Assembly (NCBI RefSeq): GCF_000299035.1
Contig: NZ_JH921517.1
Span: 1 to 51,306, forward strand
Reading direction: 5' to 3'
From: Bacillus bingmayongensis
GTDB lineage: Bacteria; Bacillota; Bacilli; Bacillales; Bacillaceae_G
Length of the DNA stretch: 51,306 bases
The stretch's first letter is position 1. Each line of letters starts with the position of its first letter. The notes under the pieces were generated by a model, which was given only the letters and a program-made list of their open reading frames with translations, did not search any database and was not told where the DNA came from. The translations under genes were made by a program, and so were the position numbers. Below are positions 1 to 51,306 of the stretch, piece after piece.

Positions 1-21
1 GTTTTGGGGAACAATTAATTT

Positions 22-60
22 CTTAAGTTGATGGGTATGGGGCATAGCCATCAAGTTAAC
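22..60. repeat. Hairpin-forming inverted repeat at the left edge
   Basis: CTTAAGTTGATGG at 22-34 is answered by CCATCAAGTTAAC at 48-60, 11 of 13 positions complementary, and TATG/CATA inside the loop extends the stem. It lies at the very edge of the window beside a terminator and a headless reading frame. This resembles the end of a repeated or insertion element at which an assembly broke. No transposase is visible, so the identity is inference. Confidence 0.35.
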
Positions 61-100
61 AAAAATAAACCAGATGCTGAAAAGCATCTGGTTTATTTTT
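61..100. terminator. Bidirectional intrinsic terminator
   Basis: ACCAGATGCT, a four-base loop (gaaa), AGCATCTGGT, flanked by an A-rich left side and TTTATTTTT on the right. It would end transcription of whatever lies to the left of the window. Confidence 0.75.
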
Positions 101-271
101 GTTGAGTGTGTAGAAAAAGTCGTAGTTAGTTTAAATGAATTAAATGAACAATACGATTTTTTCATTGAGACATTAGAAAGAGAGGAATTATATGAATTTA
201 TTGTAGAAGTAGCGGCTATAGCAGGATTGGAAGTAGAAGAAGACATAACCGAAGAATGGAGAGAGTGGTAA
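74..271 (+). CDS. Acidic 65-codon ORF, probably a 3' gene remnant
   Basis: The only in-frame ATG lies inside the terminator stem and has no ribosome binding site, and the frame is open further upstream to position 32. From about residue 20 the product is strongly acidic with a plausible amphipathic pattern (LEREELYEFIVEVAAIAG), ending EEWREW. It therefore looks like the tail of a gene whose 5' part was removed when the edge repeat arrived, or it is a chance frame. I do not recognise a family. Confidence 0.25.
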   Translation: MLKSIWFIFVECVEKVVVSLNELNEQYDFFIETLEREELYEFIVEVAAIAGLEVEEDITEEWREW

Positions 272-344
272 GGTTCACTTTATTAACAGGACGCCTTGCA
301 TCTTTCCCTCGAATGTAGTACATTAATTTTAGTTTAACAAAACG

Positions 345-611
345 AAAAACGATGATAAGGAAAAGTAGTATATACTATAATCCATAGCGAGTCAGGGACG
401 GTGAGAGCCTGATGAGGCGGTATATATGAAGAACACCTTGGAGTTGCTAACCGAAATTGAAACTTGTATTCAAGAGTAGACTTAGACGGGAATCCGGCCT
501 GTTACAAACCGGGAAGTATGTATTACATACGAGTTAAAGTTGGTCTTTATGACAAATTGGGTGGTACCGCGAAGTTTAACCTTTCGTCCCTTTATGGATG
601 AAAGGTTTTTT
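345..611 (+). promoter_or_regulatory. T-box riboswitch, Asn specifier, controlling asnS
   Basis: The stem I base AAGG (357-360) pairs with CCTT (436-439). The specifier loop carries codon AAC at 432-434 followed by the usual A. The apical GGTGAGAGCC block is near 396. The T-box core GGGTGGTACCGCG is at 559-571. The competing terminator is AACCTTTC/GAAAGGTT (579-606) followed by T residues. Uncharged tRNA-Asn should stabilise the antiterminator and switch on the synthetase gene, which fits the gene directly downstream. Confidence 0.93.
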
Positions 612-646
612 TGTATTCAAATATATCAGCAAAGGAGAATTTCACT

Positions 647-2038
647 ATGGAAAACACATTAGTAAAAAGTCTGTATAGAGATACAGATAAATACGTAGAT
701 CAAACAGTACAAGTATCAGGTTGGATTCGTAACTTACGTGATTCAAAAGTATTTGGTTTTATCGAATTAAACGATGGTAGCTTCTTCAAAAGCGTGCAAA
801 TTGTTTTCGATACAGAGTTAGATAACTTTAAAGAAATTGCGAAGCTTCCGCTTAGCTCTTCAATTAAAGTAGAAGGTAAACTAGTTGCAACGCCAGGGGC
901 AAAACAACCATTTGAAATTAAAGCAGAAAAAATCGACGTTGAGGGCTTATCAGATTCTGATTACCCACTTCAAAAGAAACGTCATACGTTTGAATACTTA
1001 CGTACAATCGCTCATTTACGTCCAAGAACAAATGCATTCTCTGCAACATTCCGCGTACGTTCTATCGCAGCATTTGCAATCCACCAATTCTTCCAAGACC
1101 GTGGATTCGTACATGTTCACACACCAATTATTACTGGTAGTGATACAGAAGGTGCAGGCGAAATGTTCCGCGTAACAACGCAAGATCTGAACAACTTACC
1201 AAAAGGTGAAGACGGACAAGTTGACGAATCAAAAGACTTCTTCGGTAAAGAAACAAACTTAACAGTAAGTGGACAACTTAATGCTGAAGCTTATGCATTA
1301 GCGTTCCGTGATGTATACACATTCGGACCTACATTCCGCGCAGAAAACTCAAACACAACTCGCCACGCAGCGGAGTTCTGGATGGTTGAGCCTGAGATTG
1401 CATTTGCTGAATTAGAAGATGTAATGGATCTGACAGAAGATATGCTGAAATATGCGATGAAATATGTATTAGAGCATGCACCAGAAGAAATGGAATTCTT
1501 CAACAGCTTTGTTGATAAAACAGTTCTAGAGCGCATGAACAACGTAATCAACTCTGACTTTGGTCGCATCACATATACAGAAGCAATTAAAGTGCTTCAA
1601 GAGTCAGGTGCAGACTTTAAATACCCAGTAGAATGGGGCATTGACTTACAAACAGAGCACGAAAGATACCTTTCAGAAGAAATCTTTAAACGTCCTGTAT
1701 TCGTAACAGACTATCCAAAAGATATTAAAGCATTCTACATGCGTATGAACGATGACGGTAAAACAGTAGCTGCTACTGACCTTCTAGTTCCTGGCATTGG
1801 TGAATTAATCGGCGGAAGTCAACGTGAAGAAAGAATGGATGTTTTAGTAGACCGTATTAAAGAATTAGGCATGAATGAAGAAGACTACTGGTGGTACTTA
1901 GAACTTAGAAAATACGGCGGTACAAAACACGCTGGATTCGGTCTAGGTTTCGAGCGTTTCCTAATGTACATCACTGGTATGGCAAATATCCGTGACGTAA
2001 TTCCATTCCCAAGAACTCCAGGTTCTTCGGAGTTTTAA
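647..2038 (+). CDS. asnS: Asparaginyl-tRNA synthetase
   Basis: Cytoplasmic class II aminoacyl-tRNA synthetase that charges tRNA-Asn with asparagine using ATP. The 463-residue product has an N-terminal OB-fold anticodon-binding domain ([18 protein letters not shown], about residues 18-40), class II motif 2 ([11 protein letters not shown]) and motif 3 (GFGLGFERF, near residue 430). Start chosen at ATG 647, with AAAGGAG upstream; an in-frame TTG at 611 lies in the terminator of the leader and has no ribosome binding site. Expression should depend on tRNA-Asn charging through the T-box upstream. The gene stands alone and ends at a strong terminator. Confidence 0.97.
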
Positions 2039-2045
2039 GATATGC

Positions 2046-2077
2046 AAAAAGCGAGAGGGGAATCCTCTCGCTTTTTT
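2046..2077 (+). terminator. asnS terminator
   Basis: GCGAGAGG/CCTCTCGC stem (2051-2071) with a five-base loop, followed by six T. Confidence 0.9.
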
Positions 2078-2131
2078 GTGCTGTATACTTTCTTACCGCT
2101 AAGTAAAAAGTAACACTAAGGGGTGAGTATA

Positions 2132-2266
2132 ATGGGCAAAAAAGTGAAAAAAGATCCTTCCAGAGCAAGCCTTGGTTCTCCGGAAGTCGAAGGACAGGGA
2201 ACTACTACGCATGAAACGGGTTCTTATAAAGTACCTTCATCAAATAAGAAGCAAAAACGAAGCTAA
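2132..2266 (+). CDS. Small basic YuzL-like protein
   Basis: A 44-residue lysine- and serine-rich protein starting MGKKVKKDPSRASLGS and ending KKQKRS. The start ATG follows AAGGGGTGAG at a good distance. The KKDPS-(K/R)A start and RS end resemble the short YuzL family of Bacillus, whose function is unknown and which appears mostly in spore formers. It has no membrane segment or cysteine. It lies between asnS and a convergent hypothetical gene, with a symmetric terminator after it. The family assignment rests on memory of the pattern only. Confidence 0.75.
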   Translation: MGKKVKKDPSRASLGSPEVEGQGTTTHETGSYKVPSSNKKQKRS

Positions 2267-2270
2267 ACAT

Positions 2271-2309
2271 ATAAAGAAGAGTAGCTAAAATAGCTACTCT
2301 TCTTTATAT
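2271..2309. terminator. Bidirectional hairpin between convergent genes
   Basis: Perfect 16-bp arms ATAAAGAAGAGTAGCT (2271-2286) and AGCTACTCTTCTTTAT (2292-2307). It serves the small gene on the left and the minus-strand gene on the right. Confidence 0.8.
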
Positions 2310-2339
2310 GTTATTATTTGGCTTATTTTTAATTAGTTA

Positions 2340-2594
2340 TTACTTCGTAATGATTTTCTCAATCTCTTTACAAAATTGTCCAAGCTTTTTAGGATTGTGA
2401 ATTAGTTCGTAAGCATCGTACGTACCAATATGTTTACGAACTTGAAATTTGAACAGGAACGATTTACCATACCGTTCTATTAGTGCATGAAATGCTGGTT
2501 CATCATTTAATAATCGGATATTTTCTCTAATCCTGCTTTGTTTTTCATGTGGTTTACCCATTAAAACATTCAAAATCATTTGTAGTAATAACAA
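2340..2594 (-). CDS. Conserved hypothetical protein, 84 residues
   Basis: The frame starts with TTG at 2594, with GAGGGG about seven bases upstream; an in-frame ATG follows five codons later. The product is basic and soluble apart from a short hydrophobic N-terminus (MLLLQMILNVLMG). It contains no motif I recognise. It is convergent with the YuzL-like gene and divergent from nothing close. A function cannot be assigned. Confidence 0.7.
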   Translation of the reverse strand: MLLLQMILNVLMGKPHEKQSRIRENIRLLNDEPAFHALIERYGKSFLFKFQVRKHIGTYDAYELIHNPKKLGQFCKEIEKIITK

Positions 2595-2684
2595 AGTAAT
2601 CCCCTCTTTTATATAGTTTTATAATGAGTATGTATAGAATTAAAAATAAGTAAAACGAAATTTCTGTATATTTGAATTATAACA

Positions 2685-2727
2685 AAAAACAAGGCGAAAA
2701 GAAATAGGGATTCTTTTCGCCTTGTTT
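2685..2727 (-). terminator. rnhC terminator
   Basis: On the minus strand AACAAGGCGAAAAG pairs with CTTTTCGCCTTGTT and is followed by a T-rich run. Confidence 0.85.
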
Positions 2728-2761
2728 AGCTAGTTTATATATTGTCGATACTAAAAAATAG

Positions 2762-3700
2762 CTATTTTTTCAATAAACGAAATGCCTTTTCTGTATTTGC
2801 AAAGTGAAGTTTCACAAACTCAGGAAGTCGTTCTTTGCCTAGCTTTTGAATTAATTTTGCTGCGGCGATATCAACTTGCTTGCCTGCACCTTTCGGAAGT
2901 GGCATACCCGCTTTTTTGCTTAATTCATCAAACTGTTTTACGAATGAGTAGCGAGCTAAAATGGAAGCTGCGGCAACTGCTAAATGGACACTTTCGCCTT
3001 TTGTTGCGAAATAAACGTTTTCGCGCTGTACCTGTTTTTGTTTTGCTAAGTATTTATAGTATGTATCAGGCTGCGTGAATTGATCGATTAGGATACCTTC
3101 TGGCTTTGTCGGCGCGATCTTTGCTAGTAAATTTGTAAGAGCCTTATTATGTAAGAGTGCTTTTAGCTTACCTTGATTGTTTCCTTTTTCGAACAGCTCG
3201 TTATACTTTTCATTATGCAAAACAAGAGAGCTATAAGGAACAACAGCAAGGAGTTGTTTTGCAATTTCAGCGATTTGCGCATCATTTAAGTTTTTCGAGT
3301 CTTTTACACCAAGTTCTTTTAAGAGTGGAATTTGCTTCGCATCGACATATACAGCAACAACTGTCATCGGTCCGAAGTAATCTCCAGTACCTACTTCATC
3401 GGATCCGGCTATAGACATTGTTCCAATGGAAGAGGGCGGGGCATAGCGGTGTGAATTTGCCGTTTTCTTAACAGAAGATTTAGGTGCTTGAGAAACATTT
3501 TGCCAACGTGCTGATTCTTCCTCTGCACGAACACCTTGAAACATTACTTTGCCTGATTTATAGGCCGTAATTGTACAAGATGGGACTTTTGCCATAAAGA
3601 CACCGCCTTGCGGAACTTTCGGTGCAATTGCTTGTTTATACTGCTGCCGCATGTCTTCAATTGTTGCAGGATTTGTTTGGATTACGATAGAATTTGACAA
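2762..3700 (-). CDS. rnhC: Ribonuclease HIII
   Basis: Cleaves the RNA strand of RNA-DNA hybrids, helping to remove R-loops and primer RNA. The 312-residue length fits the family. Residues 1-80 form the TBP-like substrate-binding domain typical of RNase HIII. The catalytic domain begins near residue 95 with GSDEVGTGDYFGP (D101, E102), a third acidic residue is D206 in LIDQF, and KGES sits at 234-237. The gene is divergent from zapA, the usual Bacillus arrangement. Its promoter must lie in the 120-base gap shared with zapA. Confidence 0.96.
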   Translation of the reverse strand: MSNSIVIQTNPATIEDMRQQYKQAIAPKVPQGGVFMAKVPSCTITAYKSGKVMFQGVRAEEESARWQNVSQAPKSSVKKTANSHRYAPPSSIGTMSIAGSDEVGTGDYFGPMTVVAVYVDAKQIPLLKELGVKDSKNLNDAQIAEIAKQLLAVVPYSSLVLHNEKYNELFEKGNNQGKLKALLHNKALTNLLAKIAPTKPEGILIDQFTQPDTYYKYLAKQKQVQRENVYFATKGESVHLAVAAASILARYSFVKQFDELSKKAGMPLPKGAGKQVDIAAAKLIQKLGKERLPEFVKLHFANTEKAFRLLKK

Positions 3701-3823
3701 AGTAGTCGCTCCTTTTTTATATTGTTATTTTTATCATATCGGATTGTTCTTTCTGTTTCCATATTATGATGGTTCATGGTATGATAAACTTTAGGATTCT
3801 GTACGTGATTGGAGGCCGGTGAG

Positions 3824-4093
3824 TTGTCACAACAAAAGGGAAATAAAAGTCGAATTAATGTAGAAATCTATGGTCAACAATATTCAGTTGTTGGCGATGA
3901 AAGTACAAGTCATATCCGCATGGTAGCAGCGATTGTGGATGATAAAATGCGCGAACTCAATGCCAAGAATCCTTCGCTTGATACGAGTAGACTAGCGGTA
4001 TTGACGGCGGTAAACGTCATACACGATTACATAAAATTAAAAGATGAACATGAAAAATTGAAAGAAAGTATGACAAAAAAAGGAATGGAATAA
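3824..4093 (+). CDS. zapA: Cell division protein ZapA
   Basis: Small cytoplasmic protein that bundles FtsZ filaments and supports Z-ring assembly. The start is TTG at 3824: GGAGG at 811-815 in the 3811-3815 stretch lies eight bases before it, whereas an upstream in-frame TTG at 3809 has no ribosome binding site. The 89-residue product begins [20 protein letters not shown], as expected for the ZapA fold, and ends in a charged C-terminal helix suited to coiled-coil tetramer formation. The next gene starts one base after its stop, so zapA and cvpA are co-transcribed. Confidence 0.93.
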
Positions 4094-4094
4094 C

Positions 4095-4634
4095 ATGATT
4101 GATATTATTATCATTGTACTGCTTGTTATGGGATTTTTCCTCGGTTTAAGAAGAGGGTTTGTCCTGCAACTCGTAAAGTTAACAAGCTTTATTATCGCAT
4201 ACCTTGTTGCATACTGGTACTGCAAAGATTTAGCGCCAGCGCTTGAGAAATTTATTCCGTATCCATTTGATAAGAACGTATCTGTTCCAGAATGGATTGA
4301 TGCGAATAATATCGAAGCAGTCTTCTATCAAGCAATTGCGTTCATTGTATTATTTATTATTACAAAAATCGCACTTTCATTGCTTGGTAATTTGCTGAAT
4401 ATGTTTACAGAAATCCCAGTTTTAAAGCAGGTAAATGCGTTTGCTGGGGCACTTCTTGGCTTTTTAGAAGTGTATATTATTTTGTTTGTCTTAATTATTA
4501 TTGGAACAATCCTTCCGATTGAACAAGTACAAACGCCACTGCAAAAATCATCAATTAGCAAAATAATTGTAGACGATACACCGATTCTTTCTGAAAAGGT
4601 GAAGGAACTATGGCAGACAGGTAGCAGAGTATAA
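4095..4634 (+). CDS. CvpA family membrane protein
   Basis: 179-residue protein with about four membrane segments (roughly residues 3-20, 26-43, 75-95 and 110-135), carrying the family hallmark GFFLGLRRGFV near residue 14. The family is named after E. coli CvpA, linked to colicin V production; in Bacillus the corresponding gene is yshB, without a well-defined role. It is translationally coupled to zapA, which hints at an envelope or division-linked function, but that is inference. A terminator directly follows. Confidence 0.9.
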   Translation: MIDIIIIVLLVMGFFLGLRRGFVLQLVKLTSFIIAYLVAYWYCKDLAPALEKFIPYPFDKNVSVPEWIDANNIEAVFYQAIAFIVLFIITKIALSLLGNLLNMFTEIPVLKQVNAFAGALLGFLEVYIILFVLIIIGTILPIEQVQTPLQKSSISKIIVDDTPILSEKVKELWQTGSRV

Positions 4635-4665
4635 CTTCTCTTTTTTCGGAAAGAGAAGTTTTTTT
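4633..4665 (+). terminator. zapA-cvpA terminator
   Basis: AACTTCTCTTT/AAAGAGAAGTT stem followed by seven T. Confidence 0.9.
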
Positions 4666-4689
4666 CTATGAAAGAAAGGCGGGGAAAGA

Positions 4690-6408
4690 ATGAAAGTAAA
4701 TAAAAAACAAGTGATTAAATTACTGGAGACAATCGGCCTATTTATGGAGCTTAAGGGCGAAAATCCATTTAAAATATCCGCATTTCGTAAAGCGGCAGCA
4801 GCATTAGAAAGCGATGATCGTAGTCTTTCTGAGATTGAAGATTTCACAAAGATTCCAGGCATCGGAAAAGGAACAGCAGCAGTGATTCAAGAATATATTG
4901 AAGGCGGAACTTCAGAAGTATTGCAAGAGCTCGAAAAAGAAGTACCAAGCAGCCTATTACCATTATTAAAATTACCAGGGCTTGGCGGTAAAAAAGTAGC
5001 AAAGCTGTATAAAGAACTGGGCGTAATTGATATGGAAACATTGAAAAAGGCCTGTGAAGAAAATAAAGTGCAGCTACTAGCAGGATTCGGTAAGAAAACG
5101 GAAGAGAAAATATTAGAAGCGATTACTCAAGTTGGTTCTCGTCCAGAACGTTTACCGATTGCAATGGTCTTGCCTATTGCCGGGGAAATAGAGAAGAAAT
5201 TGTCGAATATCCAGGAAATTATTCGATTCTCTCGCGCTGGTAGCCTGCGACGCGTGCGTGAAACGGTAAAAGATTTAGATTTTATTATCGCAACGGAAAA
5301 TCCACCAGCAGTACGTGAGCATTTATTGCAGTTTGATAATATGATTGAAGTCATTGCGAGCGGTGATACAAAGGTATCTGTTCGCCTTCAATATGAATAT
5401 GATATTTCAATTGATTTCCGTCTTGTAAAACCTGAAGAATTTATTACAACTCTTCATCATTTTACAGGTTCAAAAGATCATAACGTAAGAATGCGCCAAA
5501 TTGCAAAAGATAAAGGTGAAAAAATTAGTGAGTACGGTGTGGAAAACTTAGAAACAGGTGAAGTGAAAACATTTGAAACAGAAGAAGCATTCTTTGCTCA
5601 TTTTGGTTTGCCATTCATTCCGCCAGAAGTACGTGAAGACGGAAAAGAGATTGAATTAATTAAAGAATATCCAAATTTAATTCAGTTCTCTGATATACAA
5701 GGTGATTTACATATGCATACAACATGGAGTGATGGTGCCTTTTCGATTGAAGAAATGGTACAAGCGTGCCGCGCTCGTGGGTATAAGTTTATGGCAATTA
5801 CTGACCACTCACAATACTTGAAAGTAGCGAACGGTTTAACGAAAGAGCGCCTTCTTGAACAAGGAAAAGAGATTGAGCGCATTAACGAAAAATACCCAGA
5901 TATCACAATTTTACGTGGAATCGAAATGGACATTTTACCAGATGCAACGCTAGATTTTGATGATGAAGTATTAGCGGAGCTTGATTATGTCATTGGTGCA
6001 ATCCACTCTAGTTTCTCACAAGACCGTGAAACGATTATGAAACGTTTGCGCGCAGCAATTGAAAATAAGCATGTTACAATGATTGCCCATCCAACAGGTC
6101 GTCTTCTTGGACGCCGCGAAGGGTACGATGTAGATACAGATTTACTCATTGAACTCGCAAAAGAAACAGATACAGTTTTAGAATTAAATGCGAATCCGAA
6201 CCGCTTAGATTTAAGTGCAAAACTATTAAAGCAAGCACAAGATGCTGGTGTAAAAGTAGCGATTAATACGGATGCTCATACACTTGAAATGTTAGAAGAT
6301 ATGGAAACAGGTGTAGCGGCAGCACGTAAAGGCTGGATTCAAAAAGATACCGTGATTAACACATGGAATATTGAACGTTTATTAGACTATATTAAACGGA
6401 ATAAGTAA
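4690..6408 (+). CDS. polX: Family X DNA polymerase with PHP domain
   Basis: Template-directed gap-filling repair polymerase with 3'-5' exonuclease and AP endonuclease activities in the Bacillus family. Two helix-hairpin-helix motifs are visible (IPGIGKG near 54, LPGLGGKK near 94). The nucleotidyl transfer core is GSLRR near 183, KDLDFII near 193 and the third aspartate in IDFRL near 241. The C-terminal PHP domain has DLHMHTTWSDG near 338, DHS, HPTGR and NTDAH near 525, so its metal site looks intact. At 572 residues it is full length. mutS2 follows after 21 bases, forming the usual polX-mutS2 pair. Confidence 0.96.
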   Translation: MKVNKKQVIKLLETIGLFMELKGENPFKISAFRKAAAALESDDRSLSEIEDFTKIPGIGKGTAAVIQEYIEGGTSEVLQELEKEVPSSLLPLLKLPGLGGKKVAKLYKELGVIDMETLKKACEENKVQLLAGFGKKTEEKILEAITQVGSRPERLPIAMVLPIAGEIEKKLSNIQEIIRFSRAGSLRRVRETVKDLDFIIATENPPAVREHLLQFDNMIEVIASGDTKVSVRLQYEYDISIDFRLVKPEEFITTLHHFTGSKDHNVRMRQIAKDKGEKISEYGVENLETGEVKTFETEEAFFAHFGLPFIPPEVREDGKEIELIKEYPNLIQFSDIQGDLHMHTTWSDGAFSIEEMVQACRARGYKFMAITDHSQYLKVANGLTKERLLEQGKEIERINEKYPDITILRGIEMDILPDATLDFDDEVLAELDYVIGAIHSSFSQDRETIMKRLRAAIENKHVTMIAHPTGRLLGRREGYDVDTDLLIELAKETDTVLELNANPNRLDLSAKLLKQAQDAGVKVAINTDAHTLEMLEDMETGVAAARKGWIQKDTVINTWNIERLLDYIKRNK

Positions 6409-6429
6409 CACAAGGGGGACAGGCAACTT

Positions 6430-8790
6430 ATGTTAGAAAGAACGTTGCGTGTATTAGAATATAACAAAGTAAAAGAACAATTACTTGAGCATGTTGCTTC
6501 TTCACTTGGTCGTGATAAAGTGAAGAGCCTACTGCCTAGTACAGATTTTGAAGAGATTGTAGAAATGCAAGAAACAACGGATGAAGCAGCGAAAGTAATT
6601 CGCTTAAAAGGGCATGTACCGCTCGGAGGGATTTTTGATATTCGTCCGAATGTAAAGCGTGCGAAAATTGGAAGTATGCTGAGCCCGCATGAACTTCTTG
6701 ATATTGCGAGTACGATGTATGGTAGTCGCCAAATGAAGCGATTTATTGAAGATATGATCGATAATGGTGTAGAGCTTCCAATTTTAGAAACGCATGTGGC
6801 ACAAATTATGTCTTTATATGATTTAGAAAAGAAAATTACAAGCTGCATTGGTGATGGTGGCGAAGTTGTTGATAGTGCAAGTGATAAACTGCGTGGCATT
6901 CGTAACCAAATTCGCACTGCAGAAAGTCGTATTCGTGAGAAACTTGAAAATATGACGAGATCTTCTAATGCACAGAAAATGCTATCAGATGCAATTGTAA
7001 CAATCCGTAATGATCGCTATGTAATTCCTGTAAAACAGGAATACCGCGGTGCATATGGCGGTATTGTCCATGACCAATCCGCGTCTGGACAAACGTTATT
7101 TATTGAGCCGCAAGTCATTGTGGAACTAAATAACGCGTTGCAAGAAGCACGTGTGAAGGAAAAACAAGAAGTAGAACGCATTTTAATGGTGTTAACAGAA
7201 GAGGTAGCAGTAGAAGCTGATACTGTGTTAGCGAACGTAGAGGTTATCGCAAATCTCGATTTCATTTTTGCGAAAGCATTTTATGCGAAACGAATTAAAG
7301 CAACGAAGCCAATTGTAAATAATGAGCGATATATGGATTTACGACAAGCTCGTCATCCACTTATTGATCCAGAAATCATTGTTCCAAACGATATTATGCT
7401 TGGTAAAGACTTCACAACAATCGTTATTACAGGACCAAATACAGGTGGTAAGACGGTTACATTAAAAACAGTCGGTATCTGTGTATTAATGGCGCAATCT
7501 GGTCTTCATATCCCTGTATTAGATGAATCAGAGATTTGTGTATTTAAAAATATCTTTGCTGATATTGGTGATGAACAATCGATTGAACAAAGCTTAAGTA
7601 CGTTCTCCTCACATATGGTGAACATTGTAGATATTTTAGAAAAAGCTGATTTTGAAAGCTTAGTGTTATTCGATGAATTAGGTGCTGGAACAGACCCGCA
7701 AGAAGGGGCAGCACTTGCGATTTCCATCTTAGATGAAGTATATAACCGCGGAGCACGCGTTGTCGCAACGACGCATTACCCAGAGCTAAAAGCATATGGT
7801 TACAATCGTGAACAAGTGATTAACGCGAGTGTGGAGTTTGATGTAAACACATTAAGCCCAACTTATAAGTTATTAATCGGTGTACCAGGACGCAGTAACG
7901 CCTTTGAAATTTCAAAACGCCTTGGTTTATCTGATCGCGTGATTGATCGCGCTCGTAATCATATTAGTACGGATACAAATAAAATTGAAAATATGATTGC
8001 AAAGCTTGAAGAGAGCCAAAAAAATGCAGAGCGCGAATGGAATGAAGCAGAAGAGCATCGTAAACAATCTGAAAAACTTCATCGCGAGTTACAACGTCAA
8101 ATTATTGAATTTAATGATGAGCGCGATGAGAGGTTATTAAAAGCGCAAAAAGAAGGGGAAGAAAAAGTCGAAGCTGCGAAGAAAGAAGCAGCAGGCATCA
8201 TTCACGAACTTCGTCAATTGCGTAAAGCTCAGCTTGCAAACGTGAAAGATCACGAGTTAATCGAAGCGAAAAGCCGCCTAGAAGGGGCAGCGCCAGAACT
8301 TGTGAAAAAACAAAAAGTAAAAGTGAAAAACACAGCGCCAAAACAACAACTACGAGCAGGTGATGAAGTAAAAGTATTAACGTTCGGTCAAAAAGGACAG
8401 CTGCTGAAAAAAGTAAGCGATAATGAGTGGAACGTTCAAATTGGTATTCTGAAGATGAAAGTGAAAGAATCCGATATGGAGTACATTAATACGCCACAAC
8501 AAACTGAGAAAAAGGCAGTCGCGACTGTTAAAGGAAGAGACTACCACGTTTCCTTAGAGCTTGATCTTCGTGGTGAACGCTTTGAAAATGCAATGATGCG
8601 TGTAGAAAAATATTTAGATGATGCACAGCTTGCAAATTACCCGCGCGTATCCATTATTCACGGAAAAGGAACAGGAGCACTTCGCCAAGGTGTACAAGAT
8701 TACTTGAAAAAACATCGTGGCGTAAAAAACTACCGCTATGGTGATATGGGCGAGGGAGGCCTCGGCGTAACGGTTGTCGAATTAAAATAG
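6430..8790 (+). CDS. mutS2: Endonuclease MutS2 / ribosome-rescue ATPase
   Basis: 786-residue MutS-family ATPase lacking the mismatch-recognition domain. Walker A is GPNTGGKT near residue 335, the signature region is LSTFSSHM, and Walker B is [14 protein letters not shown] long charged coiled-coil stretch follows (about 510-620) with a KOW-like region, then a C-terminal Smr domain (LDLRGER near 711, [10 protein letters not shown] near 741). Family members act in recombination control and, in B. subtilis, split collided ribosomes; which role dominates here cannot be read from sequence. It is co-transcribed with polX and probably with the small gene after it. Confidence 0.96.
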
Positions 8791-8819
8791 CAAAAAACCA
8801 AGCAAAAGGGGTAAACACT

Positions 8820-8912
8820 ATGTTTATGGACAAACTTGCAAAAGTATTGTTAGCTTGTTGCGGCATATTTTTTGTGATTGGGGTTATTTATTTAGTGGTT
8901 TTTGCGAAGTAA
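8820..8912 (+). CDS. 30-residue single-pass membrane peptide
   Basis: Starts at ATG 8820 with AAAAGGGG eight bases upstream, 29 bases after the mutS2 stop, and ends just before a terminator. The product is MFMDKLAKVL followed by a hydrophobic helix containing two adjacent cysteines and a final FAK. Position, ribosome binding site and terminator make it a likely third gene of the polX-mutS2 unit. No function is known to me. Confidence 0.6.
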   Translation: MFMDKLAKVLLACCGIFFVIGVIYLVVFAK

Positions 8913-8916
8913 GAGA

Positions 8917-8962
8917 GCGTCAATCTCGGCATAAGTATACCGCCTGAGATTGACGCTTTTTC
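8917..8962 (+). terminator. polX-mutS2 unit terminator
   Basis: GCGTCAATCTC (from 8917) pairs with GAGATTGACGC (8946-8956), followed by T residues. Confidence 0.9.
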
Positions 8963-8996
8963 TTTTCGGATAATCTATAAGAAAAAGGAATACGAC

Positions 8997-9686
8997 ATGA
9001 AAATTAACCAATTTATAAGCGAAGCATTATCCTGCTCAAGGAGAGAAACAGACCGTCTTATTAAAGCAGACCGCGTGGCAATTAACGGCGAAGTTTGTGC
9101 GCATGGTACGATTGTTACACCTAATGATACTGTAACGGTTGATAGAAAAGTGATTGAAAAGGAAAATAAAGAAAAAATCTATATTGCCTTTCACAAACCA
9201 GTGGGAATCACTTGTACCGCTGCAGAACATATTGAAGGGAACATCATTGATTATATCAATCATCCAGAGAGAATCTTTCCAGTTGGTCGTTTAGATAAGG
9301 CGTCAGAAGGACTGATTTTGTTAACAAATGACGGAGCGATTGCCAATCAAATTTTACACGGAGATCATGAGCATGAAAAAGAATATGTAGTGACAGTTGA
9401 TAAGCCATTTACAGATTGGTTTATTGACGGAATGTCTCGTGGCGTGAAGATTAAAGATGGGATGACGAAGCCGTGTAAAGTAACAAGGGTAGATGGCAGT
9501 ACATTTCGAATTATTTTAACGCAAGGAATGAATAGGCAAATTCGCCGGATGAGCCGGGCTTTTGGATATACAGTAACGAAGCTAAAACGCGTGCGCATTA
9601 TAAATATTAAGCTTGATGGATTAGAAGCTGGGAAGTGGCGAAATGTTACAGAGCAGGAGTTACAGGAATTATTGAAGCAGTTGTAA
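8997..9686 (+). CDS. rluF: 23S rRNA pseudouridine synthase, RluF/RsuA family
   Basis: Converts a uridine in large-subunit rRNA to pseudouridine. An S4 RNA-binding domain occupies about residues 1-48. The catalytic motif GRLDKASEGLILLT contains the nucleophile D100, and MNRQIRRM near residue 182 is the family C-terminal motif. The 229-residue length, S4 domain and sequence fit RluF (E. coli target U2604) better than RluB or RsuA, but the exact target is inferred. The ATG is preceded by AAAAAGGAATACGAC. It is a single gene between terminators. Confidence 0.88.
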   Translation: MKINQFISEALSCSRRETDRLIKADRVAINGEVCAHGTIVTPNDTVTVDRKVIEKENKEKIYIAFHKPVGITCTAAEHIEGNIIDYINHPERIFPVGRLDKASEGLILLTNDGAIANQILHGDHEHEKEYVVTVDKPFTDWFIDGMSRGVKIKDGMTKPCKVTRVDGSTFRIILTQGMNRQIRRMSRAFGYTVTKLKRVRIINIKLDGLEAGKWRNVTEQELQELLKQL

Positions 9687-9688
9687 GG

Positions 9689-9722
9689 AGAGGAGGAGCT
9701 ATCGCTTTCTCTCTTTTTATTT
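9689..9722 (+). terminator. Weak terminator after rluF
   Basis: Imperfect hairpin of GAGAGG...AGC with GCT...CTCTC, followed by a T-rich run. Confidence 0.5.
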
Positions 9723-9804
9723 TTTTGTCAGAAAAAATAAAACTATTGATTTTTTAAAAAATAGCCCATATAATAAAAAACAACAAGATTCGACAATATA
9801 TTTT

Positions 9805-10075
9805 ATAAAAGTAATGATGAGGACATGAGTTATTTTTTACGATTCTCAGAGAGGGGAGCCTTAGGCTGTGAGCTTCCTAATACGAAAAGATATACTTACC
9901 ACCTCTAAACTTCAAGAGTGAACTGCATGATGCATTGTAATTCTTGGCGGATAAAACCGTTATCAATTTACACGAGCTATAAAATGAGTTTATTTTATTA
10001 TACATTCATTTTATTAGAATAAGGGTGGAACCACGATTTCAACACTCGTCCCTTTGTTAGGGACGGGTGTTTTTT
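9805..10075 (+). promoter_or_regulatory. T-box riboswitch upstream of brnQ, specifier reads ACC (Thr)
   Basis: T-box core GGGTGGAACCACG at 10023-10035, followed by terminator CACTCGTCCC/GGGACGGGTG and six T. The stem I base GAGG (9819-9822) pairs with CCTC (9902-9905), and the upper helix TATTTTTT (9831-9838) pairs with AAAAGATA. This fixes a nine-base 3' specifier loop, TACTTACCA, in which the codon position is ACC (898-900 of the 9,000s) followed by the conserved A. Laid beside the asnS leader, both loop sides have the same length (8 and 9). Threonine is therefore read rather than isoleucine or valine. The T-box call is secure, the specifier fairly so. Confidence 0.9.
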
Positions 10076-10170
10076 GCGTTCTTTTGTAAGGGAAGTAGGA
10101 TTGAAAGAGGAAATGTAACGGGTTTTTATTTCTGAATATTTTGTTTATTTATAAATTTTTTAGGAGGTAA

Positions 10171-11502
10171 ATGAAAGTGAAATCATCTTTAAAGTTATCT
10201 GAGATGTTTGCAATAAGTTTAATGTTATTTGCGCTATTCTTCGGTGCAGGAAACATGATTTTCCCGCCAGCATTAGGACAAGGTGCTGGAACGGATGTAT
10301 GGATTGCGTTGTTTGGTTTTATTATTACAGGAGTAGGTCTTCCTTTACTGGGGGTTATTGCCATTGCCTTAAAAGGAGATATTAATAAACTCGCAGGTCG
10401 TGTGCATCCGTTATTTGCACTTGTTTTCATCGTTGCGATTTATTTATGTTTAGGTGTATTTGTAAGTGTACCGCGTACAGGAACTGTTGCTTATGAAATG
10501 GCGGCTGCTCCATTTTTATCAAGTTCAGTAGTGGGCCAAGCATATTCACTTGTTATCTTTACATTTATTTTCTTTGCAGTTACTTTCTACTTAGCGTTAA
10601 ATCCTTCGAAATTAGTAGAACGTATTGGGAAAGTATTAACACCAATTTTATTAGCTGTCATTGCAATTATTGTTATTAAAGCACTTATTACACCAATTGG
10701 AGAGTTCGGTGCACCAACAGAAACGTACAAAGATCCACTTTTTAAAGGATTTATTGATGGATATTTAACATTAGATGGATTAGCGGCACTTGTTTTCGGA
10801 AATGTGGTTATCAATGCTTTAAAAGGAAAAGGGATTACAAATAAGAAAAGTATTGCAAAAGTAACAATCTTTGCAGGAATTATTGCAGCACTTGGCTTAC
10901 TTATTGTTTACTTAGCGCTTGCTTATCTGGGGGCTTCTAGTGTATCGCTTGGAATGGGAGAAAACGGTGGTGTTATTTTAACAAACGTTGTTCATCATTT
11001 ATTTGGTAGCTCCGGTACTTTATTACTTGGTGTAGCAATTGCGGCTGCATGTTTGACAACTTCTGTTGGGATTGTCGCAGCTTGTGGAGAGTTTTTCTCA
11101 GCATTATTACCGAAGCTTTCTTATCAAAAAGTTGTTTTCATTTTCTGTGTGTTAGCATTTATGGTAGCAAATCTTGGCTTAACACAGCTAAATGCATTAG
11201 CATTACCAATCTTAATTGCAATCTATCCAATTGGAATCGTGCTAATCGTATTATCATTAGCTGAAAATTATATTCGCATTCCGTTATCGATGTATGTAGG
11301 TGGAATTATAGGAGCATTTGTTATTAGCTTCTTCGATGGATTAAATCATGCACACATTCAAATTGCAGCACTAGCACCTATTTTAGAAAAAATTCCATTC
11401 TATAGTGTTGGCATTGGATGGTTGATTCCAGGATTGATAGGTATGTTTGTTGGATATATTGTTTCTATCTTTCAAAAACAAGAAGTTGTTATTGAAAAAT
11501 AA
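10171..11502 (+). CDS. brnQ: Branched-chain amino acid transporter, BrnQ family
   Basis: 443-residue membrane carrier with about 12 hydrophobic helices. It begins with the LIVCS family signature LFALFFGAGNMIFPPALGQ (about residues 18-36). Family members import isoleucine, leucine and valine with a cation; some related carriers also take threonine. The ATG follows TAGGAGGTAA. Expression depends on the T-box upstream; if the Thr reading is right, threonine may be a physiological substrate of this paralogue. The gene is monocistronic and ends at a strong terminator. Confidence 0.93.
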   Translation: MKVKSSLKLSEMFAISLMLFALFFGAGNMIFPPALGQGAGTDVWIALFGFIITGVGLPLLGVIAIALKGDINKLAGRVHPLFALVFIVAIYLCLGVFVSVPRTGTVAYEMAAAPFLSSSVVGQAYSLVIFTFIFFAVTFYLALNPSKLVERIGKVLTPILLAVIAIIVIKALITPIGEFGAPTETYKDPLFKGFIDGYLTLDGLAALVFGNVVINALKGKGITNKKSIAKVTIFAGIIAALGLLIVYLALAYLGASSVSLGMGENGGVILTNVVHHLFGSSGTLLLGVAIAAACLTTSVGIVAACGEFFSALLPKLSYQKVVFIFCVLAFMVANLGLTQLNALALPILIAIYPIGIVLIVLSLAENYIRIPLSMYVGGIIGAFVISFFDGLNHAHIQIAALAPILEKIPFYSVGIGWLIPGLIGMFVGYIVSIFQKQEVVIEK

Positions 11503-11507
11503 ATTAG

Positions 11508-11539
11508 AAAGGCTTTCCTAAAAGAGGAAAGCCTTTTTG
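11508..11539 (+). terminator. brnQ terminator
   Basis: AAAGGCTTTCC/GGAAAGCCTTT stem followed by T residues. Confidence 0.9.
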
Positions 11540-11596
11540 TTTTTTAGCCAGGTGATGAGCTGGTTGTACTAGCAAAGCAATAATATGGTATAGTGA

Positions 11597-11626
11597 AACG
11601 AGGCTGTTTTTTCAGTCTCGTTTTTT
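11597..11626 (+). terminator. Hairpin and T run in the leader before the methyltransferase
   Basis: ACGAG-g-CTG pairs with CAG-t-CTCGT around a T loop and is followed by six T, 50 bases before the next start codon. It could be a second brnQ terminator or an attenuator of the downstream gene; a promoter-like TATAGT lies just before it. Confidence 0.55.
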
Positions 11627-11676
11627 AAATGCTTCCTACTAGATAGAAAGCATTCAAATGGAAAGGAAGACATTAC

Positions 11677-12876
11677 ATGCGATCAGAAGTAACTGTAAAG
11701 ATAAAAACGAAATTTATAAAAGAAATTAAAAGTGGCTACCCACTTATTTTAAAAGATGCGATTCAAAACTTAAATGATATACGTGAAGAGGGGACGATCA
11801 TCAAAATTGTTGATGAGAAGAACCAATTTCTTGGAAAAGGATACTATGGAAAGCAAAATAAAGGATATGGCTGGATTTTAACGAGAAAAGAGCAAGAGCA
11901 CATTGACCAAGCTTTCTTTGAAAGAAAAATCAAATCAGCGTTACATAAGCGAAAAGGTTTTTATAAATCGAATGATACGACTGCATTCCGCGTTGTAAAT
12001 GGTGAAGGGGATGGACTTGGCGGTTTAATTATCGATTACTACGATGGGTATTATGTAATCAGCTGGTATAGTGAAGGAATCTATTCATTCAAAGATGAAA
12101 TCATTGGAGCTCTTCAAAAAATAGCAAACTTTAAAGGAATCTACCAGAAGAAGCGTTTTGATACAAAAGGAAAGTATATTGAAGAAGATGACTTTGTAAC
12201 TGGAGAACGCGGTGAGTTTCCAATCATCGTAAAAGAGAACGGTGTGAATTTTGCAGTGTATTTAAATGACGGAGCAATGGTTGGCGTGTTCTTAGATCAG
12301 CGTAACGTTCGAAAGCAAATTCGTGATACATATGCGAAAGGGAGAACGGTATTAAATATGTTCTCTTACACAGGTGCATTTTCTGTATTTGCAGCGCTTG
12401 GCGGAGCAACAAAAACAACAAGTGTTGATTTGGCCAATCGTAGCTTAAGTAAAACAATTGAACAATTCAATGTAAATGGAATTGATTACGAAGCACAAGA
12501 CATTATCGTAGAAGACGTATTCCATTATTTTAAATATGCAGCGAAGAAACAAATGAAATTTGATATGGTTGTACTAGACCCACCAAGTTTCGCGCGTTCG
12601 AAAAAATATACATTTAGTGCGGCAAAAGACTATAAAAACTTATTAAAAGAAACAATCGCAATTACAGAAAACAACGGTATTATCGTTGCTTCTACAAACT
12701 GCAGCACATTCGATATGAAAAAATTTAAAGGCTTTATCAGTGCAGCATTTAAAGAAATGAATGGGAAATATAAAATATTGGAAGAACATTCATTACCAGA
12801 AGATTTCCGTACAATTGACCAATTTAAAGAAGGCGACTATTTAAAAGTAGTCTTCATCGAAAAAATCAAAGGGTAA
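11677..12876 (+). CDS. Class I rRNA large subunit methyltransferase, RlmI-like
   Basis: SAM-dependent methyltransferase of the RlmI/YwbD family, members of which form 5-methylcytosine in 23S rRNA. Residues 1-75 form a PUA-type RNA-binding domain. The SAM site is in VLNMFSYTGAFSVFAALGGA near residue 226, and the catalytic loop is DPPSFARSK near 305. At 399 residues it has full family length. The ATG at 11677 is preceded by GGAAAGGAAGAC. In B. subtilis ywbD and ywbE are neighbours and here a YwbE gene is also next, convergent. The modified nucleotide is inferred. Confidence 0.88.
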   Translation: MRSEVTVKIKTKFIKEIKSGYPLILKDAIQNLNDIREEGTIIKIVDEKNQFLGKGYYGKQNKGYGWILTRKEQEHIDQAFFERKIKSALHKRKGFYKSNDTTAFRVVNGEGDGLGGLIIDYYDGYYVISWYSEGIYSFKDEIIGALQKIANFKGIYQKKRFDTKGKYIEEDDFVTGERGEFPIIVKENGVNFAVYLNDGAMVGVFLDQRNVRKQIRDTYAKGRTVLNMFSYTGAFSVFAALGGATKTTSVDLANRSLSKTIEQFNVNGIDYEAQDIIVEDVFHYFKYAAKKQMKFDMVVLDPPSFARSKKYTFSAAKDYKNLLKETIAITENNGIIVASTNCSTFDMKKFKGFISAAFKEMNGKYKILEEHSLPEDFRTIDQFKEGDYLKVVFIEKIKG

Positions 12877-12942
12877 TCACAATTATCGGTGTTTCGACAA
12901 AGAATATCGACTTACAGAAAAAACGACATGAATTATGAATAA

Positions 12943-12976
12943 AAAAAGGAGCTCAATTTCAAATGAGTTCCTTTTT
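12943..12976. terminator. Bidirectional terminator
   Basis: AAAAAGGAGCTCA pairs imperfectly with TGAGTTCCTTTTT, between convergent genes. Confidence 0.85.
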
Positions 12977-13171
12977 CTATTCCACAATGTGCTGTACTCT
13001 ACCAACCTGCCCATCTTGCAGTCGCACTTTAATGCCGTGCGGATGAGACGGTGAGTTTGTCAAAATATCTTTTACAATCCCTCGAGTGAGTGTGCCAGTA
13101 CGTTGATCTTTCTTTAGTACGATATCAACTTCCAAGCCTGGTGAAATATTAGCTCGTTTTTGCCCGTTCAT
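12977..13171 (-). CDS. ywbE: YwbE family protein
   Basis: 64-residue protein with the YwbE family sequence: VDIVLKKDQRTG, LTRGIVKDILTNS and HPHGIKVRL. It is predicted to be a small beta-rich fold and its function is not established. The ATG comes directly after the stop codon of the upstream 57-codon gene, so the two are translationally coupled; AGGTG in the tail of that gene serves as the ribosome binding site. Convergent with the methyltransferase. Confidence 0.9.
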   Translation of the reverse strand: MNGQKRANISPGLEVDIVLKKDQRTGTLTRGIVKDILTNSPSHPHGIKVRLQDGQVGRVQHIVE

Positions 13172-13345
13172 TTACACACCTGTACGTCTACGTTGGTTGT
13201 TTGTTTTCTTTGTTTGCTGACTTTGTAGTTTCTTCGTTGCTTGATTTTGGTTTTTAGCATTTGCGCCATTTCCATTTCCTTGCTTTTTCTTCGCAAGTTG
13301 CTCACGCATTAAATCAGCTAAATTTACTTTTTTATTTTCTGACAT
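13172..13345 (-). CDS. Small basic protein upstream of ywbE, 57 residues
   Basis: Begins MSENKKVNLADLMREQLAKK and continues as a Gln/Asn/Lys-rich low-complexity tail ending QRRRTGV. The ATG at 13345 is preceded by AAAGGAGATTTACC. The stop codon TAA abuts the ywbE start. The first 20 residues can form an amphipathic helix and the tail is probably disordered and could bind nucleic acid, which is inference. I do not recognise a named family. Confidence 0.8.
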   Translation of the reverse strand: MSENKKVNLADLMREQLAKKKQGNGNGANAKNQNQATKKLQSQQTKKTNNQRRRTGV

Positions 13346-13471
13346 GGTAAATCTCCTTTATATAAAGTGAATTGTGAACAAGAGTAGTGAATTCCATCAT
13401 AACATTGTTGTGAAAAGAAATGAAGTCAGATTGAATTTTCATATAATTCTTTTCAGTTTTATCTACTTCAG

Positions 13472-13498
13472 TTACAATTAAATTGTTAATGATTGTAA
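13472..13498. promoter_or_regulatory. Inverted repeat before the response regulator gene
   Basis: TTACAAT at 13472-13478 and ATTGTAA at 13492-13498, perfect seven-base arms with a 13-base spacer, 18 bases before the start codon. It also contains a TGTTAAT -10-like stretch. It is a possible autoregulatory site; no direct proof. Confidence 0.4.
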
Positions 13499-13515
13499 AA
13501 AAAGGGGATAGAAAC

Positions 13516-14208
13516 ATGTCACATCATATTTTACTAGTAGAAGATGACATTTCGATTCAAGAGATGGTTGAAAAATATTTAACGAAAGAAGGCTTTCAAG
13601 TTACAATCGCACCTGATGGAGAAGAAGGAGTTCTAGCGTTTTTAAAAGGTTCATTTGATTTAATTATTTTAGATATTATGATGCCAAAGCTAGATGGTTT
13701 AGAAGTGGTGAGAATTATTCGAGAAAAAAGTGCTGTTCCGATATTAATGATGTCTGCGAAGGATACGGATGTTGATAAGGCGGTCGGTTTAGGCCTTGGA
13801 GCAGATGATTACATTTGTAAGCCATTTTCTATGATTGAGCTATCAGCGCGGGTAAAGGCAGGTATTCGAAGATCAACCAAGTATTCAGCCACGGAGAAGA
13901 AAGAAGAAATGATTGAGATTGGTGATTTGAAAATCGATCCAATCAACTTTACTGTGCAAAAAAACGAAAAACAGCTAAAACTTACTTTGAAAGAATTCGA
14001 GATTTTAAAGCTATTTGTGAAGAATCAAAATCGTGTATTTACAAAAGCACAAATATATAATCTCATTTGGAATGAAGAATACTATGGCGATGATAACGTG
14101 ATTAATGTTCATATGAGACGGTTGCGTGAGAAAATTGAAGATGATCCTTCTAATCCGGAATATATTAAAACACTATGGGGTATTGGTTATAAGTTGGAAG
14201 TGATATAG
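13516..14208 (+). CDS. Two-component response regulator, OmpR/PhoB family
   Basis: 230-residue DNA-binding regulator. The receiver domain has D10/D11, the phosphoacceptor D53 (LIILDIMMPKLDG), S80/A81 region and K102 (CKPFS). The C-terminal winged helix (about 130-228) ends with TLWGIGYKLEV. Start set at ATG 13516 after AAAGGGGATAGAAAC. An in-frame upstream ATG at 13483 has no Shine-Dalgarno sequence. The sensor kinase gene begins one base after its stop. The triple GTAAG repeat upstream of the ABC cluster is the likely target. Confidence 0.92.
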   Translation: MSHHILLVEDDISIQEMVEKYLTKEGFQVTIAPDGEEGVLAFLKGSFDLIILDIMMPKLDGLEVVRIIREKSAVPILMMSAKDTDVDKAVGLGLGADDYICKPFSMIELSARVKAGIRRSTKYSATEKKEEMIEIGDLKIDPINFTVQKNEKQLKLTLKEFEILKLFVKNQNRVFTKAQIYNLIWNEEYYGDDNVINVHMRRLREKIEDDPSNPEYIKTLWGIGYKLEVI

Positions 14209-14209
14209 T

Positions 14210-15145
14210 ATGGTCGCTCTTTTAACAATTGTTATTGTTATGTTATTAGGTATTATTTATTTTCAATATAGAATACAGAAAAGTAAAAGTGCAAATGTGC
14301 GCTATACATATGAAAAGTTACAGGATATTGTAAAGCAGCAAACAGGTGAGAAATTATTAGTTGTAACGGATGATAAAGAACTGCAAAAATTATTAGTAGC
14401 GATTAATCATTTATTAGATGCGAAGCAAAAAACGAATGCCAATCATGCGAAGGTTGAGATTTCCATGAGGAAGATGCTTTCTAATATCTCACATGATTTA
14501 AAAACGCCGCTTACTGTTATTCTTGGGTATACAGAAATGTTAAATACAGATAAAACGATGAGTAAAGAAGAGCAACAAGCATTACTAGAAAAGGTACATT
14601 TGAAAACACTGGAAGTAATGGAACTGATTCATAAGTTTTTTGATTTGGCGAAATTAGAATCTGGAGATAAAGCAATCGAAATGACGAAGGTGAATATGAA
14701 TGAAGTGTGCCGGGAAAAGATTTTATCATTTTATGATTTAGTAACGACGAAAGGGTTTGAGGTTCATATTGATATACCGGAGAAAAATGTATATGCACTC
14801 GGAAATGCAGAAGTGTTGGGTAGGGTATTAAATAATTTAATATCAAATGCAATTGCGTATGGATATGATGGGAAAACACTCGGTATTACATTAAGAGATG
14901 ATGATAGGTGCATATATGTTGATGTATGGGACCGCGGCAAAGGAATTGATGAATCTCATATTGATAAAGTATTCGAACGCATGTATACGTTAGAAGACTC
15001 GAGGAACCGATTGTATCAAGGAAGCGGTCTTGGACTTACGATTACAAAACGACTTGTGGAAGCGTTAGGCGGAGAAATTCATCTTTCTAGTACGCCATAT
15101 GAGAAAACGGTATTTACAATTATGCTGAAAAAAATGGAGTTTTAG
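14210..15145 (+). CDS. Sensor histidine kinase with one membrane helix
   Basis: 311-residue kinase. Its only hydrophobic segment is residues 3-19, and there is no extracellular domain, so it probably senses through its membrane helix, through partner proteins or from the cytoplasm. The HisKA motif SNISHDLKTPLT carries the phosphoacceptor H95. The ATPase domain shows the N box (NLISNAIAYG), G1 (DRGKGID) and G2 (GSGLGLTI). Kinases lacking a sensor domain that lie next to ABC exporters often answer to the transporter itself in Bacillus; that is inference here. It is coupled to the regulator gene and followed by a terminator. Confidence 0.92.
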   Translation: MVALLTIVIVMLLGIIYFQYRIQKSKSANVRYTYEKLQDIVKQQTGEKLLVVTDDKELQKLLVAINHLLDAKQKTNANHAKVEISMRKMLSNISHDLKTPLTVILGYTEMLNTDKTMSKEEQQALLEKVHLKTLEVMELIHKFFDLAKLESGDKAIEMTKVNMNEVCREKILSFYDLVTTKGFEVHIDIPEKNVYALGNAEVLGRVLNNLISNAIAYGYDGKTLGITLRDDDRCIYVDVWDRGKGIDESHIDKVFERMYTLEDSRNRLYQGSGLGLTITKRLVEALGGEIHLSSTPYEKTVFTIMLKKMEF

Positions 15146-15178
15146 CTTGTAGAAAAGGGTGTTCTACAAGCTTTTTTT
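15144..15178 (+). terminator. Terminator after the two-component genes
   Basis: AGCTTGTAGAA/TTCTACAAGCT stem followed by seven T. Confidence 0.92.
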
Positions 15179-15182
15179 GAAC

Positions 15183-15240
15183 GTAAGAAATTTGTAAGGA
15201 ATGGGTAAGAAAAAAGAGACGTTCATTGTCTATGATAGAA
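15183..15240 (+). promoter_or_regulatory. Phased direct repeats and promoter of the ABC cluster
   Basis: GTAAG occurs at 15183, 15194 and 15205, exactly 11 bases apart, in GTAAGaaattt-GTAAGgaatgg-GTAAG. Direct repeats at one helical turn are the usual binding pattern of OmpR/PhoB regulators. A -10-like TATGAT lies at about 15231. This places the repeats just upstream of the -35 region, as for an activator. The link to the adjacent response regulator is inference. Confidence 0.6.
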
Positions 15241-15271
15241 ATATAAAACGGAAGCGAAAGGGGAAAATGAT

Positions 15272-16195
15272 ATGGCTTATATATTAAAAACAAATCAGTT
15301 AACAAAAGTGTTTCAAGGAAAAGAAGTGATTTCAGGGGTCAACATGCACGTGAAAAAAGGAGAAATCTACGGCTTTTTAGGACCCAATGGTGCTGGTAAA
15401 ACAACAATTATGAAGATGATTACAAATTTAATAAAACCAACGAGTGGGGATATTGAAATTTTTGGTGAGAGATTAACAGATACATCATATGACGTGTTAA
15501 AACGAATGGGAACAATTATCGAATATCCAATTTTTTATGACAAATTAACAGCTAAGGAAAATTTATATCTACATTGCGAATATATGGGTTACTACGACAA
15601 GAAGGAGATTGAGCATGCATTAGATCTTGTTAATTTACACAACGTGGAGAATAAAAAAGTAAAAGATTTTTCGCTTGGGATGAAACAAAGATTAGGAATT
15701 GCCAGAGCGATTTTGACAAAGCCAGAGCTATTAATTTTAGATGAACCAATCAACGGTCTAGATCCAATCGGGATTAGAGAATTGCGCGACCTATTTAAAA
15801 TGCTTTGCAAAGAATATGGAATTACCCTATTAGTATCTAGCCATATTTTAGGAGAAATGGAGCAAATGGCAGATACGATTGGCGTTATTCAAAATGGGAA
15901 ATTGATAAAAGAAGTTTCAATGAAGAGCATTAATGGAAAACAAACAGAGTACATTGAAATTCATGTTCAAGATGTGAAACGTGCGGCTTATATTTTAGAA
16001 AATAAACTTAGCATAACAAATTACAAAATTATGAGTGAAAGTATGATTCGCGTGTATGAAATGACAGCTACACAGCAAGCAGTTTCTAAAACGCTGATCA
16101 TGAATGACATAGAAATTGAAAGTATAAACAAAAAGCATAGTTCGTTAGAAGAGTATTTCTTGAACCTTGTGAATGGAGAGGGCATCCGTGCTTAA
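15272..16195 (+). CDS. ABC transporter ATP-binding protein, peptide/antibiotic export type
   Basis: 307-residue ATPase of the BcrA/CcmA type. It shows Walker A GPNGAGKTT (about 37-45), signature SLGMKQRLGIARA, Walker B LLILDEPINGLDP and the switch histidine in SSHIL. Residues 230-307 form the usual C-terminal extension of this type. ATG 15272 follows GAAAGGGG. It is the only ATPase in a cluster with three ABC-2 permease genes, so it must power whichever permease dimer forms. Related systems resist bacitracin or lantibiotics, but the substrate is not visible here. It overlaps the next start by 8 bases. Confidence 0.93.
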   Translation: MAYILKTNQLTKVFQGKEVISGVNMHVKKGEIYGFLGPNGAGKTTIMKMITNLIKPTSGDIEIFGERLTDTSYDVLKRMGTIIEYPIFYDKLTAKENLYLHCEYMGYYDKKEIEHALDLVNLHNVENKKVKDFSLGMKQRLGIARAILTKPELLILDEPINGLDPIGIRELRDLFKMLCKEYGITLLVSSHILGEMEQMADTIGVIQNGKLIKEVSMKSINGKQTEYIEIHVQDVKRAAYILENKLSITNYKIMSESMIRVYEMTATQQAVSKTLIMNDIEIESINKKHSSLEEYFLNLVNGEGIRA

Positions 16196-16867
16196 CTTAA
16201 TGAGACTTGAATTCATGAAATTTAAGATATGGTCGGTTATTAGAGGGGCACTTATTGCAATCTTGATTGTTTCTATATTTATCCCATTGATTATATTTGA
16301 TGGGAACTTGATAGTTATGACAGCGTATTTCAAGCTATTGATCGTTTTTCACGAGCCGTATTTATGATTTTCGGAGCCAGTTTAATTGCGAAATTCATTA
16401 TTCAAGAGTTTCAAAATAATACGATGACAGTGATGTTTATGTATCCGATTAATCGAAAAAAAATGATGACAGCAAAAATTCTCATCATTATACTGTTTAC
16501 GCTATGCGCTATTATCATTTCAGAGATTATTATGTTTAGTTTCGTCTATGTTTTAAATTTATATCATCCAGTAATCATGGAACCGTTAACGGTGGCGATT
16601 TTAACTCAGAACGCAGCGGAACTATTTGTGAATGCTTTAGCATCAACAGGAATTAGTTTAATCCCGATTCATTTTGGAATGAAAAAGTATTCAGTCCGAG
16701 CAACGTTTGTATCTGCAATTATCGTTATGTGTTTATTTACTTCTAGTTTGAATGGTGAAGTTTCATTGTTCAGCTTTATTGTGATTCCTGTCATGATAGC
16801 ATGTGTTGGTTTATTGATTGCTTTTATGGCAATAAGGAAGATTGAACAGGTGGATTTGTTTAAATAA
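16188..16867 (+). pseudogene. ABC-2 type permease, broken by a one-base frameshift
   Basis: Reading starts at GTG 16188, overlapping the ATPase stop, with GGAGAGG upstream, and gives MLNLMRLEFMKFKIW and a first membrane helix. At about 16302-16304 the frame is lost: GATGGGAACTTGATAG continues sensibly (ELDSYDSVFQAIDRFSRAVF) only in the next frame, as though GGGG had become GGG. The second frame then carries SLIAKFIIQEFQNNTMTVMF, YPINRKKMMTAKI and five more helices to 16867. Restored length would be about 226 residues, matching the two intact paralogues downstream (234 and 230). It could be a true mutation, a slippage-switchable G tract or a sequencing error. Confidence 0.88.
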
Positions 16868-16905
16868 GGAATATTTTTTAAATCGTATCAATGGGGGCAA
16901 TTAAC

Positions 16906-17610
16906 ATGTTTAAACTAATGAAACTAGAATGGAAAAAGCATCGCTTATCTAGGTATTTTAAAGGAGTAGTAATTTGTATTATAGCAATTTTCGCTGCTGT
17001 TGGTCTTATGGCGTGGGGCTCTAGAATTGAGAGTGATTTAATGTTTCCAGATTATACGGGGTTCATGTATGTAACGAATGTTTTTATTAGAGTAGTATTT
17101 ATGATTTTTTCAGCTGTCATTTTATCAAGTTTAGTGATTGATGAATACAGGAGTAAAACGATGCAATTATTATTTACCTATCCGTTACAACGAAAAAAAT
17201 TAATGCAAGCGAAGTTAGCAATTGTTTTTGGATTTTGTTTTTGCAGCATAATTGTTACTACTTTTATTATCAACATGTTAACTTTTTTCTTAAATCCAAT
17301 AATAGGATTCTTTGGGAAGCCTGTTAGTATGGGGGAAATAATTGCAACAGTGCCAAGCACTTTTCTTAGTGCATTCATGATGGCTGGAATAAGCTTAGTT
17401 CCTTTATATTTTGGCATGAGAAAAAAATCTACTGCTACAACAATTACTTCTTCTGTATTAATTGGATGTGTAATTAACTCAGCTGTTTCTGATGCGAGTG
17501 GTTCGGTTAGCTTGTTCGACTTTATTGGCGTACCAATTGCATTCTGTCTATTAGGTCTTATCATTGGCTATCTTTCTTATCATAAAGTTGACAAAATTGA
17601 TGTGGCCTAA
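16906..17610 (+). CDS. ABC-2 type transporter permease
   Basis: 234-residue membrane protein with about six helices and the cluster motif EYRSKTMQLLFTYPLQRKKLMQAKL near residue 85 (quoted in part only as EYRSKTMQLLF and YPLQRKKL). Start chosen at ATG 16906, with GGGGGC eight bases upstream; the in-frame ATG at 16891 overlaps that site. It is a paralogue of the frameshifted gene before it and of the permease at 18981. It probably pairs with the ATPase at 15272. Confidence 0.88.
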   Translation: MFKLMKLEWKKHRLSRYFKGVVICIIAIFAAVGLMAWGSRIESDLMFPDYTGFMYVTNVFIRVVFMIFSAVILSSLVIDEYRSKTMQLLFTYPLQRKKLMQAKLAIVFGFCFCSIIVTTFIINMLTFFLNPIIGFFGKPVSMGEIIATVPSTFLSAFMMAGISLVPLYFGMRKKSTATTITSSVLIGCVINSAVSDASGSVSLFDFIGVPIAFCLLGLIIGYLSYHKVDKIDVA

Positions 17611-17678
17611 ATAAAGATCAGGGTAAAGATGGAATAATTCATGTTTATTTAAACTGAAAATGAAATGAGGGATAAAAA

Positions 17679-18548
17679 TTGAAAAAAATCATATTCGCTT
17701 CTACGGCATTAATTGTAATTGGTGGACTCACTTTTGGCATCAAAGAAGTAGGAGGGAAGGGTTTTGAAAAAGAAAACTCCTTTGAAGTAGATCGTATTGC
17801 AGAAGTAGAAATAAACAACGAATCTTGGGATGTTGAGTTCAAAAGTGCAGAATCAAACAAGGTAACAATTGCAGTTGAAGGAAAACAGAAAGATAAGAAG
17901 AATGATCCTGTAACAATTAAAAAGGATGGAAAGAAAATTGTAATCACTCAACAAGAACAAAAGGATGGATTTATTGGTGGCTTCACTTTTGGAAAGAAAG
18001 GTACAATCTATATTTCTATTCCAAAGGATGGAGTAGATACGATTACATTGAATAATAGATCTGGCGATATAAAAATGAATGATATAATGACTAAAAATAT
18101 TGTATTTTCAAACGGATCTGGTGCTGAAAAGATTGAGGGGCTATCAGCAGAAAACGGTGAGTTTACATCAAAAGGTGGGGAACTAAGTTTGAAAAATAGT
18201 TCGTTACAGGAACTATCTGTAGCTTCTACTACCGGTGATAACTACCTTACAAATGTAAGGAGCCCTAAGACAAAAGTTACTTCAACAGATGGTGAAGTAT
18301 TGATTAAAGAGACAATAGAAGGAAAGTCATTACTTGTAGAAACAAAATCAGGAGACATTGGTGTCTCTTATAAAGAAGCTCCAACTTCATTAAAGCTTGC
18401 TGCTAACAGTGATTCATCCGATATAATAGTGAGTTTAAATGGGTTTAAGAAAAGAACGAATACGGAAAAAACAAAAGAAGGTGTAATTGGTGATGCATCA
18501 AATAAGGTGGAGATTTTAAGTAAAAAAGGCACTATATGTATCAAATAA
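17679..18548 (+). CDS. DUF4097 family exported beta-repeat protein
   Basis: 289-residue protein starting from TTG 17679 with ATGAGGG upstream. Residues 1-20 form an uncleaved anchor or signal (KKIIFASTALIVIGGLTFG). The rest is a succession of short beta strands of the type TITLNNRSGDIKMND, FTSKGGELSLKNSS and LLVETKSGDIGVSY, the repeat pattern of DUF4097/LiaG-like domains. LiaG-type proteins occur with envelope-stress two-component systems and ABC exporters, which is exactly the setting here. A scaffold or sensing role at the membrane surface is plausible but unproven. Confidence 0.82.
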   Translation: MKKIIFASTALIVIGGLTFGIKEVGGKGFEKENSFEVDRIAEVEINNESWDVEFKSAESNKVTIAVEGKQKDKKNDPVTIKKDGKKIVITQQEQKDGFIGGFTFGKKGTIYISIPKDGVDTITLNNRSGDIKMNDIMTKNIVFSNGSGAEKIEGLSAENGEFTSKGGELSLKNSSLQELSVASTTGDNYLTNVRSPKTKVTSTDGEVLIKETIEGKSLLVETKSGDIGVSYKEAPTSLKLAANSDSSDIIVSLNGFKKRTNTEKTKEGVIGDASNKVEILSKKGTICIK

Positions 18549-18571
18549 TAATCAGAAGAGGTGAATATATC

Positions 18572-18928
18572 ATGCAGAAAAAATCAATTCGTTCCGTCAG
18601 TGACATATTTGCTATGCTGTTTTTTTACTGTACGACGGGACTATTAAGCGTTATTGTTGTTCCAGTTTTGGCAACGATTGCGTACGGTTTCGGTTTTTGT
18701 ACTGTACTTATATTAATTGCAGGTATTATTCGTTCCTTTGGAGTTACATGGGTACAAATGGATATGGGTCCTAGTTTATCAATTCCTCAGGAGTGGAGCA
18801 TGGTTTATGCTCTGATCATAGGTGGAATCGTGGGAAGCATCGCCTATTTTAGTTGGAAGTATCTTCGTATTTATTTGAATTTTTTATCGAGAAATTATCG
18901 TAAAGTATTACCAATGAATAAACAATAA
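18572..18928 (+). CDS. Small integral membrane protein of the ABC cluster
   Basis: 118 residues from ATG 18572 (AGAGGTGAATATATC upstream). It has about three hydrophobic helices (14-36, 38-58, 78-98) and a basic C-terminus (SRNYRKVLPMNKQ). Membrane proteins of this size accompany DUF4097 genes in many Bacillus clusters. I do not recognise a specific family. It starts 23 bases after the DUF4097 stop and is probably co-transcribed. Confidence 0.75.
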   Translation: MQKKSIRSVSDIFAMLFFYCTTGLLSVIVVPVLATIAYGFGFCTVLILIAGIIRSFGVTWVQMDMGPSLSIPQEWSMVYALIIGGIVGSIAYFSWKYLRIYLNFLSRNYRKVLPMNKQ

Positions 18929-18980
18929 AATCAAACCGGTGGATTTTTAAAAATAAAATAGATGAACTAAGGGGGATAAA

Positions 18981-19673
18981 ATGCTGCAACTTATAAAGCT
19001 AGAAATGAAGAAATCTAAGCTTGGATGGTATATAAAAGGTGCGATTATCGCAAATATAGTGATGATTGCGATGCTATTTTTTGTAAGCTATATGTCACAG
19101 ATTGAAGGGGATGTAGAACTAGGAAATCCTCAAGGAATTCTTTTAATGGCGAGTGCAATGGTGCGAGGAACGTTTATTGTCTTTGCGGGAGTATTAATTG
19201 CAAAACTAGTAATTGAAGAATATAAAAATAAAACAATACTGCTCATGTTTTCGTATCCAATTAGTCGAAAAAAAATCATTGCTAGTAAGTTATTAATCAC
19301 AGCAATGCTAACGTTTGTAACAGTTTTATTATCTAATATTTTTGTAATAGGTATCTTCTTTACATTGAATAGTTATATGTTAGTTATTCCGAATACAATA
19401 ACGGTAGCTGAGTTGATTCAAGAAGGTATAAAAGTGATTCCTTTTGCTATGGCAGCTGCAGGATCAGGGTTAATTCCCTTATATTTTGGTATGCGTAAAT
19501 ACTCTGTTCCAACAACGATTGTTTCTTCCTTACTTGTTGTGATGATTGCATGTCAAAGTCAGCCAGAATTCTCATTAGCAACTTTTCTACCACTTCAATT
19601 AGCACTTGCGGCTATTGGTATTATGATTGCTTATTATGGAATTAGAAATATTGAGAAGGAAGATGCGTTATAA
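18981..19673 (+). CDS. ABC-2 type transporter permease
   Basis: 230 residues, six predicted helices, with AKLVIEEYKNKTILLMFSYP near residue 75 and the YPISRKKIIASKLL segment, clearly paralogous to the permeases at 16188 and 16906. ATG follows AAGGGGGATAAA. It is the last gene of the cluster, ahead of a strong terminator. With the 16188 copy broken, this and the 16906 product are the only intact membrane partners for the ATPase. Confidence 0.88.
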   Translation: MLQLIKLEMKKSKLGWYIKGAIIANIVMIAMLFFVSYMSQIEGDVELGNPQGILLMASAMVRGTFIVFAGVLIAKLVIEEYKNKTILLMFSYPISRKKIIASKLLITAMLTFVTVLLSNIFVIGIFFTLNSYMLVIPNTITVAELIQEGIKVIPFAMAAAGSGLIPLYFGMRKYSVPTTIVSSLLVVMIACQSQPEFSLATFLPLQLALAAIGIMIAYYGIRNIEKEDAL

Positions 19674-19696
19674 AGTTTCACATGAAACAAGTTACA

Positions 19697-19730
19697 GAAA
19701 AAGACAAGGTGCAGTTACCTTGTCTTTTTC
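19697..19730. terminator. Bidirectional terminator
   Basis: GAAAAAGACAAGGT/ACCTTGTCTTTTTC perfect stem between convergent genes. Confidence 0.93.
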
Positions 19731-19734
19731 GTTA

Positions 19735-20238
19735 TTACATTTTCGGAGCTTCCATCCCGGCAGCTGCCCACTCTTCCTTAGCAGGTCCATAAATACCTGG
19801 AACCTGTAACCCAGCTTGACGCATTAAGACAGTCATTTGCCCACGGTGATGATTTTGATGATTAATGAGAGTCATCAAAAAGATAGAGTTTGGCATGGGG
19901 CGCCCAAAGAAATCATTAATTGTTGCTAAATCTTGATCAGTCCACTGCGTTTGAATTGCCTCTACAAAATCCGTATTTACTTTACGATAACCTTCTGCAA
20001 TCGTCTTCGCGGAAGTTGGTACAGGATAATCTTTTGTCTCCCCCTCAAACTGTAAACCTGTTCCTGACAGCATCACAGGAATTGCGGTAACGATATGCCA
20101 AGCGACTCTGCCTAAAGTCCAATGCCCAGGAGCAATTTCTTGCTTCAATGATTCATCAGTTAATGCATCTAGTATCTTTTGTGTAGACTCAGACTCGTAT
20201 TTCCATGTTGTCAGAAAGCCTTCAATTGTTTGATACAT
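19735..20238 (-). CDS. DinB-like metal-binding protein
   Basis: 167-residue four-helix bundle protein of the DinB/YfiT type. Candidate metal ligands are H46 or H49 (WHI in GRVAWHIV) and the HQNHHRGQ motif near residue 131. Family members include bacillithiol-dependent transferases and many proteins of unknown activity. It carries a GGGGGGAT ribosome binding site and stands alone, convergent with the ABC cluster. A precise reaction cannot be given. Confidence 0.85.
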   Translation of the reverse strand: MYQTIEGFLTTWKYESESTQKILDALTDESLKQEIAPGHWTLGRVAWHIVTAIPVMLSGTGLQFEGETKDYPVPTSAKTIAEGYRKVNTDFVEAIQTQWTDQDLATINDFFGRPMPNSIFLMTLINHQNHHRGQMTVLMRQAGLQVPGIYGPAKEEWAAAGMEAPKM

Positions 20239-20411
20239 GATATCCCCCCAATGGTTATATTCATAGAGTAAATTCGTGAGAGTAGGTGTTTGTCCTGCTT
20301 TTTTATTTTTGTATATTTACATTTAACTAAATTTTGTATTTGTGTCAGAAAACTAACATTATAATTCGTATATTAAGTGAATAGAGAATGAAACAAAGAG
20401 TGGTGATAGGG

Positions 20412-20996
20412 ATGAGCGAAGCTGAAGTAGTAGAAGGGTTACGAAAGAAAGATATGACTGCATTACATGCAGCGATTGATCAATATGGTGATTTAATTTA
20501 TAAAGTTGTTCATAGTGTGTTAGATACATCGCATAGTAAAGTACTCGTTGATGAATGTGTGGATGATATTTTATTAATTATTTGGTACAACATTGAGAGT
20601 TATGATGAAAAGCGCGGGAAATTTAGAAATTGGCTTATATCTGTTGCGAAGTTTAAAGCAATTGATTTTAAGAGAAAAAGTAATCAGGCTTATCGATTAC
20701 AAGAATTTCAGCAGGATATATATGAAGAGATAAAAGATTCAAATCAAACAAATGAGGAACAAGAGGAAACCTTCTACCTTTTAATTGAAGCTTTAAATAA
20801 TAAAGATAGAAAAATCTTTATAAAGAGATATTTAGATGAATATAGTGTGCAGGAGATTGCTTCTGAATTAGGGCTGACAACAGATAACGTTTATAGCAGA
20901 CTTTCAAGAGGACGGAAAAAACTAAAAAAGATACTAGGAGGGGAAACTGATGCGCAAAGAGGAGCTGTTACAGGGATTAAGCAATTTACAATATAG
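20412..20996 (+). CDS. ECF-type sigma factor
   Basis: RNA polymerase sigma subunit of 194 residues. Region 2 spans about 12-85 (DLIYKVVHSVL, DECVDDILLIIWYNI, GKFRNWLISVAKFKAIDFKRK) and region 4 spans 120-175 (LDEYSVQEIASELGLTTDNVYSRLSRGRK in parts, a clear helix-turn-helix). Start set at ATG 20412, preceded by GGTGATAGGG; an ATG at 20388 has a weaker site. The last 16 codons overlap the next gene, so the tail TDAQRGAVTGIKQFTI is probably not functional. The overlapping membrane protein gene is the natural candidate for its regulator. Confidence 0.9.
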   Translation: MSEAEVVEGLRKKDMTALHAAIDQYGDLIYKVVHSVLDTSHSKVLVDECVDDILLIIWYNIESYDEKRGKFRNWLISVAKFKAIDFKRKSNQAYRLQEFQQDIYEEIKDSNQTNEEQEETFYLLIEALNNKDRKIFIKRYLDEYSVQEIASELGLTTDNVYSRLSRGRKKLKKILGGETDAQRGAVTGIKQFTI

Positions 20997-21621
20997 TGAT
21001 GAAGATGTTGCAGAATATAATGATGAAGCAAAAGTGGATAAACAGAAAATAAAACGTGCAAAAATGGTAGTGACTAAAAGTATTTTGATGCAGCGTTGTT
21101 ATCAGGAAGTACAAAGTGATTTACAGAAAAATGAAGAGATCTTATATAGTATGATTGCATCTAATCCTCGTGTAAAGGGATCACAAACAGGAACAGCAAC
21201 TATGTTAGGAATAGGCGCTCTCGCTATGCATTTTGGCATTAATAGCGTTTTGGTTGTTACAAATGAAAGATTATATGTTTTCTTTGTAGACCGGTATTAT
21301 AATGATGTTGATTTAAAAGTATATCAATTAGATGAAATTATTTCTATGAAAACAGTATTAGATCGTAAGGGGGGAAGTGAGTTTTTATATATAAAATATA
21401 CAAATGGTAAAGAGTACTTATTATTAGGAATTGATGATGAATATCGTGAATTGTTTCAAGTGTTACGTAAGGTGAAAAAAGCCAGTGGAATAGAGCTGTC
21501 ATTACAGGATAAAAAATTAACCTGGGCACTAAGAGGTAAAAGAATGATGTTTTATATATTTATGTATTCATTTGTGATATATGGATTTTATAAAGCTTAT
21601 GTTAACTTTTTTCCACATTAA
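20950..21621 (+). CDS. PH-like membrane-anchored protein, possible anti-sigma factor
   Basis: 223 residues starting at ATG 20950 with an ideal AGGAGGGG site, overlapping the sigma gene by 47 bases in another frame. Residues 1-60 are charged and helical. The middle (about 65-180) looks like a bacterial PH domain (SVLVVTNERLYVFFVD, KVYQLDEIISMKTV, KYTNGKEYLLLG). A single hydrophobic segment lies near the C-terminus (about 198-217). Tight overlap with a sigma gene usually means functional coupling, so an anti-sigma role is proposed, but no known anti-sigma motif is visible. Confidence 0.75.
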   Translation: MRKEELLQGLSNLQYSDEDVAEYNDEAKVDKQKIKRAKMVVTKSILMQRCYQEVQSDLQKNEEILYSMIASNPRVKGSQTGTATMLGIGALAMHFGINSVLVVTNERLYVFFVDRYYNDVDLKVYQLDEIISMKTVLDRKGGSEFLYIKYTNGKEYLLLGIDDEYRELFQVLRKVKKASGIELSLQDKKLTWALRGKRMMFYIFMYSFVIYGFYKAYVNFFPH

Positions 21622-21627
21622 CGGGCA

Positions 21628-21684
21628 GTGATACCCCCACCTTAAAATTTAGCAAAAGCAAAGAAGTTAGGTGGGGGAAATCAC
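21628..21684. repeat. Inverted repeat with G/C-rich arms
   Basis: GTGATACCCCCACCT (21628-21642) and AGGTGGGGGAAATCAC (21669-21684) form a long stem with one bulge around a 26-base A-rich loop. No T run follows, so it is not a typical terminator. Its left arm shares the 12-mer TACCCCCACCTT with the element at 43030-43129, in opposite orientation. Confidence 0.6.
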
Positions 21685-21859
21685 TATATATGAAAGTTCC
21701 ATTAGCTTTACTTTTGTTTTATAGCGAGCGTTAAAGTGCATTTAGCTTCTATTAATGGAAGGTGTTCTTTCTTGTAGTTGTTATGGAATAGTTATATAAA
21801 AGTCAGAATATTATGATTGTAACGCGATTACGACTATAATATAATGAAAACAATCATCA

Positions 21860-21877
21860 TGAATGGACATTCATTGT
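21860..21877 (+). promoter_or_regulatory. FadR operator upstream of fadD
   Basis: TGAATGGACATTCATTGT matches most of the B. subtilis FadR consensus (TGAATGAMTANTCATTCA), 31 bases before the fadD start. Long-chain acyl-CoA should release the repressor. Confidence 0.7.
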
Positions 21878-21908
21878 ATTCTTGTAAGAACAGGGAGGAG
21901 GAATGAGG

Positions 21909-23594
21909 ATGGAAAAGCCTTGGCTACAAAGTTATCCAGAGGAAATTCCAGATACAATTTCTTATGATATTCAGCCGCTCCATGTATATTTACAGCAGAT
22001 GTCTTCTCGGTATCCAGAAAAGAAAGCGCTTCACTTTCTGGGGAAGGATATTATATTTTCAGAGCTGAATTGTAAGGTGAATCAATTTGCAAATTATCTT
22101 CGTAAGCTTGGTGTGAAAAAAGGTGATCGAGTTGCGATTATGTTACCAAATTGTCCGCAGGCTGTAATTGGATATTATGGTACATTGCTCGCAGGTGGTA
22201 TTGTCGTGCAAACAAATCCTCTTTATACAGAGAGGGAACTAGAATATCAACTCCATGACTCTGGAGCGAAAGTTATTCTATGTCTGGATCTCGTTTTTCC
22301 GAAAGTTACGAATGTTCAATCTACCACAAAGCTTGAGCATGTTATTGTAACCCGCATTGCAGATTTTTTACCATTTCCAAAAAATTTACTATATCCATTT
22401 GTACAAAAGAAGCAAACGAATCTTGTTGTAAAAGTAGCCGAAAGTGATACGATTCATGTTTGGAAATCGGTAGAAAGAGAAAGTGATGAAATGGTAGAGG
22501 TGCCTTGTGATCCTGAAAATGATTTAGCGCTCTTACAATATACAGGAGGTACGACAGGATTTCCGAAAGGAGTTATGTTAACGCACAAAAATCTTGTATC
22601 GAATACATTGATGGGTGTGCATTGGCTATATAACTGTAAAGAAGGAGAAGAAGTGGTTCTCGGTGTCCTTCCATTTTTCCATGTGTACGGGATGACAGCT
22701 GTGATGAATTTAACCGTTATGCAAGGATACAAAATGGTAATTGTCCCGAAGTTTGATATGAAAATGGTGTTTGAAGCGATTAAAAAGCATAAAGTTACAC
22801 TGTTTCCGGGAGCTCCGACGATTTATATTGCCCTTTTAAATAGTCCTCTGCTTCAGAAATATGATATCTCTTCGATTCGTGCTTGTATTAGTGGTTCTGC
22901 TCCTCTTCCAGTAGAGGTGCAAGAGAAATTTGAAAAGATTACAGGCGGTAAGCTCGTAGAAGGATATGGACTGACAGAGTCATCTCCAGTCACACATAGC
23001 AATTTCTTATGGGAAAAACGTGTGCCAGGAAGCATTGGCGTCCCGTGGCCAGATACAGATGCCCGCATTATGTCACTTGAAACAGGAGAATCGTTACCTC
23101 CAGGGGAAATTGGTGAAATTGTTGTGAGAGGTCCGCAAGTAATGAAGGGATACTGGAATAAGCCTGAGGAAACAGCAGCTGTATTACAGGATGGTTGGTT
23201 ACACACAGGTGATGTTGGCTATATGGATGAAGATGGATTTTTCTATATAAAAGATCGCAAGAAAGATATGATTGTTGCTAGCGGATTCAATGTTTATCCG
23301 CGCGAAGTGGAAGAAGTATTATATGAGCATGAAAAGGTGCAGGAAGTGGTTGCGATCGGTGTCCCAGATCCATATCGTGGTGAAACCGTGAAAGTTTTTG
23401 TTGTACTAAAAGAAGATGAAGTTTGTTCTGAAGAAGAGTTAGATCAGTTTGCTCGTAAATATTTGGCTGCTTATAAAGTTCCAAAATTATATGAGTTTCG
23501 GAGTGAGTTGCCAAAAACAACTGTTGGGAAGATTTTACGACGCGTCCTTATAGATGAAGAGAAGAAAAAGAAAGAGGATGAGCAGACGGGCTAA
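21909..23594 (+). CDS. fadD: Long-chain fatty acid-CoA ligase
   Basis: Activates fatty acids to acyl-CoA with ATP, the entry step of beta-oxidation. The 561-residue protein has the AMP-binding P-loop YTGGTTGFPKG near residue 210, the adenine motif GYGLTESSP near 352, GWLHTGDVG near 428 and the DRKKDMI hinge of the ANL family. Start placed at the second ATG (21909): GGGAGGAG is 8-10 bases before it, while ATG 21903 is too close. Called lcfA in B. subtilis, where it also heads the operon with fadR, fadB, etfB and etfA. Confidence 0.95.
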   Translation: MEKPWLQSYPEEIPDTISYDIQPLHVYLQQMSSRYPEKKALHFLGKDIIFSELNCKVNQFANYLRKLGVKKGDRVAIMLPNCPQAVIGYYGTLLAGGIVVQTNPLYTERELEYQLHDSGAKVILCLDLVFPKVTNVQSTTKLEHVIVTRIADFLPFPKNLLYPFVQKKQTNLVVKVAESDTIHVWKSVERESDEMVEVPCDPENDLALLQYTGGTTGFPKGVMLTHKNLVSNTLMGVHWLYNCKEGEEVVLGVLPFFHVYGMTAVMNLTVMQGYKMVIVPKFDMKMVFEAIKKHKVTLFPGAPTIYIALLNSPLLQKYDISSIRACISGSAPLPVEVQEKFEKITGGKLVEGYGLTESSPVTHSNFLWEKRVPGSIGVPWPDTDARIMSLETGESLPPGEIGEIVVRGPQVMKGYWNKPEETAAVLQDGWLHTGDVGYMDEDGFFYIKDRKKDMIVASGFNVYPREVEEVLYEHEKVQEVVAIGVPDPYRGETVKVFVVLKEDEVCSEEELDQFARKYLAAYKVPKLYEFRSELPKTTVGKILRRVLIDEEKKKKEDEQTG

Positions 23595-23621
23595 AGGCCC
23601 TTTCTTTTTGAAAATATATGA

Positions 23622-23675
23622 TTGACAATATTGAAAATAGTCAGTATTATTAAAATATGAATGATTATTCATTCA
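23622..23675 (+). promoter_or_regulatory. fadR promoter with perfect FadR operator
   Basis: TTGACA (23622-23627), a 17-base spacer, TATTAT (23645-23650), then TGAATGATTATTCATTCA (23658-23675), an exact match to the FadR box, placed over the expected transcription start. FadR should repress its own gene and the downstream fadB and etf genes from here. Confidence 0.85.
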
Positions 23676-23701
23676 GTCATCTTCTTGAAGGGGACAGTAA
23701 A

Positions 23702-25077
<1,376 letters not shown>

Positions 25078-25156
25078 TTCGAATTATTTTTTTAATATAA
25101 ATTAACAGAATATTAAAATTGGTGGAATCTTTCTGAAAAACAAGGGGGTAAATGGA

Positions 25157-25930
25157 ATGAACATCTACGTACTCATGAAACGAACATTTGATACAGAAGA
25201 GAAGATCGTAATTAAAAACGGTGCAATTTACGATGGCGAAGCGGAATTCATCATCAACCCTTACGATGAATATGCGATTGAAGAAGCAATTCAAGTAAGA
25301 GACGCACAAGGCGGTGAAATTACGGTTGTAACAGTTGGCGGTGTAGACAGTGAAAAAGAACTTCGCACTGCGCTAGCGATGGGCTGTGATAAAGCGGTAT
25401 TAATTAATATTGAAGATGATATTGAGAATGGTGACCAATTTACAACAGCGAAAGTGCTTGTTGAATATTTAAAAGATAAAGAAGTAGATTTAATTTTAGG
25501 TGGAAACGTAGCGATTGATGGTGCGTCTGGACAAGTTGGACCTCGCGTAGCTGAAGCGTTAAATATTCCATATGTAACAACAATTACGAAGCTTGAAATT
25601 AACGGCACAAGCGTGAAAATTGAGCGCGATGTTGAAGGAGATACGGAAGTGATTGAAACATCACTACCGCTTTTAGTAACAGCGCAACAAGGTTTAAATG
25701 AACCACGTTATCCATCGCTTCCAGGTATTATGAAAGCGAAGAAAAAACCGCTTGAAGAGCTAGAATTAGATGATTTAGATTTAGCGGAAGATGATGTGGA
25801 AGCAAAGACAAAAACAATCGAAATCTATTTGCCTCCTAAGAAAGATGCAGGAAAAGTGTTACAAGGCGAGCTGCAAGATCAAGTAAAAGAACTTGTATCG
25901 TTGCTCCATACAGAAGCGAAAGTAATCTAA
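25157..25930 (+). CDS. etfB: Electron transfer flavoprotein, beta subunit
   Basis: Half of the soluble heterodimer that takes electrons from acyl-CoA dehydrogenase to the quinone pool. The 257-residue product begins MNIYVLMKRTFDTEEK and has the conserved LILGGNVAIDGASGQVGP near residue 115 and TSLPLLVTAQQGLNEPRYP near 172 (AMP-binding region). ATG follows AAGGGGGTAAATGGA. It lies 79 bases after fadB and 36 before etfA. Confidence 0.95.
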   Translation: MNIYVLMKRTFDTEEKIVIKNGAIYDGEAEFIINPYDEYAIEEAIQVRDAQGGEITVVTVGGVDSEKELRTALAMGCDKAVLINIEDDIENGDQFTTAKVLVEYLKDKEVDLILGGNVAIDGASGQVGPRVAEALNIPYVTTITKLEINGTSVKIERDVEGDTEVIETSLPLLVTAQQGLNEPRYPSLPGIMKAKKKPLEELELDDLDLAEDDVEAKTKTIEIYLPPKKDAGKVLQGELQDQVKELVSLLHTEAKVI

Positions 25931-25966
25931 TAAAATACGAAATTATATATGCAGGAGGGAAAATCT

Positions 25967-26944
25967 ATGGCTCGTAAAGTATTAGTAATGGGTGAAGTTC
26001 GTGACGGATCACTACGTAACGTTTCGTTTGAAGCAGTAGCAGCAGCGAAAACAATTGCAGAAGGCGGTGAAGTGGTTGGCCTTCTAGTTGGAGAGAGCAT
26101 TGCATCTTTAGCAAATGAATTGATTCATTACGGTGCAGATCGCGTTGTGACAGTTGAAAATGATAAATTAAAATCATATACATCCGATGGTTATGCACAA
26201 GCGTTTCTTGCTGTATATGCTGAGGAAAAGCCTGAAGGAATCGTATTTGGACACACAGCGCTTGGTAAAGATTTATCACCAAAGCTAGCTGCAAAACTTG
26301 AAGCTGGTCTTGTTTCCGACGTCACTGCACTAGAAGTAACGGGTGGTAATGTTGTATTTACACGCCCAATTTACTCTGGTAAAGCGTTTGAGAAGAAGAT
26401 TGTCACAGATGGCATTTTATTTGCGACAGTACGTCCAAATAACATTACGCCATTAGAAAAAGATGAAGCGCGTACAGGTGATGTGTCTTCTATTACAGTT
26501 GATGTAAAAGATTTACGTACAATCATTCAAGATGTTGTGCGTAAAACAGCAGAAGGTGTAGACCTTTCAGAAGCGAAAGTCATTATTGCTGGCGGACGCG
26601 GCGTGAAAAGTGAAGACGGTTTTAAACCGTTAAAAGAATTAGCAGATGTATTAGGCGGCGCTGTTGGAGCATCACGTGGTGCGTGTGACGCAGAGTATTG
26701 CGATTACTCATTACAAATTGGACAAACAGGTAAAGTTGTTACGCCAGACTTATATATTGCATGTGGTATTTCCGGCGCAATTCAACATTTAGCAGGTATG
26801 TCTAACTCGAAAGTAATCGTTGCAATTAATAAAGATCCAGAAGCAAGTATCTTCAAAGTAGCTGACTATGGTATTGTGGGCGACTTATTTGAAGTGGTTC
26901 CTTTATTAACAGAAGAGTTTAAAAAGTTAAAAGTGCATTCTTAA
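25967..26944 (+). CDS. etfA: Electron transfer flavoprotein, alpha subunit
   Basis: 325-residue partner of EtfB. The C-terminal FAD-binding domain is clear: GRGVKSEDGF near 207, GASRGACDAEYC near 228, QIGQTGKVV near 247 and SGAIQH near 266, followed by VAINKDPEASIFKVADYG. Start at ATG 25967 with AGGAGGGAAAATCT upstream; an earlier in-frame ATG at 25949 overlaps this site. It ends the fatty acid operon before a terminator. Confidence 0.95.
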   Translation: MARKVLVMGEVRDGSLRNVSFEAVAAAKTIAEGGEVVGLLVGESIASLANELIHYGADRVVTVENDKLKSYTSDGYAQAFLAVYAEEKPEGIVFGHTALGKDLSPKLAAKLEAGLVSDVTALEVTGGNVVFTRPIYSGKAFEKKIVTDGILFATVRPNNITPLEKDEARTGDVSSITVDVKDLRTIIQDVVRKTAEGVDLSEAKVIIAGGRGVKSEDGFKPLKELADVLGGAVGASRGACDAEYCDYSLQIGQTGKVVTPDLYIACGISGAIQHLAGMSNSKVIVAINKDPEASIFKVADYGIVGDLFEVVPLLTEEFKKLKVHS

Positions 26945-26993
26945 TTTGAGTAACCCTTGAGTTCCAAGTGAAATACCCCTATATATAGAAAAG

Positions 26994-27020
26994 CGAGAGG
27001 TCCCCTGCCTCTCGTTTTTT
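26994..27020 (+). terminator. etfA terminator
   Basis: CGAGAGG, seven-base loop, CCTCTCG and six T. Confidence 0.92.
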
Positions 27021-27036
27021 AACATGTATTTCTTTC

Positions 27037-27187
27037 CGATATATAATTCGCGGTTATGAAAACAAAAGAAGATTTGTACTCATTTTCTCTTGTTGTTTTT
27101 ACTTGGCGTGGGGCTAAAAAAGGATCTGACCGCTTCTATGCATGGTTGGATGCTCTCTTCCATCTAAAAAAGAAAGGTTTTATGTCG
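27037..27187 (+). repeat. Interspersed repeat, copy A (bcr-like)
   Basis: 151 bp bounded by CGATATA and TATGTCG, imperfect terminal inverted repeats. It shares the core CGCTTCTATGCATGG and the end GGTTTTATGTC with copies at 30122-30269 and 34345-34495. Flanks are T-rich. Size and organisation fit the bcr1-type repeats described for the B. cereus group, but identity with bcr1 needs an alignment. This copy has the longest open frame of the three. Confidence 0.88.
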
Positions 27188-27211
27188 TTTTTTTATTTGA
27201 TATCTATATAG
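27056..27211 (+). CDS. 51-codon ORF inside repeat copy A
   Basis: Frame MKTKEDLYSFSLVVFTW then FYAWLDALFHLKKKG, ending TAG just past the repeat. Copies B and C carry recognisable parts of the same peptide, each with indels or stops. No ribosome binding site precedes the ATG, so expression is doubtful. It could be a vestigial or translated peptide of the element, or chance. Confidence 0.3.
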   Translation: MKTKEDLYSFSLVVFTWRGAKKGSDRFYAWLDALFHLKKKGFMSFFYLISI

Positions 27212-27335
27212 CTTGTATTTTTATATAGTATAAAGGAACCCTTTTTTGTTACAATACATAACGATACATAATATTCGCCACGTATATAACTTAATGATAT
27301 ACTTTTGGTAGAATACACTTGAAGGAGGAAATAAA

Positions 27336-27650
27336 ATGGCAATTGTAAACGCAACTGACCAAAACTTCGCAGCTGAAACTAGCGAAGGTATTGTATTATT
27401 AGATTTCTGGGCACCATGGTGTGGACCTTGTAAAATGATCGCTCCTGTATTAGAGGAAATCGATGCAGAATTAGGCGAAAAAGTAAAAGTAGTAAAAATA
27501 GACGTGGATGAAAACCAAGAAACCGCTCGCCAATTTGAAGTAATGAGCATCCCATCTCTTTTCGTATTAAAAGATGGTAAAGTGGTTGACCAAGCGTTAG
27601 GCTATAAACCAAAAGAAGCGTTAGTAGAATTAGTTTCTAAACACTTCTAA
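27336..27650 (+). CDS. trxA: Thioredoxin
   Basis: 104-residue cytoplasmic dithiol reductase with the active site WCGPC (C29, C32), the cis-proline loop IPSLFV near 75 and full family length. ATG follows GAAGGAGG. It has its own promoter region (TAGAAT about 20 bases before the leader) and terminator, so it is probably monocistronic. It reduces ribonucleotide reductase, methionine sulfoxide reductase and other proteins. Confidence 0.97.
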   Translation: MAIVNATDQNFAAETSEGIVLLDFWAPWCGPCKMIAPVLEEIDAELGEKVKVVKIDVDENQETARQFEVMSIPSLFVLKDGKVVDQALGYKPKEALVELVSKHF

Positions 27651-27654
27651 TCGG

Positions 27655-27680
27655 AAAAGCTGCCGTAGGGCAGCTTTTTA
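27655..27680 (+). terminator. trxA terminator
   Basis: AAAAGCTGCC/GGGCAGCTTTT with a three-base loop and T run. Confidence 0.92.
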
Positions 27681-27695
27681 TTTTAATTTATCTAA

Positions 27696-27941
27696 TTAAA
27701 ACCATCTTTGATGCATTTCTTTTAGAAAGCTTTCTGCGACTTTATATCCAGAATTTTCTCCGATAACAGAGTCAATACCACAGTAGGGACAAACTGCTGT
27801 ATTATCATCATCCCACCATTCATTAATTCTACTTGGGTGAAAAATTTTTAAACAATAAAAACAACCACACATAGTATCCTTTTCCAAGTAAGTTCTATTA
27901 TGAGAATAGAAACGGTGTACGTCTTCAAAATATTTTTCCAT
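27696..27941 (-). CDS. Small zinc-ribbon-like cytoplasmic protein
   Basis: 81-residue acidic protein with two cysteine pairs, CGCFYC near residue 25 and CPYCG near 51, spaced as in a zinc ribbon, and a tryptophan-rich INEWWDDDN between them. It ends with a helix KVAESFLKEMHQRWF. GAGGATAAC precedes the ATG. Similar orphan proteins occur in many bacteria without known function. Monocistronic and convergent with trxA. Confidence 0.8.
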   Translation of the reverse strand: MEKYFEDVHRFYSHNRTYLEKDTMCGCFYCLKIFHPSRINEWWDDDNTAVCPYCGIDSVIGENSGYKVAESFLKEMHQRWF

Positions 27942-28152
27942 TGTTATCCTCCTGTTTACGCTGTTCTTTGATTGTCATATTTGAATGAATTTTTTGTATT
28001 TTATGACCCAATCATTTGCATTGTGTATTAGGAAAGTTTAAAAGGAGAAATTCCCAATTCTATCTTGTTAGTCTAACATGAAAATCAATAGTAAAATACG
28101 ATATGAAAAGATAAAAATACGTATAATATTTTCATTTTTTTGCGCTTTCCGT

Positions 28153-28173
28153 TACAATTAAAGAACGTATGTT
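28153..28173 (+). promoter_or_regulatory. Candidate uvrC promoter element with LexA-like box
   Basis: A TACAAT -10-like hexamer at 28153-28158 is followed by GAACGTATGTT at 28163-28173, close to the B. subtilis LexA consensus CGAACRNRYGTTYC (core exact, outer bases differ). The position near the transcription start would suit a repressor. The rest of the 303-base gap before uvrC shows nothing else I can name. Confidence 0.45.
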
Positions 28174-28244
28174 GGGGATTTAACGATTGTATGTTTTTGC
28201 TTGGAAACAACAATGATAAACATGTAAGAAACGGAGGTTTACGA

Positions 28245-30029
28245 GTGCACGAGCATTTAAAAGAAAAATTAGCGATTTTACCAGATCAACCAGGTTGTTA
28301 TTTAATGAAAGACAAACAAGGAACAGTTATATATGTCGGGAAGGCCAAGGTGTTAAAAAATCGTGTGCGCTCGTATTTTACTGGTTCACATGATGGGAAG
28401 ACACTCCGTCTTGTCGGAGAAATTGTTGATTTTGAATATATTGTTACCTCCTCGAATTTGGAGGCTCTCATTTTAGAATTAAATTTAATCAAAAAATATG
28501 ATCCAAAATATAATATCCAATTAAAAGACGATAAAACATACCCGTTTATTAAAATTACAGCTGAAAAACAGCCACGTTTGCTTATTACGAGAAATGTAAA
28601 AAAGGATAAAGGAAAGTATTTTGGTCCGTATCCTAATGCGCAGTCAGCTCATGAAACAAAAAAGCTGTTAGATCGTATGTATCCGCTTCGGAAATGTACA
28701 AATATACCAGATAAAGTTTGTTTATATTATCATATGGGACAATGCTTAGCACCTTGTGTACAAGAGGTAACGGATAAACAAAATCAAGAAATTGTAGATG
28801 GAATTGTTAAGTTTTTGAACGGTGGACATAAAGAAGTTCGTTCAGAATTGGAAGCGAAAATGTATGAAGCATCAGAAAAATTAGAGTTTGAGCGTGCAAA
28901 AGAATTGCGTGATCAAATTGCTCATATAGATGCGATTATGGAAAAGCAAAAGATGATTATGAGCGATTTAGTTGACCGCGATGTGTTTGGTTATGCGGTT
29001 GATAAAGGCTGGATGTGCGTGCAAGTTTTCTTTGTTCGAAAAGGTAAGTTAATCGAGCGCGATGTCTCCATGTTTCCAATTTATGATGAGCCTGAAGAAG
29101 GATTTTTAACATTTATCGGTCAATTTTATGAACAAAACAACCATTTTAAACCAAAGGAAATCGTAGTGCCAGGAAATATTGACCCTGAATTAGTAGAGCG
29201 TTTTTTAGAAGTGGATGCAACGCAGCCGAAACGCGGAAAGAAAAAAGACCTCGTTGAATTAGCAAACAAGAATGCGAAGATCGCTTTAGAAGAGAAGTTT
29301 TATTTAATTGAACGTGATGAGGAGCGAACGATAAAGGCTGTTGAAAATTTAGGTAAGCAGCTTGATATTGAAACGCCATATCGTATTGAAGCATTTGATA
29401 ACTCAAATATTCAAGGGACGAATCCAGTTTCAGCAATGATTGTCTTTATTGATGGAAAGCCAGCGAAAAAAGAGTATCGAAAATATAAGATAAAAACAGT
29501 TCAAGGGCCGGATGATTATGAATCGATGCGAGAGGTTGTACGCCGGCGTTATACACGTGCTTTAAAAGAGAATTTGCCACTACCTGATTTAATTGTGATT
29601 GATGGCGGGAAAGGACATCTTGCAGCTGCTAGTGATGTGCTTGAAAATGAACTTGGATTGTATATTCCGATAGCTGGACTTGTTAAGGATGATAAGCACC
29701 GTACGTCGCATTTAATTATTGGTGATCCTCCTGAGTCAGTTATGCTTGAAAGAAATAGCCAAGAATTTTATTTATTGCAGCGTATTCAAGATGAGGTACA
29801 TCGATTTGCGATTACGTTCCACCGTCAGCTTCACGGGAAATCTGTTATTCAATCTGCTTTAGATGGAATTCCTGGAGTAGGAGAGAAACGGAAAAAGGTA
29901 TTGTTAAAACATTTTGGTTCGTTAAAAAAAATGAAGGAAGCTTCTGTGACCGAATTTGTCGAAGCGGGAATGCCGCAAAATGTCGCAGAAACTATTTATT
30001 CCTATTTAACAGATAAGAAGACGTTGTAG
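28245..30029 (+). CDS. uvrC: Excinuclease ABC subunit C
   Basis: Makes both incisions in nucleotide excision repair with UvrB. The 594-residue protein starts at GTG 28245 (ACGGAGG upstream). It has an N-terminal GIY-YIG nuclease ([19 protein letters not shown], residues 15-40), a UVR UvrB-binding motif ([13 protein letters not shown] near 205), an RNase H-like C-terminal nuclease (FDNSNIQGT near 384, VIDGGKGHL near 450) and a double HhH end ([11 protein letters not shown] near 545). An earlier in-frame ATG would add 35 residues without homology. Confidence 0.97.
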
Positions 30030-30051
30030 TTTACAATGTCTTCTATTTTTT
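30016..30051 (+). terminator. uvrC terminator overlapping the stop codon
   Basis: AGAAGACgTTGTA pairs with TACAAtGTCTTCT around GTT and is followed by six T; the uvrC stop lies inside the stem. Confidence 0.88.
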
Positions 30052-30121
30052 GGTATAATTTCAGAATATTAAAAATAATTAGAAGTGAATGAATATACAA
30101 TATAAATCCATTGTGATTTTT

Positions 30122-30269
30122 CGACATATAATCTGTGGCTATGAAAACAAAAATAGTTTTCCATTCATTTCCTCCTTCTGTTTTCACACGGCATGGGGAA
30201 AAAAGGAGCTGATCCCTTCTATGCATGGGCGGATGCTCTCTCCCACCTAAAAAGAAAAGGTTTATGTCG
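30122..30269 (+). repeat. Interspersed repeat, copy B (bcr-like)
   Basis: 148 bp from CGACATA to TATGTCG, exact seven-base terminal inverted repeats, flanked on both sides by TTTTT, a possible five-base target duplication. The core TTCTATGCATGGGCGGATGC matches copies A and C. It sits between uvrC and the convergent yslB. Confidence 0.9.
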
Positions 30270-30293
30270 TTTTTAATTGGATTTATATAGAAA

Positions 30294-30323
30294 AGTCAAC
30301 TAAACCTATATGTCTAGTTGACT
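30294..30323 (-). terminator. yslB terminator
   Basis: AGTCAACTA/TAGTTGACT stem followed on the minus strand by TTTTCTAT. Confidence 0.82.
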
Positions 30324-30336
30324 GTTAATGTAGATT

Positions 30337-30786
30337 CTACACTTCGACAGGATCTTTTACGTCCCATTTTACAAGAAATGTGATAGAATCCGAACGTTTT
30401 TTTTGCTCTTCATATGACTCTGCAACAACATTTCGCTGCTTTTGAATCTGCTCTGCAACAAATCCAGTTTCTAATTGGTAAGAAGAATGTCTATTTTGCT
30501 TTTGGCGCTCTGTAATGAGCGGGCTTGTTAGCTGAAAATGCATTTCACGGCGTTTATGCTCGATGATGTTCAAGCGGCCCCAACCAGCTTTTTCAAAAAA
30601 ATGAATGACTTCTTCAATCGTTTCTAGCGGATATTTTCGTGCTAGGTTTCTGCCAGCCCAGTATAAGATGTCATCTAATTCTTTTCCAATTAGGTCAGGT
30701 AATACTTCTTCACGCAGCAGTTCATAAGCGAAGGCGTTCAATGAAACATCTTCAAAAGATGCTATATCAATTGTATTTTTGCTCAC
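30337..30786 (-). CDS. yslB: YslB family protein
   Basis: 149-residue protein of the DUF2507/YslB family, with LLREEVLPDLIGKELDDILYW (cited as LREEVLPDLIG near 25) and WGRLNIIEHK near 70. The fold resembles small-molecule-binding V4R/TRAPP-like domains and the function is unknown. The position between uvrC and sdhC is the same as in B. subtilis. AGAGGGGAATATTG precedes the ATG. It is divergent from the sdh operon. Confidence 0.9.
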   Translation of the reverse strand: MSKNTIDIASFEDVSLNAFAYELLREEVLPDLIGKELDDILYWAGRNLARKYPLETIEEVIHFFEKAGWGRLNIIEHKRREMHFQLTSPLITERQKQNRHSSYQLETGFVAEQIQKQRNVVAESYEEQKKRSDSITFLVKWDVKDPVEV

Positions 30787-30890
30787 AATATTCCCCTCTT
30801 TCTATAGGGATTATTATATAACATTTCCCATTTATAAAAACAGAACTTTCTTTGGGAAAATCTGAATATAAGAGAAGAAAAAAAGAATTG

Positions 30891-30963
30891 GCAAATTATA
30901 TGCAAATTATGTACAAATTATGTATACGTTTTCTTGACGCTTCGACAAGAATAGGAGTAAAAT
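30891..30963 (+). promoter_or_regulatory. sdhC promoter with three phased 11-bp repeats
   Basis: Three direct repeats of GCAAATTATGT type occupy 30891-30901, 30902-30912 and 30913-30923. They lie directly upstream of TTGACG (30934-30939), an 18-base spacer and TAAAAT (30958-30963). The leader of about 130 bases contains a small hairpin (CAATA/TATTG near 31027-31045). The repeat phase of one helical turn suggests a regulator site or UP-like element. Confidence 0.6.
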
Positions 30964-31098
30964 GAACTTGTTATCAAATTATGCTGAAATATTTCGAATA
31001 ATTTTTTCAGTTTTTCTTATAGCAATAGTGAAAAAACATTATTGTTATAAACTAATACTGAAAGCAGCAGTCAAACACTCAAGGGGGGTAATGGGGAC

Positions 31099-31725
31099 AT
31101 GAAAGGCCGCGAGTATACGTTTCGCAAGTGGCACTCATTAATGGGGGTCATTCCGGTTGGTGTCTTTTTGACGCAACATTTAGTAGTAAACAATTTTGCA
31201 ACAAGAGGGGCAGAGGCTTTTAACAAAGCTGCTCATTTTATGGAGCTCCTTCCATTCCGGTATGCGCTAGAAATTTTCGTCATCTTTTTACCGATACTGT
31301 ACCATGCTATATATGGATTATATATTGCATTTACAGCTAAGAACAATGCGACATCTTATAGTTATTTCCGTAACTGGATGTTTGTCTTCCAACGAATCTC
31401 AGGTATCGTTACGCTGATTTTCATAGCTTGGCATGTTTGGGAAACTCGTATTCAAGCATTGTTAGGTAAACAGGTAAATTATGACATGATGGCAGATATT
31501 TTAAATAATCCAGCTATGTTTGGTTTCTATTTAGTTGGGGTTGTATCAACAATTTTCCACTTTGCGAATGGACTATGGACATTCTGCATTAGCTGGGGAA
31601 TTACAGTATCGCCACGTTCACAACGTATCTCTACTTATGTAACATTAGCTATTTTCTTAGGTTTATCTTATGTAGGTGTGAGTGCATTATTAGCGTTCAT
31701 CGATCCACAGCTAGCAAATCAGTAA
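31099..31725 (+). CDS. sdhC: Succinate dehydrogenase cytochrome b558 subunit
   Basis: 208-residue membrane anchor of complex II with five helices. The histidines expected to bind two b hemes are present: H27, H68, H111 and H153, with H12 near the N-terminus. It hands electrons from the iron-sulfur subunit to menaquinone. ATG follows AAGGGGGGTAATGGGGAC. First gene of sdhCAB; sdhA starts 13 bases after it. Confidence 0.96.
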   Translation: MKGREYTFRKWHSLMGVIPVGVFLTQHLVVNNFATRGAEAFNKAAHFMELLPFRYALEIFVIFLPILYHAIYGLYIAFTAKNNATSYSYFRNWMFVFQRISGIVTLIFIAWHVWETRIQALLGKQVNYDMMADILNNPAMFGFYLVGVVSTIFHFANGLWTFCISWGITVSPRSQRISTYVTLAIFLGLSYVGVSALLAFIDPQLANQ

Positions 31726-31738
31726 GGAGTGGGAGAGC

Positions 31739-33532
31739 ATGAAAGGGAAACTTATAGTAGTCGGCGGTGGCTTAGCCGGCTTAATGGCAACGATTAAGGC
31801 AGCGGAAGCAGGAGTAAATGTTGAACTGTTCTCTTTAGTACCAGTAAAACGTTCACATTCTGTATGCGCACAGGGTGGCATTAACGGTGCCGTAAATACG
31901 AAAGGTGAAGGGGATTCTCCATGGATCCACTTTGACGATACAATTTATGGTGGTGACTTCTTAGCGAACCAACCGCCAGTTAAAGCGATGTGTGAAGCAG
32001 CGCCTGGTATTATTCATTTAATGGACCGCATGGGTGTTATGTTTAACCGTACAGAAGAAGGACTTCTTGACTTCCGTCGCTTCGGGGGAACACAACATCA
32101 CCGTACAGCATTTGCTGGTGCAACAACTGGCCAACAATTATTGTACGCATTAGATGAGCAAGTACGTCGTCATGAAGTAGCAGGACTTGTAACGAAATAT
32201 GAAGGTTGGGATTTCTTACGTGCTGTTGTAGATGACGAAGGTGTGTGTCGTGGAATCGTCGCACAAGACTTACAATCTATGGAGATTAAGAGTTTCCAAG
32301 CTGATGCCGTGATTATGGCAACAGGGGGCCCTGGTATCATCTTTGGAAAATCAACAAACTCTATTATTAATACAGGTACGGCAGCATCTGCTGTATATCA
32401 ACAAGGTGCATATTATGCGAATGGTGAGTTCATTCAAATTCACCCAACTGCAATTCCTGGAGACGACAAATTACGTCTGATGAGTGAATCTGCACGTGGT
32501 GAAGGTGGGCGCGTTTGGACGTATAAAGATGGTAAGCCATGGTACTTCTTAGAAGAGAAATATCCTGCATACGGAAACCTTGTACCTCGTGATATTGCAA
32601 CACGTGAAATCTTTGATGTATGTGTAGAGCAAAAGCTTGGTATTAATGGTGAAAACATGGTATATCTAGATCTTTCTCATAAAGATCCGAAAGAATTAGA
32701 TATTAAACTTGGTGGGATTATTGAAATCTATGAAAAATTCACAGGTGATGATCCTCGTAAACTACCGATGAAAATCTTCCCTGCTGTTCACTATTCAATG
32801 GGTGGACTATGGGTTGATTATAAGCAAATGACAAGTATCCCAGGGCTGTTTGCAGCAGGTGAGTGTGATTACTCTATGCACGGTGGTAACAGACTAGGTG
32901 CTAACTCATTATTATCAGCAATTTATGGAGGTATGGTAGCGGGACCAAATGCAATTGAATATATGAAAGGTCTTTCAAAATCATCTGATGCTGTTTCATC
33001 TGCTTTATACGAGCAAAATGAATTAATCGAAACAGAGAAATTTAACAATATTTTAACGTTAGATGGTAATGAAAATGCATATGTTCTTCATAAAGAGCTT
33101 GGAGAATGGATGACAGATAACGTAACAGTAGTTCGTGAAAATAAAAAGTTATTAGAAACAGATGCGAAAATCGAAGAGTTAATGGAGCGTTATAAACGCA
33201 TTAACATTAACGATACGGCGAAATGGAGTAACCAAGGTGCTTCGTTTACACGTCAACTGGCAAATATGTTTGAATTAGCTCGTGTTATTACAATAGGTGC
33301 ATATAACCGTAATGAAAGCCGCGGTGCACACTATAAACCAGAATTCCCAAATCGTGATGATGCGAACTTCTTAAAAACTACAATGGCGAAATTTGAGGGA
33401 GCAGGAAATGCACCAGCATTCCATTACGAAGACGTTGATATTTCATTAATTACACCACGTAAACGTGATTATTCTTCAAAACATGATGTAGCTGCTAAGA
33501 ATGAAGAGAAGGGGGATAAACAACATGTCTGA
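31739..33532 (+). CDS. sdhA: Succinate dehydrogenase flavoprotein subunit
   Basis: 597-residue catalytic subunit that oxidises succinate to fumarate on a covalently held FAD. The dinucleotide-binding start is VVGGGLAGLMATIKAAEAG, the flavinylation region is SHSVCAQGGING near residue 40, and FIQIHPTAIPG, GEGGRVW and NRLGANSLL mark the active-site and FAD regions. ATG follows AAGGAGTGGGAGAGC. It overlaps sdhB by eight bases. Confidence 0.97.
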   Translation: MKGKLIVVGGGLAGLMATIKAAEAGVNVELFSLVPVKRSHSVCAQGGINGAVNTKGEGDSPWIHFDDTIYGGDFLANQPPVKAMCEAAPGIIHLMDRMGVMFNRTEEGLLDFRRFGGTQHHRTAFAGATTGQQLLYALDEQVRRHEVAGLVTKYEGWDFLRAVVDDEGVCRGIVAQDLQSMEIKSFQADAVIMATGGPGIIFGKSTNSIINTGTAASAVYQQGAYYANGEFIQIHPTAIPGDDKLRLMSESARGEGGRVWTYKDGKPWYFLEEKYPAYGNLVPRDIATREIFDVCVEQKLGINGENMVYLDLSHKDPKELDIKLGGIIEIYEKFTGDDPRKLPMKIFPAVHYSMGGLWVDYKQMTSIPGLFAAGECDYSMHGGNRLGANSLLSAIYGGMVAGPNAIEYMKGLSKSSDAVSSALYEQNELIETEKFNNILTLDGNENAYVLHKELGEWMTDNVTVVRENKKLLETDAKIEELMERYKRININDTAKWSNQGASFTRQLANMFELARVITIGAYNRNESRGAHYKPEFPNRDDANFLKTTMAKFEGAGNAPAFHYEDVDISLITPRKRDYSSKHDVAAKNEEKGDKQHV

Positions 33533-34286
33533 GAAAACAATCCGCCTCATCATTACGAGACAAGATGGACCAGATGCACAATCGTTTGACCAGGAATTTG
33601 AAATTCCATACCGTCCAAATATGAATATTATTTCGGCTCTTATGGAAATTCGTCGTAATCCTGTCGATGCAAAAGGAAACCATACAACTCCTGTTGCATG
33701 GGATATGAACTGTTTAGAAGAAGTATGTGGTGCTTGTTCTATGGTAATTAACGGTAAACCGCGTCAATCGTGTACAGCGCTTATCGATAAATTAGAACAA
33801 CCAGTTCGTATAAAACCGATGAAGACATTCCCAGTAGTGCGTGATTTACAAGTTGATCGTAGTCGTATGTTCGATGCTTTAAAACGTGTGAAAGCTTGGG
33901 TTCCAATCGATGGTACGTATGACTTAGGACCAGGACCAAGAATGCCAGAGAAAAAGCGTCAATGGGCATATGAACTTTCAAAATGTATGACATGTGGTGT
34001 TTGCTTAGAATCATGTCCAAACGTAAACAGTAAATCTGACTTTATCGGACCAGCACCGCTTTCGCAAGCTCGTTTGTTTAACTCACATCCAACTGGTGAA
34101 ATGCATAAAGCAGATCGCTTACGTGCAATCATGGGTGATGGTGGACTTGCAAACTGTGGTAACTCACAAAACTGCGTACAATCATGTCCAAAAGGTATTC
34201 CGTTAACAACATCAATTGCAGCATTAAACCGTGATACAACAATTCAGTCGTTTAAAGATTTCTTTGGTAGCGACAATAACTACTAA
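33525..34286 (+). CDS. sdhB: Succinate dehydrogenase iron-sulfur subunit
   Basis: 253-residue electron-transfer subunit. The [2Fe-2S] cysteines lie in CLEEVCGACSM near 65, the [4Fe-4S]/[3Fe-4S] set in CMTCGVCLESCP near 155 and CVQSCPKG near 218. The start ATG 33525 lies within the end of sdhA with AAGGGGGATAAACAAC upstream, so translation is coupled. An earlier frame start at 33501 is ignored. A terminator follows. Confidence 0.97.
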   Translation: MSEKTIRLIITRQDGPDAQSFDQEFEIPYRPNMNIISALMEIRRNPVDAKGNHTTPVAWDMNCLEEVCGACSMVINGKPRQSCTALIDKLEQPVRIKPMKTFPVVRDLQVDRSRMFDALKRVKAWVPIDGTYDLGPGPRMPEKKRQWAYELSKCMTCGVCLESCPNVNSKSDFIGPAPLSQARLFNSHPTGEMHKADRLRAIMGDGGLANCGNSQNCVQSCPKGIPLTTSIAALNRDTTIQSFKDFFGSDNNY

Positions 34287-34288
34287 TC

Positions 34289-34322
34289 AATATTGCCTCT
34301 TCGAATCGAAGAGGCAATATTT
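34289..34322 (+). terminator. sdhCAB terminator
   Basis: AATATTGCCTCTTCG/CGAAGAGGCAATATT perfect 15-bp stem. Confidence 0.88.
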
Positions 34323-34344
34323 ATATAAATACAAATTGAAAAAC

Positions 34345-34495
34345 TGACATAAAACCTTTCACTTTATGTGGGAGGGAGCATCCGGCCATGCATAGAAGCG
34401 GTTAGATCCTCTTCCTGCCTCATGCCAAGTGAAAACAAAGAGAGAAAACGAGTGCAGGTCACCTTTTGTTCTTTATAGCAGCGATTTATATGTTG
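34345..34495 (-). repeat. Interspersed repeat, copy C (bcr-like), reversed
   Basis: 151 bp. Read on the minus strand it runs from CAACATA to TATGTCA and shares GGATCTaACCGCTTCTATG and GGTTTTATGTC with copy A. Flanks on the minus strand are TTTTT and GTTTT. It lies between sdhB and ysmA. The peptide frame of copy A is recognisable but lacks a start and stops early. Confidence 0.88.
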
Positions 34496-34599
34496 AAAAA
34501 TCAAAATAAATATATATGGGTTTCTATCGTTTTAATTTTTTGTTTATTCTGAAATGTATTATATTACTTATTAGAATAAGAGAAAAAGGAGAGAAAAGC

Positions 34600-35046
34600 A
34601 TGAAGAAGATTTCTTACATTGAAGACTTTGAGAGATGGGAAAAAGGTTTTTCATTTTACATTCCTGTGAAAGTTCGATTTTGTGAAACCGATATGTTTGG
34701 ACACATGAATAATGGTGTTGCATTTACATATTTTGAAGAAGCACGTATTGAGTTTTTTAAAGAGCTAGGTTTTATGCAAGAATGGACTCATGAAGCGTCA
34801 GAAACGATGATCGTGGTTGCTGATTTACAATGTAACTTTTTGAAACAAATTTTCTTCGATGAACATTTAAAGGTATATGTAAAAGCCGAAACAATTGGGA
34901 ATTCTTCTTTAGATTTACACTATATGGTAAAAAATGAAGCCGGAGAAGTTTGTTTAGTAGGGCGTGGTGCAATGGTGCAAGCCTCAAAGAAAACGGGAAA
35001 AGGTGCACCTTGGCTCGAAGAATGGAAGCGAAAGTTACTGCAATAA
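34600..35046 (+). CDS. ysmA: Acyl-CoA thioesterase, hotdog fold (YsmA-like)
   Basis: 148-residue 4-hydroxybenzoyl-CoA thioesterase type protein with the motif RFCETDMFGHMNN (about residues 25-37), where the aspartate is the expected catalytic residue. It probably hydrolyses an acyl-CoA; the substrate is unknown. ATG 34600 follows AAAAGGAGAGAAAAGC; a longer frame from 34516 lacks a ribosome binding site. The place after sdhB matches ysmA in B. subtilis, though here gerE is 11 kb further on rather than adjacent. Confidence 0.88.
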   Translation: MKKISYIEDFERWEKGFSFYIPVKVRFCETDMFGHMNNGVAFTYFEEARIEFFKELGFMQEWTHEASETMIVVADLQCNFLKQIFFDEHLKVYVKAETIGNSSLDLHYMVKNEAGEVCLVGRGAMVQASKKTGKGAPWLEEWKRKLLQ

Positions 35047-35080
35047 AAATAAAAGAGCTATTTAGCTCTCTTATTTTTTT
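35045..35080. terminator. Bidirectional terminator
   Basis: AGAGCT/AGCTCT stem with A-rich left and T-rich right flanks between convergent genes. Confidence 0.85.
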
Positions 35081-35841
35081 GCACCCATTGCTTCTTCTAA
35101 TGTTAAGTGATGTTTATGTAAGTATGTAGCGTATGGGTTGCCAACGTAGCGAAGATGCCATGGCTCGTATGAATATTCCGTTGTATCTGTTTTATCTTCT
35201 AAATAACGAATGACGAAACCAAATTCATGAGCATGTGCTGCTACCCATTTTCCTTCTTCTGTTTCGCCAAAAATAGGTTCTAATTGATATTTTGCAGATT
35301 TAGAACTAATATCCATTGCAAGGCCTGTTTGATGTTCACTTGTTCCAGGAATAGCGCTAACTGAATCAGCTTCAGCTTTACCTTGACGTTTTACGTATAT
35401 GTTATGTAATGACTGTTGCCGTTTATAAGAGCGAAATCCTGATACGGCTGTAAGCTCGAGTCCTTCTTGTTTTGCTGCGAGGAACATCTTTTCAAGAGCT
35501 GTCGCAGCATCTTTACGCAGCAACGTTTTTTCTTTATCTTTTGGGGATGTAAATGGAACGTCTGGTCTTATGAGATCATCTGGTGTATAACCATCTGGCA
35601 ATTTTCGATGTTTATTTACTAACACTAGTAGTGAGTCTGGATTCGTAACAAGTGAAAAGTTCTCATCTATTTTTTCTGCTGTATGAGTTGCTTTTGGAAA
35701 TGATGGAATCTCTTCTTTTGGATGTTCTATTGTTTCTACAGCTTTCGCTTCATTTTGGAGTGGAGATTTTGAGCCGAAGTAAGCGAAGGATGTGATACCG
35801 ATTGCAATAGTGGCGACAGAAATAACAATTACCTTTTTCAT
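35071..35841 (-). CDS. D-alanyl-D-alanine carboxypeptidase, peptidase M15B family
   Basis: 256-residue exported enzyme that trims the terminal D-Ala from peptidoglycan peptides. A signal or anchor helix occupies residues 1-20. The zinc site is SEHQTGLAMDIS near 168 and EPWHLRYVG near 228, with GFRSYKRQQ near 135 for substrate binding. It is VanY/LdcB-like; DD- against LD-specificity is not certain. Its N-terminal spacer (about 30-65) is acidic and lysine-rich. Confidence 0.9.
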   Translation of the reverse strand: MKKVIVISVATIAIGITSFAYFGSKSPLQNEAKAVETIEHPKEEIPSFPKATHTAEKIDENFSLVTNPDSLLVLVNKHRKLPDGYTPDDLIRPDVPFTSPKDKEKTLLRKDAATALEKMFLAAKQEGLELTAVSGFRSYKRQQSLHNIYVKRQGKAEADSVSAIPGTSEHQTGLAMDISSKSAKYQLEPIFGETEEGKWVAAHAHEFGFVIRYLEDKTDTTEYSYEPWHLRYVGNPYATYLHKHHLTLEEAMGAKK

Positions 35842-36043
35842 AAAGCTGTGTAATCTCAGTCCTTTCTTATTGTTTGTCTATTCTTTTTATTATAAGTCTA
35901 CTTACTATAAAAAGAAATATAAGAGTCGTAACGTAATAGAATTGCAAAGAAAATGTCAAAAAATGTTTGATTTTGTCGGTTTATATATGCGACGTTCATA
36001 TATACGAATAATTGGATTGGAATGAATTAGGAGGGAGGGAAAT

Positions 36044-36076
36044 AGTAAAAGGATGGCTTATGCCATCCTTTTACTT
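36044..36076. terminator. Hairpin at the end of the phosphatase gene
   Basis: AGTAAAAGGATGGC/GCCATCCTTTTACTT, overlapping the stop codon of the minus-strand gene; the T run after it is short. Confidence 0.7.
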
Positions 36077-36901
36077 GTTTACTTCAAATGATTTTAAGTT
36101 ATCGCGACGAAGTTTATCTTTTTCTGCATCAGATTTTTTGAAGTTGTAATCATATAGAGCACCTTCCCAATCGCCGTACATTGGGTTAGGGAAAATAATA
36201 AATTTTTCGCCAAATTGTGCTTTTGTTTCTTCGACTGTTTGATTGCGATCTTTTACAGATTTTCCATCAAATCCAGTGAAGTCGGATAAGTTGTCACCAA
36301 AGAATAGGACGATATCGTGCGATTGTGAAACAAGTTCACGACGCTTTTCTTTCCCTTTTTCTTTCGGATCTTGTAGTAAAATATGTTCTTTTGTTGCTTG
36401 CGGAGCACCAACGCGCTCAAGATTTTTAATTGTTGCATCTAATTGATTTGTTTTACGGTTTGAAACGTAGTAGATGTCTACACCTTTAGACTCCGTATAT
36501 TTTAAGAAATCAATTGCACCAGGAAGAGCTTCTGCTTCTGCTTTATTAATCCACTCATCCCATTTATAAGGATAACCCTTTCCTTCTTTCACAGTCATCG
36601 CTTGGTGAGGGCTGTTATCTAAAACAGTTTCATCTAAATCTAGTACAATTGCTGGTTTTTTGCTTGTACCTTTTGCAAGAGCTGCATCAAGTTTTAACTG
36701 ACCAATATTGTATCCTTGATAGTATAACGCTTTTGTTTCACCGGCTGTTTGGAACCATAAATCAGCCATTAGCTGCTGGTCTGTTAATTTTACTTTCTCT
36801 TCTTTTGCCACAGTTTTCTCAGCTGTTCCTGAACATGCTACAAGCGATGTAGAGAGAACGGCTACAGATAATAAAGTGGTAATACCCCTTTTCATCTTCA
36901 T
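36071..36901 (-). CDS. Class C acid phosphatase lipoprotein (5'-nucleotidase P4 type)
   Basis: 276-residue HAD-superfamily phosphatase anchored outside the membrane by a lipobox ending at C23 (SLVAC). Catalytic aspartates are D88 and D90 in VLDLDETVLDNS. The motif YVSNRK near 137 and FFGDNLSDF near 192 complete the active site. Family members release phosphate from nucleotides and other monophosphates for uptake. AAGGAGG lies before the ATG. Monocistronic. Confidence 0.93.
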   Translation of the reverse strand: MKMKRGITTLLSVAVLSTSLVACSGTAEKTVAKEEKVKLTDQQLMADLWFQTAGETKALYYQGYNIGQLKLDAALAKGTSKKPAIVLDLDETVLDNSPHQAMTVKEGKGYPYKWDEWINKAEAEALPGAIDFLKYTESKGVDIYYVSNRKTNQLDATIKNLERVGAPQATKEHILLQDPKEKGKEKRRELVSQSHDIVLFFGDNLSDFTGFDGKSVKDRNQTVEETKAQFGEKFIIFPNPMYGDWEGALYDYNFKKSDAEKDKLRRDNLKSFEVNK

Positions 36902-37288
36902 ATGTATCCTCCTTGATGTAATTAAATCCTTTAATATTATATATTAAAAGATAATGTTTTTTGTGATATTTTTTATGCATTTTTGCATATTGTTCTTCGT
37001 ATATACAGTAGTATGCCCTATTTCAGTATAATGAGTAAGGGACACGCTGTTTGTTTTGTGAATTATATTTGTCAAAATGACAATTATAATTGACAAAAAG
37101 TTTTTTGTAATTTACAATTTTAACTAAATAAAACAAATGGTGGATGGTAAAGGTAGAAGAATATATAATATTAATTTTAAAATCTCATTATAAAAATTAA
37201 TGAATTCACATGTGTTACAATATTTTGCCTATATTCAACATACCATTTAGAAGATTGTAAGAATGGTGAAAAAGGGGAGGGATTGTAT
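36902..37288. other. Gene-free AT-rich stretch with TTGTCA repeats
   Basis: Divergent promoter region of the phosphatase and the ABC exporter. At 37068-37098 TTGTCA, TGACAA and TTGACAA follow one another, the first two as a perfect inverted repeat around AAA. No coding frame or terminator was seen. The TTGACA-like copies could be -35 elements or an operator. Confidence 0.5.
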
Positions 37289-38173
37289 TTGAGTTTACAA
37301 ATTCAAAACTTAACGAAAATATTCGGCGAATCAAAGGCAGTCAATCAATTGCAAATTTCATTACCAAAAGGTGAAGTGTTAGGACTACTTGGCCGAAATG
37401 GTGCAGGGAAAACGACAACAATTAAAATGCTCCTTGGGTTATTAACTCCTAATAAAGGTTCTATTACATGGGACGGAAAAGCAATTTCTCAGAGCGGTGT
37501 AACAATTGGTTACCTTCCAGAAGAAAGAGGATTGTATACAAAAAGTAGAGTGATAGATCAACTTCGCTATTTCGGTAGATTAGAAGGAATGACGAAAAAA
37601 GAAGTAGACCGTGCGATTGATCGTTGGTTAGAAAAACTAGCAATCCCGGAATATAAATATAAAACGGCGGGAGAACTTTCAAAAGGAAATCAGCAAAAAA
37701 TCCAATTAATTGCTGCGCTTCTTCACGATCCAGAGCTTCTTATTTTAGATGAGCCATTTAGCGGACTTGATCCTGTTAATGCTGGTATGTTAGCGAATAT
37801 TATTGAAGAACAAGTCCAAAAAGGAAAAACAATTATTTTATCAAGCCACCGTATGGAACAAGTGGAAGCGTTTTGCCAGCATGTTTGCATTTTAAAGAAA
37901 GGTGAAGCAGTTGTAGAAGGGCAGCTAAGCGACATTAAGAAAGAATACGGTTTTCGTAATTTAACAATTGAAGATGTGGTAGAAAATGAACAGGCATTGC
38001 AAGCATTAAATATTTCGTACGAAAAACAACAGGGACTGCTTTATGTGAAAGTTCATGATGATGCAGAAGCCTTAACGATTTTACAGAAGTTACAAGGACA
38101 AGGTGTGAGCTTAAGGCAATTTAAAATGCTAGAGCCGACACTAAACGAAATATTTGTGGAAAGGGCGAAATAA
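37289..38173 (+). CDS. ABC transporter ATP-binding protein, NatA-like
   Basis: 294 residues. Walker A GRNGAGKTT (about 37-45), signature LSKGNQQKIQLIAAL, Walker B LLILDEPFSGLDP and SSHRM. Start at the second TTG (37289), eight bases after GGGGAGGG. The C-terminal third resembles YhaQ/NatA ATPases, which end with a domain that contacts the permease. The permease gene begins two bases after the stop. Members of this type export sodium or toxic compounds; the substrate here is unknown. Confidence 0.92.
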   Translation: MSLQIQNLTKIFGESKAVNQLQISLPKGEVLGLLGRNGAGKTTTIKMLLGLLTPNKGSITWDGKAISQSGVTIGYLPEERGLYTKSRVIDQLRYFGRLEGMTKKEVDRAIDRWLEKLAIPEYKYKTAGELSKGNQQKIQLIAALLHDPELLILDEPFSGLDPVNAGMLANIIEEQVQKGKTIILSSHRMEQVEAFCQHVCILKKGEAVVEGQLSDIKKEYGFRNLTIEDVVENEQALQALNISYEKQQGLLYVKVHDDAEALTILQKLQGQGVSLRQFKMLEPTLNEIFVERAK

Positions 38174-38175
38174 CA

Positions 38176-39396
38176 ATGCGTAAATTTTCTCATGTATTTT
38201 CATTTTATTTTAGGGAATCATTTCTATCTAAAAAATCTTTGATTACGAGTGCCGTTTTATTTTTAATTGTGTTTGGGATCGTAGCGTTTACCCATTTTAC
38301 TGCTGATAAAGATAAAGGGAAAGATAAAATCGCAGTGGTAACAGAAAGTACTATATATAAAGTACAAGAAAGTGATTTAACTAAATTAATCCCGTCAGCT
38401 AAAGTAACTGTGGCAAAAAAAGATGAATTTAATGCGTTACGTAAGCAAGTGGAAGAGGGAGACTTAGACGGTTTATTCCGTATTACAGAAAAGAATGGCA
38501 TTCCCGAAGTTACGTATATGTATAGTGGCTTTCCAAGTCAGTCAACATCTACGCTTATAGCAAGTTATTTGAAGGAGCAGTACACGGCAGTAATGATTGA
38601 AAAAAATAATGTATCTCCGGAAGTAGCGAAACAATTACAAATAGAAATTCCTATGAAGCAAGAGGCAATAAAAGATCGGGCATCTTCCTTTGGTATCGGT
38701 TATGCATTTTCGTTTGCGTTGTATATGTTTATTATCTCGTTTGGAAATGCGATTGGGACAACAATTGCATCTGAAAAAGCATCACGTGTTATGGAACTTA
38801 TGCTTCCAAAAGTAAAACCGCTTACGATGATGTATGCGAAAATTTTAGCTGTTGTAGCTACAGCTTTATTACAAATTGCTGTACTTGCTTGTGGATTTAT
38901 CATTCCGTATTTATTAGGATGGGTTGATTTAAATAATGCTTCAATATTTGGACTTTCTTTAGATTTTTCAACTTTAGATACATTAGTAATCAGTATGTTT
39001 ATTATCTACTTTATTACAGGATATTTACTATATGCGATGTTATATGCAGCGGCTGGAGCAGTTGTATCTAAGTTAGAAGATTTACAATCAGTTGCATTGC
39101 CGATTACATTTTTAGGTATGGGAGCATTCTTCATTAGTATGAAGTCGCTATTTGATCCAAATAGTACACTGGTTTTAATCAGTTCCTATATTCCATTCTT
39201 TACACCGATGGTTACGTTCTCGCGCGTTGTAGCTGGTGAAGCAGGAGCGTTAGAGGTTAGCGTTACATTAGCAATTTTAGTTGTAACAATTTTAATTATT
39301 AATTGGATTGCCAGCCGCATTTTCGTTAATGGTGTTATGAATTACTCTGATAAAGTGAAATTTAAAGATTTAGCTAAATTTATTAAGCGTCAATAA
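38176..39396 (+). CDS. ABC-2 type permease, NatB/YhaP-like
   Basis: 406-residue membrane subunit for the ATPase just upstream. One N-terminal helix (residues 23-40) is followed by an extracellular domain of about 130 residues and five or six C-terminal helices. This is the NatB arrangement. EKASRVMELMLPKVKP near 200 is the typical cytoplasmic coupling segment. The pair forms one transcription unit ending in a hairpin. Confidence 0.92.
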   Translation: MRKFSHVFSFYFRESFLSKKSLITSAVLFLIVFGIVAFTHFTADKDKGKDKIAVVTESTIYKVQESDLTKLIPSAKVTVAKKDEFNALRKQVEEGDLDGLFRITEKNGIPEVTYMYSGFPSQSTSTLIASYLKEQYTAVMIEKNNVSPEVAKQLQIEIPMKQEAIKDRASSFGIGYAFSFALYMFIISFGNAIGTTIASEKASRVMELMLPKVKPLTMMYAKILAVVATALLQIAVLACGFIIPYLLGWVDLNNASIFGLSLDFSTLDTLVISMFIIYFITGYLLYAMLYAAAGAVVSKLEDLQSVALPITFLGMGAFFISMKSLFDPNSTLVLISSYIPFFTPMVTFSRVVAGEAGALEVSVTLAILVVTILIINWIASRIFVNGVMNYSDKVKFKDLAKFIKRQ

Positions 39397-39397
39397 G

Positions 39398-39439
39398 AAG
39401 AAAAAGTATGATTCTCTAAGGGAATCATGCTTTTTCTTT
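39398..39439 (+). terminator. Terminator after the Nat-type exporter
   Basis: AGAAAAAGtATGATTC pairs with GAATCATgCTTTTTCT, T-rich end. Confidence 0.88.
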
Positions 39440-39513
39440 ATGCACAAATAAGAAATAGTATATAATAGTATGTATCGTCTTTTGATAGAATGAATGTAAA
39501 GGAGGGTGTGCAG

Positions 39514-39945
39514 ATGGGAATTAGTAGCCGTTTTACAGTAGGTGTTCATATGTTAACGTTACTTGCGATAGATCGAAACTCTCGCTGTACCTCTGAATGG
39601 ATTGCTGGTAGTGTGAATACAAATCCAGTTGTGATTCGCCGCATTACAGGAATGTTGAAGAGAGCGGGGCTTGTTGATGTCCAAGCCGGAAAAGGTGGTA
39701 CATCACTTGCTCGTGATTTAGATGAAATTACATTACTTGATGTATATAAAGCAGTGGAAGTAGTGGAAGAAGGACATCTATTTTCTTTCCATGAGAATCC
39801 CAACATTGAATGTCCAGTAGGAGCTAATATTCAATCAGTATTAGAAATTATATTGATGCAAGCGCAGGAAGCAATGGAAAATGTACTTGCGAATGTAACA
39901 GTCCAGCAGCTTGTTACAAACTTACAATCGAAAATTCAAAAATAA
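39514..39945 (+). CDS. Rrf2 family transcriptional regulator, YwnA-like
   Basis: 143-residue regulator with an N-terminal winged helix (ADR region TSEWIAGSVNTNPVVIRRI, residues 27-45, then GGTSLARDLDEITLLDV). Only one cysteine is seen after the DNA-binding domain (C105), so an iron-sulfur cluster as in IscR or NsrR is unlikely; that fits the YwnA subgroup. ATG 39514 follows AAGGAGGGTGTGCAG. Its target is unknown. Confidence 0.88.
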   Translation: MGISSRFTVGVHMLTLLAIDRNSRCTSEWIAGSVNTNPVVIRRITGMLKRAGLVDVQAGKGGTSLARDLDEITLLDVYKAVEVVEEGHLFSFHENPNIECPVGANIQSVLEIILMQAQEAMENVLANVTVQQLVTNLQSKIQK

Positions 39946-39980
39946 AAAAGCGAGCCTCATATAAAAAGGCTCGCTTTTTT
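39945..39980. terminator. Bidirectional terminator
   Basis: AAAAAAGCGAGCC/GGCTCGCTTTTTT between convergent genes. Confidence 0.93.
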
Positions 39981-40002
39981 ATTTTCAGAAAGGATGAAAA
40001 AT

Positions 40003-40668
40003 CTATTTTTCAGTATTTAATACGAATTTCCCAACAATGGCAGCAACGATACCACCAAGAATTGGAGCAACAATAAATACCCATAATTGAGATACAGCTT
40101 CTCCGCCAGCAAATAAAGCTGGTGCTAGGCTACGTGCAGGGTTAACTGAAGTTCCTGTTAATGGAATACCTAGTAAGTGAACTAACACTAATGTGAAACC
40201 GATTACTAATCCAGCTAACTGTGCATTACCCTTTTTACCTGTTACAGCAATAATTACTAAAATAAAGACGAATGTTAAAACAAATTCAACTAAGAAAGAT
40301 CCTGATAATCCAAGTTTTCCAAAACCATTTTGCCCTAAGTTATCTAAAGACATATTAGAAGATTTTAAAATCGTTACTAATGTTGCAGTTCCTAATAAAC
40401 CACCTAAAACTTGAGCTAATAAATAACAGCTAAGCTCCATAGCATTCATTCGTTTGTTTACAAACATGGCAATTGATACTGCCGGGTTTACATGACATCC
40501 AGAAATTGTTCCAATGCTATATGCCATAGCAACAATTGATAATCCGAAAGCCATTGCGATTCCTAAAATTCCAATTCCTTCAATTCCGCCACCTAAAACA
40601 GCAGTTCCAGTTCCGAATAATACAAGTACAAAAGTACCAATAAACTCAGCAATTCCTTTTTTTAGCAT
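40003..40668 (-). CDS. Aquaporin / MIP family channel
   Basis: 221-residue six-helix channel with both NPA boxes: HVNPAVS near residue 60 and SVNPARS near 175. The arginine after the second NPA is present. Short loops and an FGTGTAVLGGG start suggest an AqpZ-like water channel rather than a glycerol facilitator, but selectivity is inferred. The start is ATG 40668 with AAGGAGGAAAATT upstream. Alone between terminators. Confidence 0.92.
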   Translation of the reverse strand: MLKKGIAEFIGTFVLVLFGTGTAVLGGGIEGIGILGIAMAFGLSIVAMAYSIGTISGCHVNPAVSIAMFVNKRMNAMELSCYLLAQVLGGLLGTATLVTILKSSNMSLDNLGQNGFGKLGLSGSFLVEFVLTFVFILVIIAVTGKKGNAQLAGLVIGFTLVLVHLLGIPLTGTSVNPARSLAPALFAGGEAVSQLWVFIVAPILGGIVAAIVGKFVLNTEK

Positions 40669-40798
40669 AATTTTCCTCCTTAAAATGTGCATGAGAACGT
40701 ATTGTAACATAGAATGATGCTGTTCTAATTATAAATAAGGAATAAAAAATATTCCGATTAAATAAACAATAAAGGTTTGTGCAATTTCGATTGCATGA

Positions 40799-40835
40799 AA
40801 AAAAACATGGTTCTCCTTTAAGAACCATGCTTTTT
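40799..40835 (-). terminator. Terminator of the EamA-type exporter gene
   Basis: ATGGTTCT/AGAACCAT stem with A and T flanks; symmetric enough to act in both directions. Confidence 0.85.
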
Positions 40836-40845
40836 CAACTTTCTG

Positions 40846-41811
40846 CTATGCTGTTTTCTTCTGCCGTGCAACCGGAACAGACCGATTCAAAATACTATTT
40901 GCGACCATTCCAACCATAATGATAATCATCCCAATAAGAGAGAGCCCGCTAGGGAACGAACCATTTAAGAAAATGATTTCACCAAGAACAGTAAATACCA
41001 TTGTTCCAGCTTGTGTTGCTTCGACAGCTCCTAGTAATGCGAGATTATTTTTCGCTAAATCTGTAGCAAAGAAAAATGTCATTGTCGCAATAACGCCTGA
41101 GCATAGTGCTAATAAAAAACCTTGGAGCATTTGACTAGATGTTGGAATGCCTGTTGCCACAAAACCGTATATTCCAAGAATAATTGCTATAGGCAGACTA
41201 CCGATTGCCATTCCTAATACACGCTGGAATGTATCAAGGCGTCCTCCTACATCCTCCATCATTTTTCGATTACCAAATGGATATAAGAAAGCTGCGAGGA
41301 CAACAGGAAGAACCCCAGATATAAATTGAGAAGCTGTAATATGTCCAGCTTCTGTTGCCTGCATGCAAATGACACCGATTAAAATGAAAAGTGATACGTA
41401 TAAACTGCGAAGTGGGATTTTTCCCCGCACGCGTTTTGTACCTGTTTTTGTTTCAATCGTAATAAAAAATAATGGCGATAGTAGCAAGCCAGCGAATATT
41501 GTAATTTGCCAAGTCCCTGCAACAAGCCAAGCTGGAGAAAAGACAGCAGCAAAGCTTAATAAAGAATAAAAGCCGATGCCCGCTAGAGATCCCCATCCTA
41601 GCCATGCAAAAGGATGTTTTCGCATTTCTGACCATAAGGGCCCGAGGTTTTTGCGAAATAAAACGATAAGGAATAAAATAGGAAGAGCGAATAAAAAGCG
41701 GAAGGAAGCAGTCCAAGCCCAGCTTGTTCCGGATACATTCATCGCTCTGTTAATAATAAAGGTTGCAGAAAAAAAGGCTGATGATAAAATACCTAATAAT
41801 ATTGCACGCAT
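40846..41811 (-). CDS. Multidrug resistance efflux transporter, DMT/EamA type
   Basis: 321-residue protein with ten predicted membrane helices in two EmrE-like halves, ending VARQKKTA. It starts MRAILLGILSSAFFSATFII; a longer frame to 41865 has no ribosome binding site. The family exports drugs or metabolites by proton antiport. The XRE-cupin regulator is transcribed in the opposite direction from a shared 104-base region with a perfect palindrome, so it is the likely controller. Confidence 0.88.
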   Translation of the reverse strand: MRAILLGILSSAFFSATFIINRAMNVSGTSWAWTASFRFLFALPILFLIVLFRKNLGPLWSEMRKHPFAWLGWGSLAGIGFYSLLSFAAVFSPAWLVAGTWQITIFAGLLLSPLFFITIETKTGTKRVRGKIPLRSLYVSLFILIGVICMQATEAGHITASQFISGVLPVVLAAFLYPFGNRKMMEDVGGRLDTFQRVLGMAIGSLPIAIILGIYGFVATGIPTSSQMLQGFLLALCSGVIATMTFFFATDLAKNNLALLGAVEATQAGTMVFTVLGEIIFLNGSFPSGLSLIGMIIIMVGMVANSILNRSVPVARQKKTA

Positions 41812-41842
41812 GATGTATAGCGCTCCTTTCAAAAACTGAACA

Positions 41843-41868
41843 TTTATGTATAGTATAATATACATAAA
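41843..41868. promoter_or_regulatory. Perfect palindrome between divergent exporter and XRE genes
   Basis: TTTATGTATA (41843-41852), spacer GTATAA, TATACATAAA (41859-41868). Ten-base perfect arms in the shared promoter region. It overlaps TATAAT-like sequence, so binding would block RNA polymerase. Likely operator of the XRE-cupin regulator. Confidence 0.6.
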
Positions 41869-41915
41869 ATAAATAAAAGTAAAATATTTTATACTTTAAG
41901 GTGGTTTTGTTACTT

Positions 41916-42488
41916 ATGAAAGAAAAAGAGGATATGCAAACAAAAGAAGTTATTCAGCAAGTTGGTCAGTTATTACGACAAATTCGTAATGAACAAAAAC
42001 TAAGTTTAGAAGAATTGGCACAAAAAACAGGGGTCAGTAAATTAACATTAGGAAAAATTGAAAGAGGTGAAACGAATCCAACATTAGCTGTCATTTGGAA
42101 AATTACGAAAGGGCTATCTATTCCTTTATCTAGGCTAATGGTTGTTGGAGAACCGGTAGCTATTTCACGATCTGGGGAAGGTTTTGCGGTAGACGCAGGA
42201 CAGGCATGGCGGTTAGAAACAATGTTTCGGTATACGAAAGAAACTGGCATGGAGATGCATCGTGCTTGTTTAAGACCACAAAGTATTTATGAGCCAGAGT
42301 CTCACCATGAAGGGGCAATTGAACTAGTTACAGTTATGAAAGGACAAGTTGCTATTCAAGTTGAAAATGATGTGTATGAATTAAATGAATTTGATTCGAT
42401 TCAGTTTGAGGCAAATAAAAAGCATAGTTACAAAAATGCTGGAGATGAGATTGCTGTTTTACATTTAACGATGAAGTATTCTTCATGA
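41916..42488 (+). CDS. XRE family regulator with C-terminal cupin domain
   Basis: 190 residues. Helix-turn-helix SLEELAQKTGVSKLTLGKIE (about 30-49) and a cupin sensor domain from about 100 (HHEGAIELVTVMKGQVAI, NEFDSIQFEANKKHSYKN). Start chosen at ATG 41916 after AAGGTGG, though GTG 41901 and ATG 41934 are possible. Such regulators bind a small ligand in the cupin and control adjacent transporters or catabolic genes. Divergent from the EamA-type exporter. Confidence 0.88.
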   Translation: MKEKEDMQTKEVIQQVGQLLRQIRNEQKLSLEELAQKTGVSKLTLGKIERGETNPTLAVIWKITKGLSIPLSRLMVVGEPVAISRSGEGFAVDAGQAWRLETMFRYTKETGMEMHRACLRPQSIYEPESHHEGAIELVTVMKGQVAIQVENDVYELNEFDSIQFEANKKHSYKNAGDEIAVLHLTMKYSS

Positions 42489-42659
42489 GTATAAAAGAAG
42501 GGAGGGCTTGTAGAGAAGTGCTCCTTTTTTCTATGGGTTTAGAGCTGCATTTAGAAAACTGTATGTTTCGAATCACTACTATTGTGTTATTTAGTGTTTG
42601 TGTATTTTAATAAATACTCGTTAGAAAAAGTTCTTTATAAAATAGAAATAAGATGAAAG

Positions 42660-42689
42660 AAAGGCACCGATTGGGCAACGGTGCCTTTT
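42660..42689 (-). terminator. pspC terminator
   Basis: AAAGGCACCG/CGGTGCCTTT stem; acts toward the left, with a T-rich run on the minus strand. Confidence 0.85.
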
Positions 42690-42873
42690 AGTAAGAACGT
42701 GGCATAAGCAATAAACAAACAAGGTAAGCTAAAAAACCTGTTCCGAAACATAGAATCGCAATAACCCAAAGAATACGAATCATACTAGCGCTTATATCGA
42801 AATATTCTCCTAAACCACCGCATACACCAAATAAAACCTTATCTGTTTCAGATCTACGTAGCTTTTTTTCCAT
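42688..42873 (-). CDS. PspC domain protein
   Basis: 61-residue protein, almost entirely one PspC domain: basic start MEKKLRRSETDKVLFGVCGG, then LGEYFDISASMIRILWV and a hydrophobic helix to LLLMPRSY. Members of this family sit in the membrane and take part in envelope-stress responses. GGAGAGGATTTTATA precedes the ATG. Monocistronic. Confidence 0.9.
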   Translation of the reverse strand: MEKKLRRSETDKVLFGVCGGLGEYFDISASMIRILWVIAILCFGTGFLAYLVCLLLMPRSY

Positions 42874-43029
42874 TATAAAATCCTCTCCTTTTTAATCACC
42901 ATGTTGTTTTTTATGTATTGGTGATTCTTTATACTTTTATCTTACATGGAAAAGAATATGGAAACTATCGAATTATATTACATTTTTCTGAAAGGAGATT
43001 ACATTTTTGTAAGACATTTTTGATGAATG

Positions 43030-43129
43030 TGCACCTAAAAGAAAGAGGGAAAGCAGATTTTTATCGTTTTAACCGAGAAGACCTCCTCCTCTAAACGAAG
43101 TGAAGGTGGGGGTAGTTCAATTAGGTGCA
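43030..43129. repeat. 100-bp inverted-repeat element
   Basis: Outer arms TGCACCTAA (43030-43038) and TTAGGTGCA (43121-43129) enclose an inner G/C-rich hairpin (ACCTCCTCCT at 43081-43090 with AGGTGGGGGT at 43104-43113, one mismatch and G-T pairs). The 3' arm shares AAGGTGGGGGTA with the reverse of the hairpin at 21628. It resembles a MITE-like or IS200/IS605-derived remnant, which is inference. It separates kimA's 3' end from pspC. Confidence 0.6.
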
Positions 43130-43137
43130 AAGTGTTT

Positions 43138-44961
43138 TTATTTTCGAAATCGATAAGGAACAGTTGTGACAATGACGTTTTTCTTATACAAAAGATAAAC
43201 GCGTAGTAATACGCTTGATTGATTGTGCAAAATGTTATGCCAGTTCTTTTTGGTAATGAATTGAGGAATTAAAACTGTAACAAAACGGTTGTTCTCTAGC
43301 GCTTTATGTTGAATAATCGTAATTAATTTTGCAATAGGTCTCATTAAGCTTCGGTAAGATGAGACAAATGTAACAAGACGAATGTTCGGTTGCCATTCTT
43401 TCCATTTTTCTTGCATGCGTAGTTCACTTTCTTTATCAAAAGCGACATATACAGCAATAACTTGATCGCTAATCGTTTCTGCGTAGTTAATTGATTGTCC
43501 GACTACCTTCGTAATGCCAGCAATAGGAACAATCACGACATTACCAGTTAGCTTCTCAGGAATTTCATTAAAACTGACCCTTAACTGTTCTCCTACCGCA
43601 ACATAATGATTATGTATGCGATGGAATATGAAAACAATGATAGGTAGGAAGATAAGGATAGACCATACTTGTGCAAATTTTGTAATAAAGAAAATAAAAA
43701 GCACAGTTAATGAAATAAGGGCACCTAATAAGTTTGTTAGTAATCTTGGCCCCCAACCTTTTGGTTTTTCCCGTATCCATTTTATAATCATCCCTGTTTG
43801 TGACAATGTAAAAGGTATAAAAACGCCCACTGCATATAGCGGAATTAATTGTTCGGTCTTACCTTGAAAGGCCATAATTAAAAGGATAGAACTGATGCCT
43901 AATGTAATAATTCCATTCGAATATCCTAAGCGATCTCCACGCATTAAATACATACGCGGCATATATTTATCTGATGCTAAATTAAAAGCTAACAGTGGAA
44001 ATGCTGAAAAACCTGTATTGGCAGCTAATACTAAAATAAGTGCCGTTGTTCCTTGAATAAAGTAGTATACAAAGTTTCTTCCAAAAATATTAGAAGCAAT
44101 TTGAGAAACCACTGTTTCATTATGTTTTGGGGAAATTCCGTACCAATACGCTAAAAATGTAATACCGGTAAATAAAATGGCTAGAATTATACCCATGATG
44201 ACGAGTGTTTTTGCTGCATTTTTCGCAGCAGGTTCTTTAAAGTTTGGAATTGCATTCGAGATAGCTTCTACTCCTGTTAAGGCAGAACAACCAGATGAAA
44301 ATGCTTTTAACAACAAGAACAGTGTAATGCCAGGTACGACAGTCCCGATTGGTGTATGTAAATTGACAGGAACTTGTCCAGAAGTAATTTTAAAAATACC
44401 AACAATAATTAAAACAACAAGTGCGAAAACAAAGAGATAGACAGGATACGCTAAAACCGATGCTGATTCAGTTACACCTCGTAGGTTTAAAATTGTAATA
44501 AACAAAACAAGTATGACTGCAATTGGAACGGTATATGTGTGCAACGCCGGAAATGCTGATGTAATAGCATCGGTTCCAGCAGAAACACTTACGGCTACAG
44601 TAAGAATGTAATCAACAAGTAGTGATCCTCCCGCAATGAGCCCGGCATTTGTACCTAAATTTGTTTTTGAAACAACATAAGCACCGCCCCCATGGGGATA
44701 GGAATAAATGATTTGCCTGTACGATAGAATAAGCGCTGTTAATAAGACTAAAACCCCAATTGCGATGGGAATGGAATACCAAAAAGCAATTGCTCCAAAA
44801 GTAGCAAGAACAATTAAAATTTGTTCAGTTCCGTAAGCGACAGAAGAAAGGGCATCAGAAGACAGGATAGCGAGTGCCTTAAGTTTATTTAATTTTTGTT
44901 CTCCTAGTGCTGTTGATTTGAGTGGCCTACCGATTAAAAATCGTTTGAAGGTCGAAAACAT
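43138..44961 (-). CDS. kimA: Potassium importer KimA-like, APC superfamily
   Basis: 607 residues, the same length as B. subtilis KimA (formerly YdaO). Twelve helices are followed by a cytoplasmic domain from about 460 (VVIVPIAGITKVV, FVTVLIPQFITKKNWH). Conserved segments include SSDALSSVAYGTEQIL near 35, YPHGGGAYVVSK and GVEAISNAIPNF. KimA is a high-affinity proton-potassium importer that c-di-AMP inhibits. Start at ATG 44961; an upstream frame to 45021 has no support. In B. subtilis the gene carries a c-di-AMP riboswitch. None is recognisable here. Confidence 0.9.
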   Translation of the reverse strand: MFSTFKRFLIGRPLKSTALGEQKLNKLKALAILSSDALSSVAYGTEQILIVLATFGAIAFWYSIPIAIGVLVLLTALILSYRQIIYSYPHGGGAYVVSKTNLGTNAGLIAGGSLLVDYILTVAVSVSAGTDAITSAFPALHTYTVPIAVILVLFITILNLRGVTESASVLAYPVYLFVFALVVLIIVGIFKITSGQVPVNLHTPIGTVVPGITLFLLLKAFSSGCSALTGVEAISNAIPNFKEPAAKNAAKTLVIMGIILAILFTGITFLAYWYGISPKHNETVVSQIASNIFGRNFVYYFIQGTTALILVLAANTGFSAFPLLAFNLASDKYMPRMYLMRGDRLGYSNGIITLGISSILLIMAFQGKTEQLIPLYAVGVFIPFTLSQTGMIIKWIREKPKGWGPRLLTNLLGALISLTVLFIFFITKFAQVWSILIFLPIIVFIFHRIHNHYVAVGEQLRVSFNEIPEKLTGNVVIVPIAGITKVVGQSINYAETISDQVIAVYVAFDKESELRMQEKWKEWQPNIRLVTFVSSYRSLMRPIAKLITIIQHKALENNRFVTVLIPQFITKKNWHNILHNQSSVLLRVYLLYKKNVIVTTVPYRFRK

Positions 44962-44964
44962 AAT

Positions 44965-45043
44965 GACACCACCAATACATAAAATTTTGTGTACAAAGCG
45001 GAGTGTTATGAATACATACATTCCTACCTGGTAGTATTGGCGG
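44965..45043 (-). promoter_or_regulatory. kimA leader able to sequester the ribosome binding site
   Basis: On the minus strand CCGCCAATAC (45043-45034) can pair with GTATTGGTGG (44978-44969), ten pairs with one G-T, 55 bases apart. The second arm includes the GGTGG Shine-Dalgarno sequence just before ATG 44961. The leader could therefore fold to block translation. TATTCATAA also occurs twice in the leader as a direct repeat. Confidence 0.5.
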
Positions 45044-45060
45044 TTTTATGAATAATCTCT

Positions 45061-45228
45061 CTAAAAAGAAGGAGGTAATAAATGGAGTGAGAAAATGATC
45101 CTGAGAACTATATTGTGTGAGTCGTCTAAAACAATCAAATGAATCCATTGTAAAAAAAGTATGTCCATCAAAATGACAATTCCCATTGTGGAACATAAAA
45201 AAATTATGAAAGTTAATGTTTGTTTCAT
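45061..45228 (-). CDS. Possible 55-residue hydrophobic membrane peptide
   Basis: Frame from ATG 45228: MKQTLTFIIFLCSTMGIVIL, then a second hydrophobic stretch and DDSHNIVLRIIFSLHLL, ending TAG at 45061. The ribosome binding site (AATGGTAAT) is poor. It lies about 100 bases upstream of kimA on the same strand. It may be a real small gene, a leader peptide or an AT-rich chance frame. Confidence 0.3.
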   Translation of the reverse strand: MKQTLTFIIFLCSTMGIVILMDILFLQWIHLIVLDDSHNIVLRIIFSLHLLPPSF

Positions 45229-45621
45229 ATTACCATTACATTGTTTATTCCTTATATATGAGTGGATAGTTATCTTCGTTAGATAAGTGGGGAGAAATCT
45301 TACCTTCTGTGCATGAAAAATAAAAAATGTACTCGAGTATTAAGAGTCTAATGAGAAGAAACAGGCTAGTTATGAGGTAAATAGTTATATGTATTGTAAG
45401 CGTTTTCGTGTTTGGTATTTAATAATTTTTTTGATGAATAGCAAGTATTATTTGAAAAAGGTTTTTTGCAGTTCTTAAATACATATAAATCGTAAATAAC
45501 GTTCCGAAATTAGCCCATTTTCATTCACCTCCTGCACATTTTGTTCATACAATATCTTGACTAAATAAACACCCAACTTACACATATACAGCTCTGGCTT
45601 AAGCAAGGAGGGTTATACCAG
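45229..45621. other. Gene-free region containing the gerE promoter
   Basis: AT-rich and without coding frames. A sigma-K-like promoter is visible at 45526-45554: AC at 45527-45528, a 17-base spacer and CATACAATA (45546-45554), matching CATANNNTA. This suits late mother-cell expression of gerE. Confidence 0.55.
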
Positions 45622-45846
45622 TTGAAGGAAAAAGCGTATCAATCTAAACCTTTACTCACAAAGAGAGAGAGAGAAGTATTTGAATTACTGGTTCAAGATA
45701 AAACGACGAAGGAAATTGCAGGTGAACTTTTTATTAGTGAAAAAACTGTACGCAACCATATATCAAATGCAATGCAAAAGCTAGGGGTTAAAGGACGTTC
45801 ACAAGCGGTTGTTGAGCTTCTTCGTATGGGAGAACTCGAATTATAA
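45622..45846 (+). CDS. gerE: Spore coat transcriptional regulator GerE
   Basis: 74-residue LuxR-type DNA-binding protein, almost a single HTH domain: [57 protein letters not shown] (each segment under 21 residues). It controls late sigma-K genes for spore coat proteins in the mother cell. Start TTG 45622 follows AAGGAGGGTTATACCAG. It is nearly identical to B. subtilis GerE as I know it. Confidence 0.97.
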
Positions 45847-45854
45847 ACAGATGA

Positions 45855-45888
45855 AGTCGACTTTTTTATAAAAGGTCGGCTATTTTTC
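45855..45888 (+). terminator. gerE terminator
   Basis: AGTCGAC...GGTCGGCT imperfect stem with ATTTTT. Confidence 0.7.
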
Positions 45889-46052
45889 TGTCTTGCAAAT
45901 TACGAAGAAAAGGAGCAAAATAAAAAAGTCCCTGGTCTATACAGGTACATATTTAGAAATCTATTAAAAAGGATACTTTAGTTTTATAAAAGCTAAAGTA
46001 TGTACGATATATTTGTATGTAAAAAAGATGATGAATGAGAAAATGGGTGATT

Positions 46053-46850
46053 ATGTTGAATAGAGCGATTGGTGTTATTGATTCGGGAGTAGGAGGATTA
46101 ACAGTAGCGAAAGAGTTAATTCGTCAGCTGCCAAAAGAGCGTATTATATATTTAGGAGATACAGCACGTTGCCCTTATGGTCCGCGTTCTCGCGAGGAAG
46201 TGCGTCAATTTACATGGGAAATGACGGAGCATTTATTGGCACTTGATATTAAGATGTTAGTTATTGCTTGTAATACCGCAACTGCGGTTGTACTAGAAGA
46301 GATGCAAAAGCAATTACCAATTCCAGTGGTGGGTGTGATTCATCCAGGCTCGCGTACAGCCTTGAAAGTGACGAATACGTATCATGTTGGTATCATTGGA
46401 ACAATTGGAACGGTAAAAAGCGGTGCATATGAAGAGGCGCTGAAGTCCATTAATAACCGTGTTATGGTAGAGAGTTTAGCGTGTCCGCCATTTGTTGAAC
46501 TTGTAGAAAGTGGAAACTTTGAGAGTGAGATGGCTTATGAGGTTGTTAGAGAAACGTTGCAACCACTGAAAACTACTGAAATCGATACATTGATTTTAGG
46601 GTGTACGCATTATCCGATTTTAGGTCCAGTTATTAAGCGGGTAATGGGGGGGAAGGTGCAATTAATTAGTTCTGGAGACGAAACAGCTCGTGAAGTGAGT
46701 ACGATTTTATATCATAGTAAGATGTTAAATGAAGGGGAAGAGCAAAGCGATCATCTCTTTTTAACAACAGGAAAGATCGGTTTATTTAAAGAAATTGCAT
46801 CTAAATGGTTTGGACAACCAATTGAAAATGTAAAGCATATTAATTTGTAA
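46053..46850 (+). CDS. racE: Glutamate racemase
   Basis: Makes D-glutamate for peptidoglycan, and in strains with such a capsule for poly-gamma-D-glutamate. The 265-residue enzyme has the two catalytic cysteines C73 (ACNTAT) and C184 (GCTHYP) and the start [20 protein letters not shown] 46053 is preceded by AAATGGGTGATT, a moderate site; a longer frame from 46035 is unlikely. The place between gerE and gerM matches Bacillus. Confidence 0.95.
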
Positions 46851-46868
46851 GTAAAATAGTATATTCGT

Positions 46869-46900
46869 AAAAAAACTCCTGGAAAGTTAGGAGTTTTTTT
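46869..46900 (+). terminator. racE terminator
   Basis: AAAAAACTCCT, eight-base loop, AGGAGTTTTTTT. Confidence 0.92.
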
Positions 46901-46997
46901 ATTTTGTGAAATGTAAGATAAGTTGTCATTGCTTGTTCTAAAATGATAAAGAGCTCGTATACATATAGTACAAACTTAGATTTTAGGGGGAAATGGT

Positions 46998-48044
46998 ATG
47001 CCTAAATCCACTTTTAAATGGCTTGTTTGTACTGCAGTAAGCGCAGCTTTACTAACAGGGTGCGGTTTGTTAAATAAGGAGAAAGAAACGGAACAAATTG
47101 ATCCACCGAAAAAAGTCACGTATACAGACGGTGAAAAGAAAGAGACTGCTACAAAGGAGAAGCAAGGACAAACGAAGAAATATGAGCTATATCTTGTTGA
47201 TAAAAATGGTTATGTTGTACCGCAAACGCTAGCATTACCCGCTCCAAAACAAAATGAAGTTGTGAAACAAACATTAGAATACCTTGTGAAGGATGGTCCA
47301 GTAGAGAATTTACTGCCAAATGGATTCAAGGCGGTTCTTCCGGCAGGTACAATGATGTCCATTGATTTGAAAAAAGATGGGACAGCAGTTGTGGATTTTT
47401 CAAAGGAAATGAAAAATTATAAAAAAGAAGAAGAGCGTCAAATCGTTGAATCGGTAGCTTGGACATTAACGCAATTTAAAGATATTAAACAAGTTAAATT
47501 TCAAATAAATGGTGAGAAATTAGCGAAGATGCCTGTTGGTGGCACGCCGCTTGGTGAAGGTGTGAGCCGTGCTGACGGTATTAACTTTGATGATGAGCAA
47601 GTGGCGGATGTCACGAATACGAAGCCAGTTACACTTTATTTCTTAGCACAAAATAATAAAACACAGTATTATGTGCCAGTGACACGCCGCGTGGCAGAAG
47701 GAAAGGAACATGAAGTAGCAACGGTTGTGAATGAACTTGTTAAAGGGCCATCGGGTTCAGCTTTACTTAATGATTTTAATCCTGATGTGAAGCTTGTTAG
47801 TGAACCGAAAATACAAGATGGAAAAGTTACATTGAATTTCAATGAAAATATATATATAGATAAAGGGAAAAGTATGATTTCAAATTATGTATTGCAATCA
47901 CTCGTTCTATCTTTAACAGAAAAGCAAGATGTAAAAAATGTTTCTGTTGAAGTAAACGGGAAAGCAAATCTTGTTACTGAGAAAGGTGAGAAACTAACAA
48001 AACCTGTTGATCGTCCGCAAAACGTGAATACAGGTAGTTTTTAA
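46998..48044 (+). CDS. gerM: Spore germination lipoprotein GerM
   Basis: 348-residue lipoprotein with lipobox LLTGC (C22) and two GerMN domains (about 60-190 and 205-335; paired segments LYLVDKNGYVVPQT and LYFLAQNNKTQYYVPV, each with VVDFSKE- or LNFNEN-type strands). GerM is needed for sporulation and germination and acts at the forespore membrane together with the SpoIIIA-SpoIIQ complex in B. subtilis. The ATG follows TAGGGGGAAATGGT. Terminator-separated from racE; rph is 135 bases downstream. Confidence 0.93.
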   Translation: MPKSTFKWLVCTAVSAALLTGCGLLNKEKETEQIDPPKKVTYTDGEKKETATKEKQGQTKKYELYLVDKNGYVVPQTLALPAPKQNEVVKQTLEYLVKDGPVENLLPNGFKAVLPAGTMMSIDLKKDGTAVVDFSKEMKNYKKEEERQIVESVAWTLTQFKDIKQVKFQINGEKLAKMPVGGTPLGEGVSRADGINFDDEQVADVTNTKPVTLYFLAQNNKTQYYVPVTRRVAEGKEHEVATVVNELVKGPSGSALLNDFNPDVKLVSEPKIQDGKVTLNFNENIYIDKGKSMISNYVLQSLVLSLTEKQDVKNVSVEVNGKANLVTEKGEKLTKPVDRPQNVNTGSF

Positions 48045-48179
48045 TCTTAAATAATTTGATATAATTATGTTAGAAAGGGGAATTTCTTTTTGAGTTCTCC
48101 TTCTTCTATTATTGTTGTACATAATTATAAATTTAAAATGGGCTATACTAACGAGTAGTAGTTACTAGGGGGTTATTTT

Positions 48180-48917
48180 ATGCGAGTAGATGGTAGAGAA
48201 GCGGCAGAACTGCGTCATATACATCTTCATACAAATTATTTAAAACATCCAGAAGGATCTGTTCTGATTGAAGTTGGAGATACGAAAGTTATTTGTTCGG
48301 CAACGATTGAAGAACGTGTGCCACCATTTATGAGAGGCGAAGGAAAAGGATGGGTAACAGCGGAATACGCGATGATTCCACGGGCAACAGAACAGCGTAC
48401 AATTCGTGAGTCCAGTAAAGGGAAAGTAACTGGTCGCACAATGGAAATTCAACGTTTAATTGGACGAGCATTACGTGCGGTTGTTGATTTGGAAGCGCTT
48501 GGGGAAAGAACGGTTTGGATTGACTGTGATGTCATTCAAGCAGATGGCGGAACAAGAACTGCGTCGATTACGGGTGCTTATGTCGCGATGGTGTTAGCAT
48601 TTGAAAAGTTATTACAAGCGGAAAAGGTATCTAAAATTCCAGTAAAAGATTATTTAGCTGCAACATCTGTTGGAATTGTTGAAAACCAAGGTGTAGTTTT
48701 AGATTTAAACTATGCAGAAGATTCTAAAGCGGATGTTGATATGAATGTCATTATGACAGGAAAAGGCCAGTTTGTTGAAGTGCAAGGAACTGGAGAAGAA
48801 GCAACATTTAGCCGCGCAGAGTTAAATGAATTGCTCGATGCAGCTGAACAAGGAATTTTACAACTCGTTGAAAAACAAAAAGAAGCATTAGGCGACATCG
48901 TATCTCACATAGAGTAG
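48180..48917 (+). CDS. rph: Ribonuclease PH
   Basis: Phosphorolytic 3' exonuclease that trims tRNA precursors. The 245-residue length is normal. It shows [12 protein letters not shown] at the start, [11 protein letters not shown] near 63, [19 protein letters not shown] near 85 and [19 protein letters not shown] near 115 (phosphate and RNA binding). ATG follows TAGGGGGTTATTTT. ysnA starts 11 bases after it. Confidence 0.97.
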
Positions 48918-48928
48918 AGGTGAAAAAT

Positions 48929-49540
48929 ATGAAACAAGTTGTTGTAGCGACGAAAAACATGGGGAAAGTACGTGAATTTGCTGAGCTATTCGAGAGATTT
49001 GATTTAGAAGTAAAATCTCTTTATGATTTCCCTCATATTGAAGAAGTTGAGGAAACTGGCGAAACATTTGAAGAAAATGCAATCTTGAAAGCGGACAGTT
49101 TATGTAAGCAGTTCAATTCAATTGTCATTGCAGACGACTCAGGTCTAATTATTGATGCTTTAAATGGAAATCCTGGTGTGCGCTCTGCTCGCTATGCTGG
49201 TGAACAAAAAGATGACCAGGCGAATATCGACAAAGTTTTAACAGAATTAGATGGCGTTTCGATGGAAAAGCGTACAGCGCGTTTTTATTGTGCGTTAGCA
49301 GTTGCTTTTCCAGAAGATGATAAAGAACCGGTTATTGTAAATGGTACATGTGAAGGGAAGATTTTAGAACAACGTCGTGGTGAAAATGGTTTCGGATACG
49401 ATCCAATCTTTTATGTAGAAGAATACAAACGAGCGATGGCTGAGCTAACTTCAGATGAGAAAAATGAAATCAGTCACCGCGGACGTGCTCTTCGTAAGTT
49501 GGAAGAGAAAATTCCAGAGTGGTTTTTAGAAGAAGAATAA
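48929..49540 (+). CDS. ysnA: XTP/dITP pyrophosphatase (RdgB/HAM1)
   Basis: 203-residue housecleaning enzyme that hydrolyses XTP, ITP and dITP to keep damaged purines out of DNA. Motifs: [13 protein letters not shown] near 5, [11 protein letters not shown] near 43, IADDSGL near 68, GVRSARYAG near 84 and GFGYDPIF near 153. Start ATG 48929, eight bases after AGAGGTG; GTG 48920 is too close to that site. Part of rph-ysnA-ysnB. Confidence 0.95.
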
Positions 49541-49553
49541 GGGAGAGAGACCG

Positions 49554-50060
49554 ATGAGAGCTTTAATTGTAAGCGATAGTCACGGTTCTACGAGAGAATT
49601 ACAGCAATTAAAAGATACATATGAGAGAAATGTAGATATTATGATTCATTGCGGTGATTCAGAACTCACACCAGATCATTCTGATTTACAAGGGTTCCAA
49701 GTAGTAAAAGGAAATTGCGATTTCTATAATGGCTTTGAAGAAGAAATCATTACTGATGTAGATGGATTACGCTTTTTTGCTACGCACGGACATCGGTACA
49801 ATGTTAAAATGAGTTTGCAAACACTTCTATATCGTGCAAAAGAAGTGGAGGCGAATATTGTGTGTTTTGGACATTCTCATATGTTGGGAGCGGAATTTAT
49901 TGATGATATTTTATTCATCAATCCTGGAAGCATTTTATTGCCACGTTCCCGTAAAGAAAAAACATTTACTTTGTTAGAAGTAAATGAAGAAGACATTGAA
50001 ATTCGATTTGAAACATTAGATGGAAAAGTTGTCGCACATAAAACTTTTCAAAGAGGATAA
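49554..50060 (+). CDS. ysnB: Calcineurin-like phosphoesterase, YsnB/YfcE
   Basis: 168-residue metallophosphoesterase with the full metal site: DSHG (7-10 region), HCGDSE near 34, KGNCD near 53, ATHGH near 77 and FGHSH near 103. E. coli YfcE acts on phosphodiesters such as bis-pNPP; the natural substrate is unknown. ATG follows GGGAGAGAGACCG. Last gene of the rph unit; a hairpin at 50050-50077 (AAAGAGGATAA/TTATCCTCTTT) overlaps its stop codon and lacks a T run. Confidence 0.93.
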   Translation: MRALIVSDSHGSTRELQQLKDTYERNVDIMIHCGDSELTPDHSDLQGFQVVKGNCDFYNGFEEEIITDVDGLRFFATHGHRYNVKMSLQTLLYRAKEVEANIVCFGHSHMLGAEFIDDILFINPGSILLPRSRKEKTFTLLEVNEEDIEIRFETLDGKVVAHKTFQRG

Positions 50061-50088
50061 GAAAAATTATCCTCTTTGAAAAAAAGTG

Positions 50089-50117
50089 TTGACTTTATCT
50101 AGACGTACAAATATAAT
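50089..50117 (+). promoter_or_regulatory. Sigma-A promoter of the tRNA genes
   Basis: TTGACT (50089-50094), 17-base spacer, TATAAT (50112-50117), 44 bases before tRNA-Gly. Confidence 0.88.
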
Positions 50118-50161
50118 AAACATTGTCGATAAGACATCAAGCGAAAATAAAAACAAAATAT

Positions 50162-50235
50162 GCGGGTGTAGTTTAGTGGTAAAACAAGAGCCTTCCAAGC
50201 TCTGGTCGAGAGTTCGATTCTCTTCACCCGCTCCA
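50162..50235 (+). tRNA. tRNA-Gly (anticodon UCC)
   Basis: Acceptor GCGGGTG/CACCCGC, D stem GTTT/AAAC, anticodon stem AGAGC/GCTCT with loop CTTCCAA (anticodon TCC at 50194-50196), T stem GAGAG/CTCTT, discriminator T232 of the 50,000s, and an encoded CCA. Confidence 0.97.
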
Positions 50236-50236
50236 T

Positions 50237-50597
50237 GTCCCAGTAGCTCAGCAGGATAGAGCAACGGCCTTCAAGAATAGGAGCCTTTATAGGGAAACAA
50301 GAACCTATAGAGTGGACGACACTATATCGGTGAAGCCTTAACAGTACGGCTGATGGTAATACCGAGGAAACTTACGATCTTCCTTGAGAAGATTAAGGAG
50401 TTTTGAATGATTAAGTAAATCTTAATGGTAAAGACTCTGAAGCATGATGAAAATCATCGTGAGGTTCCGTAGAGACTACACGTGTCGCACCTGAAATGGT
50501 GAAGATATAGTCCAGACTACAAACAGTAAATACTGGTAGCGAAAGCTATGGTGGTAAGCTAAGCCGTCGGTCGGGAGTTCGAATCTCTCCTGGGACG
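50237..50597 (+). tRNA. tRNA-Arg (anticodon UCU), interrupted by an intron
   Basis: 5' exon 50237-50271 and 3' exon 50559-50597. Joined, they give acceptor GTCCCAG/CTGGGAC, D stem GCTC/GAGC, anticodon stem ACGGC/GCCGT with loop CTT+CTAA (anticodon TCT, reads AGA and AGG), T stem GGGAG/CTCTC, discriminator G. CCA is not encoded. It lies one base after the tRNA-Gly CCA, so the two form one transcript. The mature tRNA forms only after splicing. Confidence 0.93.
50272..50558 (+). ncRNA. Group I intron, IC3-like, in the tRNA-Arg anticodon
   Basis: 287 bases between U34 and C35 of the anticodon. P1: exon CTT pairs with guide GAG (50281-50283), giving the U-G pair at the 5' splice site. P2: TATAGG/CCTATA. 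P7: GACTA (in GTAGAGACTACACG) with TAGTC (in GAAGATATAGTCC, the classic S element). P9: TAGC-GAAA-GCTA tetraloop. The last base is G558 of the 50,000s, the expected omega-G. It holds no homing endonuclease frame. Confidence 0.92.
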
Positions 50598-50599
50598 CT

Positions 50600-50636
50600 A
50601 AAAAAACCTTGTTATCTTTTGATAACAAGGTTTTTT
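50600..50636. terminator. Terminator after the tRNA genes
   Basis: AAAAAACCTTGTTATC/GATAACAAGGTTTTTT with a four-base loop; serves both strands. Confidence 0.95.
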
Positions 50637-50649
50637 ATTTGTTTTTAAA

Positions 50650-51264
50650 TTAGTTGTTAATAAATTTTTCAAAGACAAATCCATAATCTTTCACATTATA
50701 GTGTTTTTTCGTATCAACAAGCCAGTTGAAGGCAATTTGATTCATTTCCTTAAATTGCTCTGCTAAATTGAGTTGTGCGTTTGTAATGCGGCTAAATGTG
50801 TTGGATGCCATGTCTAAGCTTTTATGAGCATACTGTAATGTAATATCATTCTCATAGGAGATTTCCTCGATTTTGAGAAGGGCTTTATATAAGTCTTTGA
50901 GCTCTTCAATGTGCTTTTTGTGAACATCAATTGAGTAATACTCATCCCCCATGTGAAATTTAATTTCTACATCTAAATCGATTGTACCAGCAGTTTCTAA
51001 CGCTACATTTCTAATTTGATATTTGCTGTAACTATAACGACGCAATGTACGTTTTTTACTTGCTGCACTCGTTCCGTCTAGATGAATTAATCCTTTGTTT
51101 GTAAAGCAATATTCGTCAGACTTTGATTTGATTAAAAAATAAATTTTTTCTCCATCTTCATGCATGACATAATCATCAGCATCAACTTTATCATAATCTT
51201 TCGGTGTGATTACAGAACCTACGTCGCTTAACCCAAGTACATCAGCAGCTACTTTTTTGAACAT
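50650..51264 (-). CDS. YvbH-like PH-domain protein
   Basis: 204 residues from ATG 51264, with AAAAGGG about nine bases upstream; the in-frame ATG at 51273 touches this site. Residues 35-115 form a beta-rich bacterial PH domain (DGEKIYFLIKSKSDEYCFTN, RRYSYSKYQIRNV, VEIKFHMGDEYYSIDV). The C-terminal third is helical (EELKDLYKALLKIEEISYEN). This matches the YvbH/DUF1696 group, of unknown function. No membrane segment. Convergent with the tRNA genes. Confidence 0.82.
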   Translation of the reverse strand: MFKKVAADVLGLSDVGSVITPKDYDKVDADDYVMHEDGEKIYFLIKSKSDEYCFTNKGLIHLDGTSAASKKRTLRRYSYSKYQIRNVALETAGTIDLDVEIKFHMGDEYYSIDVHKKHIEELKDLYKALLKIEEISYENDITLQYAHKSLDMASNTFSRITNAQLNLAEQFKEMNQIAFNWLVDTKKHYNVKDYGFVFEKFINN

Positions 51265-51276
51265 ATGTATCATCCC

Positions 51277-51299
51277 TTTTTTTTTTTTTTTTTTTTTTT
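51277..51299. repeat. 23-base T homopolymer
   Basis: Uninterrupted T run directly upstream of the YvbH-like gene (A run on its coding strand) at the window end. It could be a promoter UP-like tract or a sequencing or assembly artefact at a contig edge. Confidence 0.9.
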
Positions 51300-51306
51300 A
51301 ATTTTT

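Follow-up and report, generated by a model that had tools for sequence, protein, structure and literature searches.

Split tRNA Gene and Its Surroundings

The stretch analysed here, called the window, comprises 51,306 nucleotides of Bacillus bingmayongensis (contig NZ_JH921517.1, positions 1 to 51,306), and close to its end an uninterrupted tRNA-Gly gene is followed directly by a tRNA-Arg(UCU) gene whose anticodon is split by a group I intron (Table 1). An earlier note on this DNA had described an insert of 287 bases between U34 and C35 at 50237..50597, which turned out to be exact in coordinates, length, and site. The host was likewise correctly named as tRNA-Arg(UCU): ARAGORN in intron mode placed a tRNA-Arg(tct) at 50237-50598, interrupted from gene position 36 by 287 nt, and empty sites in seven related loci agree with this. 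Removal of the 287 nt restores an Arg(tct) tRNA. With an alternative intron setting, ARAGORN read the same stretch as tRNA-Leu, and joining of the window exons also allowed a tRNA-Tyr reading with 822 nt; the shortest intron among the tRNA-Arg(tct) readings was kept. Without intron mode, the program missed the split gene and found only tRNA-Gly there. The promoter consensus scan of 50040-50680 gave three promoter-like sites versus 1.1 expected.

Table 1. Features of the tRNA unit in the window.
Feature	Position	Strand	Evidence and remarks
Promoter-like site TTGACT-17-TATAAT	50089..50117	+	Consensus scan, 11/12; upstream of the tRNA-Gly/tRNA-Arg pair
tRNA-Gly(UCC), uninterrupted	50162..50235	+	ARAGORN; Rfam tRNA 70.8 bits; directly 5' of the split gene
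tRNA-Arg(UCU) exon 1, last base U34	50237..50271	+	ARAGORN intron mode, exon joining; letters as in the intact genes of L204, L207, and L208
Group I intron, 287 nt, helices P1-P9	50272..50558	+	Rfam, folding, covariation, ARAGORN; without homing-endonuclease ORF
P6-side extension, intron nt 112-181	50383..50452	+	Replaced by the endonuclease ORF in L185
tRNA-Arg(UCU) exon 2, C35 to discriminator base	50559..50597	+	ARAGORN intron mode, exon joining; CCA not encoded
Intrinsic terminator-like site at the end of the tRNA unit	50601..50636	+	16-pair stem and T tail

Elsewhere in the window, Rfam found T-box leaders at 343-594 and 9805-10056 (118 and 97 bits). The glutamate racemase of the window differs in 7 of 264 aligned residues from PDB 2gzm, the enzyme of Bacillus anthracis, so that the window probably stems from a chromosome of the Bacillus cereus group.

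The insertion point was confirmed by empty orthologous sites. In the nearest family sampled, 18 of 19 genomes matched the locus with 67-73% identity over the best stretch, and in seven of the eight loci inspected the same tRNA-Gly precedes a tRNA-Arg(UCU) gene without an insert. The intact genes of L204, L207, and L208 are identical in their letters to the joined exons of the window. The eighth locus, L205, gave no match to the search string, but its genome, G767, has an uninterrupted gene nearby. Three loci of another family (L140-L142) bear the intron. Under strict E-value limits, the coding part of the locus had no match above 72% among 396 genomes of an order and 398 of a class. Of 25 Bacillota loci, 18 had a ysnB homologue in the retrieved stretch, so many of the introns occupy one and the same locus.

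Group I Intron Features and Covariation

The evidence supports the insert between U34 and C35 of tRNA-Arg(UCU) as a group I intron. All features that had been listed for it, namely a P1 with a U-G pair, P7, a P9 hairpin with a GNRA cap, and a terminal G, were found; the U-G pair lies at the 5' splice site, the P9 cap is GAAA, and P3 and P8 are present as well. The folding energy of the intron has a z of -5.75, with none of 200 shuffles as low, and a pattern made of the intron 3' end and exon 2 had a single match in the window against an expectation of 0.

The proposed check against the Rfam model Intron_gpI (RF00028) gave a divided answer. The model matches 50261-50530 with an E of 0.00054 on 501 nt, but the score of 23.8 bits does not reach the curated cut-off of 50 bits; at the gathering threshold Rfam thus shows no intron in the window, and the match appears with relaxed thresholds. 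Among 18 related loci with an intron-split tRNA, L085 alone reached the cut-off, and a relative in G007 scored 25.3 bits. The cut-off is a threshold of the database and not a biological criterion.

For covariation, 27 of 126 introns were aligned, hand-picked for a common core type and comprising tRNA-Arg(UCU) introns of Bacillota, Pseudomonadota, Chloroflexota, a Desulfonema, viral contigs, and a phage. The tested structure, built on the window, has 51 pairs in 12 helices, with the two P5 pairs re-registered by hand. Across the 27 sequences 98.2% of the cells were paired, and in the window intron all tested pairs are standard. Two-sided changes were counted in 182 cells versus 43.2 +/- 6.6 in shuffles, and they affected 31 of the 51 pairs (17.3 in shuffles, 6-13 in slid controls) and 10 of the 12 helices, including P2, P3, P4, P7, P8, and two P9 hairpins. 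The P3-P9 core with its P7/P3 pseudoknot was recovered, with two-sided changes in five of six P3 pairs (98.1% paired) and in two of five P7 pairs (100% paired). The P9 helix showed no two-sided change, with 93.5% of its cells paired, and P5a was 93.1% paired. P1 reads C-G, U-A, U-G in all 27 rows; this is conservation and thus neutral as covariation evidence. The terminal G is also present in 27 of 27 rows, a base that the retrieval pattern had demanded.

Cyanobacterial tRNA-Leu(UAA) introns, which belong to subgroup IC3, are inserted after U34, and the site in the window agrees with theirs. The tRNA-Leu(UAA) intron of Agrobacterium phage Atu_ph07 has a gene position equal to that in the window. 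Subgroup IC3, which the earlier note had named, is a possible one for the window intron.

Distribution of the Intron Family

Such an intron had been called unexpected in a Bacillus. This view did not hold, as in Bacillota the intron is widespread, though scattered: close relatives were found in 17 of 396 sampled genomes of one order, in one family in three of 17 genomes, and 24 rows of the tree described below are from Bacillota. Related introns also occur in Pseudomonadota, Bacteroidota, Chloroflexota, and viral contigs. The family was defined by an insert between U34 and C35 of tRNA-Arg(UCU) and an intron ending GGTAAG before CTAA, both of which the window has. The pattern of intron 3' end and exon 2 was found in 18 stretches of viral contigs and in at least 117 of genome contigs. 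Among the matches listed, 126 of 137 pattern sources, including the window and the phage locus L001, have a tRNA-Arg(tct) split after base 34, a count in which pattern and script presupposed that junction; for the window it is independently supported by ARAGORN and the empty sites. The 11 sources without a tRNA comprise nine with the match less than 400 nt from the edge of the stretch, L058, and L044, whose 3' side is not tRNA-like and which looks like a chance match. Several sources permit more than one 5' exon, and the choice of the shortest intron may be wrong for L070.

A tree was built from 116 introns among the matches listed (50 from Pseudomonadota, 24 from Bacillota, 16 from Bacteroidota, 14 viral, 11 others, and the window), with 10 of the 126 left out as untrimmable. 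The window sits among the Bacillota introns, and 23 of the 24 Bacillota rows group with it, together with one Chloroflexota row and one viral contig, in a set with a support of 87 that is not starred. A closer kinship with Exiguobacterium was considered and abandoned: the starred set with seven Exiguobacterium introns in this quick tree is absent from a careful tree built from 40 introns of Bacillota and outgroups, in which Exiguobacterium stands alone (79/89), and holding the window with Exiguobacterium there gave a p-AU of 0.387, which is not rejected. The window intron is of Bacillota type, and no closer kin is claimed. Its end branch is longer than the median in both trees (0.18 versus 0.077 in the tree of 116, 0.11 versus 0.027 in the careful tree), which could reflect relaxed constraint. 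A phage origin was discarded, as 13 of the 14 viral rows fall in other parts of the tree and the remaining one, a contig from IMG/VR, does not differ from a Pullulanibacillus locus.

Homing Endonucleases and Intron History

The window intron has no homing endonuclease, and the only match in it covers 13 residues at an E of 1.6. The comparison comprised 128 introns, that is the 126 among the matches listed plus L183 and L185, of which 46 matched PD-(D/E)XK endonucleases (at least 11 of them in part only), two HNH, and one LAGLIDADG. Pfam assigned PDDEXK_5 (PF11645) to two of the typed proteins, HNH_3 to one, and LAGLIDADG_1, barely above the cut-off, to one. The L185 intron of genome G398 is 633 nt long, has 246 of 286 aligned positions in common with the window intron, and encodes a full-length PDDEXK_5 relative at the place taken in the window by the P6-side extension; the BLAST match of G398 to the window intron accordingly breaks off at query position 146 and resumes at 217. 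The PDDEXK_5-type endonucleases of L185 and L094 are 96% identical, which suggests a recent transfer. In L119, L122, L125, L139, and L183, both ends of the endonuclease are matched and the middle is gone, and these loci are apparent stages of endonuclease loss.

The model of the homing cycle predicts empty sites, endonuclease-bearing introns, remnants, and endonuclease-free introns, and all four states occur at this one site, as predicted. The window copy would then be at a late stage and persist by splicing. It is rather doubtful that the intron instead descended from an old Bacillota ancestor and was lost in most lineages, although the grouping of nearly all Bacillota rows with the window and the recurrent ysnB homologue are in line with such a vertical history. 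The sporadic presence within the family and the order, the endonuclease-bearing relatives, two of them with nearly identical proteins, and the careful tree, in which the nearest kin of the window intron is not fixed, speak against it. The genome of L094 (G009) contains eight Intron_gpI matches, four of them above the Rfam cut-off.

Proposed Splicing and AGA Decoding

It is very probable that an endonuclease-free group I intron lies within the anticodon of a tRNA-Arg(UCU) gene on the chromosome and is spliced out, restoring the tRNA. This explanation is supported by the boundaries, the conserved and covarying core, the intact exons, the scattered occurrence at an orthologous site that is empty elsewhere, and, in most related carriers, the lack of an intact gene by pattern; from these features we infer that the window intron is actually spliced. 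The promoter upstream of tRNA-Gly would drive transcription, the intron would fold around P3-P9 and bind guanosine in P7, and the RNA would be cut after U34, which is paired with G in P1. U34 would then be joined to C35 with release of the intron, and CCA would be added to the 3' end of the tRNA. The intron presumably arrived by homing of an endonuclease-bearing ancestor, with the endonuclease lost later.

The earlier note had also made the decoding of AGA and AGG dependent on splicing. For AGA this is made probable by relatives, whereas dependence of AGG is less certain because tRNA-Arg(CCU) would read AGG as well. An intact tRNA-Arg(UCU) gene was matched by pattern in two of 16 carriers reached through their loci and in none of 17 carriers of the order sample; four genomes are common to both sets, so 27 of 29 carriers are without an intact gene by this pattern, which fixes some letters of the T-loop and D-arm and would therefore let unusual tRNA genes escape. 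By the same pattern, all 19 genomes of the nearest family sampled have an intact gene. In one family it was found in 14 of 17 genomes, that is in all 14 intron-free members, the three misses being the intron carriers; a reversed control pattern also gave one match in this family (G030). Among the Arg codons of 43 window ORFs, chosen mechanically and each at least 150 aa long, AGA accounts for 87 of 529. On the strength of the 27 of 29 carriers, AGA decoding probably hangs on splicing in intron-bearing genomes, and for the window strain the same is assumed from its relatives. Failure to splice would presumably come at a high cost.

Since guanosine is needed and the intron lies in what is usually the sole detectable AGA-reading tRNA gene, splicing might be a regulated step, with falling GTP in the stringent response or at entry into sporulation throttling AGA decoding. 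The intron as such a nutrient-sensitive brake, and not a neutral passenger, is an improbable idea. It is very improbable that the window holds a dead, non-splicing copy, a tRNA pseudogene, with another intact tRNA-Arg(UCU) gene serving the cell: the two carriers with a second match and the long end branch of the window would fit, but the tested pairs are standard, the exons have the letters of intact genes, and none of the carriers in the order sample has an intact gene by pattern. An assembly chimera or an insert other than a group I intron is scarcely conceivable, given that many independent assemblies have like inserts at this site and that a group I structure covaries, even with an Rfam score under the cut-off.

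Introns of this widespread mobile family usually sit in the only tRNA-Arg(UCU) copy that can be detected in a bacterium, and in many bacteria decoding of an essential kind seems to depend on a selfish ribozyme. Plain ARAGORN and the Rfam cut-off are both blind to the window intron, so such genomes can look devoid of tRNA-Arg(UCU). With all intron states at one site, the family lends itself well to the study of the homing life cycle in nature and of the way in which an essential tRNA copes with an intron.

Comparison with Known tRNA Introns

As a kind, the tRNA-Arg(UCU) group I intron is already in print, as a putative one, from giant sulfur bacteria, and the window holds a further member. The available part of PMC4853749 describes tRNA-Arg-TCT genes with putative group I introns in Ca. 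Maribeggiatoa (BOGUAY) and Ca. Thiomargarita nelsonii, and states that secondary structure and type of its tRNA introns were not determined. By that description, they share with the window the host tRNA and the absence from gene annotation. Their hosts are gammaproteobacterial, unlike that of the window, and other Gammaproteobacteria carry U34/C35 introns in tRNA-Arg(UCU). Among the tRNA-Arg(CCU) introns of alphaproteobacteria, BbgpI of Bartonella bacilliformis splices in vivo and self-splices in vitro, and like the window intron it is a group I intron in an arginine tRNA with an unannotated gene, according to the accessible sections of PMC7717549. Its isoacceptor (CCU) differs from that of the window (UCU). 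Introns of this type also occupy another position in the anticodon loop. The tRNA-Leu(UAA) introns of cyanobacteria and plastids, which form part of subgroup IC3, share the insertion after U34 with the window intron, are likewise short and ORF-less, and lie in a different tRNA. The tRNA-fMet intron of Synechocystis is mobile by means of the PD-(D/E)XK homing endonuclease I-Ssp6803I, the endonuclease type also found as PDDEXK_5 inside relatives of the window intron; it differs from the window copy in its tRNA and in having an endonuclease at all.

tRNAscan-SE 2.0 was not designed for group I introns, as its authors state in the available text of PMC8450103. Cyanobacterial inserts of 22-49 nt are termed group I introns in the accessible part of PMC5733544 and are too short for comparison. 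The titles and abstract beginnings found, with subscription papers outside the scope, did not name a tRNA-Arg(UCU) intron in Bacillota, and an earlier report from Bacillus is possible. Tourasse and Kolsto reportedly surveyed introns in the Bacillus cereus group in 2008.

Phage introns observed by 2014 lie in protein-coding genes according to the available part of a review (PMC3984707), and the phage tRNA introns found here depart from that picture. The phage sequence LR756508.1 (L001) has two intron-split tRNA genes side by side, at about 265-530 and 665-917, one a tRNA-Arg(UCU) with a 175-nt intron and the other read as tRNA-Lys(UUU) by eye only; ARAGORN in intron mode at 200-800 nt, a range above the 175-nt intron, returned neither. 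The same mode identified a tRNA-Arg(CCU) with a 213-nt intron in a Microcoleus phage (L002, 413-698) and a phage tRNA-Ile(UAU) with a 210-nt intron in LR745208.1 (L003, 247-533). In Agrobacterium phage Atu_ph07 (MF403008.1; L004, 351-712), it found the tRNA-Leu(UAA) with a 278-nt intron, and a CDS with the annotation hypothetical protein overlaps this gene.
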